From the NCBI GenBank assembly GCA_020859995.1, contig JAJBVE010000180.1:1-37867 (forward strand): a stretch of 37,867 bases of DNA. Direction: 5' to 3'. Positions within the stretch are counted from its first letter, which is position 1. Each line of letters starts with the position of its first letter. The notes beneath the pieces were generated by a model that was not told the origin of the DNA, made no database searches, and saw only the letters and a program-made list of their open reading frames with translations. This document shows, piece by piece, positions 1 to 37,867 of this stretch. The DNA comes from Clostridiales bacterium. GTDB taxonomy: Bacteria > Bacillota > Clostridia > Lachnospirales > Lachnospiraceae. Both the position numbers and the translations under genes were made by a program.

Positions 1-120
1 GGACTGAGCGCGCCGTTGGCGCGGAACAGCCGCTCCGTTTTATCGGAATTCGCAGCTTTGGGGATTCTTGGTGTAATCGTAGTGTTTTATACAGTTGTAT
101 TGGTTACAGCATGGCTGTAA
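1..120 (+). CDS. C-terminal end of a membrane protein (cut by window edge)
   Basis: An open frame runs from the first base to a TAA at 118-120 and gives 39 residues that end in a hydrophobic stretch (about residues 19-39, rich in L, I, V, F), which looks like one C-terminal transmembrane helix. The start lies outside the window. The next gene begins only 15 bases downstream with its ribosome site directly after the stop, so the two are probably co-transcribed. The family cannot be told from this fragment. Confidence 0.6.
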   Translation, partial: GLSAPLARNSRSVLSEFAALGILGVIVVFYTVVLVTAWL

Positions 121-135
121 AGATGGAGATATACG

Positions 136-807
136 ATGAGAAAAATACTAGCACTCGCAAAGAAACTGTTACACGGTCTGGCTGTCCTCCTGGTGCTTGT
201 TTTAGTATTTGAGGCCGGATCTTTCTATAATCGCTTTTTTGGTACGGATGCCTCTGCCGAAGCAGTAGAAAATGATGATGAAGATTTTGATCTGCAACTA
301 CCCGGAGAGGTTGAAAAACGTGTAGTAACTGTGGATGAAATTGAAGGAAAGCTGGAACAGCTGAACGAATGGTCTACATATTCTGGAAATTATCAGATTA
401 TAAAATCAGAAGACTTTACAAGATATATGCTGGATGACATAGCTGTTCCGGGAACGACAAACACAGTAAACATTGACTGTTCGGTTGTCGTGAAGGTTGG
501 ATTTAACGCAGATGATATCAACGTTCAGGTAGATGATGAGAGTGGCAGAATTTACATATCCATGCCGGATCTTGCCATAACAGACAGCTACATCATATGG
601 GACAGCGTGAACTGTGATGAAAAAAATAATATCCTGAACCCGATTGATTTTGACGAGTATCAGTCTATGTTTGAAGAGATTGAAGCAGAAGGTGTCAGCA
701 AGGCAGAGGAAGAAGGCATTTATGATGAGGCACTGGAAAATGCAGAACGCCTGATTGAGATGAGCCTGGCGGCGTTCTCTGAATATGAAGTCATATTTTT
801 GTCTTAA
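136..807 (+). CDS. DUF4230 domain protein, membrane anchored
   Basis: This is a 223-residue protein with a short basic N terminus, one membrane helix (about residues 10-30), an acidic linker (DDEDFDLQLPGE), and an extracytoplasmic domain that I recognise as DUF4230. DUF4230 proteins are widespread in Firmicutes and have no established function. The start is supported by AGATGGAGAT just upstream at 121-130. The spacing of 15 bases from the previous stop argues for an operon with the upstream membrane protein. The C terminus is an acidic amphipathic helix (EEIEAEGVSKAEEEG onward). Family confidence is good; no biochemical role is claimed. Confidence 0.8.
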   Translation: MRKILALAKKLLHGLAVLLVLVLVFEAGSFYNRFFGTDASAEAVENDDEDFDLQLPGEVEKRVVTVDEIEGKLEQLNEWSTYSGNYQIIKSEDFTRYMLDDIAVPGTTNTVNIDCSVVVKVGFNADDINVQVDDESGRIYISMPDLAITDSYIIWDSVNCDEKNNILNPIDFDEYQSMFEEIEAEGVSKAEEEGIYDEALENAERLIEMSLAAFSEYEVIFLS

Positions 808-900
808 CGAGAGCGCATAATCCATATATATGCAGTCGCAGTAACAGCTGCACTGACCAACTGATACTTTACATATAACAGAATAAGGAGTTCATTCAAG

Positions 901-928
901 CACCTGTCAGTTCTGGCAGGTGTTTTTC
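901..928 (+). terminator. Intrinsic terminator after the DUF4230 gene
   Basis: CACCTGTCAG and CTGGCAGGTG form a 10-bp stem (one G-T pair) with a short TT loop, followed directly by TTTTTCTTT. It lies about 95 bases after the DUF4230 stop and ends that plus-strand unit. Confidence 0.8.
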
Positions 929-1000
929 TTTATCCGCCATACCGTCCGCAAAATTTACACGTCCTTTTATGAGCGTGTGATTCTGTGAAAAAAATTAGGC

Positions 1001-1037
1001 TTGACAGCACGTAACGTGCAATTTTACGGTATGGAGG
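1001..1037 (+). promoter_or_regulatory. MerR-type promoter with operator in the spacer
   Basis: A perfect -35 (TTGACA, 1001-1006) is followed by an 18-bp spacer and a weak -10 (TACGGT, 1025-1030). The spacer contains the near-perfect palindrome GCACGTAACGTGC at 1007-1019. An operator between widely spaced -35 and -10 elements is the signature of promoters controlled by MerR-family proteins, and the gene 10 bases downstream encodes one. Autoregulation is the natural inference. The ribosome site GGAGG lies at 1033-1037. Confidence 0.75.
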
Positions 1038-1046
1038 CAGGAATAA

Positions 1047-1376
1047 ATGGAAAGAAAAACATTACGCGAAATATGCTGCAGCACTGGAGTCACCCGGCGG
1101 GCCATCCAGGGATATGAAAAAGCCGGTCTTGTTGCGGCTTCCGGGAAAAATAAGTACGGGCATTTGCTGTATGACCACGCGAGTGAGGAACGAATCAGCG
1201 AAATCCGGTTCTATCAGAAAATTGGGTTTTCGTTAAAGAATATCTCTGGCATCATAGATGCTCCCAATGAACTTAAAAAGGCCGCATTGCAAAAACAGCT
1301 CGTAATTATGGAAGTGAGGTGCAGAGAAACTCAGGAAAACATCAAGAAACTCAATCAGTTACTTGCTGATCTGTAA
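1047..1376 (+). CDS. Small MerR-family transcriptional regulator
   Basis: This 109-residue protein has an N-terminal winged-helix of the MerR type (LREICCSTGVTRRAIQGYEK, then the wing GLVAASGKNKYGHLLYD) and a C-terminal amphipathic helix (about residues 75-109) that would form the dimer coiled coil. There is no separate effector domain and no Cys cluster typical of metal sensors, so the ligand cannot be read from the sequence. The start is supported by ATGGAGG at 1031-1037. The promoter upstream carries a palindrome in its spacer, which fits autoregulation. The secreted protein gene that follows 64 bases later may be its target. Confidence 0.85.
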   Translation: MERKTLREICCSTGVTRRAIQGYEKAGLVAASGKNKYGHLLYDHASEERISEIRFYQKIGFSLKNISGIIDAPNELKKAALQKQLVIMEVRCRETQENIKKLNQLLADL

Positions 1377-1440
1377 TTATTCTTAGGGAACCAACACACT
1401 ATCACACGCTCAAACCCATTAATTAAAGGAGGTAAATGCA

Positions 1441-2286
1441 GTGAAAAAATTTGCAAAATCCGTTTCTACAGTATCTCTATTGACGGCAACCGCCATGCTT
1501 CTGGCAGTTACCAAATACGAGGATGTTCAGGGAAGCTCTCTGGAAAATGATATATTCCCTGTAGCCACAGTCAAAATATCTACACTGGAAACCTCTGGGC
1601 AGGAAAAAATAATATTTGCCAGTGCTATTGAGACCGATGTTGAGGAAGAAACAGAAAACACCACCAATAGCGATGAAATGTATTCAAATACAGTCTACTG
1701 TGTCGGTGAGGATATCCCTGCAGATTCCTATGTAATCACCTGCACAAATACTGATTACTCTATGGAAGTGGTGGTCTTCTCTGACGAAACAGAATATGAT
1801 GACTTCCTGAAAGCAGAAAAAAATACTGTCGGAAAATATCGAAATGCTTTGGAAGCATATGCGTGGACGAACTACTATCTCTATGAGGACGAACAGATTT
1901 ATGTAAACCTGAAAAAAGGCAATATTCTCCTGCTTGACGATGGAATGTGCGAATTCAGCAGATACACTACCGAAACATCCAGCATACTTTACTCAGGACT
2001 GTACATTGCGGGCGAAGATATTGTCTGCGAAAAAATGAATATTAAATGTACATCCGATTATCTGACTGTGACTGTATTTGACAATACTGAAGACTACCTT
2101 GCCTACCACAAAACAGATCGATTTACGGTTGGTGAAGAATCAGACGCTATTGCGGAGTATTCGGCAAGTAACGATTTTATTTACAACGATTACAGTACCT
2201 ATGTAAATTTACAGGAAGGTATGATTCTAATGGTTGAAGATGGTACTGGCGAATATTCCGTCGATGCTGGACCGGTTATCAACTAA
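1441..2286 (+). CDS. Secreted protein with two tandem homologous domains
   Basis: This is a 281-residue protein with a GTG start placed by a strong AAAGGAGGT at 1425-1433. Residues 1-30 look like a signal peptide (KKFAKSVS, then a hydrophobic core TVSLLTATAMLLAV), with no lipobox Cys. Two related blocks of about 93 residues follow (about 82-175 and 182-274). They share GEDI near the start, a V-V-F-x-x-x-T/E-x-Y segment, TVG, and a Y-V-N-L-x-x-G-x-I-L-x-x-D-G ending. The blocks are an internal duplication. I do not recognise a named family and no catalytic residues stand out, so a surface or ligand-binding role is only a guess. Confidence 0.7.
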   Translation: MKKFAKSVSTVSLLTATAMLLAVTKYEDVQGSSLENDIFPVATVKISTLETSGQEKIIFASAIETDVEEETENTTNSDEMYSNTVYCVGEDIPADSYVITCTNTDYSMEVVVFSDETEYDDFLKAEKNTVGKYRNALEAYAWTNYYLYEDEQIYVNLKKGNILLLDDGMCEFSRYTTETSSILYSGLYIAGEDIVCEKMNIKCTSDYLTVTVFDNTEDYLAYHKTDRFTVGEESDAIAEYSASNDFIYNDYSTYVNLQEGMILMVEDGTGEYSVDAGPVIN

Positions 2287-2354
2287 CTGTCTTAGCAACT
2301 CATCTGCTGACTCTCCAGCTGACACTTTGGCATAATATTAAGGAGTATTGATCT

Positions 2355-2528
2355 ATGACTTTGAAAGAAAGCGAAATTTTTATAGAAACAATGAAAGAAT
2401 TCGGTGATGTTTGGACATCGGAGCAAGTGATGACTGTTTATGGGCAAAAGTCTCTCCAGGAAGCAATTAAAGAACGCCGTTCATCGCTCTCTAAACTTAT
2501 GGACATAATAGCGAAGTTTATAAACTGA
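2355..2528 (+). CDS. Small conserved hypothetical protein (57 aa)
   Basis: An ATG at 2355 preceded by AAGGAG (2339-2344, 10 bases upstream) opens a 57-residue frame that starts MTLKESEIFIETMKEFGD and ends in a TGA at 2526-2528. Composition is amphipathic-helical with no membrane segment. It resembles a small soluble protein family common in Lachnospiraceae genomes, from memory only, and its function is unknown. A terminator hairpin follows at 2551-2585, which supports this being a real transcribed gene end. Confidence 0.6.
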   Translation: MTLKESEIFIETMKEFGDVWTSEQVMTVYGQKSLQEAIKERRSSLSKLMDIIAKFIN

Positions 2529-2550
2529 CGAGTTTTAAATCTCATCGGTA

Positions 2551-2585
2551 GGGAACAGCCGAAGTACCCGGTCTGTTCCCATTTT
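2551..2585 (+). terminator. Terminator hairpin after the 57-aa gene
   Basis: GGGAACAG (2551-2558) pairs with CTGTTCCC (2573-2580), extended inside by CCG/CGG, and is followed by ATTTT. The weak U-run lies on the plus side, so this most likely ends the plus-strand gene. It may also insulate the minus-strand tRNA array on its far side. Confidence 0.6.
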
Positions 2586-2675
2586 CCAGCATACCTTCTG
2601 CACTGAAGATTTGATAAAAAAACATCCACATAGAATCATAAGAACCATCAAATGCTTTTCCAGTGTATTATGTAG

Positions 2676-2746
2676 CGCTCCGAACAGGAATCGAACCTGT
2701 ATCTCCGGTTCGTAGCCGGATATTCTTTCCTTTAGACTATCGGAGC
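2676..2746 (-). tRNA. tRNA-Arg (anticodon ACG), atypical
   Basis: On the minus strand the acceptor GCTCCGA pairs with TCGGAGC, the anticodon stem TCCGG/CCGGA encloses the loop CTACGAA (anticodon ACG), and the T arm is ACAGG-TTCGATT-CCTGT. The D arm is weak and the variable loop is only about 3 nt, so this is a divergent tRNA of about 71 nt. No CCA is encoded. It is the last gene of the minus-strand tRNA array and lies only 2 nt from tRNA-Tyr. Confidence 0.8.
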
Positions 2747-2748
2747 AA

Positions 2749-2830
2749 TGGGCAGGGGAGGACTCGAACCTCCGATGTTTCATTGTGGCTGATTTACAGT
2801 CAGCTGCCTTCGCCGCTAGGCTACCTGCCC
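2749..2830 (-). tRNA. tRNA-Tyr (anticodon GTA)
   Basis: The acceptor GGGCAGG pairs with CCTGCCC. The anticodon stem GCTGA/TCAGC encloses CTGTAAA (anticodon GTA). A long variable region of about 14 nt fits the class II form expected of bacterial tRNA-Tyr. The T arm is GGAGG-TTCGAGT-CCTCC. No CCA is encoded. Spacing is 5 nt to the His gene and 2 nt to the Arg gene. Confidence 0.92.
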
Positions 2831-2835
2831 ATATC

Positions 2836-2958
2836 GGTGACCGGCGGGATTCGTCTACGCTTCGCTCCGGTCGTGCTAAACGGACATCCACTGGATGTCC
2901 AGCGCCCCGCAACCAATGGTGCCACAAACCACCGCTCTACCATTTGAGCTACGACCAC
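2836..2958 (-). tRNA. tRNA-His (GTG) interrupted in the T loop by a 52-nt element
   Basis: The minus strand reads a complete tRNA-His body: acceptor GTGGTCG pairing with CGGTCAC (two G-U pairs), D arm GCTC...GAGC, anticodon arm GTGGT-TTGTGGC-ACCAT (anticodon GTG), and T stem GCGGG/CCCGC. Between T-stem base 53 (at 2906) and loop base 56 (at 2853), the expected TT is replaced by 52 nt (2854-2905). That insert is a structured repeat described separately. The base before G1 is T rather than the G usual for tRNA-His. The gene is probably inactive unless the insert is tolerated or removed, and it should be treated as an interrupted tRNA or tRNA pseudogene. Confidence 0.8.
2854..2905 (-). repeat. 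Structured palindromic insertion element, copy 1 (in tRNA-His)
   Basis: Reading the minus strand: GCGCT (outer stem), GGACATCC-AGT-GGATGTCC (8-bp inner hairpin with AGT loop), GTTT, AGCAC (outer stem partner), then the tail GACCGGAGCGAAGCG and TAGA. The same arrangement occurs in copy 2 with different stem sequences but the same loop, GTTT linker and tail. This shows conserved structure with compensatory change. I do not recognise it as a named element. Confidence 0.75.
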
Positions 2959-2960
2959 AG

Positions 2961-3082
2961 TGACCCCAGTGAGACTTGAACTCAACATCTCCGCCTTGAG
3001 AGGTTGCCAGGTGCCAGTGGCACCTGTTTGGCAACGACCGAAGCGAAGCGGAGAGGTGTCCTAACCATTAGACTATGGAGCC
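2961..3082 (-). tRNA. tRNA-Glu-like (CTC) interrupted in the anticodon arm
   Basis: The minus strand has acceptor GGCTCCA pairing with TGGGGTC, D arm GTCT-AATGGTTA-GGAC, anticodon loop CTCTCAA (anticodon CTC), 3' stem GGCGG, variable loop AGATG, and T arm TTGAG-TTCAAGT-CTCAC. Between anticodon-stem base 31 and loop base 32 lie about 48-49 extra nt. Even with the insert removed, the 5' stem CCTCT pairs poorly with GGCGG (one mismatch, one G-U), and the T stem has a mismatch, so this is most likely a decaying tRNA-Glu copy. An intact tRNA-Glu(TTC) lies 5 nt away. Confidence 0.7.
3003..3050 (+). repeat. Structured palindromic insertion element, copy 2 (in tRNA-Glu)
   Basis: Reading the plus strand: GTTGCC (outer stem), AGGTGCC-AGT-GGCACCT (7-bp inner hairpin), GTTT, GGCAAC (outer stem partner), then the tail GACCGAAGCGAAGCG. 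The tail matches copy 1 at 14 of 15 positions, while the stems differ but still pair. The heptamer GAGAGGT occurs on both sides (2998-3004 and 3051-3057), which could be a target duplication. The orientation relative to the host tRNA is opposite to that of copy 1. Confidence 0.75.
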
Positions 3083-3087
3083 CTAAA

Positions 3088-3160
3088 CAACCCCGGCGGG
3101 ACTTGAACCCGGCATTACTGCCTTGAAAGGGCAGTGTCCTGACCATTAGACCACGGAGTC
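3088..3160 (-). tRNA. tRNA-Glu (anticodon TTC)
   Basis: The minus strand has acceptor GACTCCG pairing with CGGGGTT (two wobbles), D arm GTCT-AATGGTCA-GGAC, anticodon arm CTGCC-CTTTCAA-GGCAG (anticodon TTC), variable loop TAATG, and T arm CCGGG-TTCAAGT-CCCGC. It is 73 nt long with discriminator G and no encoded CCA. It lies between the XRE gene and the interrupted tRNA-Glu. Confidence 0.9.
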
Positions 3161-3165
3161 TTATG

Positions 3166-3193
3166 CAGAGCGAATCATCTTCGCTCTGTTTTT
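3166..3193 (+). terminator. Hairpin between the XRE gene and the tRNA array
   Basis: CAGAGCGAA (3166-3174) and TTCGCTCTG (3180-3188) form a perfect 9-bp stem with a TCATC loop, followed on the plus strand by TTTTT. As written it would terminate plus-strand transcription. For the minus-strand operon it lacks a U-run and could instead be a processing or spacer hairpin between the mRNA and tRNA parts. Confidence 0.5.
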
Positions 3194-3446
3194 ATGCGCT
3201 GGCGATCATGCTGTCTTCGTCAGCAATAACCAGAATATCATCTACCTTTACGCCAAACAGCGCGGCCAATACGACCATATTGTCAATTGTCGGCAGGGAG
3301 ACTCCCTGCCGACAATTGTATAATGCCTGTGGTGTTGAGAAGCCAAAGATGCCTTGTAAATCCTTAACACTCAAACCCGCCTGTATTCTTAAGTTTCTGA
3401 TATTCTGACCCGTCTTAGCCATATCTATGGCAGGGATTGTAAACAT
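3192..3446 (-). CDS. Small XRE-family (HTH) regulator in the rtcB/tRNA cassette
   Basis: A protein of about 84 residues with a helix-turn-helix of the XRE/Cro type (TGQNIRNLRIQAGLSVKDLQ, then a recognition helix near TPQALYNCRQG, and PTIDNMVVLAALFGVKVDDI). I place the start at 3446 because AGGAGG sits 8 bases upstream of that ATG; an upstream in-frame ATG at 3470 lies before the ribosome site. It is 53 bases downstream of rtcB and about 30 bases before tRNA-Glu, all on the minus strand, so it probably controls or is carried with this cassette. The acidic tail (ADEDSM) is not part of the DNA-binding domain. Confidence 0.8.
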   Translation of the reverse strand: MFTIPAIDMAKTGQNIRNLRIQAGLSVKDLQGIFGFSTPQALYNCRQGVSLPTIDNMVVLAALFGVKVDDILVIADEDSMIASA

Positions 3447-3499
3447 CTCATTTTCCTCCTGTTCCGGCATCCGGCTGCCAGAACAGGTAACTCCTCTGG

Positions 3500-4696
3500 T
3501 CAGTCAGATGCCTTAAAATTGTATACCGGTTTCAATACATCAATCACATCCACCGATTCCCGAATCATATCAATGATGTCATCCAGAGATTTATATGCCA
3601 TTGGTGCTTCATCCAGCGTGGACTCGTTGACGGAAGTTGTATAAACGCCTTCCATCAAGCGGCGGTATTCTTCCATGGAAAGGTTCTCTTTTGCTTTCTT
3701 GCGCGACATCAAACGGCCTGCTCCGTGCGGTGCGGAATAATTCCACTCCGGATTCCCCTTTCCGGTCGCCAGAATGCTCCCGTCCCTCATATTAATCAGA
3801 ACCCGCTCACCCTCATGTGCCGCGATTGCTCCTTTTCGTAAGATCATCTCATCCGTATCAATATAATTGTGAATGGTATGAAATACGTCAAAGCCCTCCA
3901 TCCCTGTTCTCTCCAGAATGATCTCGGCCATCTTTTCACGATTCCTTCGCGCAAAGCGCTGACAGATCTCAACATCGTGGAGATAATCTTCAAAATAAGT
4001 CCCGTACAGCCAGCATAAATCATCCGGGACAGCCAACTCTTTCTGTTTCCATGAAATTGCTTTCAGCGCCGCCTGTATCTCTTTCTTCCTGCCGGCTTCC
4101 TTATAAGTTCGGATGATTTCATCCCGTTTCCGAAAGTATTCTTCCTTCCCTTTTTGCAAGTCCCCTGCCAGCTGCTGATAGGTTTCAGCGACTTATTTGC
4201 CAAGGTTTCTGCTGCCGGAATGGATTACCAGATAATTGGTTCCATCCTGTGCCTGATCCACTTCAATGAAATGATTGCCGCCGCCCAGCGTTCCAAGACT
4301 TCTCTCCAGACGTTTCGTGTCTTTCAGGCTTCGGTAACAGCACAGTTCAGTAAGGTCAAAGCGTTCCTGCCGCCCTTCCCGCACTTTCATTCCCGACGGA
4401 ATGTAATGTGCCGCTGCATCCAGGTTTTCAAAGTCAATCGCCCGCTTTCCAAGATTTACAGTAAACATACCGCATCCAATATCCACTCCAACAATATTCG
4501 GAACCGCCTTATCTACAACTGTCATTGTCGTTCCAATCGTACAGCCTTTTCCTGCATGGACATCCGGCATAATACGAATCCGGCTGTCTCTGGTAAATTC
4601 CTGATCGCACATCCTGCGAATCTGTTCGATCGCTTCCTCCTCAATAATATTCGCATAGGCTATCGCCGTGTTTATTTTTCCTTTGATTTCCAACAT
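3500..4696 (-). pseudogene. rtcB: RtcB RNA-splicing ligase, interrupted by one in-frame TAA
   Basis: RtcB joins RNA ends (2',3'-cyclic phosphate or 3'-phosphate to 5'-OH) using GTP and Mn2+ and repairs cleaved tRNAs. The 398-codon frame shows its hallmarks: PDVHAGKG (about 44-51), VDIGCGM with the metal-binding Asp and Cys (about 71-77), GGGNHF (138-143), HSGSR (159-163), and the guanylylated His in APHGAGR (about 324). Codon 168, at 4193-4195, is TAA and lies within what I remember as LGK-Q-VAE in relatives, so CAA to TAA is the likely change. Both halves are otherwise intact and in the same frame. The start at 4696 follows GGAGGGAG. It sits 37 bases downstream of tRNA-Lys and is followed by the XRE gene and five tRNAs. 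It is a fresh pseudogene, a read-through gene, or a sequencing error. Confidence 0.85.
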
Positions 4697-4733
4697 AATC
4701 TGCTTCTCCCTCCATAATCTTGATGCTGCTGGA

Positions 4734-4805
4734 TACCTCATATGGGATTCGAACCCATGGCTCCCCGGTTAAAAGCCGGGTGTTCTTCCGCTGAGCTAAT
4801 GAGGT
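4734..4805 (-). tRNA. tRNA-Lys (anticodon TTT), leader of the rtcB unit
   Basis: The minus strand has acceptor ACCTCAT pairing with ATGAGGT, anticodon arm CCCGG-CTTTTAA-CCGGG (anticodon TTT), variable loop GAGCC, and T arm ATGGG-TTCGAAT-CCCAT. Length is 72 nt with no CCA encoded. A1-U72 is unusual for a bacterial tRNA and the D stem (GCTC/GAAC) has a mismatch, so it is divergent. It starts only a few bases after a terminator U-run and ends 37 bases before rtcB, so it lies within the rtcB transcript leader. Confidence 0.85.
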
Positions 4806-4810
4806 GTTTT

Positions 4811-4850
4811 TTGTAAAAAGAAAACCGCCTATCCCATACAAGATAAGCGG
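4811..4850 (-). terminator. Intrinsic terminator just upstream of tRNA-Lys
   Basis: On the minus strand CCGCTTATC pairs with GATAGGCGG (9 bp, one G-U) and is followed by TTTTCTTTTT. It would end transcripts from the upstream minus-strand genes (the WYL-led unit). Only a few bases separate the U-run from tRNA-Lys, leaving little room for a separate promoter, so the cassette may depend on read-through. Confidence 0.75.
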
Positions 4851-4900
4851 CTCTGATGAAATATCATGTCTGATTCTCCTGCCATACTCTCTGAAAGCAG

Positions 4901-5029
4901 TTATATCTCAACACATTTCAGTCGGCTTTTTCTTACCCTATATGGACACACCAAATCAAAGCACTGTTTTTTCTCAAGTGCCTGCTCATGTCGTTCTTCA
5001 ACAAGGTAATAGAAAAAGCTGAAAGTCAT
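4901..5029 (-). CDS. Possible small protein (42 codons)
   Basis: An ATG at 5029 opens a short frame beginning MTFSFFYYLVEERHEQALEK and ending CVEI, with AAAGGATAAGGA upstream. The composition looks coding (charged helix, Cys near the end) and it lies between the Sel1-repeat gene and the terminator on the same strand. An overlapping frame upstream (5034-5216) ends 4 bases before this ATG, so coupling is possible. I do not recognise the product and would treat it as tentative. Confidence 0.4.
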   Translation of the reverse strand: MTFSFFYYLVEERHEQALEKKQCFDLVCPYRVRKSRLKCVEI

Positions 5030-5204
5030 GTCCTTATCCTTTCCGGGCTGTAAAGTCCTGTTTTGTATTGTACGCTGATCTTTTCTTTTCGTACTCTGAT
5101 TGATACGCGTTATAACGCAGAATTTCAAGATTGTCATTATACTTGTAGTATAAATTTTTCTTTCTATAAGCCCTATAACCCCTGGAGCTAATACCGATTA
5201 TGTA

Positions 5205-5276
5205 CATCCTCAGCAAAGCACATAAAGTCTTTAATCTTCAGGATTCTTCCGTCATCCAATACTGCAGTTCTTCATT
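5205..5276 (-). pseudogene. Possible frameshifted small-gene remnant after the Sel1 gene
   Basis: An ATG overlapping the stop of the preceding gene reads MNEELQYWMTEES and then stops. A neighbouring frame continues with DDGRILKIKDFMCFAEDV and stops at about 5205. Joined, these resemble a small phage-like protein that begins with an x-YW-x-T-x-DG-x-I pattern, so an indel in a short gene is likely. This rests on pattern memory and the evidence is thin. Confidence 0.3.
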
Positions 5277-6948
5277 CATCAACCTCATACACATAATACA
5301 ACGCACCGATATAGGCCACCAGTTCATCATCGCGGTAAAATTCATATCTGTCTTTATCACTGCGCCAGACCCAGTTCATGATATTCGCCTTAAAGCTGTC
5401 CGCATCACCGGCGACCCAGAATTCTCTTATATCCCGCACCCGGTAGGTCACCTGATCCACAAGCCTGCAGATTCCATATTCCGGCAGAACCACCAGAAGC
5501 TTTTTGCCGCCGGCGCGGTCTTCTGGAGGCACACTGGTTTCAGCAACATGATCCTGAATTCCCGGAATCTCAATTCTCTTCCCTGTAATTTCAATATAAT
5601 TCTCCGTCTTCCTGACCGTAAACAACGATGTTCTGCGGTTTTCCAGCAAATCATTAAACAGGTCTGGAAATGTATTGCACTGCATCATCAGCTGCGGATT
5701 TGAATCTTCACAGATTGGCCTGAGCCTTTCTACAGCTTCATGAATTCTTCCTGCCACCGACTCGTCCCCATAAAATTTGTTCTGTTTCCTGCGAAGCTCA
5801 ATCGCCAGCTGCGCCTCGAGATAATACTTATACGCATGGATGAGATTCACGGAACCCTCTGAGCCAAAAGAATCCGGATCAGCATCCTCCGGTTTTCTCC
5901 CGTACTGTTCACAGACTTTCCCCATGCGCAACGCAGCATCCGCGAACTCGCAGCTGTATTGTCCTGCCTGGAATAATTCTCTTGTTGTATCATAAACCTG
6001 TTCGATCAGGTTTCTGGCTATCGTCTCATTCTTTTCTGTCCCAAGGCCTCTGGAAAACATATCCGCCAGTTTGTAGACAGACTCATGGCAGCCGCTGGCC
6101 ATACCTATCGAAAAATAATAAAATGCCTTATCATACTGGGGAACGCCATCATTGCAGCGCCCATAAAAATAAATGTAGCCGAGGGAATTCGCGTAATTTC
6201 CTTTCTGAATCTCGTTTGAAAAAGGATCGTCCTTTTCCAGAAGATGAATCAGAAGATCATGCGAAGCTCTCCAGTCACAGGGATAAAGGCGATTCCCGCC
6301 ATAGCAGCTGTACGCCATGACTTTCATTGCATCCGGATATCCTTTTCCCATCAGACTTTCAATCGCATCCCTTACAAGGGCCAACTCCTCTTCCACCATC
6401 ATATCCAGCCCGCTGTAATCAAAGAACCGCAGATAATGCGCCTTTCCCTCATCTGTCCAGAAGAGCGGCCGAATCTCGCTGAACCTGCCCTCTTCCATCA
6501 GAGAAATGTCCTGCTCCAGGCATTCGAAATCGATAAAATCCCTGCAGCGGGCTTCCGGCTGAAATTCCTCCACCTCGCAGGTACTCATCTCAAGAGAAAA
6601 CGCCACAGTATACATCGCCTCTGCGGCATTCTCCGGCAGTTTCCTTCCATAAGGCCGCGTGAAATCTGCCTTGCCTGTCTCCTCATCATTAAGCAAAAAC
6701 AGGCTGCCCTGCTCCATCAGATCCGTAACAACCATGCTGCCCCACTTCTCATCAAAAGCAACCGGTGTGTCATTGCAGCTCCGCAGATTTTCCAGTAATT
6801 TCCGGATATCACTCCACTGAACATAATAAGGTTCGTATTCTATATGGCTTCCTGCATATTCCGCAGGAAGCAGCTCATCAAAAGACAGCTCATAGCGGAA
6901 AAAAGCTCCCATTCTGTCCGATTTCACAAGGTATTTTGTCTCGTTCAT
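5272..6948 (-). CDS. Sel1/TPR-repeat protein of unknown function (558 aa)
   Basis: The N-terminal half (1-200) is acidic and unfamiliar, with many aromatic residues. The middle (about 230-390) carries Sel1-like repeats: NSLGYIYFYGRCNDG with AFYYFSIGMASGCHESVYKL, ADMFSRGLGTEKNETIARNL and a third weaker unit. Sel1 repeats are protein-interaction scaffolds. The C terminus (about 440-558) contains a beta-rich segment. The start at 6948 follows AGAGGAGGAC. No signal peptide or membrane segment is seen, so it is cytoplasmic. It is near the end of the WYL-led unit. A second Sel1 protein occurs at 14037-14918. Confidence 0.65.
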   Translation of the reverse strand: MNETKYLVKSDRMGAFFRYELSFDELLPAEYAGSHIEYEPYYVQWSDIRKLLENLRSCNDTPVAFDEKWGSMVVTDLMEQGSLFLLNDEETGKADFTRPYGRKLPENAAEAMYTVAFSLEMSTCEVEEFQPEARCRDFIDFECLEQDISLMEEGRFSEIRPLFWTDEGKAHYLRFFDYSGLDMMVEEELALVRDAIESLMGKGYPDAMKVMAYSCYGGNRLYPCDWRASHDLLIHLLEKDDPFSNEIQKGNYANSLGYIYFYGRCNDGVPQYDKAFYYFSIGMASGCHESVYKLADMFSRGLGTEKNETIARNLIEQVYDTTRELFQAGQYSCEFADAALRMGKVCEQYGRKPEDADPDSFGSEGSVNLIHAYKYYLEAQLAIELRRKQNKFYGDESVAGRIHEAVERLRPICEDSNPQLMMQCNTFPDLFNDLLENRRTSLFTVRKTENYIEITGKRIEIPGIQDHVAETSVPPEDRAGGKKLLVVLPEYGICRLVDQVTYRVRDIREFWVAGDADSFKANIMNWVWRSDKDRYEFYRDDELVAYIGALYYVYEVDE

Positions 6949-7065
6949 TGCGATGTCCTCCTCTGGTTATTGGAAGATTCATGTTCTCACCCATTTGTCA
7001 CGAGGCAGATTCCTATTCCCACCTACTGTTCTCAGACCGTTTCTGAAAAACTTGTCCTGCCTCCG

Positions 7066-7989
7066 TTATTGAAAAAGCGTCCTCCACTGCAAAATATTCT
7101 GCGGCAATACCGATTCATATTTCTCTGCAAACTCAAGCAGATCAGCATCTTTAATCTGTACGACCTTATCGGAACCCAGGTCATCTATGTAATCAGGGCA
7201 ATACAGATAAACATAAAATCCCTGCTCCACAAATTCCCTGAAATCACTTGCACGTAAAGGAGCTGCCTTCTTCGCCTTGACCTGCACTACCGCCTTACGC
7301 GGATTTTCTGCATTTCTTGAATGCAGGACACATTCTATTTTGACGGTCGTAGATTTATTCGCGATTGAGTTAGACAGCACATAATAATTGTCAACAATCT
7401 GGAGGTAAGAAATAACAAGCTCTTCAAGCTCAAAATCCGGCAGATTTGCAAGAAAGTTTTCCTTTTCCGTCTTGTTCACGTAATAGAATGCCGTTCCAGA
7501 AAGTCGATTATAGGTATACTTAGAGTACTCCACAATATTGCTGTCGCGAATCTCCTCACAGATTCCGCCTCTCGGACGGTTAAAAGACGCCTTGATCTGC
7601 CCGGGAACCTCCAGGCCGCATTTGTACGCCTCCACCGAAAGCACAGCTCCTATATCCATTTGCAGGATGCACTTTGCTTCCGCAGGAGATTTTACGCGGC
7701 AAATCCAGTAGCATCCATCCAGGTCACGCGTCCAGAACAAATCATTTTCCCGCGTATCCGCAAAAAGGTTCAGCGCGTGGTTGATTCTGGTCACTCTTGC
7801 CCTCACCGCCTGGTAATAATCCCCATAGCTTTCAATATGATTATTCTCGTAAACATGACTCCAGCCAATGGCAAGGTACTGCTCATCGGGATGTCCGAGA
7901 CAGTATCGCAGAAGCTCGCTTCTGTCATCACAATCCGTTTTCAGATTGATACGCGCGACATAATCGCGGTTTAATTCTACAGCTTTCAT
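7066..7989 (-). CDS. Unknown protein with a possible nuclease-like core (307 aa)
   Basis: I place the start at 7989 (MKAVELNRDY) because GGAG sits 6 bases upstream; an ATG at 8016 has no good ribosome site. The N-terminal part (AIGWSHVYE..., then ENDLFWTRDLDGCYWICRV) has the feel of an EVE/PUA-like modified-base reader. The C-terminal part has a spaced E...QVK pattern (KIECVLHSRN, then VVQVKAKKA) that could be a PD-(D/E)XK nuclease core. Both are visual resemblances without a search. If right, the protein would be a modification-dependent nuclease, fitting a defence island. Otherwise it is simply hypothetical. Confidence 0.55.
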   Translation of the reverse strand: MKAVELNRDYVARINLKTDCDDRSELLRYCLGHPDEQYLAIGWSHVYENNHIESYGDYYQAVRARVTRINHALNLFADTRENDLFWTRDLDGCYWICRVKSPAEAKCILQMDIGAVLSVEAYKCGLEVPGQIKASFNRPRGGICEEIRDSNIVEYSKYTYNRLSGTAFYYVNKTEKENFLANLPDFELEELVISYLQIVDNYYVLSNSIANKSTTVKIECVLHSRNAENPRKAVVQVKAKKAAPLRASDFREFVEQGFYVYLYCPDYIDDLGSDKVVQIKDADLLEFAEKYESVLPQNILQWRTLFQ

Positions 7990-8043
7990 TACTTTCTCCA
8001 GTCCTGAATTTATCATCCATAAATTGTCTTCTCATTTCAATCA

Positions 8044-8403
8044 TCATTTTGAATAGTCCGCTTTCCAGTCATTGTCCAAATGACATTTATAACGAAAGCT
8101 GTTGTCATAAATGATCCGATAATTGTCATTAATTTCAAATATTTCCCTGATTTCAGGGAGTAAGCACTCATCAACATATGAATTCATATAGATGAGTGCT
8201 TTACCTTTGGAGGTAACTTCTACTCGTCCCCGGGGATAATAGTTATAGGGCTGGCGGCAACTTTTTGGCTTTATGGCCGCCCATAGTTTTTTATGCGCAT
8301 AAGTATTGCCCGACCTGGCTACGCCTGTTTCTAAATAATTTTCATTAAACGGGAATGCATACAGGCATCCGTCAACATCCCAGAATACACCTCTTAATGA
8401 CAT
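8044..8403 (-). CDS. Hypothetical protein (119 aa)
   Basis: A compact soluble protein that starts MSLRGVFWDVDGCLYAFPFN and ends with a YDNSFRYKCHLDNDWKADY segment. The opening FWDVDGCLYAF superficially recalls a HAD motif I (DxDG) but lacks the rest of a HAD fold. It sits between two genes of the same unit with short spacers on each side. I do not recognise a family. It could be an immunity- or inhibitor-type partner of a neighbour, which is speculation. Confidence 0.55.
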   Translation of the reverse strand: MSLRGVFWDVDGCLYAFPFNENYLETGVARSGNTYAHKKLWAAIKPKSCRQPYNYYPRGRVEVTSKGKALIYMNSYVDECLLPEIREIFEINDNYRIIYDNSFRYKCHLDNDWKADYSK

Positions 8404-8468
8404 TGCACTGTTTCTCCGTCGTAGCTCTATAGCCTGATAATTTCTTCATGTATGCTTTTTCCATCTTC

Positions 8469-9377
8469 TCACTGCTCTGATACATGAACCGGGAAAAACC
8501 AGCTGCCTTTTCTCCCTGATTCTTGTCCACTTTGTCTGATTTCACGGTTTTTCTCTTCCAATTTTACGATTATCTCGTTTAAGTCTTGTGTCGGTTCAGT
8601 CGAATCATCGGTACGTTCGTGCCTGTCATTCTTTTCCCTTTGCTTTATTTCTGCTTTTTGCGCATCCAAATGTTCTCTGGATAATTTCTTTTGCTCGTTC
8701 CAGTGTTCGCTGAATAATTTTGCCAGAGAAATCGTCCACTCTCGTTTGCCGAGATATTCTAACTCAGGATGTTCTTCAGGAAGCTCCTCTACTGACATCA
8801 AATTCTGTGCAAGTAAAATCGCCTGCACTATACTTTTTATCTCATCATAATACATCACACGATTTCCCGGTTCCTGTTTTGACTTTTCATCCATAATTTG
8901 GTTAAAGGCATCATATAACTTGCATCCGCGCCGGATAGCGCCAACCTTATCCATTATGCCCCGTCCTCTGTCATGGTCACGAATGATATCCGAGGCTTTT
9001 TCAAGAGTACTTTTTAACTGCTTTTCCACCTGAACATATTCCTCGTCCAGGGATATTTCTCTTTCTTCCGGAAAACAAACTATCATTCGATTTCTGTCAC
9101 CCTCCAGGCACGGCTTGTAGGTGTAATATTCTTTTTCATCCTTAAAGTAACGGAACATGGCTTTCTCAAGAAGAACTTGTTTTTGTTCCTCGCTTATCTC
9201 TCCAAAGTACTCCTTTCCTATTCCAAAATATTCTGCCAACTGAGATTTTTGTTCTTCAGGAACAGGCTGTTTTCCATTTTTCCATAAATCTATCTCTTGT
9301 TGGGAAACGCCTAAAATGTCAGAAACCTCTTTAACTGAGACATTACATCTTACCATAATAAAATTTAATCCATTCAT
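8469..9377 (-). CDS. XRE-type HTH protein with long C-terminal region (302 aa)
   Basis: Residues 1-58 form a helix-turn-helix of the XRE type (MVRCNVSVKEVSDILGVSQQ, EIDLWKNGKQPVPEEQKSQLAEYFGI). The rest (about 60-300) is long, helical and highly charged, with a Lys/Glu-rich coiled-coil-like stretch near 225-285, and no recognisable enzyme motif. It is probably a sequence-specific DNA-binding regulator or adaptor. It is located mid-way in the WYL-led minus-strand unit, between the 371-residue unknown protein and the 119-residue protein. Confidence 0.65.
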   Translation of the reverse strand: MNGLNFIMVRCNVSVKEVSDILGVSQQEIDLWKNGKQPVPEEQKSQLAEYFGIGKEYFGEISEEQKQVLLEKAMFRYFKDEKEYYTYKPCLEGDRNRMIVCFPEEREISLDEEYVQVEKQLKSTLEKASDIIRDHDRGRGIMDKVGAIRRGCKLYDAFNQIMDEKSKQEPGNRVMYYDEIKSIVQAILLAQNLMSVEELPEEHPELEYLGKREWTISLAKLFSEHWNEQKKLSREHLDAQKAEIKQREKNDRHERTDDSTEPTQDLNEIIVKLEEKNREIRQSGQESGRKGSWFFPVHVSEQ

Positions 9378-9412
9378 TTTTTACCTCTTTTCGGACGCTA
9401 TTTGACATCACA

Positions 9413-9573
9413 TTATGATTTACTGGTCTGGTCGTTATCACTGGCAGAAACAACACCGATTTTTTCCATTATCTCCCGGCGATACGGACGAATGCAATCA
9501 GTTTGAATCTCCCTAGCCATTTCCTCTGAGCGAATCGAGAAACAGCTATTGACCAACAATCATACACATTCAT
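9413..9573 (-). pseudogene. Short broken or overlapping reading frames between two genes
   Basis: An ATG at 9573 overlaps the previous stop (ATGA) and opens MNVYDCWSIAVSRF, stopping at 9469. A shifted frame carries coding-like sequence (IRSEEMAREIQTDCIRPYRR, EIMEKIGVV) to a TAA at 9413. The two together look like one small gene with an indel near a TTT run, or a 35-residue ORF starting at 9520 behind AGAGGAA. No family is recognised. Confidence 0.35.
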
Positions 9574-10685
9574 GATCTGTTCCTCAATTTCTGATTCCTG
9601 GCATATTCCAGACAGTGATTTGTGATTTTCTCCCATCCTTCCGCTGTTATTCCATGTATGCTTTTATAAGCACTTCCTGAATGCACGGGGAAATCCTCTC
9701 CATATTTCCACATAAGAGAATCAATATCTTTTCCGAGTTCAGGATATTCCTTTAAAATCGAACTGACCTGTTTCATAAAAGAACATGATTCCGGCAGTTC
9801 TCCGGTATATAATTCTGCACGGTACAACGGCGAAACAAAACAGTCTGTATAATAATCCGATGCCATTGTTGAAAAATGGCCATGCTTCAGAGCACCCTCG
9901 CCAATCACACCATCGAACGCCGGATAAAAGCAACGCAGGCTGCAGCAGTCTCTCGGCATATCCGGATTGATACGATAAATCAGGCAATAAGAAGGTAAAG
10001 TATAGGGGCGGCAGTTTACATACAGAATATCCCCCGGCTGATAAGGTGTCATAGCATATTCCGCTTCCTTGCCATGCCTGTAAAAAAGGGTTGACTTTGG
10101 CTCCCCAATCTTATGCTCCCGTTTCTTTCCATCAAGGTCGTTTCTGAAATACTGGACTTCGCCACCCGGCGTTAAGATATAACAATACTGCTGTTCCAAC
10201 GTTTCACTTTCTTGTATATCGTAAAAGTCCAGGCGAAAATAGAAATCGCATTCCCTGTCATCCAGTGTAAAATCATCGTCTGTATCGTTCACATAATTCT
10301 GCCGGATGTACTGCAATGCCCCCTGATAAGACAGGACAGGAACCGCCTCAAGTAAACACGGTTCCCCTTTTTCAATGTCTATGCAGTTCAATAATAATAT
10401 CGTCTTCGTCCTATCCACACTATATAACCGCTCCAGGGCAGTCTCCACCATTCGCAGGCTTCTTTTTACATACTGAAAATCTTCTGCGCTCATGGGAATC
10501 TTTAATAAGTCCGATAACAATGATGCCTTTTGGGGCAGCGAATGCGGGGCAGCAGCAATCAGCTCAACATACTCTGAGATCGTAATTTCATTCCGCTTCT
10601 CTAAGAGATAGCTTCTCATGTATGCTGAATCCACAATATCTATGACCGCTTCTAATATATCTTCTTTAATCCGCATCTCCATCAT
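9570..10685 (-). CDS. Hypothetical protein (371 aa)
   Basis: A soluble protein with an N-terminal helical part (1-100, LEAVIDIVDSAYMRSYLLEK...) and a beta-rich centre containing YQPGDILYVNCRPYTLPSYC and several Cys (CCSLRC near 255) that could bind metal. A start at 10685 follows AGGGGGA. It is 42 bases downstream of the endonuclease III-like gene and probably co-transcribed. I do not recognise a family. The centre reads like a domain that measures or displays parameters (PGDILYVNCRPY recurs in Firmicute hypothetical proteins), but no function is claimed. Confidence 0.6.
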   Translation of the reverse strand: MMEMRIKEDILEAVIDIVDSAYMRSYLLEKRNEITISEYVELIAAAPHSLPQKASLLSDLLKIPMSAEDFQYVKRSLRMVETALERLYSVDRTKTILLLNCIDIEKGEPCLLEAVPVLSYQGALQYIRQNYVNDTDDDFTLDDRECDFYFRLDFYDIQESETLEQQYCYILTPGGEVQYFRNDLDGKKREHKIGEPKSTLFYRHGKEAEYAMTPYQPGDILYVNCRPYTLPSYCLIYRINPDMPRDCCSLRCFYPAFDGVIGEGALKHGHFSTMASDYYTDCFVSPLYRAELYTGELPESCSFMKQVSSILKEYPELGKDIDSLMWKYGEDFPVHSGSAYKSIHGITAEGWEKITNHCLEYARNQKLRNRS

Positions 10686-10727
10686 TCAATTCCCCCTAGA
10701 AACAGGATGCGCAGTCTGACAGAATTT

Positions 10728-12338
10728 TTATAAAGAATACCTCGGTTGAGCCGCTTCCAGTGCTGCGCAGAAAGCCCAGTCCAGCGGAGTCATAAACGCT
10801 CCGTCCTGACTGGATGCCAATTCTGCGAGCCGGTTACGCACTGCTTTTTGAAAATCCATGTACTCTGGATACTCCCATTTTTCAAAAGGCTGCATCCTGC
10901 CAGAAACATACCAGTCCATTTGATAGACCATCGGTTCATTGTGTTTCAAAGGAGCGCACGGAATACACAATTCATGCTCAAACCTGCCTTTTCTCTTTCC
11001 AGCTGCCACGGATAACACTGCCGGTTCTACCGGAACATGATAATATTTCTTCGTATCAGCAACTGGGAGCGAAGCAACAGGCATATTACAATCAACCACC
11101 GTCAGGTTTTGCAGTGTCTGATTCAGCCATCTTTGAGCAATGCCATAAGTCAGCCCGCCTGCAGGTTCAAATAGCTGAATCATTTCCCCGCATAGTTCCT
11201 TATGCTTCTGATCAAAAAATTCCTGGCTGTCATTTTCTGTCTGAACAGCTTTCAGGAACACCGGAATTCTCTCTGCCAGCAGCTCATCTGTATCTTTAAC
11301 AGCCTTATTCCTTTCATCCAATGATGCGGAATCGTAAAAAGATATCCTTCTGCAAAAAGACGCAAATGATTTATATGCCACCTTTTTGATAATTTCAGGG
11401 CAAGAGTCATTTGGCTTTATCCCATAGTTACAAAACAGCAAATACAGATTCTCGTTCGAGTTCTTCTCTTTACTGCCGTAATTTTTCCCTTTCACGCAAT
11501 ATTCACTGACTTTATTAGCTATACATTGATCGCATTTTGGATGCACAGTACAAATTTCTCCATAGCCATCTGCACAGTATGACCACAAAATATAATCAAC
11601 TTTTGCCAGCGGCCAGTTCATAACCTGAGCAATCTCACTGATAATATCGAAAGCTTCAAAAACAGAAACCGTTTCCGCATCAGAACAGCCGAGAATCCCA
11701 CGCCCAAGAATCCTCCGGATGTGTGTATCTGGTTTCGGGATATCATATCCAACATTGCGCAGATATTCCGAAGTCAGAGCCTCACCCAGCTGAGCCATTT
11801 TATATTTGCTTCCTGACCCTGAGAGCGTCTGAATCAGCTTTTTTAAGCCAGAGCCTTCCGTCCCGATAATACTATTATAAAAATTGTCTATCCCCCTGTA
11901 TTCTTTGTCTATAGCCTGCAGTTTTGGAATATTCATAAGAAGGCCTTCCATCTGCTTTTCTGTAAATCGGCCATTGCAATTCTTTTCTGTAATTGCATTG
12001 CACAATTCCCTGGGCTCAGAATTTACGAGCGTTTCAGGATCATATTTTCCGAAAACATCATCAACAGGTATTATCCTTCCAGTGCTGATATCAATCTCCT
12101 TTGCAATCCGGTCCCATGAAACACCCGAACTAAGCATAGAATAAATCATTCCACGTATATGTTCGCTTATGGTAAATACATGACCGTCCTTTCGTCCCTC
12201 TATCTGGTGATATATATATGTATTTTCCCAGATCTTCTTTTCCTGAGGAGCTTCGCCATTTTTTCCAGAAAACTTATCTCGTAAATACGAGTCCATCAGG
12301 CCAACCGCTTTTGCGGCATTTTCAATATTTTTTCTCAT
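10728..12338 (-). CDS. HhH-GPD (endonuclease III-like) protein with Fe-S type Cys cluster
   Basis: I place the start at 12338 (MRKNIENAAKAVGLM) behind GAGGATATAGA; the longer frame to 12434 would need a TTG without a site. The middle carries LGEALTSEYLRNVGYD followed by KPDTHIRRILGR, the pattern of the helix-hairpin-helix DNA glycosylase family whose PDTH/VDTH Asp is catalytic. A Cys set with spacing C-x5-C-x2-C-x8-C lies at about residues 262-281 (CTVHPKCDQC), like the [4Fe-4S] loop of endonuclease III. The first ~130 and last ~250 residues are unlike standard glycosylases, so this is a large atypical member. Next to it is an Ada-type zinc protein, which suggests a DNA-damage or modified-base role. 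Confidence 0.7.
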   Translation of the reverse strand: MRKNIENAAKAVGLMDSYLRDKFSGKNGEAPQEKKIWENTYIYHQIEGRKDGHVFTISEHIRGMIYSMLSSGVSWDRIAKEIDISTGRIIPVDDVFGKYDPETLVNSEPRELCNAITEKNCNGRFTEKQMEGLLMNIPKLQAIDKEYRGIDNFYNSIIGTEGSGLKKLIQTLSGSGSKYKMAQLGEALTSEYLRNVGYDIPKPDTHIRRILGRGILGCSDAETVSVFEAFDIISEIAQVMNWPLAKVDYILWSYCADGYGEICTVHPKCDQCIANKVSEYCVKGKNYGSKEKNSNENLYLLFCNYGIKPNDSCPEIIKKVAYKSFASFCRRISFYDSASLDERNKAVKDTDELLAERIPVFLKAVQTENDSQEFFDQKHKELCGEMIQLFEPAGGLTYGIAQRWLNQTLQNLTVVDCNMPVASLPVADTKKYYHVPVEPAVLSVAAGKRKGRFEHELCIPCAPLKHNEPMVYQMDWYVSGRMQPFEKWEYPEYMDFQKAVRNRLAELASSQDGAFMTPLDWAFCAALEAAQPRYSL

Positions 12339-12440
12339 TCTATATCCTCGTATAATAAGTTCAGAGCGACTAAACATAGCCAAAAAACTCATCTCTCTGC
12401 CTGAAAACATGTCATGATGAAAGAGCGGCAGCAAAGCTGC

Positions 12441-12728
12441 TCATAATCCGAACTTCTCCCGATATTTTTGTGGGTCATTCATATATTCCTGATACTTTTC
12501 CCGGAGGCAATTCCCACATGGGCGATAACCAGCGGCAAGAGCTGTTTTTTCATCTGCAAAAAACACTCTTGACTTTTCGTAACTTCCCGGGAACCGTCTG
12601 ATCGTGGAAAGGGCTGATGGACAGTCCAGCCGCCCGTAAATTTTCAGTTTTCCATTCCCTCCAAATGTACCCGGTGTCTCTGACAGATATACATTTCCAT
12701 CTGCGCCAAGTAATTTATATTGTTTCAT
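12441..12728 (-). CDS. Ada-type metal-binding domain protein (95 aa)
   Basis: The sequence LDCPSALSTIRRFPGSYEKS followed by RVFFADEKTALAAGYRPCGNCL matches the zinc domain found at the N terminus of Ada, here as a stand-alone protein. Visible cysteines are DCP and PCGNC; the fourth ligand is not obvious. In Ada this domain binds zinc and senses or accepts methyl groups from DNA phosphotriesters. Stand-alone copies are known, but their role is less clear. ATG at 12728 lies 8 bases after GAGGGG. It sits between the WYL regulator and the endonuclease III-like gene on the same strand. Confidence 0.7.
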   Translation of the reverse strand: MKQYKLLGADGNVYLSETPGTFGGNGKLKIYGRLDCPSALSTIRRFPGSYEKSRVFFADEKTALAAGYRPCGNCLREKYQEYMNDPQKYREKFGL

Positions 12729-12748
12729 TTGCCTCACCCCTCATGTGC

Positions 12749-13693
12749 TTATTTCAAAATCTTCCTGCTGATGATTTCCACATCATCCCCATAGCTTTTC
12801 AGCCAGAAATCCACCCCGGTTCCATATACTTCTATACTTATGATACTGCCAGTATCGCTCTCCTCTAATACTTTTGCCGTCGGAAAGCGGTCCAGTACCG
12901 TCTCTAAAGGTTTCCCCTTATATTTAAAGATGATTCTCTGCAATTTGCCGCCATACATAAACTGAATCCGCTTCTTAAATTCCCCTTCTTCAAACCGTTC
13001 CGTATAAGGTATTGCAAAATTCTCCTTTTCTACGGTATAAGACTGAATCCTGTCAATACGGTAAATCGCAGGAGACAGATACTTATCATCCTTCTCATCA
13101 GTCTCAATAAACGCAACCAGGTAAAAATAGAATTCTGAAAAGGAAATGCCTACCGGTTTGAGCCGCCGTTTCACCAGCCCGTCTATCTTTTTATACGTAA
13201 CTGTCAGGTATTGCTGATGGTTCACAGCATTTCCAAGATCCCATATGCGTTCAATAAGTTCTGTATGGTGCTGCAGCTCACAATAATGAAATCTCTCATT
13301 TGCGAGAAGCTGGCTCAAGGTTTTTCTGTCAGAAGCATTTGCACAGTTATTTATCAAACCATCCAGCAGCAGATCCAGTTCATTCTTCGTGAAAGCCCTG
13401 CTCTCCAGTAGAATCTTACAGATTGCAAGCAATTGGCTGGCGGTCATTTTGTCATTGTGTTCCTTTAAATAGAAGCCGTTCTTCTTCCGATCATAAACAA
13501 TATCAGCCGGTTCTGCAAATTCCATTTTATTTGCAAAATAAATCCGAAGATCGTCAATATCTCTTTGCACTGTGCGGGTATCCACATGGAATTCTTCTGC
13601 AAGCTTCGCCTTGTTTATAATTTCTCCCTGCTGAAGGCGTTCATACATAGTCAGGATACGTGTCATTTTCCCCAGGCCAGTGCTGTCTTCCAT
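12749..13693 (-). CDS. WYL-domain transcriptional regulator
   Basis: A 314-residue protein with an N-terminal winged helix (MTRILTMYERLQQGEIINKA, KLAEEFHVDTRTVQRDI) and a WYL/WCX C-terminal region (YLTVTYKKIDG, LKPVGISFSEFYFYLVAF with the family's substitution of the WYL triad, YRIDRI). The start at 13693 follows GGAGG by 8 bases. WYL proteins sense ligands, often nucleic acids or nucleotides, and commonly control phage-defence islands (BrxR, CapW). A perfect inverted repeat (13737-13751) upstream of its -10 is the likely operator. It leads the minus-strand unit that runs to about 4811. Confidence 0.88.
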   Translation of the reverse strand: MEDSTGLGKMTRILTMYERLQQGEIINKAKLAEEFHVDTRTVQRDIDDLRIYFANKMEFAEPADIVYDRKKNGFYLKEHNDKMTASQLLAICKILLESRAFTKNELDLLLDGLINNCANASDRKTLSQLLANERFHYCELQHHTELIERIWDLGNAVNHQQYLTVTYKKIDGLVKRRLKPVGISFSEFYFYLVAFIETDEKDDKYLSPAIYRIDRIQSYTVEKENFAIPYTERFEEGEFKKRIQFMYGGKLQRIIFKYKGKPLETVLDRFPTAKVLEESDTGSIISIEVYGTGVDFWLKSYGDDVEIISRKILK

Positions 13694-13718
13694 CGCTTTC
13701 TCCTCCATATTTTCTGAA

Positions 13719-13751
13719 ATTATACCATATCATCTATGACAAATATTGTCA
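13719..13751 (-). promoter_or_regulatory. Promoter and palindromic operator of the WYL gene
   Basis: On the minus strand a perfect -10 TATAAT lies at 13719-13724. The inverted repeat TGACAA-n3-TTGTCA at 13737-13751 overlaps the -35 region. The TATAAT ends 26 bases before the ATG. The repeat is well placed for the WYL protein to repress its own promoter. Confidence 0.7.
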
Positions 13752-13834
13752 TTCAGCAAAGAAATCTTTTATATGTACATAAAAGCAAGTATTTTACTCT
13801 GTCCGGAACAATTTCCAGGAACAATAAACCTGCT

Positions 13835-13963
13835 TCATGATTTCCGGATATCATTTTTCTGCGCCAAAAAGAATTTTTCAGCAATTTCATTCAGCTGCTC
13901 CCGGAGCACTGTAAAATCAGGGTTCAGGTTCAGAGTCCCAACATCTACACGGTTCCCGCTCAT
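13835..13963 (-). CDS. Small ORF or gene remnant (42 aa)
   Basis: A minus-strand frame opens with ATG at 13963 (MSGNRVDVGTLNLNPDFTVL) and ends with ...AEKFFLAQKNDIRKS at a TGA (13835-13837). Upstream, the same frame continues for a few codons (WNNQTYQ) to a stop. Composition is coding-like, but there is no clear ribosome site, so this may be the tail of a lost gene. It lies between the two Sel1/WYL gene groups. No family is recognised. Confidence 0.35.
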   Translation of the reverse strand: MSGNRVDVGTLNLNPDFTVLREQLNEIAEKFFLAQKNDIRKS

Positions 13964-14036
13964 CTGGTAGGTCTGATTATTCCATACTTACTTTCATGGA
14001 AACTTCTAACGTAATAATCAGTTATAGGATTTAATT

Positions 14037-14918
14037 TCACAGTTCCCCTCCTGAATTTTCTGCCCGTAACTCATGCAACCGTCTCTCAGATTCCTTCTGT
14101 CCCAGTTCGGCAGCCCTTTCATAGTAATACATGGCTTTCTGTATATCCACTTCTCCCAATTCTCCGGTATCACAAAGCACTGCAATATTCTGATAAGCTT
14201 CTGGAACACTCTTTACACTGGCTTTTAAATAATACTCATAAGCCATTTGTGTATTCTTAGGAACTCCAAGGCCTCGTCCATACATCACTCCTATTTGATG
14301 GATACAAAAGGGATCCCCCTCATTTTCTCCAAATCTGTAATATTTCATAGCCCGTTCAAAATCCGGTTCTATTCCTACGCCTTCCTGACAGCATATTCCG
14401 GCATAAAAATAAGCTTCTGTATTTCCGGCATCTGCAGCTCTTAAGTACCATAAAAAGCTTATTTCTGCATTCGGTTCCAGACCAAATTCACCTATTTCAT
14501 AAATCATCCCCACTCGGTACATTGCATCAGAACATCCAAGCTCTGCTGAATCTTCAAACCACTTCACGGCCATGGATGGTTCTGCTTCTTCATTGCCCTC
14601 ATCAATCAGGTTTTCCAGGATACACGCATATTTATATATCTCATCTGCATCTTTTCCAGCTAAAGCTCGTTCATATTTTCGAATAAGGCTGTTTTTTCCC
14701 TTATTTAATTTCCAACATCTGACGAAAGGCTTTTTCAACTTGTCTCTCAACAAGTATAATAAACCACTTATTTCATGCTTAGTATCCAACATTTGCTCAC
14801 ATTTCTCCCCGGGCTCCACAGTTATTTTTATCTGCGTCCCAACCAATTTGGGATGTTTTTTACTATAAGATTTCTTTAAAACCTTCCTGATGGAATTCAA
14901 GGACTCATTTAAGACCAA
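14037..14918 (-). CDS. Sel1-repeat protein (293 aa)
   Basis: Residues about 85-285 consist of four to five Sel1-like repeats of about 36 residues (AVKWFEDSAELGCSDAMYRV, SFLWYLRAADAGNTEAYFYA, AMKYYRFGENEGDPFCIHQI, AYEYYLKASVKSVPEAYQNI, AMYYYERAAELGQKESERRL). Sel1 repeats form right-handed superhelices that bind partner proteins. The N terminus (1-80) is basic and unfamiliar. The frame begins with TTG immediately after the stop of the upstream gene, with a weak ribosome site, so translation may be coupled to the 95-residue protein. It is the last recognisable gene of the large minus-strand operon. Confidence 0.75.
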   Translation of the reverse strand: MVLNESLNSIRKVLKKSYSKKHPKLVGTQIKITVEPGEKCEQMLDTKHEISGLLYLLRDKLKKPFVRCWKLNKGKNSLIRKYERALAGKDADEIYKYACILENLIDEGNEEAEPSMAVKWFEDSAELGCSDAMYRVGMIYEIGEFGLEPNAEISFLWYLRAADAGNTEAYFYAGICCQEGVGIEPDFERAMKYYRFGENEGDPFCIHQIGVMYGRGLGVPKNTQMAYEYYLKASVKSVPEAYQNIAVLCDTGELGEVDIQKAMYYYERAAELGQKESERRLHELRAENSGGEL

Positions 14919-15206
14919 CTATGATTTCATCTTCTTCTCCAGCTTTCGAATAAGAGAAATTGCTTCATTTTCTGATATTTCCTGCATTTCGGCCATCACA
15001 GAATAATTTCCAAAACGATATGGGGAATCTTCCGGCTCCAATGGATCAAATCCTACTTTATGATCCATGATCCTGTTTTCTGTGTCAGGCTCCCATTTCC
15101 CATTTTGATAAAGATAGTATCTCCCCGCTTCTTCTTTCCCCAGACAATAATCTTCAATCAAGTAGTACGCTGTCCCAGATAAAGTTTTTTTCTCATCCAT
15201 TTCCAT
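14919..15206 (-). CDS. Hypothetical protein (95 aa)
   Basis: A small acidic soluble protein with many aromatics (GTAYYLIEDYCLGKEEAGRY, YLYQNGKWEPD) and a C-terminal helix (NEAISLIRKLEKKMKS). A ribosome site AGGGTGAGG precedes the ATG at 15206. Its stop codon TAG abuts the TTG start of the Sel1 gene, so the two are coupled and could act as partners. It lies 57 bases downstream of the GmrSD-like gene. The family is not recognised. Confidence 0.65.
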   Translation of the reverse strand: MEMDEKKTLSGTAYYLIEDYCLGKEEAGRYYLYQNGKWEPDTENRIMDHKVGFDPLEPEDSPYRFGNYSVMAEMQEISENEAISLIRKLEKKMKS

Positions 15207-15263
15207 TACCTCACCCTGCTACAAAGCACCATTGTTCTTTTCAACATCATGTCAGACATTATT

Positions 15264-17174
15264 CTATCGCAAAAACGCGTTCCGAATGTATGCTTGAAGT
15301 TCATCAACACTGGTGTAGTACCGGTATCCATACTTACTAACTACAGCCTGCGTCTCGGCAGTCTCGTTCAATAAAAGCGCCAAAGGCTCACTTAATCCCT
15401 GTTGAATTCCATGGGGCCAGGCCAAATCAATAATAGCAGCAGTCTTACCCGATTCATCTAATAATTCGTGGTTTATCGTTCCTTCATTAAGGCCATGATC
15501 AAGCATCCAGGCAGACATACTTTCAATTTCTTCTTCCTCAGGGGTTTCTTCGTGATATTGTTTACCCGAATAATCCTGAAGTTCTACATCAGCAATTTGA
15601 CCTTGATACAGAGAATCTAAAAGGTTGTTTGCTGCCTTGGCCAACAAAATTCTACGTTTTTCCAAAAATTTTTCGTAATTCTCAATCTTCCAAAGTTCTG
15701 GATCCGAAGGAATCCAATGTGTCTCCATAGCACCGGGGCATTTCTCCTTGTATTCCGGTATGTATTCCTCCGGTTTTCTGTTGGAAATTGCAAGGTTCGT
15801 TTCTTTTGTTAAAAATGCATAGTTAGCCAAAGCATTTACAATAGGTTTACTCTTTCCTGCTTTATACAAGAGATCTTTCGGAAATATATGATGTACTTCC
15901 AATGACGAATTTTTCCCCAGCAAGTTATTGCTAAGTTCTATATTTGTTCCCCAATCGCGAGAATGGCTTGTCCGCGTAAGTAAGTAAAGCAGAGGATAAA
16001 AACGTGCCCCTGTGCTCCATCCCCAAAAATCTTCCGGACGAATTGTCAGATCCCCACGTGTCTGCTTGATTTGTCGTAATAATCCATCAATACCATCGCC
16101 CCGGTTAATTGTATTTAAATCTTGTGCCAACGCGCTCTCTGTTGATGACGCATAGCGCCCCCATAAAAAGGAGTGAACATACCAATATAATAGTTGATCC
16201 CACTCAGTACTCGATGCGATTTTTCCATTGTTGTATCTTAAATACCCAATCATCGTGACGATACCAAAGACACCACCAAGTACTCTGGCATGATCAAGAC
16301 CAAGGCGCGTGCCGATATGATCCAGGCATGTTCCGATCATCTTATCTGTTTCAGGCAAAGCTTTTTTTATATCATCAGATGAGATTTGACTTAACGCATT
16401 AAAATAAGGTTGCCCTGTCAAGTATACTGTAATACAGCGCAGCAACCAATCCATAGAAAATTCATATCCAGCCGTATGATACTTTTCCAAAATTAATTTC
16501 ATCTCATCTCGTGCCTCAGGCCATTCTCCGCAGATTTTGGCCAGTGCAAGATCACCTTTGCTCAGTTTTGTTCCACCACTATTCACATTATTAAATATCT
16601 CAACAACAACATCTATAGTTTTATCAGGTCCGGACACGGTTTGAACATGAATATCTAATGATTTTATCGCATCAAGCTTGTTCAAAGCAGCTATATGAGA
16701 AAGCCAGAAGTTAACATTATCCGGGTTATCCTGCAACTTTTTCTGTAAAAATTTAGATGCCCCCTGCTGCATTAATTCCGTGACACTAATCCATGCGATG
16801 TCGTTTTTCATCTTTGCAGCCAAATAAAATTCAAACACTTCCTCTATAACATTAAAATACAACCCTGTAAAAGCATTGGAATTCCCATCAAAGAACTTTG
16901 GCGGAACACCCCGAATAACTCCATATAAAGAAGTCATTCGTTGTTGACCATCAAGAATAAGATTTACATTTCCGGGCGTCAACGGTCCTTCCCCACGCGA
17001 AAGATCCGGATTTGTTGCAGTATTCCATACCAATAGTTCTCCAACTGGATATCCTCTGTAAAGAGAAGATAATAATTTCTTTACCTGATCTCTGTTCCAT
17101 ACGTACCCACGCTGGAATACCGGCATTGCATAGCTGCCAAGATCAATTTGGCTGAGTATCGTATTTATTTCCAT
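15264..17174 (-). CDS. DUF262/HNH nuclease, GmrSD-like (modification-dependent restriction)
   Basis: A 636-residue protein joining the two halves of GmrSD-type enzymes. The N-terminal DUF262 domain has SYAMPVFQRGYVWNRDQVKK, YRGYPVGELLVW and the nucleotide-binding signature DGQQR at 75-79. The C-terminal DUF1524-like HNH nuclease shows EVHHIFPKDLL (about 426-436), then NYAFLTKETNLAISNRKPEE. GmrSD enzymes use NTP to cut glucosylated or otherwise modified phage DNA. The gene begins 23 bases after the RelE-UvrD helicase stop, so it belongs to the large operon. Here it would add an attack on modified phage genomes, complementing a methylation-based system. Family confidence is high; substrate choice is inference. 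Confidence 0.87.
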   Translation of the reverse strand: MEINTILSQIDLGSYAMPVFQRGYVWNRDQVKKLLSSLYRGYPVGELLVWNTATNPDLSRGEGPLTPGNVNLILDGQQRMTSLYGVIRGVPPKFFDGNSNAFTGLYFNVIEEVFEFYLAAKMKNDIAWISVTELMQQGASKFLQKKLQDNPDNVNFWLSHIAALNKLDAIKSLDIHVQTVSGPDKTIDVVVEIFNNVNSGGTKLSKGDLALAKICGEWPEARDEMKLILEKYHTAGYEFSMDWLLRCITVYLTGQPYFNALSQISSDDIKKALPETDKMIGTCLDHIGTRLGLDHARVLGGVFGIVTMIGYLRYNNGKIASSTEWDQLLYWYVHSFLWGRYASSTESALAQDLNTINRGDGIDGLLRQIKQTRGDLTIRPEDFWGWSTGARFYPLLYLLTRTSHSRDWGTNIELSNNLLGKNSSLEVHHIFPKDLLYKAGKSKPIVNALANYAFLTKETNLAISNRKPEEYIPEYKEKCPGAMETHWIPSDPELWKIENYEKFLEKRRILLAKAANNLLDSLYQGQIADVELQDYSGKQYHEETPEEEEIESMSAWMLDHGLNEGTINHELLDESGKTAAIIDLAWPHGIQQGLSEPLALLLNETAETQAVVSKYGYRYYTSVDELQAYIRNAFLR

Positions 17175-17197
17175 GGCACTATATCCCTTCTTATTCT

Positions 17198-19303
17198 TTA
17201 CTTCAAAAACTCAGATTTTCTTCCATAGCTTGTAATATATACGCCTTTTTGAGCCCTGGTCATGGCAACATAAAGCAGGCATTTTTCCGATACCAAAGAC
17301 TCTGCCTCAGACACAGCATCTGTCTTATTTACTGCTGATGACAGGGGAATGATTCGATTATTTACCGCAGCAATAAAGACATATTTAAATTCCAGACCCT
17401 TTACGCGGTGCATGGTTGCAACTCTCAGACCCTCGAAACTTCTGTCATCAACTTTATTGCGTTTAATGGCATAGGAGCGGACACCTGCCTTTGTAAACTG
17501 TGCAATATAGTCGTCCACCAGCTTCTTTGTTCTGGCTACAATGCAGATATCCGTCAATGCCACTCCACTGCCCTTCAGCCTGTCCACCTCGGCTGCAATA
17601 AACTCAAATTCTTCTCGTGCATCCGAAAATTCTTTGATAACAGGTTTTTCTCCATGCGTCAGTGACTGACATTTGTCTCCCGGATCAAACCCTTCATCCA
17701 GGTCATCAAAGGAGATTCCGTTCAGCAATGCGAAGGCATGGGTTCGTATTTCTTCTGTAGTACGGTAATTGATCTTTAGTATGCTGCTTCGGCCGCGAAC
17801 ATTAATTCCGCACTTTGACAGAGTCGGATGGTTTCGATAAATCCGCTGATGTGAATCGCCGACGATAAAAAGATCATTTTCATGCTCTTCACCAGCAAGT
17901 GCTCGCAGAAGTTTATATGCGTTATCACTAAAATCCTGTCCTTCATCCACGATGATATGAGCATACTTCGGCCGGCGAGCCATTGTCCCCAAAAGTTTTG
18001 AGCACTCATACATAGCGGTATTGATATCCCGAATCTGGTTTTCCTTCATGAGATTATGATAATTTTCAAATACTTTCCAGACAAGAATTCTCTTCTTTCG
18101 ATCCAGTCTGGTACCCCGGCCATTCCTCGTCGCCCTGACATATTTTTCCAATGTCAGCATTTCCTGCGGAATCACAATCCGATTCCATTCTTCTTTGTAA
18201 AACCCTTCATCATAGGGCAGATCTATATTGGCCGCCAAAACAGCTTTTTCCCATAAAGGGTCTATTTCTTCATCATATCCAATCTGAGCAGAAAAATTTG
18301 CTTCCCGAAGAAACTGGCTGACCCAGGCATCCAGATGAATCACTTCAATCCTGCGAAGCTCCTCTGTGGAACAGATCTTCTTCAGATTTTCCCGGATATC
18401 TGCGGCCAGATTGGCTGTGAAAGTTGTAAAGAGAATTCGCTCCCGATCCTGCAAGGATGCCGCCAGTTGCTTTGCACGATGCATAGCTACCACAGTCTTT
18501 CCGGTTCCGGCACTTCCCAACACTCTGGCTGAACCGGAATAGTTCTTTTTCACGATTTTCCGCTGGGTCGGATGAAGGAAAACCCTCCACTTTTCCAAAG
18601 GTTCCGCCATGATACGGCGCAGTTCATCTTCTCCTTCAACAACGACAAAAGATTTGAGTGTGCTCGGGGTATCCAGAGCCGTTCCCAAGTCATCGCCCGC
18701 AGCTTCAGCCATTTCTTCCGCAGCCATTTCCAGTACTTCGTTGACTTCAAAGCCTTCTACAATCCAGGAAAGATATTCATAGGCATCGTGAGGAATCGAA
18801 CCTTCCGCAGCATAAAACTCAGATTTCTCCGTCATTCCCCGTACATATTTCAGCTGAACCTCGGGCAGCCCCAATTTCAGAAGTTCTTCGTCACTTACTT
18901 TTATAAACAGAGACAGCTTTACACTTTCCTCTGCGTCATCTACTGTTTTTTCATCAATGGTCTGCACATCATATATCTGAATCGCACCGGTCTTAGGATT
19001 CACTTCACAGCGTTTCCTGGCTGCCCAGGCATATGCTTCATCATGGTGATCGACCCACAGCAGCAGATATACACCGGATTCCTGCTGCCGGACTACGATT
19101 GCCCGGTAAGTATCATCGATACGGGCAGAATAAATCTTCTTGTCGATTCCCTGGCTGAGTTTCTCGTAATGGAGTCCCGGCGATGCAGGGTCGTTCCTGA
19201 ACTTATTTAGGAACTCAGTAACCCTGCCCTGAACATTTCTCGGAAGCCTGGCAAAGGCTGTCAGAAAATCCGATGAAATTGCCACTTTTGTCGTTTCCGT
19301 CAT
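17198..19303 (-). CDS. RelE-like domain fused to a UvrD/Rep-type helicase
   Basis: A 701-residue fusion. Residues 1-100 resemble the RelE/ParE toxin fold (SSDFLTAFARLPRNVQGRVT, GLHYEKLSQG, KIYSARIDDTYRAIV). Residues about 225-700 are a superfamily 1 helicase: Walker A GSAGTGKT (263-270), DEGQD box (453-457), TMHRVKGLEF, and YVAMTRAQ. It starts with ATG overlapping the previous stop (ATGA), so it is translationally coupled to the giant helicase gene. This arrangement, a RelE-like domain on a UvrD-type helicase, recurs in defence contexts. Whether the RelE-like part has RNase activity is not visible: the usual catalytic set is not obvious. Confidence 0.85.
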   Translation of the reverse strand: MTETTKVAISSDFLTAFARLPRNVQGRVTEFLNKFRNDPASPGLHYEKLSQGIDKKIYSARIDDTYRAIVVRQQESGVYLLLWVDHHDEAYAWAARKRCEVNPKTGAIQIYDVQTIDEKTVDDAEESVKLSLFIKVSDEELLKLGLPEVQLKYVRGMTEKSEFYAAEGSIPHDAYEYLSWIVEGFEVNEVLEMAAEEMAEAAGDDLGTALDTPSTLKSFVVVEGEDELRRIMAEPLEKWRVFLHPTQRKIVKKNYSGSARVLGSAGTGKTVVAMHRAKQLAASLQDRERILFTTFTANLAADIRENLKKICSTEELRRIEVIHLDAWVSQFLREANFSAQIGYDEEIDPLWEKAVLAANIDLPYDEGFYKEEWNRIVIPQEMLTLEKYVRATRNGRGTRLDRKKRILVWKVFENYHNLMKENQIRDINTAMYECSKLLGTMARRPKYAHIIVDEGQDFSDNAYKLLRALAGEEHENDLFIVGDSHQRIYRNHPTLSKCGINVRGRSSILKINYRTTEEIRTHAFALLNGISFDDLDEGFDPGDKCQSLTHGEKPVIKEFSDAREEFEFIAAEVDRLKGSGVALTDICIVARTKKLVDDYIAQFTKAGVRSYAIKRNKVDDRSFEGLRVATMHRVKGLEFKYVFIAAVNNRIIPLSSAVNKTDAVSEAESLVSEKCLLYVAMTRAQKGVYITSYGRKSEFLK

Positions 19304-22300
19304 GCTTCTTCACCCCCAAACAGCAATGATGCATCTGCTGCATCCAATACATTGATAATTTTCCAGCCGCGTTTTTCCAGTTTTTCTCTATCATTCATCT
19401 GTTCTGCGGTCAGGAACGCAATCTGTTTCTCCGGCCAAACGATTTCCGCAGTAGCAATGACTTCTCCGTCATCACCCTCAATCTCATAACCGATATCATC
19501 CTCACATGGTATCGGTATTCCGGATTCTTTTGCCAGCTGAACAAACGCTATGGCTTCATCATCGAACAGCAGGTCTTTAATTGCATCCCATCCGCTGGCA
19601 TCTTCATCCGAAATCGACTGTACATTTGTGGAAGGCACCGGAAGAGTGAGATAATCCATTCGTGCCAGGCCACTGGAAGAAACTGCGATAAACTGATCCA
19701 GGAACTGCATCATATTATGGAAAAGCCACATGCCATTCCATTCCTGTTCATATTTATCTGTCCTCTTCTCTTTTTCGTCATTTAAAACAGCACACACAGT
19801 TACCGAACCATTTTTTATCTCCTTTGCGATAATCCCTGCGTGAATCCCAAGATGAACATTCACACTTCTCGGAATCCAGCTGCCAAAAGCTGTTTCGGAG
19901 AACACAAAATCAACATCCGTGAAATGCACTTGATCATTGACTGCATCCACAATCGTTTTCCAGCTATTGAACGCCAGATTATTTCGGAGCAGCTTTGGTT
20001 CCAATAATGATCGCGAATAAGCAAGTGCCTGTCCTTTAAATACAGCTTCACTATCCGGCATCTGCAGGTACGAAAAAAGCAAATCAAAAGAGGTCATTTT
20101 AGATGGCTGAATACTGTCAACACCAAGAGATTTGACCGTGTTCTGGTACATCATCTGGCCGGAAGGCATTTTCGCGGCTTCTAATGTAGGCGTGTAATAA
20201 TCTCCCTGCGGTGCAAAAACATTCTGGACATCTTTAAAGCTCAATGACCATACGCGGAATCTGCCACTCCTTCGGATTGCTTCCCGCTTTATCGTATCAT
20301 CCGCTACAATATCTTTGTGGTAGAGGAACCCATCAGTAAACACGGCAACCGGCAAATGTTTTTCATCGGATACAGGCCAAAATACAAAATCCGGTTTACA
20401 TGGCACCGCCACACCTTCTGAAGGCCCAAGGAGTACCTGAGGTTCAATCTCCCAGTTGATTCCCTCCATCTTCACATAGTAACTATGTTTTCCGTTTCGA
20501 ATGGCATCGCTGACATTGGCAGTTCCCACCTTTGTCCTGACTGCCTCCATAAAGCGCTGTTCCAGCTCGCTGTCAAACAAAGGGTTCACCTTAATATCGT
20601 TGATTCTATTAATTTTCTTCAGATTATCCTTGCCGGATAAAATGGATTTCAGAATCCGTATCGCCGTAGACCGGGAAATATTTCCGATCTGCTGGCTCTG
20701 GCGATATGCATACAGGCAATGGTAGCAGCCATCTTTCTGTGGATCATCCTTGCAGCTGCATTGTTCCATGACAGCCAGTGCTTTCTCAAAGATATCAATC
20801 AACGCATCTTTCTCATTCATCAGCTGTTTCAGATAGCCGGTTCCGCCAGGCACCGAATCGTAGATAACGAGGTACTGTTTCCTGTAATCTGCATCCGCAA
20901 CCGGCACTTCACTTACCGTTGCCCGCAGGTGATCTACGTTGCCGAAATACTCCTTCATGCCCAGCATAAATGCCGCTACAAAAGATTCCATGCGCACGGA
21001 TGAGGAATCCATGGTTGTAGCCGGTACCAGCAGGCGAAGAATTTCCGTTGTGAATTCACGATACAGGAACAAACATTCTTCGTAGGCATCTGTCTGCATC
21101 AATGAAGTCATTTTGCGTGTCTTACACGCGTATGTATGGTTTGGTTTGCCTCTTTCCGGCTGGATTTTTCCACAATATTTGCATATTTTAAAACCTTTGC
21201 GGACATCTTCTACTCCGGAGACCGTCATTTTTTCACCGGTCATATCACTCTCGCCAAAGTTGATTTCCCGCAGCGTCGCCTTTCGCACGAACTCGTAACC
21301 AAATGGAAAATCCTCATTGTTCATTTCATAGGCGCTTGAGATATCATGGTCTTCATCTACATCCACCAACAGCTGCTTACAATAAAAGACATTGGAACGA
21401 TCGTCGCTCTCGTCGCTGATCAGGCTCTTAGTGTAATCCATATTGGAATATACCATCTGTACCTTCAGCATGTTTCTGACCTGGCCGGAATCCGACCAGC
21501 CAGGACTTCCACACCGTGGACAAGCTGCCGTGTTCTTTCCGGCCTCCTCAATCTGTGCATGAGAACAGTTCGGGCAGAGGCGCCACTTTGCCGTTTGCGC
21601 CGTAGTCAGGTCAACCTGATCGATCGTCAGCTTTCGTCCATCCACATAGAAATTATTATTAGGAGCAAATTCACTGATCGCAGATGATGCAGATCTGCTG
21701 TACTCATAGACCATTTTCTGATATTTGATCTTTTGAGAAGCCGCAGGTTGTCCTTCCTCTTCTTTTCGGAAGAGAACCGCCCGCAGGATAATTCCGGCCT
21801 CCGGGAAAGCATAATTCGGCAGAAGCCCCTCATCCGACAAAAAGTTAAAGACATTCTTTTTCCCAAGCTCCTGAAGAACGCTCAAAAGGGCAGATTCTTC
21901 CTGTTTCAGTTCTTTAATTTCTTCCTCATAGGAACTATCCTTCGGCTTTGCTTCCAATTCCTTTACCATGGTTTTTAAAGATTCAACACTCTCCCGGAGC
22001 GCATTCTGCTGCTTTTTCAAATCCTCAAAAGCATCCAGAATCTTAATATCCATGGGACTCATCTGGGAACCTTTTCCACGCGCAAAATTCTGCAGTTCCT
22101 GACGGGCATTATCATCCAGATAGGCTGCATACATCTGCATAAAGGAATTCAGCTGCCGCGATAATGTACTCTGCACATAATTCAGAAAATTAAACGGGAA
22201 CATATTATCCGGACGCTTATCCAGATTCTTAAGGATAACGCCAACTCTGTCGGGAATCGCGCCATCCGGAACCCCTTTCTTCACCCAGGAATCCATGCAG

Positions 22301-25300
22301 AACGCTACGAACTGGCGCTCCAGCACAGCAGAAGCCCGCAAAAAAATCCTTGGCGGTGTTACATCGCCTGCAATCATATCCAGAGGATCGGAATAAAAAT
22401 ACAGGTCATGCGGTCTGGCATTTGCAACCGCCAGAGTCAGGGCATTACCGTCCTTGCGGCCGGCACGGCCTGTACGCTGCAAAAACTGGCTCTGACTCGG
22501 AGGCATACTGCACAAAATGACCGTTGACAGGTTACCAATATCAATACCCATTTCCAATGTCGGCGTACAGGAAAGAACATTCGGATCCCAAAGCTTCTGG
22601 GTATCCTTTCCCCGCTTGAAGTCGGTTTCCAGAGCCTCACGATCCGGCCGTTCCAACAGTCCGGTATGCTCCCTTGCATTGATGCGGGATAAATCTCCAT
22701 TCCGGTACAGGCGTCCATAATAGTTCACTTCTGATGTTTCATATTTTTCCAATATGCCTGCGCAGTTTGTACGAGTGCACGGCGCGCCAGCCCAAAGCTC
22801 TGCATTTTCAACCGCTACCGCATATACAGAGCCGCACTCATCACAACGCATCTGAAGCACTTCATTCGTAATAAAAACCCGCTGCTTATTCAATCCATAT
22901 ACCTTATAATCCGGAGAGGATGGAAGTATGGAAATAACCTTCTGTTTTACCCCTTCTTCCAGAATAAATCTGCCAATAGCTCGAAAATTACTCTCTTCCA
23001 CCATAACCTCGCTGCAGCAAGCCTGGATCCAGTCTTCATATTTATCGGCAGCGACCGTATCAAATTCAAAGGACTTTCTGCCACTGCCAAGATATTCAAC
23101 TATGAAACGAGGTGTGTTGCGGCCGCTTTGGCGCCCCGGAAGCCAACGGTTTCTGTCATTGGATAGCATATATCCATTGGCATTATTCATGATATACTCA
23201 TCAAATACCGAATCCTCAAATGCACCGTTTTGACGCATAAGATTCAGATACCCCAGCACCATGCGCTGAAATGAAACCGGGCTCTCAGATGTGAGCACCC
23301 CAAGCTCATTGACAGTACGTTCCTGTACTGCATCCGCAATCGCAGAAATATCTTCGCCGGCAAAAGACAGCACACTGCAGCCAGATTTTTCCAGGGTCCG
23401 GCCAATTTTACCGGTCAAGCCGTATTCCAGCATAATCTCATATTTAATACGCTGCTCGATTTCATAGACCAGCTTCTGTGCACGTATATCTTTTCCAAGC
23501 TCCCGCTTACTCACCATATCTTCATATGCATGCATCCATGTCATATTTGGGGCGATGAAAAAGCTGACAAATTCTTCATCTATCATCTGCTCATGCCAGT
23601 ATTTGATAAATCCATTCTGAAAATCCTCCAGAGATTTGCCTGAGCCGAATTCTTCGCAATACTTCTGAATTGCTGTCCTTAAACCAAACCGCCAGGTCCT
23701 AGAGTTGAAAAAACCTGCTCTATGGGCGGCATCCTGAACGTTGTCAGAAAATGCAAGAGTCTTCTTATCATCATTGAATTTTGAGGCAAACATCTGTGAA
23801 ATGCTTGCACTGATCTCTGTAGCGCTGCGCACACCCATCAAAGAAAGCCCACGTCTGCTTCCACAGCAAGGGCAGATGTACTGCTTATGATCTTTGGAGC
23901 CAGAGGTACGAATCGGATTAGGGATCATCACCTTAATCATCTCTGCTCCGCAACTTACGCAGTTATCTGTACTCTCATCACCGAGTTTTACCTGTAGACA
24001 GTCCGGGCAAAGTTTTCCCGGAATCATTCCACTGATACGCGTCTCATGGTCATGCGGGAAAAGCATTACTACTCTGTCATCTGCCCGGAAGTACATATTA
24101 TAGAAAGCATCCAAATTCAACATCGTAGCATTGCTGCGTTCATTCAGTATCGACACCCAGCCGGTTGCACCGCAGTCACGGCAGTTTACCACTGGCAGAT
24201 ATTGCTTTGCCTGCTGCCTGTTCAGATCATGGGCAATCTCATATCTAATTTCATTCGGATCTACCTTCGCCACCAGACGGCGAAGTTCCCTCATCCAAAG
24301 CTGTACACTCACGTTCAAAAATGGGCGCAGCTTCCCCGCTTTTTCAATACGGGCATGGGATATCAGTGCAAAAAGTGAATTGATCAGCGGTATAGCTCGG
24401 GATTCGTCTTTCAATTCCGGATAGTGGGCAGAAAGCTCCTCTGCTATGGCAGACACCTGATAATACTTTCCGCCAGTCAGGTTGATCACCGCCTGCATAA
24501 AGCTATGATGCATCAGAGCATCAGCAAGAGCAAACCGGCCATCGTCACTCAATACATCCGGTGCAAACTTCGGAAACCACGCATGGACCGCAGCCTGAAG
24601 ATAATTATCCGGTTCATCTTCCGATGACAAGCGATCCAGTTCCGCAATCTGTTCCGGCGAAGGCATGGAAAATTCTGTGATCTCCTGCCCTTCAAAAAAC
24701 TCCGCAGCAGTCAATCTGTCCTCCGTAATAACAGAGTCCATATCAAAGAGTTCTCCAAAAATCTCTGCGGCATATTCCCGGATACTGCTGTTATTATCTT
24801 TGGAACCCATAGTCGCCGATGTGCCAACACAGCACAAATAACCGTCATAAATACCCAATCTCCGCTTCAGGCGGCGCAGCAGGCAGGCAAGGTCTGTGCC
24901 CTGTGCCCCGTCAAAAGTGTGCAATTCATCAACAGCTATGTACTTCAACGTCTCCGAATCATTATCCTGCCAGAGCAAAGCGTCCCTGGGGCGTACCAGC
25001 AGATAGTCCAGCATCTTATAATTAGTCAGCAGAATATCCGGAGGATTATTCAGCATCGTCTCGTGGTCGGTGATGACACCGTGCTCCGACATCATTCTGG
25101 CAGGCGTATGCTCCTGACCGCCTACATACATACCCACATTCACATTTCCCCGCAGTTCATCACTGCCGTAAATCAACTCCACAATACGCCTGGCCTGATC
25201 AGACGCCAGCGCATTCATAGGATAAATAATCAGAGCCTTGATGCCATGCTCTCCCCGGTGCTGATAGCAATATTCCAAGATTGGATAGAGGAAACACTCC

Positions 25301-25611
25301 GTCTTGCCAGAGCCAGTACCTGTAGCAACCAGGGTAGATCTACCATCATCTCCAACCAGCCGTTCGAAAGCCTTCTCCTGATGCACATACGGGGGATATT
25401 CCGGATGAATCGCCTTAAAGTATGCAGGCATATGCTCAGCCACGCGAAAAGGAAGCCGCACAGCAACATAAGGCTCATGATAAACAGAGCCTTTCTGCTC
25501 CAGCATCTTCTGAATTGAACCCTTGAACGGCTCGTTGGTCATGGGGAAAGTAGTCTCTATATAGTCTCCAATGCCCTGTTCCAGTTGTTTTGCAAGTATG
25601 GATGGCAGCAT
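19300..25611 (-). CDS. Giant DEAD/DEAH helicase with DUF1998-type zinc motif and nuclease-like end (2103 aa)
   Basis: The N-terminal helicase core has ATGTGSGKT (about 96-104) and DELH (228-231), and the second helicase domain carries TPTLEMGIDIGNLSTV and QRTGRAGRKDG near residue 1045. Zinc-finger-like CRDCGATGW and CPDCLQ sit between them. A DUF1998/MZB-type motif (CYHCLYAYRQSQQ, with CSC upstream) lies near 1620. Near 1700-1800 a Vsr/PD-(D/E)XK-like segment reads KPDFVFWP ... VAVFTDGFLYH. This is like MrfA/DrmA-DrmB functions combined in one chain. It starts behind AAAGGAGG and overlaps the RelE-UvrD gene by four bases. It is probably the core DNA-translocating effector of the operon. Confidence 0.85.
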   Translation of the reverse strand: MLPSILAKQLEQGIGDYIETTFPMTNEPFKGSIQKMLEQKGSVYHEPYVAVRLPFRVAEHMPAYFKAIHPEYPPYVHQEKAFERLVGDDGRSTLVATGTGSGKTECFLYPILEYCYQHRGEHGIKALIIYPMNALASDQARRIVELIYGSDELRGNVNVGMYVGGQEHTPARMMSEHGVITDHETMLNNPPDILLTNYKMLDYLLVRPRDALLWQDNDSETLKYIAVDELHTFDGAQGTDLACLLRRLKRRLGIYDGYLCCVGTSATMGSKDNNSSIREYAAEIFGELFDMDSVITEDRLTAAEFFEGQEITEFSMPSPEQIAELDRLSSEDEPDNYLQAAVHAWFPKFAPDVLSDDGRFALADALMHHSFMQAVINLTGGKYYQVSAIAEELSAHYPELKDESRAIPLINSLFALISHARIEKAGKLRPFLNVSVQLWMRELRRLVAKVDPNEIRYEIAHDLNRQQAKQYLPVVNCRDCGATGWVSILNERSNATMLNLDAFYNMYFRADDRVVMLFPHDHETRISGMIPGKLCPDCLQVKLGDESTDNCVSCGAEMIKVMIPNPIRTSGSKDHKQYICPCCGSRRGLSLMGVRSATEISASISQMFASKFNDDKKTLAFSDNVQDAAHRAGFFNSRTWRFGLRTAIQKYCEEFGSGKSLEDFQNGFIKYWHEQMIDEEFVSFFIAPNMTWMHAYEDMVSKRELGKDIRAQKLVYEIEQRIKYEIMLEYGLTGKIGRTLEKSGCSVLSFAGEDISAIADAVQERTVNELGVLTSESPVSFQRMVLGYLNLMRQNGAFEDSVFDEYIMNNANGYMLSNDRNRWLPGRQSGRNTPRFIVEYLGSGRKSFEFDTVAADKYEDWIQACCSEVMVEESNFRAIGRFILEEGVKQKVISILPSSPDYKVYGLNKQRVFITNEVLQMRCDECGSVYAVAVENAELWAGAPCTRTNCAGILEKYETSEVNYYGRLYRNGDLSRINAREHTGLLERPDREALETDFKRGKDTQKLWDPNVLSCTPTLEMGIDIGNLSTVILCSMPPSQSQFLQRTGRAGRKDGNALTLAVANARPHDLYFYSDPLDMIAGDVTPPRIFLRASAVLERQFVAFCMDSWVKKGVPDGAIPDRVGVILKNLDKRPDNMFPFNFLNYVQSTLSRQLNSFMQMYAAYLDDNARQELQNFARGKGSQMSPMDIKILDAFEDLKKQQNALRESVESLKTMVKELEAKPKDSSYEEEIKELKQEESALLSVLQELGKKNVFNFLSDEGLLPNYAFPEAGIILRAVLFRKEEEGQPAASQKIKYQKMVYEYSRSASSAISEFAPNNNFYVDGRKLTIDQVDLTTAQTAKWRLCPNCSHAQIEEAGKNTAACPRCGSPGWSDSGQVRNMLKVQMVYSNMDYTKSLISDESDDRSNVFYCKQLLVDVDEDHDISSAYEMNNEDFPFGYEFVRKATLREINFGESDMTGEKMTVSGVEDVRKGFKICKYCGKIQPERGKPNHTYACKTRKMTSLMQTDAYEECLFLYREFTTEILRLLVPATTMDSSSVRMESFVAAFMLGMKEYFGNVDHLRATVSEVPVADADYRKQYLVIYDSVPGGTGYLKQLMNEKDALIDIFEKALAVMEQCSCKDDPQKDGCYHCLYAYRQSQQIGNISRSTAIRILKSILSGKDNLKKINRINDIKVNPLFDSELEQRFMEAVRTKVGTANVSDAIRNGKHSYYVKMEGINWEIEPQVLLGPSEGVAVPCKPDFVFWPVSDEKHLPVAVFTDGFLYHKDIVADDTIKREAIRRSGRFRVWSLSFKDVQNVFAPQGDYYTPTLEAAKMPSGQMMYQNTVKSLGVDSIQPSKMTSFDLLFSYLQMPDSEAVFKGQALAYSRSLLEPKLLRNNLAFNSWKTIVDAVNDQVHFTDVDFVFSETAFGSWIPRSVNVHLGIHAGIIAKEIKNGSVTVCAVLNDEKEKRTDKYEQEWNGMWLFHNMMQFLDQFIAVSSSGLARMDYLTLPVPSTNVQSISDEDASGWDAIKDLLFDDEAIAFVQLAKESGIPIPCEDDIGYEIEGDDGEVIATAEIVWPEKQIAFLTAEQMNDREKLEKRGWKIINVLDAADASLLFGGEEA

Positions 25612-25664
25612 ACTCGTCTCCTCCTTTGTGTACGCAGCACTTTAACCTCTTCATTGATCCGGCT

Positions 25665-25739
25665 GATGCACCAGCTAAATTGTCAATACAGCAATCGGAT
25701 GCACCAACAGGCATTTCAATACATCCATTGACACATCCG
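25665..25739. repeat. Two imperfect tandem repeats before the giant helicase gene
   Basis: Two units of about 33 and 42 bases begin with GATGCACCA (25665-25673 and 25698-25706) and each continues with a CAATACA word and an ATCGGAT or ATCCGAT ending. They fill the 143-base gap between the AAA-ATPase gene and the giant helicase gene. A binding site for a regulator or a small promoter region is possible. No clear -10 is seen. Confidence 0.4.
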
Positions 25740-25754
25740 ATTTACGCCGATCAA

Positions 25755-27431
25755 TCAATTCAGTTTTTCTCTCAATACTTCTACCCTGCACTCATGCCGC
25801 TTCGTCTTATCATCTTTATCATAAGCGATCCCTACCGCAAGCACTCGCCCTGTATACTCCGGCTTCTGTCCCAGCTTTCCCTCAAAGCGCAGAGCATACT
25901 GACGATCCTTAACCTGCTGGATTGCCTCATCTGCGGTATGATTCACTTTCAGTTCAATAATGATCGCATCGTCATCTTTTTTAAACGGATAGAAAATAAA
26001 ATCTACATACCCGACGCCAGCCTTATCCTCGCGCTCAATCCGATAATAATTAATCGCTTCCAGATAAACCCACCGAATGATAGAGGCCAATTCCGCCTCA
26101 TCACTGTAGACAAGCAACGGGCTCTCTGTGTTGTGTACAAACTGCAGAATCTCTGTCATCGTTTTCGTGTCACCGGCTTTTGTGGCTCGCAGCATACGTC
26201 CGGACTCTTTCGTAAGTCTGTGGACATTCCCCAACGACTCCTCTTTCTGAACCATCTCAGCAAATTTGTCCATCAATTCCTTGTTCGGAATCGAAACATA
26301 GCCGTCTTCATAATTCAGGAAGCCATAGACTACCATCGCTGAAAAAATCTCATCGCGCGTTTTCAGTTCCATAGAGGTCGCAGCATACTCCCGCACCTTT
26401 GCCGGAACCGGGATATCTGCTATCAGCAAAGCAACATCGTCCTTTACCTGATCCACATTTGCACCGACATAATAAAACAGTTCATCATAAGGGCCAGAAC
26501 TCGTCCAATAGCTGCCCAGATTATTATTGGTCAATGCCAGGACTACCGATCTCGGATTGTAAACGCGCTCCCCCGCTTTTGTATGATATCCGTCGTACCA
26601 GAAACGCAGCCCGTCTCTGGTTACATTTCTGCGCGACAGATTCAGCGCAAGATACCTCTGATAAAGCTCATCAACTTCCTCATCTGTAAAGCCAAAATAT
26701 TCAGAAAATTTCTCCTCCGTAACCATCGTATACTCGCAGAACATATTCAATTCCGAACCGCTTGAGTACTTCGAGATTGGAAGAATGCCAGTCATATACG
26801 CCAGCTCCACATATGCTTTATCCTTCAAAAGATTACTCAGAAATTTCGTAAAACTTTCCTTCTCTTCATCCGTCATAAATTTCTGATGATAGATATAGTC
26901 CCACTCATCCAGTACGAAAATAAATCGCTCTTCCCCACAGTATTCATAGACATTCGTCAGTGCATCCCAGAGCGCATCCTCTTTTTCAATCTCCGCTTCT
27001 GGATAAGCCTTTATTAAATCATTGATGAACCGCCTTTCAATTCTGGAAATATACTGTTCATATGATTTACAACCTCTTGGGAGTTCATTAAACATAATAT
27101 GAATCACATTATGCGTGTTCAAATGTTTTTTATACCAGTCATAAGATGATACTCTCAGCGCGTCAAATTCCCTGCTGCTGTCAACATCTTTTCCAAAATA
27201 AGCCGCTATCATACTCGCCATAAGCGTCTTTCCAAACCGGCGCGGTCGTGTAAGGCTGATATATTTAGGATTTGTCTTAATACTCTGCGTAACATCTGCA
27301 GAATTCACGCACTCTGGATCCACAACCGCCACCAGTTCCTCAAGAATCGATGTCTTATCCACATAGTAAGGAAGCGTACATTCATCTCGAAATAGTTGAT
27401 ACGCACTGGTTCCGTTTAAATAAAGTCCCAT
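25755..27431 (-). CDS. AAA-ATPase-like protein with PD-(D/E)XK nuclease domain
   Basis: This 558-residue protein belongs to the AAA-ATPase-like family (PF09820 type): YYVDKTSILEELV, then ISLTRPRRFGKTLMASMIAAYFG (ATP-binding loop at 64-69) and FVLDEWDYIY (Walker B). The C terminus has the associated PD-(D/E)XK nuclease-like domain (GVGYVDFIFYPFKKDDDAII, IELKVN at about 470-495). Such proteins are abundant in Clostridia and Bacteroidetes and their function is unclear. It follows the small XRE gene by 9 bases, and the pair has its own promoter. It interrupts the run between methyltransferase and giant helicase and may be a passenger. Confidence 0.9.
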   Translation of the reverse strand: MGLYLNGTSAYQLFRDECTLPYYVDKTSILEELVAVVDPECVNSADVTQSIKTNPKYISLTRPRRFGKTLMASMIAAYFGKDVDSSREFDALRVSSYDWYKKHLNTHNVIHIMFNELPRGCKSYEQYISRIERRFINDLIKAYPEAEIEKEDALWDALTNVYEYCGEERFIFVLDEWDYIYHQKFMTDEEKESFTKFLSNLLKDKAYVELAYMTGILPISKYSSGSELNMFCEYTMVTEEKFSEYFGFTDEEVDELYQRYLALNLSRRNVTRDGLRFWYDGYHTKAGERVYNPRSVVLALTNNNLGSYWTSSGPYDELFYYVGANVDQVKDDVALLIADIPVPAKVREYAATSMELKTRDEIFSAMVVYGFLNYEDGYVSIPNKELMDKFAEMVQKEESLGNVHRLTKESGRMLRATKAGDTKTMTEILQFVHNTESPLLVYSDEAELASIIRWVYLEAINYYRIEREDKAGVGYVDFIFYPFKKDDDAIIIELKVNHTADEAIQQVKDRQYALRFEGKLGQKPEYTGRVLAVGIAYDKDDKTKRHECRVEVLREKLN

Positions 27432-27440
27432 GTTCTTCCT

Positions 27441-27749
27441 TCACCTCGCATTCTTATATCTCCGTTTGAAATCAATCAGATTCATAACTTCCCGTTTATC
27501 CATATCCGATAATTCCGAAAACACATGCGCAAACATCTCCAGTTCCGCCTGTTCAGAAACTTTGCCATACAACAGTTCCTCAATGGTCACGCCATATATT
27601 TGAGAGAAACGAGCAAGTTCCTCTGCTGTCACCTTCCGTTGTCCGGATTCAATTGCGCTGATGGTAGGACGCGAAAGACACATCTGCCTGGCAACATATT
27701 CCTGAGAAAGTCCCAAACACTTTCTCGCATTTCTCAATCTCTCGTTCAC
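27441..27749 (-). CDS. XRE-family regulator paired with the AAA-ATPase gene
   Basis: A 102-residue protein with a clear HTH (NERLRNARKCLGLSQEYVAR, QMCLSRPTISAIESGQRKVT, then GVTIEELLYG). It starts with GTG at 27749 behind GAGGAGG (8-base gap); an ATG one base upstream is immediately out of frame. The C-terminal 30 residues (FAHVFSELSDMDKREVMNLI) form an amphipathic tail. It lies directly upstream of the AAA-ATPase and downstream of a good promoter, so it is likely the autoregulator of that pair, with the layout of an antitoxin-first module. Confidence 0.88.
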   Translation of the reverse strand: MNERLRNARKCLGLSQEYVARQMCLSRPTISAIESGQRKVTAEELARFSQIYGVTIEELLYGKVSEQAELEMFAHVFSELSDMDKREVMNLIDFKRRYKNAR

Positions 27750-27773
27750 ATTATCTTCCTCCTCGTGATTATG

Positions 27774-27802
27774 ATACTATCAACGGCAGTAAAATAAGTC
27801 AA
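27774..27802 (-). promoter_or_regulatory. Internal promoter for the XRE and AAA-ATPase pair
   Basis: On the minus strand TTGACT (27797-27802), a 17-base spacer and TAGTAT (27774-27779) make a good consensus promoter in the 99-base gap after the methyltransferase stop. It gives the nested pair transcription independent of the main defence operon. Confidence 0.75.
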
Positions 27803-27848
27803 CAAAAATGGTCGGATTCTCTGACAAGAGTTTATGAAAATTCCTGGC

Positions 27849-30800
27849 TTAGGAGTCTTCTCCATATTTTTCTTCGAAGAACTTCCACGCAGTCTCGTAA
27901 TCCTCCTCCCGGTCGCAACGGTCAAATGGCGCCACATACTCAATGGTGCGCTGCACCGGCCCGCCGGGCTGGGTATCGTCGGTAATTGTCCGATAAAACT
28001 TTTTACCGGCGGGAGCTCCCTTGATACCGTTTTCAAACTCCGGGCGGGAGAAGCCTACTCCGGTTAAAGCATTATTCTTTGCATATACGATTGATCCTAC
28101 AGCATCATAATATGTATCTCTTTCATGTTGTTGAAGAGTAGGAAATTGTATACGATATATCGATAGTAACTGATCAAAATTCATACCAATAGCCATCGAA
28201 ACAAGAACATCTATTTCAACCATCAACTGCCTGCGGCTATAAGATGAGCGAACAGGTGTCGAATAATCCCATCTTTTATCAATCTCTGAAAAAGTATCAA
28301 GGTTAAGACGAGAATCCTGCTTTGTCCATGAAAAACTGTGAAAAGATTCGTCGTAAATTGCACTCCAATATTCTTCGTAATACTCAGTCAAACAATTAAG
28401 AAGTGCTCCCCGGCAAATAATCTCATTCGCCAATTGGTGTTTAGTATCTATCAATGGTAACATTCCTGCAGTATTCATCTGAAGATTTCCTTTTCCGCAT
28501 GCTTTAATAAAAAAATCGTATGGGAGTGAACTAAATGCACCAACCATCAATGCAAGTTGTTTTATGTCAGAAAAGGCGAATCCAATGATTCCATTTGTAT
28601 GTCCAATTTTAGGAGGCAATAATGCAGTCATAAGAGTGCGTTCACCTTCAATGTCTACCATTTTACGACCTACTATTCTGTAGTTTTCTATATATTTGTT
28701 TCCCCACGGCGTTGAAGGTATTCTTCTTAAGTATTCCTGTGTATCGCAAGCAGGAGCATAATTAGACCGTTGAATATACCAGGCTGGAATGTAGTTCAAG
28801 TCAATGCTTGTATTGTCGTTATTTCCGCTACAATTGTTATTAGAACAATTAAATAACGGGTTTGCTGTTCCAATGTGAGTACCAGATAAAATTGTATCTA
28901 AAGTTTGACCGAAGTGTACTTTTCTTTCTATTGTTCCATCTTTCTGAGCATTTGTTTCATCCCATAACATCGATACAAAAAGATTATCTTGTAAATCTGA
29001 TAGTCTACATTTTTGTTTATCAAAGCACTTTAAGACATCCATCAAATTATTCGCGTAAACGCTCATAAGGCGTGCTGACTTCCAATCATCGCTATTATCC
29101 ATAATTCTAGCAAAGAGTTTAAGTTCATCTCTTCCTATATATGTAATCCTATCTTTTTGCCCAATTGTATTGCGTTTTCCATTTTGATCCTTTATATATA
29201 TAGGAGTCGTAGTATCGTTTTCATAGCACTCATCTATAGTTGAAGCAGCAAACAGGTTAACTATCTGTTCAAATCCAATTGATAACTTATTAGAATATAT
29301 GTTGAGGCCGAATTCACGGCTAGAGTGAACATCTACAAACAGCTTTAATGCATTGCTAAAACGATAGTGTCTTTTCATTCTGGAGTTTAATTCACGCCGT
29401 ATCTCTATTCCCTTTGAATCATTAAAAACGCTCTCGGGATGAATCAGTGCAAATACGCCATCAGAATTTGCAAAGGTCCAAGCTTGGGGCAAAAAGCATT
29501 CATATAAATTCCCTTGCAAGCCTTTCAATGATGCATAATTTTGAGTTGCATTTATATAGTTTTGTTGTGCAGAAACGGATACATATTCTCCTAAATACAA
29601 CGCTCTTGTATTTTCTTCACTAAGAACATCTAATCTTTTTTCTGTAGTCTGCTTAGCAGACATTTTTCTTATTACAAAAAGTGGCTGTATGTCTGAAAGA
29701 ACGCCTTTTTCTTCCCACGTTACCTTAATCCACGGCGGATTTCCGATGATAAGATCGAACCCGCCCCGCTCCGCGAACAGGTCAGCAAATTCCAGCTCCC
29801 AGTGCATAAAGTGGTTCTGCTCTGCAATCTCTCGTACCAGCGCAAGACGCGGAAAAAGCTGGCACAAGTTGTCCAGATCCACTACAGACTGATTAGGAAA
29901 CAGATCACTAATCTTTGAAACAAGCTCATCCTGTTCCGTGGGGAACAAGGATAGCTGCTGATAAGCAAGCAGATTCTCGCCCTTTTTCGTTGAAAAAGTC
30001 CCCTCCAGAATGAGGCTCATGTCATTCAAAAACTCGCTGCGGCTGGGCAGGAGTTCAGCCTGATCGATGGGCCAGAACCACAAAGCACACCAGTAGTCCA
30101 TGGCAAATTTCAGCCTGGCATAGGGGCCGGCGTTTTTCATGTGTTCGCTCTTGTACAGTTTTGAATAAATTTCATCCTTCTGCCGGATGGTCGTGTGGGA
30201 ATCGGCCACGGTATCCTCATGCCCGAACACCGACAGCTGATCCTGAGTATCCTGACTGATTGTTCTGCGCAGTTTAATCTGGTTTTCCCATAATTCGTCC
30301 ACTATTGCAGAAAGGTACAGCAGCGTGCGGACCTCATCGTCGGTATACGGCTCATTGAACCGCTTATTCCACGTGTTCAGCTGTTTGATCGCATCCGGTT
30401 CCAGCTTCTTGATGACTTTGTCGGAATAGCTTGCCATACCCGGATCGCCCAGCAGAAAATGATAGACCTGCCGCTTAGAGACGTTGCTGCGCTGCTCTAC
30501 GCGGGACTGTCCTACGGGGATGCGCTCCGGAGCGTTTTCGTACCACCGCATTCCTTTACTGGTCGCCGTAAGCTGTGAGACACGGTATACCTGTCGCCGT
30601 GCCCCGATCAGGGAATTGCCATTGACCAGCTGGGTACCAAACCATGGCACATAACCACCCTCATAGATAGTATTCAGCCACAAAGATACTTCCGCCAGTT
30701 CTACTGCCACAGGGTTCAGATCGATGCCATAGACATTCCGGTCAGCAATGTACATTTTTATCTTCTGCAATTCCTGAAAACGCTTCTCATAGCTGACTGT

Positions 30801-32633
30801 CACACCGGTCTCCTGCTCCTTTTTAGAGAGGTACGCCTCCGCAAGCTGGTTGATAGCCTCATTTAGGAAAGCAGCACTACCCATGGCAGGCTCGCAGACG
30901 GTGAGTTCCAGAATTTCATCCGCAGTTTTCCCTTCAAGCAATTCCTTCAGCGCATGCTTCACCAGACACTTCGTCAGCACTTCCGGCGTGTAGTAGGAAG
31001 CAGATTTCTCCCGCTCTCTGCCGGCCAGACGGTAGATAAACGTCCCCCTAGGATACATGCGAAGCTGCCCTTTTCTGTATTTTCCGTTCGGATCATCTTT
31101 CTCATAACGCACCCGTTCCTCTTCGGAATACTGATCTAACTCCGACTCTGAAACAAAGTAGCCCACATCCAGTTCATTAAAACTATCGCCGGCTCGCTTC
31201 ACTTCATACAGGTCATGCTCTGCAATAAATCCCCGGTAGGAAAGCAGCGCCTCATAGACCGCGCCCATCTGGTTGATGCCCAGGTTGGCATAAGAAATAC
31301 GCCCACGGCGATCTTTTTTCCTGCCGGTCGCTCTGGTCACGCTCATCAGGTCAATAATCCGCAGCATGCAACTGTTGCGTAGTCTGGCTGCCGTAATCAT
31401 CCTGGTATATTCAGGATCAAAGATATGGGCTTTCAGCGGCGCAATCAGAAACATATCATGCAGACTGTCCCTGCCGGTTACATCCCGCAGCTCTTCCTCT
31501 GTCTTGGGATAGCCATCATAAATCAAGTCATAAAGTTTTGCCAAAGTTTCATGAAGATAGTAACCATCTCCCACTTCATTCACGTCGTCCCGGATATTAT
31601 CCGCGATATCCCGCAGGCTCTCCAGCGAATAGCCGGTCATATAAGTCTGCGCTTTCATGGGCGCATATCCCAGTTCCGGGCGAGACTCGATGAACAGCAT
31701 AAACAGCATTCGATACATGTAGCGCAGGCATTCCAGTGTCAGCTCTCCGGCATCCACCAGATCAGCTTCCAGGTCGCGCCCCAGACGGTGGGACATATCA
31801 TACAGGACTTCATTTCCCAGCAGTTCGATGCTCTCCCGCAGGGCATATTTCAAGTCCTGAGAGACACCAGAGGCATTTTTCTGGCTCTGCTCATCCAGCT
31901 CATCCAACAGGATTTTTCCATTCTCTGGACAGAGAGAATCCTTATGCAGAAGAACCGACATCGCCTGCAAAGTGCTGTTTTCAAGGCGGGAGAAAATCTC
32001 CTCAAGCTCAAATTGCAAATAACGTTTTTCATTCCATTTATTCCGGTCAATCAGAGCAATCTGGTTCATGCCGATAAGAAGCAGAAAACGGGGCGGCTCA
32101 TTACTGCCGAAGAGGACTTTTGTAGCCAGTTCTTCATTTGGCACTTCCGAAAGGATTCCCTTATATACTGCTCCAACGGCGTCGTCCTCCACCTGTGAAG
32201 CGTCAAACACAAAACTCTCCATAATGCCAGCATCCGTCTCGCGGGATGCGGACAGCATCACCCAAAGCAGTGGAGCGCCATTCTGCTTTGTCAGTTCCAG
32301 ATAGATCGGCACAGACAACGTATCGTCCACAACAATGGTCTGAGGATTTGCCTCCGGATAACCGAGGGATGCGAGGTATCCATCTGCCATCGTTTTGATG
32401 GCATTCAATGACTGCAGATTAAGAGAAGAACGGATAAACCGATCATGAGCAGCATAATACTGCCTTGCATTCTGGCGCAATAAGGACCACGGTGTACGCG
32501 CTTCTTCGGATTCTCTTGCGGAGGCATTCCACGCACTGATGGTGTCGCCGACATTCTCCTCAAATATAGTAGAGAAATAATGTTTCGTGTAATACTCATT
32601 TTTATTGGTAATACCCGTCAGATCCATGCTCAT
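27849..32633 (-). CDS. Large adenine-N6 DNA methyltransferase (DrmMI/PglX/Eco57I-like)
   Basis: I place the start at 32633, where the ATG overlaps the stop of the SNF2 gene (ATGA) and follows GGGGGT; this gives about 1594 residues. Motif I reads CEPAMGSAAFL (about 580-590), followed by YGIDLNPVAVELAEVSLWLN, and motif IV is NPPW (about 965-968), the signature of gamma-class adenine-N6 methyltransferases. The length and the long N-terminal region resemble DISARM DrmMI and BREX PglX. It would methylate host DNA and mark it as self. Codons about 1000-1500 look more AT-rich than the N-terminal half, possibly a swapped target-recognition region. It is the second gene of the operon. Confidence 0.87.
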   Translation of the reverse strand: MSMDLTGITNKNEYYTKHYFSTIFEENVGDTISAWNASARESEEARTPWSLLRQNARQYYAAHDRFIRSSLNLQSLNAIKTMADGYLASLGYPEANPQTIVVDDTLSVPIYLELTKQNGAPLLWVMLSASRETDAGIMESFVFDASQVEDDAVGAVYKGILSEVPNEELATKVLFGSNEPPRFLLLIGMNQIALIDRNKWNEKRYLQFELEEIFSRLENSTLQAMSVLLHKDSLCPENGKILLDELDEQSQKNASGVSQDLKYALRESIELLGNEVLYDMSHRLGRDLEADLVDAGELTLECLRYMYRMLFMLFIESRPELGYAPMKAQTYMTGYSLESLRDIADNIRDDVNEVGDGYYLHETLAKLYDLIYDGYPKTEEELRDVTGRDSLHDMFLIAPLKAHIFDPEYTRMITAARLRNSCMLRIIDLMSVTRATGRKKDRRGRISYANLGINQMGAVYEALLSYRGFIAEHDLYEVKRAGDSFNELDVGYFVSESELDQYSEEERVRYEKDDPNGKYRKGQLRMYPRGTFIYRLAGREREKSASYYTPEVLTKCLVKHALKELLEGKTADEILELTVCEPAMGSAAFLNEAINQLAEAYLSKKEQETGVTVSYEKRFQELQKIKMYIADRNVYGIDLNPVAVELAEVSLWLNTIYEGGYVPWFGTQLVNGNSLIGARRQVYRVSQLTATSKGMRWYENAPERIPVGQSRVEQRSNVSKRQVYHFLLGDPGMASYSDKVIKKLEPDAIKQLNTWNKRFNEPYTDDEVRTLLYLSAIVDELWENQIKLRRTISQDTQDQLSVFGHEDTVADSHTTIRQKDEIYSKLYKSEHMKNAGPYARLKFAMDYWCALWFWPIDQAELLPSRSEFLNDMSLILEGTFSTKKGENLLAYQQLSLFPTEQDELVSKISDLFPNQSVVDLDNLCQLFPRLALVREIAEQNHFMHWELEFADLFAERGGFDLIIGNPPWIKVTWEEKGVLSDIQPLFVIRKMSAKQTTEKRLDVLSEENTRALYLGEYVSVSAQQNYINATQNYASLKGLQGNLYECFLPQAWTFANSDGVFALIHPESVFNDSKGIEIRRELNSRMKRHYRFSNALKLFVDVHSSREFGLNIYSNKLSIGFEQIVNLFAASTIDECYENDTTTPIYIKDQNGKRNTIGQKDRITYIGRDELKLFARIMDNSDDWKSARLMSVYANNLMDVLKCFDKQKCRLSDLQDNLFVSMLWDETNAQKDGTIERKVHFGQTLDTILSGTHIGTANPLFNCSNNNCSGNNDNTSIDLNYIPAWYIQRSNYAPACDTQEYLRRIPSTPWGNKYIENYRIVGRKMVDIEGERTLMTALLPPKIGHTNGIIGFAFSDIKQLALMVGAFSSLPYDFFIKACGKGNLQMNTAGMLPLIDTKHQLANEIICRGALLNCLTEYYEEYWSAIYDESFHSFSWTKQDSRLNLDTFSEIDKRWDYSTPVRSSYSRRQLMVEIDVLVSMAIGMNFDQLLSIYRIQFPTLQQHERDTYYDAVGSIVYAKNNALTGVGFSRPEFENGIKGAPAGKKFYRTITDDTQPGGPVQRTIEYVAPFDRCDREEDYETAWKFFEEKYGEDS

Positions 32634-35470
32634 TGCGATACCCCCATAAGTACAGTGACAATCCGAATATACGGGTTGTTCTGAATTGTTAATGTATCTT
32701 CCACCCACTTGGAAAACAGGTCAAACAGTTCATCGACGCGGCGGTTCTGTTCCTGCAGCTTGCGTTCCTGATCAAACAAAGTGAGCTGATAATAATCATG
32801 ATGACGTTCCTGAAGATCCGCCAGTTTATCAATTTCCTGATCCAGTAACGGATTCATCTCATCCAGATATTTACTATAATAGGTGCCTAGATGCTGGTTT
32901 GCATGGTCAACCACATCATCCAGAATCTCGCTTGCTGCATCAATCTGAGCCTGTGTAATACTGTTTGTATTTGGAATTTTCATACTGCCAAGTTCCGTCA
33001 GCTGAACCACTTCATTCATAGACAAAACCTTTTCGAACTTGCCGTTCCGATACTGCAGACCGAACCATTCATCTACCAAAGGTGTCGACTTCAGATTTGG
33101 CATACTTCCTGTAATAATATAGATGATCACACCATCATTCAGCTTGTCTGGCAGGCCTATGACAGGTGCTTCATTGCGTTTAAACAACAATCCAGCTTTA
33201 TCATTTACCCAAGACAGAATCGGGTGTAGCTTCCACAGATATTGCGTAGTCGGCCATGCGGCTTCATCCATATTTTTTTGCATACTGCTGCGCATCTGTT
33301 CCATACAAAATGCCTTGTCATCAGAGACACGCAAAGTATCCCCTTGTGGCAAAGCCTCTTCCGGAATCAGCGCTGTCAATCTGCGGAGCATATCCGGTGT
33401 GATCTTGATATCGAGGCCTGAAACTGTCTTCAATTTCTCCACAGGGTGAGACTCTCTCTGGTTAAGGTAAGTGAGTGCCTGATACAGGTAATCAATATCA
33501 GAAAAGAGCGTCTCATCCGTGACGACTTCTGATTCAGCTGCTCCAGGATTTTCCGGCTCCGCTGCTGCCGCCATCAATGCTTCGAAGGGGTCAAATTCTT
33601 CTTCCCCAGAATCCAGAACGGCTTCAAATGCATTTGCGTCAGATCCATTTTCAATGACCTCTGAAACAACCAGTTCTTCATCTTCAATCGTAAACTTTCC
33701 CAGCAAAAGAGACGGGTCGCCAATGTTTTTCAGCGCCTGTTCTTCTTTGGTAATCAATATTTCGATGATGCGCATATCGCCCCTGATTTTCTTGTTGTCG
33801 CTCTCAATAAGCATATAGCGAATGTCTGGCCGTTTCTGCTGTCCATAGCGATCAATACGGCCATTTCTCTGCTGGAACACCATCAAAGACCAGGGAATAT
33901 CAAAGTGGATCAGCCTGTGACTGAGATAATGCAAATTCAGACCTTCCGATGCAACATCAGAGGCCACCAACACGCGAACAGGAGATTCCGTGCGTCCGAA
34001 GTCTTCCACAATTCTCTGCTGCTCTGCATCACTCATACTGCCGGAGATCTCCTGAATGGCATCTGCACTCAACCCGAGGTCTTTCTGCAAATGATCCGCC
34101 AAATATTTCATTGTCTCAATGCGCTCAGTAAAAATGACAACACGGTCTTCGGTATCCTCAGGATTCCAGCCATAAGCAGAATCTTTTAAAAGCGTGAGGA
34201 GCTTCTGGTAACGGGTAAACTGCGCAGGTGTAATCTTTTCAAGTGCTTCTTTTAATGTTTCCAGCATACGAATATCTTTGATATCATCAGCAGAGTATTT
34301 TTTATACAGCTTTTTCAGGCGGGTCTCAATGCTCTTAATGCAGGCAGCTGGACTGGAGAACAGAGATTTTTCAAGACTGGTCTTAAAGAGCTGACCGGTT
34401 CCTCTGGATTTTCCCAGATCCATCTCCAACTGCATTTCTGCAAAAATATCAAAAGCATATTCCTCTTGAGCCGAAGCATGGCAGCGTTCCAGTGTAATGC
34501 TGCGTTCCAGGAATGATCCACTGACCTGATCTTTAATATCTTTCTTAAAACGGCGGATGCAAAGTCCTTTGATGTCTTCCGGGGTATAGTTATCCGGATC
34601 TGCGATAGCCGTAGGATCCAGCATATTCATCAGAGAAGCAAAACTCTTCGCACGACCATCATGGGGTGTGGCGGAAAGCATAATCATAGTATCGCTGCGA
34701 TCCGCCAACAGTTTTGCCAGACGGGAACGCTGAGCCTGATGATCTCCACGCTCAGCTACATTCTGCGCTTCGTCTATGACGATAATATCCCAATATGCAT
34801 TTTCCAGATGCGTTCGATACTCCACATCTCTTTTCAGTGTATCAATAGAGACAATAGTCTTGTCGTAATAGAAAAATGGATTATAGTTAGAAGGAAGGCT
34901 GGCTCGTATCTTCTGAATCTTTCTGGAGTCCAGCCGAACCAGTGGTATCGAAAAACGGTTCCACATTTCCTTCTGAAACTGGGTCATCATACTCTTGACC
35001 GTCACGACAAGAATCCGCTTTCCTTTACCTCTGGCAATCAATTCCGACATAAGAATACCTGCTTCCAGAGTTTTACCAAGGCCAACCGTATCTGCAATCA
35101 AAATACGCTGGCGGGGTCTCTGCAGCGCAAGGCGGGCTGGTTCCAGCTGATATGGCATCAGATCCATTGCCGCCTGATGGCCGATATGTAAATTGCTGTC
35201 TGTAGGAATCTTCTGATGCCACTGACTTTCCAGATACAGCAGCGATCGCTTATAGAACGGAGACTGATCCGGAATTAGTTTCACTTCTGCCGGATTGACA
35301 ATCTGAACATCCTCCAAATCCGAAAGGAACGTTGCCTCTCTCTCTTTCACAAGAGGGGAAATGCCCACACAATATAACGCCTTATTCCCAAGACTGTTCG
35401 TTTCTATCTTTTTGATCATCCATTCTTCGTCTCGGATGATCGTTCTCATTCCAGGGGCAAAATCGGCCAT
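32630..35470 (-). CDS. SNF2-family helicase, DrmD-like
   Basis: A 946-residue superfamily 2 protein. Walker A is ADTVGLGKT (126-134), the Walker B box is VIDEAQNVAE (DEAQ at 233-236), SATPHDG follows near 266, and the C-terminal helicase half has LVASDVASEGLNLHYLSHRL, FDIPW and QQRNGRIDRYGQ. The length and layout, with a methyltransferase gene directly downstream in an overlapping stop-start, match the DrmD-DrmMI pair of class 1 DISARM. It is the first gene of the operon, behind a strong promoter, with ribosome site GAGGAAAAAGC before the ATG. It would use ATP to move on or remodel DNA. Confidence 0.88.
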   Translation of the reverse strand: MADFAPGMRTIIRDEEWMIKKIETNSLGNKALYCVGISPLVKEREATFLSDLEDVQIVNPAEVKLIPDQSPFYKRSLLYLESQWHQKIPTDSNLHIGHQAAMDLMPYQLEPARLALQRPRQRILIADTVGLGKTLEAGILMSELIARGKGKRILVVTVKSMMTQFQKEMWNRFSIPLVRLDSRKIQKIRASLPSNYNPFFYYDKTIVSIDTLKRDVEYRTHLENAYWDIIVIDEAQNVAERGDHQAQRSRLAKLLADRSDTMIMLSATPHDGRAKSFASLMNMLDPTAIADPDNYTPEDIKGLCIRRFKKDIKDQVSGSFLERSITLERCHASAQEEYAFDIFAEMQLEMDLGKSRGTGQLFKTSLEKSLFSSPAACIKSIETRLKKLYKKYSADDIKDIRMLETLKEALEKITPAQFTRYQKLLTLLKDSAYGWNPEDTEDRVVIFTERIETMKYLADHLQKDLGLSADAIQEISGSMSDAEQQRIVEDFGRTESPVRVLVASDVASEGLNLHYLSHRLIHFDIPWSLMVFQQRNGRIDRYGQQKRPDIRYMLIESDNKKIRGDMRIIEILITKEEQALKNIGDPSLLLGKFTIEDEELVVSEVIENGSDANAFEAVLDSGEEEFDPFEALMAAAAEPENPGAAESEVVTDETLFSDIDYLYQALTYLNQRESHPVEKLKTVSGLDIKITPDMLRRLTALIPEEALPQGDTLRVSDDKAFCMEQMRSSMQKNMDEAAWPTTQYLWKLHPILSWVNDKAGLLFKRNEAPVIGLPDKLNDGVIIYIITGSMPNLKSTPLVDEWFGLQYRNGKFEKVLSMNEVVQLTELGSMKIPNTNSITQAQIDAASEILDDVVDHANQHLGTYYSKYLDEMNPLLDQEIDKLADLQERHHDYYQLTLFDQERKLQEQNRRVDELFDLFSKWVEDTLTIQNNPYIRIVTVLMGVSQ

Positions 35471-35582
35471 AATGCTTTTTCCTCATATGTATATTTAGCC
35501 AGATTGATGCAAACTTATAGGCTTCTATCTGAACAATAAATGTGACAGCTGATTTAACGCAGCCATCAGTCTATAATCGTAT

Positions 35583-35621
35583 AGTATAATCGAAACAATG
35601 TTCATTTTCAACAAATTTGTT
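35583..35621 (-). promoter_or_regulatory. Main promoter of the defence operon with palindrome at the -35
   Basis: On the minus strand TTGAAA (35606-35611), a 17-base spacer and TATACT (35583-35588) form a strong promoter about 115 bases before the SNF2 gene. The perfect palindrome AACAAATTTGTT at 35610-35621 overlaps the upstream edge of the -35 and is a candidate operator. Confidence 0.7.
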
Positions 35622-35757
35622 AATCAATTTCATTCCTTTCTGATCACTTTCCCCATCATTTTCTCACATATATAAATAAATTTCTCACTCTGTTTCTTAA
35701 TCCCCTGTAATATATTTCCAGTATTATTTTCCCCTTTTATTGTATAGAGCCTATTTT

Positions 35758-36078
35758 CTATTTTTTCTTATAGTGATTCATATCCCCGAAAAGCCCCCTG
35801 TCACTGTGTCCAGTCTTATGTCCTTTCGCGTCATAATGATTAAAGTCACTGATAACCCCCGGATCGCTTCTGCCTGTCCTGTGGCCGTGGCTGTCATGGT
35901 GAGTCAAGCCTCCAGTCAGGTTCGGAGTGCTATATCCCACTTTATGGCCTTTTGCATCATAATTTGTCGTACCGCCAAACAGACTCGGCCTGCTCTCACC
36001 AATCTTCTTTCCTTTCGCATCATAATGATTTACCGTACCAAAAGCTCCTACTCTGCTGTATCCTTCTTTTTTTCTCAT
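35758..36078 (-). CDS. Tandem-repeat protein (106 aa, about 20-residue units)
   Basis: Most of the protein is four units built on NHYDAKGxKxGxSxxxLFGxx, for example NYDAKGHKVGYSTPNLTGG and NHYDAKGHKTGHSDRGLFGD, with partial units at both ends and a lysine-rich tail (NHYKKK). Asp, Gly and His are highly enriched. The start follows AAAGGAGATC. Such short repeats of YDAKG type occur in Firmicute proteins of unknown role, and metal or polymer binding is possible. No signal peptide is seen. It stands alone on the minus strand upstream of the defence operon's promoter and probably is unrelated to it. Confidence 0.75.
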   Translation of the reverse strand: MRKKEGYSRVGAFGTVNHYDAKGKKIGESRPSLFGGTTNYDAKGHKVGYSTPNLTGGLTHHDSHGHRTGRSDPGVISDFNHYDAKGHKTGHSDRGLFGDMNHYKKK

Positions 36079-36161
36079 AATGATCTCCTTTCATTTTTGT
36101 GATCTTGCCAATCTGTTTTCTCCTGGCGAACCAGGGTAAGGACTACCGCCCATTTGCTCTT

Positions 36162-36269
36162 TTATTCCTCATCATTTTTACATATTTCAAAGTATTGGCA
36201 CATCAGACAGCACTTACTGCAATGCCTATCGCCATACAACGTCTTCCGAATCCAATACAAGAGCCGCAA
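36162..36269 (-). CDS. Small Cys-rich protein (35 aa)
   Basis: A TTG start at 36269 lies 8 bases after GAGG and opens LRLLYWIRKTLYGDRHCSKC, continuing CLMCQYFEICKNDEE to a TAA. The C-x2-CC-x2-C-x5-C cluster is typical of a metal-binding knuckle, and I recall a family of such tiny proteins in Lachnospiraceae. The same frame is open to 36344 upstream, so a longer form is possible. Function unknown. It lies in an otherwise empty 364-base gap. Confidence 0.5.
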   Translation of the reverse strand: MRLLYWIRKTLYGDRHCSKCCLMCQYFEICKNDEE

Positions 36270-36442
36270 CGGAACCACCTCTTTTCTTCTGAATGCCTTG
36301 AATATATCATACCTTATAATGAGTCCAAAAAACAGGTCTTGCAAAAGAACTTTTGTTCACATAATCAAATGAATCTTAGTCTATCGCAAATTGCTGCTCG
36401 GAAGGTCGCCTTTAATGCGACATTTCCTGATTCTCAGGCTAA

Positions 36443-36658
36443 TCAAAACGGATACACGACTCTTCCCGCCAGGCGCATCAAAGATGACCCGATTGGTGCA
36501 AGAATCAGCGTGCAGCACAGAACCACTCCAATCATGATAAACACCAAGGCCAGCGGTATACCAATACAAAACACATAGCAAACTTTCAACATAACCCAGG
36601 TAAATTTAACAAACAGCCAGATCATTAGAAAAAGCATCAATAAAATCAGTATTGACAT
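36443..36658 (-). CDS. Small membrane protein (71 aa)
   Basis: Two strongly hydrophobic segments, about residues 2-25 (SILILLMLFLMIWLFVKF) and 27-60 (VCYVFCIGIPLALVFIMIGV), predict two membrane helices, with a short basic cytoplasmic end. The start at 36658 follows AGGAG by 8 bases, and its ribosome site lies just after the stop of the frameshifted upstream gene, so the two are probably co-transcribed. Function unknown. Confidence 0.7.
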   Translation of the reverse strand: MSILILLMLFLMIWLFVKFTWVMLKVCYVFCIGIPLALVFIMIGVVLCCTLILAPIGSSLMRLAGRVVYPF

Positions 36659-36669
36659 ATCACCATCTC

Positions 36670-37100
36670 CTATTCAATCCGCATATCCTGCAGTTTTCGT
36701 ATCGCCATCTGTACCTGTTGCTTCGTTTCTTTCACTTTCCGCTTCGACTGTTCGATCTTGTTCTGAACCATACGTCTGCAAAAATGTTATCACAAAAGAT
36801 GTCTATAAACTCTGTTACTCCATCAAATTTCACGGAGATTTCGCTGTAAAACTGAACATCCTCCAGTTCCCGGCTGAATGCTCGAAGCTCTGACTGAGCT
36901 TCTTCCAGACATTTCTGGGCGGCACCGATTTTTGAATGCTTCATCATACTGCTGAACATTCCGCCACCAAATATGTCCCATAATCCATATACGCTGGCGA
37001 TGTCCAGACATTTTTCCGTCTTGTTCAGTGCCGTAAGAGCACGGTTCCCTGCCACGATTGCCTCATCAATCTCTCTTCTCTGAGCATCATTCATTCCCAT
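36670..37100 (-). pseudogene. Small helical protein gene with a frameshift near its 3' end
   Basis: The frame from 37100 (MGMNDAQRREIDEAIVAGNR...) has a glycine-rich hinge (FGGGMFSSMMKHSKIG) and a helical part, and reads to a premature stop at 36732. A second frame carries the natural tail MVQNKIEQSKRKVKETKQQV through ...KLQDMRIE, ending in a TAG at 36670. Family members, from memory, read continuously through an ...AD-x-x-VQ-x-KI segment here, so a one-base deletion near 36772 (GTA-TGG) broke the gene. Function unknown. Ribosome site AAAGGGAAAAA precedes the start. Confidence 0.7.
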
Positions 37101-37148
37101 TGTTTTTCCCTTTCTTTGGTTGGTGGCAGATGTCTATATATTATTATT

Positions 37149-37274
37149 AGAATCCTGCTATGCAGGATTCTTGCGCTGCCGCGCGTCTGCTTCAGCAGAC
37201 ATCTTCCTATGCGCGGCATGTGCATCCCCGCGGAGCGTTTTTCATATAGGAAACAAAGTTTCCTATATGAAAAA
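37149..37274. repeat. Cluster of strong hairpins
   Basis: Three structures in a row: AGAATCCTGC-TAT-GCAGGATTCT (37149-37171, 10 bp); TGCCGCGC (37177-37184) pairing with GCGCGGCA (37211-37218) and enclosing GTCTGC-TTCA-GCAGAC; and TTTTTCATATAGGAAAC-AAA-GTTTCCTATATGAAAAA (37238-37274, 17-bp perfect stem). The last works as a terminator-like hairpin in either direction. The first two resemble dispersed palindromic repeats seen in Lachnospiraceae (from memory). Confidence 0.65.
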
Positions 37275-37317
37275 AGACTTCTGCCACAATATACGTTGTC
37301 GCAAAAGTCTTGTTTTT
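37275..37317 (+). terminator. Possible terminator-like imperfect hairpin
   Basis: AAGACTT (about 37274-37280) pairs with AAGTCTT (about 37305-37311), with partial pairing inside, and is followed on the plus strand by GTTTTT. No plus-strand gene is nearby, so its role is unclear. The rest of the gap to 37490 has no recognisable gene. Confidence 0.35.
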
Positions 37318-37490
37318 AATTCATCCCGTGCAGAAAAACGATCCTGCATGATAGTCGGTGCGAAAGCCTGTCGGCCAACTACTCCCTTTTGATGAACTGA
37401 ATTATACATCTTTGTTAATTTATTGTCAATATGTTTTTTGAAGATTTCAACTGATTTCAACTGAAACTTGACTGAATTCCGATATGTGCC

Positions 37491-37736
37491 TTAATGCCAG
37501 TTCTGCATAATCGCGAGTATCTCAGCCTCGTAATCTCCGAATAGATCCTCGTTCCGTCCTCCATGCCGCAGATTGGTCTCCACTCCGCGTTCTCCATCAT
37601 CAAATTCCCAGATATGATAAGCAATCCCACGATATTCAAAATCAATACTTCCGCATCCATCCTCTTCGGAATAATTATAATTCCAGCCCCGCTCCTCTAT
37701 AAAAGAGCGAACCCGTTCCAAACACTTTTCATCCAT
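37491..37736 (-). CDS. Hypothetical protein (81 aa)
   Basis: A small acidic soluble protein that starts MDEKCLERVRSFIEERGWNY and contains EEDGCGSIDFEYRGIAYHIWEFDDGERG, a beta-rich centre with conserved-looking Gly and aromatic residues, and a C-terminal helix (EAEILAIMQNWH). I recall related short proteins in Lachnospiraceae, possibly immunity-like, but no named family. It lies 33 bases downstream of the preceding gene end on the same strand. Confidence 0.65.
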   Translation of the reverse strand: MDEKCLERVRSFIEERGWNYNYSEEDGCGSIDFEYRGIAYHIWEFDDGERGVETNLRHGGRNEDLFGDYEAEILAIMQNWH

Positions 37737-37769
37737 ACTGTCAATCCTCCGTCAAAAATCTTGCTATAC

Positions 37770-37867
37770 TCATCCAACCAGTGCCAATACCGCATCCACG
37801 GTCTGCTGCCATTGTTCCTCTCTGGAAATCGAAGCGATTCCATCCCCAGCCTGCTCTCCATAGAGGC
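37770..37867 (-). CDS. C-terminal end of an upstream gene (cut by window edge)
   Basis: Of three minus-strand frames at the right edge, the one ending at TGA 37770-37772 reads LYGEQAGDGIASISREEQWQ then QTVDAVLALVG, which looks like a helical protein end. The other two frames are less coding-like. The product cannot be identified from about 31 residues. Confidence 0.5.
   Translation of the reverse strand, partial: LYGEQAGDGIASISREEQWQQTVDAVLALVG

Follow-up and report, generated by a model that had tools for sequence, protein, structure and literature searches.

A cassette of tRNA genes and the RNA ligase gene rtcB, located on the 37,867-nt stretch of Clostridiales DNA analysed here (the window), very probably belongs to a stress operon that would replace, and usually also repair, a chosen group of tRNAs and would sense those same tRNAs by ribosome-mediated attenuation. 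At the level of sequence, the case consists of the parts of the operon, their conservation, a covarying RNA pairing, and a correspondence, limited to a particular stretch of the leader, of its codons to the tRNAs of the operon. Operons of this type recur in gut-dwelling Lachnospiraceae, and literature searches found no description of them.

Genes of the cassette and decay of the window's copy

The operon is encoded on the minus strand (Table 1). ARAGORN and Rfam call tRNA-Arg(ACG), Tyr(GTA), Glu(TTC) and Lys(TTT), ARAGORN calls neither Glu(CTC) nor His in the window, and the RtcB family ligase domain (PF01139) is present. The gene order given in a preliminary description of the locus holds for tRNA-Lys, rtcB, the XRE gene, Glu(TTC), Tyr and Arg, as does the close packing of the last five tRNAs (gaps of 1-5 nt), but Glu(CTC), listed there as Glu(CTC)-like, and His are interrupted. 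That description also left out the control region (4821-5153), which lies upstream of the range it covered. The window adjoins a defence-gene region.

Table 1. Features of the operon and its control region, in order of transcription
Feature	Position	Strand	Basis or remark
Palindromic operator over -35 box, TTATACT-N3-AGTATAATGACA	5132..5153	-	19/19 consensus match
Possible -10, TATAAC	5109-5114	-	sequence
Shine-Dalgarno (SD) of leader, GGAAAGGA	5037..5044	-	sequence; same SD type before related leaders
Leader peptide ORF, 42 codons, MTFSFFYYLVEERHEQALEKKQCFDLVCPYRVRKSRLKCVEI	4901..5029	-	sequence; similar ORFs in relatives
Sensing stretch of leader, YYLVEERHEQALEKK	4967..5011	-	codons read from sequence
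Antiterminator strand in leader (VCPYRV codons)	4932..4947	-	pairs with terminator 5' arm and loop, -16.0 kcal/mol
Intrinsic terminator/attenuator hairpin, 15 pairs and T-run	4821..4854	-	conserved upstream of rtcB in relatives
tRNA-Lys(TTT)	4734..4805	-	between terminator and rtcB; ARAGORN, Rfam
rtcB (RNA ligase)	3500..4696	-	start 4696 set by alignment to relatives
Small XRE/HTH_3 regulator gene, 92 codons	3192..3470	-	PF01381, 25.1 bits (cut-off 23)
tRNA-Glu(TTC)	3088..3160	-	ARAGORN, Rfam
tRNA-Glu(CTC), interrupted in anticodon stem	2960..3083	-	reading of sequence; weaker CM match
Hairpin element copy inside tRNA-Glu(CTC)	3002..3054	-	boundaries by eye
tRNA-His(GTG), interrupted in T loop	2836..2958	-	reading of sequence; weaker CM match
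Hairpin element copy inside tRNA-His	2854..2906	+	boundaries by eye
tRNA-Tyr(GTA)	2748..2831	-	ARAGORN, Rfam
tRNA-Arg(ACG), last tRNA of cluster	2675..2746	-	ARAGORN, Rfam

In both interrupted genes the split is caused by the same repeated hairpin element, of which each holds about 53 nt, one copy running in the opposite direction to the other. Searched through the genome with up to two mismatches, a 16-nt motif of this element has 59 sites and the reversed control 6. The window's rtcB carries an in-frame stop (4193-4195) and is without two residues found in three aligned relatives. Recoding at this stop is not supported: the stop in one relative (G055, L297) lies immediately ahead of the start, and there is none in the aligned coding part of a second (G131, L294) or in a third (G273, L347); stops are listed for the rtcB of G346, G250 and G261, which stood outside this comparison. 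The window's copy of the operon has probably decayed; copies in relatives do not look decayed. An intron reading of the inserts in His and Glu(CTC), and of that in the Lys tRNA of Clostridium aminophilum, in which RtcB would seal the tRNA halves after excision, is extremely unlikely. The split tRNAs do adjoin an RNA ligase gene, the same element family is found in the Lys tRNA of C. aminophilum, and the tRNA upstream of rtcB at locus L106 probably holds it too. However, the element is inserted both ways and has many copies outside tRNA genes, its borders in His leave no clean tRNA on our own reading of the sequence, the window's own rtcB is broken, and, in a survey directed at intact genes, other cassette loci have uninterrupted tRNAs.

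Recurrence of the operon and composition of its tRNA sets

The linkage of rtcB to tRNA genes, which the preliminary description had proposed as a check, recurs at related loci. Of 80 loci, 27 have a tRNA gene no more than 1 kb from rtcB; where the respective bin is complete, this holds on the upstream side for 14 of 74 loci and on the downstream side for 18 of 73. Any of the ten bins further away has a tRNA in 0 to 3 loci, and 78 of the 79 near tRNAs share the strand of rtcB. An XRE homologue lies directly 3' of rtcB in 36 of the 77 loci not truncated there. The ligase gene is itself optional, some loci of this operon type being without it, and no tRNA is called by ARAGORN at 14 of 34 loci with leader and XRE gene in the first 80 and at 10 of 17 in a fresh set (50 loci, with 10 duplicates at 97% rtcB identity removed, but with some loci still closely related to members of the first 80: L321 to L120, and L302 to L086). 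RtcA and an RtcR/CARF regulator were not recognised among the recurrent neighbour clusters of the 80 loci, which were read by eye and not by model search.

The spread of the locus is patchy: of 397 genomes of the family, 69 carry RtcB of this kind at an E value of 1e-100 or lower. CCA is encoded in some large tRNA arrays (L075, L125, L142), and phages carry rtcB (632 records). These observations would fit a reading in which a mobile element or phage carries the tRNA and rtcB genes to compensate for codon usage, or in which they mark an integration site, with no part in regulation, but that reading is very unlikely given an operon layout all on one strand, the conserved operator, leader and attenuator, and the codon match described below. 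A phage origin was rejected, as few of 80 viral rtcB loci have a tRNA within about 2-2.5 kb (10) or an XRE gene (three).

With regard to the tRNAs themselves, the suggestion that they are spare, divergent copies is borne out in C. aminophilum KH1P1, the one genome checked, where the five ARAGORN-called cassette tRNAs are extra copies with 54-68% identity to the housekeeping tRNA of the same anticodon and 53-69% to any tRNA of the same amino acid. Nor is the tRNA set random or complete, in agreement with the preliminary description: Lys, Glu, His, Tyr, Arg, Asn and Asp make up 87 of 143 cassette isoacceptors versus 12 of 35 housekeeping kinds of C. aminophilum (binomial P 8e-11, a value inflated by shared ancestry), and Gly, Ala, Val, Pro and Thr make up 6 of 143 versus 11 of 35. 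The same description had read the tRNAs as a fixed list of PrrC, colicin and zymocin targets. Among 38 loci there are 33 distinct sets, which also hold Trp, Cys, Phe, Gln, Leu, Ser, Ile and Gly tRNAs; because the sets vary so widely and include many other amino acids, such a list fails to explain them, and it was rejected as the whole explanation, since the sets track the leader. The tRNA set of a locus is better predicted by the codon content of its own leader than by the nuclease-target list. As an account of the operon, a constant set of genes for repairing and replacing the tRNAs that known anticodon nucleases most favour, with an XRE protein as switch, is possible but unlikely. The preponderance of the seven amino acids above, RtcB at many loci, the divergent extra copies in C. 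aminophilum and the defence-gene region beside the window speak for it, and the diversity of the sets, their prediction by leader codons, operon versions without rtcB at the locus, and the lack of any locus linked to a nuclease speak against it.

Operator, leader peptide and attenuator

The operator consensus, derived from some of the 60 loci on which it was scored, gives a mean of 16.4 out of 19 over 60 leaders, with 44 at 15 or more and one shuffle per locus reaching at most 14. Its pattern occurs at 31 places in 397 family genomes (reversed control 0), and 29 of the 30 sites examined precede a leader or the operon. The operon's own XRE protein is probably an autorepressor that would bind this palindrome. 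A generic promoter scan of the window lists no promoter at the operator, and its six promoter-like sites inside rtcB are at chance level (3.7 +/- 2.3 in shuffles), so that internal promoters are possible; the roughly 15 nt between the terminator and tRNA-Lys leave no room for one there. The XRE switch of the preliminary description would be at most half of the control, with a leader-peptide attenuator besides.

Leaders of 33-56 codons, selected by SD context and terminator signature and not by pairing or codon match, are found at 34 of 37 loci with an XRE gene versus 5 of 43 without one in the first 80, and by the same rules at 17 of 24 versus 3 of 26 in the 50 fresh loci. Some of the extracted leaders are doubtful (L298, L319). 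In 60 leaders the antiterminator pairs with its own terminator at a mean of -14.5 kcal/mol, compared with -11.0 for swapped and -9.7 for shuffled partners, and none of 20,000 permutations covaries as well (P 5e-5). At least six expected antiterminator pairs form in 52 of the 60 when upstream RNA is masked (the exceptions are L076, L077, L100, L132, L319, L323, L337 and L344 (by rounding)), and a terminator of at least eight pairs forms in all 60 when the antiterminator is masked. The minimum-energy fold of the complete leader retains the terminator, even with the upstream RNA removed, and therefore the switch must be kinetic and co-transcriptional. The sequence has the marks of an attenuator: a short ORF with SD, an intrinsic terminator, a mutually exclusive and covarying antiterminator, and matching control codons. 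Rfam gives no T-box match in 4690-5290 (E up to 5), and no known riboswitch reaches its gathering score in the window or leader region, the sub-threshold leader matches being PyrG_leader (24.2 bits, gathering 65) and trpB (21.5, gathering 59).

In the window, the sensing-stretch codons TAT TAC, GAA GAA, CGA, CAT, GAG, GAG and AAA AAA are those of the operon tRNAs Tyr, Glu(TTC), Arg(ACG), His, Glu(CTC) and Lys. Over whole leaders at 22 loci, 88 of 93 isoacceptors have a codon in their own leader (permuted mean 78.6, P 9e-4); these loci come from 27 that bear tRNAs (the window and 26 others), L087, L092, L111, L119 and L135 lacking a leader by rule. Upstream of the antiterminator, a restriction devised after the whole-leader test, 113 of 119 are matched at 30 loci (permuted mean 94.1, maximum 109 of 50,000; stratified z 5.66), and windows of each locus's own rtcB give 78.5 +/- 4.9 (maximum 93). 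The fresh loci alone, from which tRNA-bearing L300, L304 and L326 dropped out for want of a leader by the rule, give 25 of 26 (permuted mean 21.5, P 0.02), and leaders below 50% identity give 82 of 86 (permuted mean 68.4, maximum 79 of 20,000). An extra set of eight loci with hand-picked leaders and motif ends (L350, L356, L360, L370, L374, L398, L405, L408; similar leaders in L350, L356, L360 and L405) gives 24 of 24, compared with 19.4 for a random other leader (P 0.004). L398 carries rtcB and represents the same locus as L300, and its downstream Glu was not counted; the set omitted L357, L381 and L399, in which no leader was found, and L402, whose leader is the same as that of L405 and whose contig ends. 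All 38 loci, which share ancestry, give 137 of 143 (permuted mean 111.7, maximum 129; z 6.6). Met and SeC tRNAs were excluded from the 22-locus, 30-locus, fresh-locus and low-identity tests and from the first 30 of the 38 loci, and the window contributes only its four ARAGORN tRNAs.

A Trp codon is present in the leader at all five loci with a Trp tRNA versus 6 of 33 without. Within codons 5-24 upstream of the antiterminator, limits chosen after inspection of the data, a fraction of 0.316 is decoded by the locus's own cassette versus 0.222 by swapped ones, and outside this stretch 0.080 versus 0.090. Isoacceptors without a matching codon number 6 of 143 for the upstream leader and 12 of 143 for the 20-codon stretch. 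Independent pairs on an RtcB tree (a quick method with 30 rows, loci without rtcB lying outside it), with 26 isoacceptors pooled over 30 loci, show codon and tRNA differing the same way in 14.7, the other way in 3.4, and the codon not different in 36.9; none of the isoacceptors taken singly could be significant, and the pairs for Arg(TCT), His and Ser(TGA) point in both directions. In nine pairs of related leaders, codon changes are only weakly biased to position 3 (50/43/72; 38 synonymous, 85 not).

These patterns bear on whether the operon is instead a general attenuator of amino-acid starvation or ribosome stress, induced by any stall in the leader, in which the tRNAs would boost translation in general, as in the Anabaena trn array, and the codon match would be incidental tuning. 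Leaders are mixed in composition rather than single-residue runs, rtcB is found under a leader without detectable tRNAs, and in Anabaena antibiotics that target the ribosome switch on both the trn array and rtcB (PMC10272220). Such a general response is nevertheless unlikely, as it predicts neither the locus-by-locus match of codon to isoacceptor nor the limit of the match to the 5-24 codon stretch.

Proposed mechanism and relation to known systems

In the mechanism favoured here, transcription would start at the promoter overlapped by the palindromic operator, where the operon's XRE protein probably binds, and a ribosome would translate the leader peptide of about 45 codons. When all sensed tRNAs are plentiful, the ribosome would cover the antiterminator, allowing the terminator to fold and transcription to stop. 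When a sensed tRNA is scarce, the ribosome is predicted to stall 5-24 codons before the antiterminator, which would then pair with the 5' arm of the terminator and permit read-through into the tRNA(s), rtcB if present, the XRE gene and further tRNAs. Because the sensing codons are read by the operon's own tRNAs, newly made tRNAs would relieve the stall and turn the operon off, and meanwhile RtcB could reseal broken tRNAs. The natural trigger may be tRNA cleavage.

The leaders of trp, his, leu and pheST are regulated by ribosome-mediated transcription attenuation, and share with the operon described here a leader peptide with SD, a terminator, a mutually exclusive antiterminator and codons for the sensed tRNAs. 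Known attenuators respond to the charging of one or a few tRNAs, and the genes under them serve amino-acid synthesis or encode a synthetase. In contrast, the present leaders have codons for up to 16 of the operon's own isoacceptors (L075), and the genes controlled would be those of the sensed tRNAs themselves, often with an RNA ligase. The T-box riboswitch, likewise an RNA leader of Firmicutes, puts a terminator under the control of tRNA status, but it binds uncharged tRNA directly, whereas the probable sensor here is a translated ORF, with no Rfam T-box in the leader.

In Anabaena, a trn operon and rtcB are under the repressor TrcR (PMC10272220). There too spare tRNAs in a silent array are co-regulated with rtcB and induced with it by translational stress, but TrcR belongs to the ribbon-helix-helix proteins, the array, of 26 tRNAs, sits on a megaplasmid apart from the chromosomal rtcB, and the terms 'leader' and 'attenuat' are absent from that main text (PMC10272220). 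The Salmonella rsr-yrlBA-rtcBA operon, under RtcR, also makes RtcB in response to tRNA damage, with a CARF-domain protein that binds tRNA fragments as its sensor; the abstract and outline of that paper name neither tRNA genes nor a leader peptide (PMC7790460). Phage tRNAs have been proposed as an evasion of host tRNases, and so as spare tRNAs that counter tRNA depletion, but they are phage-encoded, and the abstract of that work is without a sensing leader or XRE protein (PMC10264068).

It is about an even call whether the operon is a self-tuning tRNA homeostat, in which the leader lists its own products and a tRNA gene and its codon are gained or lost together, providing inducible immunity to, or repair after, attack by tRNA-cleaving enzymes, whether made by phages, by rivals or by the cell. 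The attenuator appears to sense many individual tRNAs and to respond by making them, often with a ligase, offering a testable model of how bacteria notice and survive the loss of specific tRNAs and a possible function for cellular arrays of spare tRNAs. The leader and tRNA pairs across loci form a natural series for codon-resolved attenuation, and sequence alone could tell which tRNAs a lineage tends to lose.

The cassette in the window and its tRNA genes

On the minus strand of the window, a complete 37,867-base contig (G000:C17, one of 239 in the draft), tRNA-Lys(TTT) is followed by rtcB, a small XRE gene, and the genes for tRNA-Glu(TTC), Glu(CTC), His(GTG), Tyr(GTA) and Arg(ACG). The preliminary description had this order right, but copies of one repeated hairpin element, about 53 nt each, split the Glu(CTC) and His genes in opposite orientations, and rtcB has an in-frame stop and also lacks two residues present in aligned relatives. 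There are relatives free of such damage. The window's copy has probably decayed, or else the draft is wrong there. A second RtcB in the same genome is 42% identical to that of the window. Adjoining the cassette is a region of defence genes, encoding a WYL regulator, a GmrSD-like protein, a UvrD/GajB-like helicase, a DruE-like helicase of 2103 aa, a type IIG restriction enzyme and an SNF2-type helicase.

The 16-nt motif of the hairpin element (TCTMCGCTTCGCTYCGGTCG...CCACTGG...) is found, with at most 2 mismatches, at 59 places in the genome versus 6 for a reversed control. The multi-copy element lies in both orientations within tRNA genes or their remnants, and elsewhere sits in larger palindromes; it is perhaps a hairpin-targeting mobile repeat. 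The upstream Lys tRNA of the cassette in Clostridium aminophilum KH1P1 is also split by a member of this family. Other unusual tRNAs include one in the window's genome that resembles Gly(TCC) but has a different insert, of about 56 nt, in its anticodon loop and lies beside a second similar tRNA-like sequence. Another, upstream of rtcB at locus L100, is called as Leu(TAA); its body is like that of the cassette Lys tRNA, but its anticodon loop is altered and enlarged.

Coordinates of the features discussed (L numbers denote single loci; G000 is the window's own genome)
Feature	Location	Coordinates	Basis
Hairpin element, about 53 nt	window	2854-2906
Hairpin element, about 53 nt	window	3002-3054
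Hairpin element, about 53 nt	L262	about 340-415
Hairpin element, about 53 nt	L047	about 905-965
Hairpin element, about 53 nt	L106	upstream of rtcB
Terminator	window	4821-4854	sequence
Leader ORF	window	4901-5029	sequence
Defence-gene region	window	12749-35470
Gly(TCC)-like tRNA with insert	L028	1501-1629 (G000:C80:17987-18115)
Second RtcB	L062 (G000:C123)	5234-6337

The proposal that cassette tRNAs are spare, divergent copies was supported by the tRNA set of a single genome, that of C. aminophilum KH1P1 (58 tRNA hits; 57 ARAGORN genes), where each of five cassette tRNAs, Arg(ACG), Glu(TTC), Glu(CTC), Tyr and Ser(GCT), is matched by one or more housekeeping copies outside the cassette and is 54-68% identical to the one with the same anticodon. 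The draft of the window's genome yields only 26 tRNA hits, too few to judge redundancy there; Arg(ACG) and Glu(CTC) are present elsewhere in it.

Linkage of rtcB, tRNA genes and the XRE gene

The association of rtcB with tRNA genes recurs among the best 80 of a longer list of relatives of the window's RtcB, mostly from Lachnospiraceae. At least one ARAGORN tRNA lies within 1 kb of rtcB in 27/80 loci; among loci with a complete bin, tRNAs are found within 1 kb upstream in 14/74 and within 1 kb downstream in 18/73, versus 0 to 3 loci for each more distant bin. Nearly all of the near tRNAs (78/79) are on the same strand as rtcB. In 36 of the 77 non-truncated loci the gene immediately 3′ of rtcB encodes a homologue of the window's XRE protein, and tRNAs accompany it, being present at 20/36 loci with the homologue (XRE+) versus 6/41 without it (XRE-; Fisher P 2e-4). 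At three loci (L076, L095 and L098) XRE homologues flank rtcB, with an extra one on its upstream side.

RtcB proteins of the window's type also occur in apparent other regulatory settings, with WYL-type genes upstream, pairs of them included, at 14 loci (L072 and 13 others) and a TROVE/Ro-like gene upstream at 5 (L091 and 4 others), both names being assigned by reading the sequences. Near tRNAs are rare there, at 1 or 2 of the 14 and 1 of the 5 loci, respectively.

A predicted leader attenuator and a putative operator

The preliminary description missed a predicted leader attenuator. In XRE loci the region upstream of rtcB repeatedly contains a terminator hairpin whose sequence is conserved, and a script located upstream of this hairpin a short ORF of 33-56 codons with an ATG start and a GGAAAGGA-type Shine-Dalgarno sequence, ending 20-90 nt before the terminator. 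By this selection rule, which itself includes the terminator signature and Shine-Dalgarno context, the ORF is present in 34/37 XRE+ versus 5/43 XRE- loci of the first 80, and with unchanged rules in 17/24 versus 3/26 of 50 fresh loci (60 fetched minus 10 duplicates). Rfam returned no matching leader at gathering score.

Usually 75-125 nt upstream of the leader is a palindrome, TTATACT-N3-AGTATAATGACA, whose best match averages 16.4/19 over 60 leaders and reaches at least 15 in 44 of them; shuffles, one per locus, reached at most 14. The pattern occurs 31 times in 397 genomes of the family (reversed control, 0), and of 30 sites examined, 29 lie ahead of a leader or of the operon, the exception being at locus L394. 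At many loci a -10-like box was read by eye 17-18 nt after it; a generic promoter scan of the window did not list the site. We infer that the palindrome is the operator of the XRE protein.

The leader is predicted to pair with the 5′ arm and loop of the terminator, the best duplex averaging -14.5 kcal/mol over the 60 leaders versus -11.0 with terminators swapped between loci (0/20,000 permutations as good) and -9.7 with shuffled leaders. In most leaders this antiterminator strand overlaps or is close to the codons for [C/R][S/P]Y[K/R], 10-22 codons ahead of the stop. When upstream RNA is masked and transcription is halted before the 3′ arm of the terminator, 52/60 leaders are expected to form 6 or more antiterminator pairs; when the antiterminator is masked, the terminator forms in 60/60. 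However, the minimum-energy fold of the complete window leader retains the terminator even with upstream RNA removed, and the choice must therefore fall during transcription.

The gene content behind the leader varies. Leader, XRE gene and rtcB occur without an ARAGORN tRNA at 14/34 loci of the first set and 10/17 of the fresh set. rtcB is likewise optional: at seven loci (L350, L356, L360, L370, L374, L405 and L408) the stretch examined contains a leader, an XRE gene and tRNAs but no rtcB. A relative of the window's RtcB is encoded elsewhere in five of the seven genomes (G282, G112, G017, G113 and G052), and the ligase may therefore be supplied in trans; G265 and G129 showed no such relative at E 1e-100.

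Leader codons and the tRNAs of the operon

In the window, the stretch YYLVEERHEQALEKK contains codons for all six operon tRNAs, the two interrupted ones among them. A first test on whole leaders found a cognate codon for 88/93 isoacceptors (22 loci; permuted mean 78.6, P 9e-4). With codons upstream of the antiterminator alone, the count was 113/119 over 30 loci (permuted mean 94.1, maximum 109 in 50,000), versus 78.5 +/- 4.9 (maximum 93 in 2,000) for equal-length windows of each locus's own rtcB; stratification by isoacceptor gave z = 5.66. The discovery loci alone gave 88/93, the fresh loci 25/26 (permuted mean 21.5, P 0.02; rtcB windows at most 25), and leaders below 50% identity 82/86 (P 5e-5). 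Eight further loci, seven of them with no rtcB at the locus itself, gave 24/24 (P 0.004 versus random other leaders), bringing all 38 loci to 137/143 (permuted mean 111.7, maximum 129 of 50,000, z 6.6). For example, the operon at L408 encodes tRNAs for Phe, Ile(TAT), Ser(TGA), Lys, Cys, Gln(CTG) and Gln(TTG), and its leader holds the matching codons TTT, ATA, TCA, AAA, TGC, CAG and CAA. A Trp codon is present in the leaders of 5/5 loci with a Trp tRNA versus 6/33 without one.

Shared ancestry was addressed with phylogenetically independent pairs from an RtcB tree (quick method) of the 30 rtcB-bearing loci, as means over random pairings. Among pairs differing in a tRNA, the codon differed in the direction of the tRNA in 14.7, against it in 3.4 and not at all in 36.9 (26 isoacceptors pooled; Arg(TCT), His and Ser(TGA) went both ways), or 17.3, 3.6 and 43.1 for codons 5-24 upstream of the antiterminator (28 isoacceptors); no isoacceptor taken alone had enough pairs to reach significance.

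Over positions 5-24 before the antiterminator, the fraction of codons that the locus's own cassette decodes is 0.316 versus 0.222 for swapped cassettes (observed 238, permuted mean 169, maximum 206), but outside this stretch it is 0.080 versus 0.090; the limits were chosen after viewing the positional data. A ribosome stalled 5-24 codons before the antiterminator would leave it free, but with a stall at a distance of 1-4 codons the ribosome would cover it; the excess at positions 5-24 fits ribosome-mediated attenuation.

The preliminary description, right in part in both observation and interpretation, had matched the tRNA set to known anticodon-nuclease targets. A bias towards the families that it named stands (87/143 cassette isoacceptors versus 12/35 housekeeping kinds), but many others are carried, in 33 distinct sets, and no anticodon nuclease was linked to the loci. 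A literature search, with most subscription papers outside its reach, did not find a leader-controlled tRNA/rtcB operon described. Closest among the systems found are the Anabaena trn array with rtcB, controlled by TrcR (PMC10272220), RtcR, which senses tRNA fragments (PMC7790460), and phage tRNAs proposed to counter tRNases (PMC10264068). The best-supported and new point is that the predicted leader peptide of a tRNA operon spells out, in its codons, the tRNAs that the operon encodes, and because of this the most likely mechanism would be feedback control in which a shortage of particular tRNAs is sensed.
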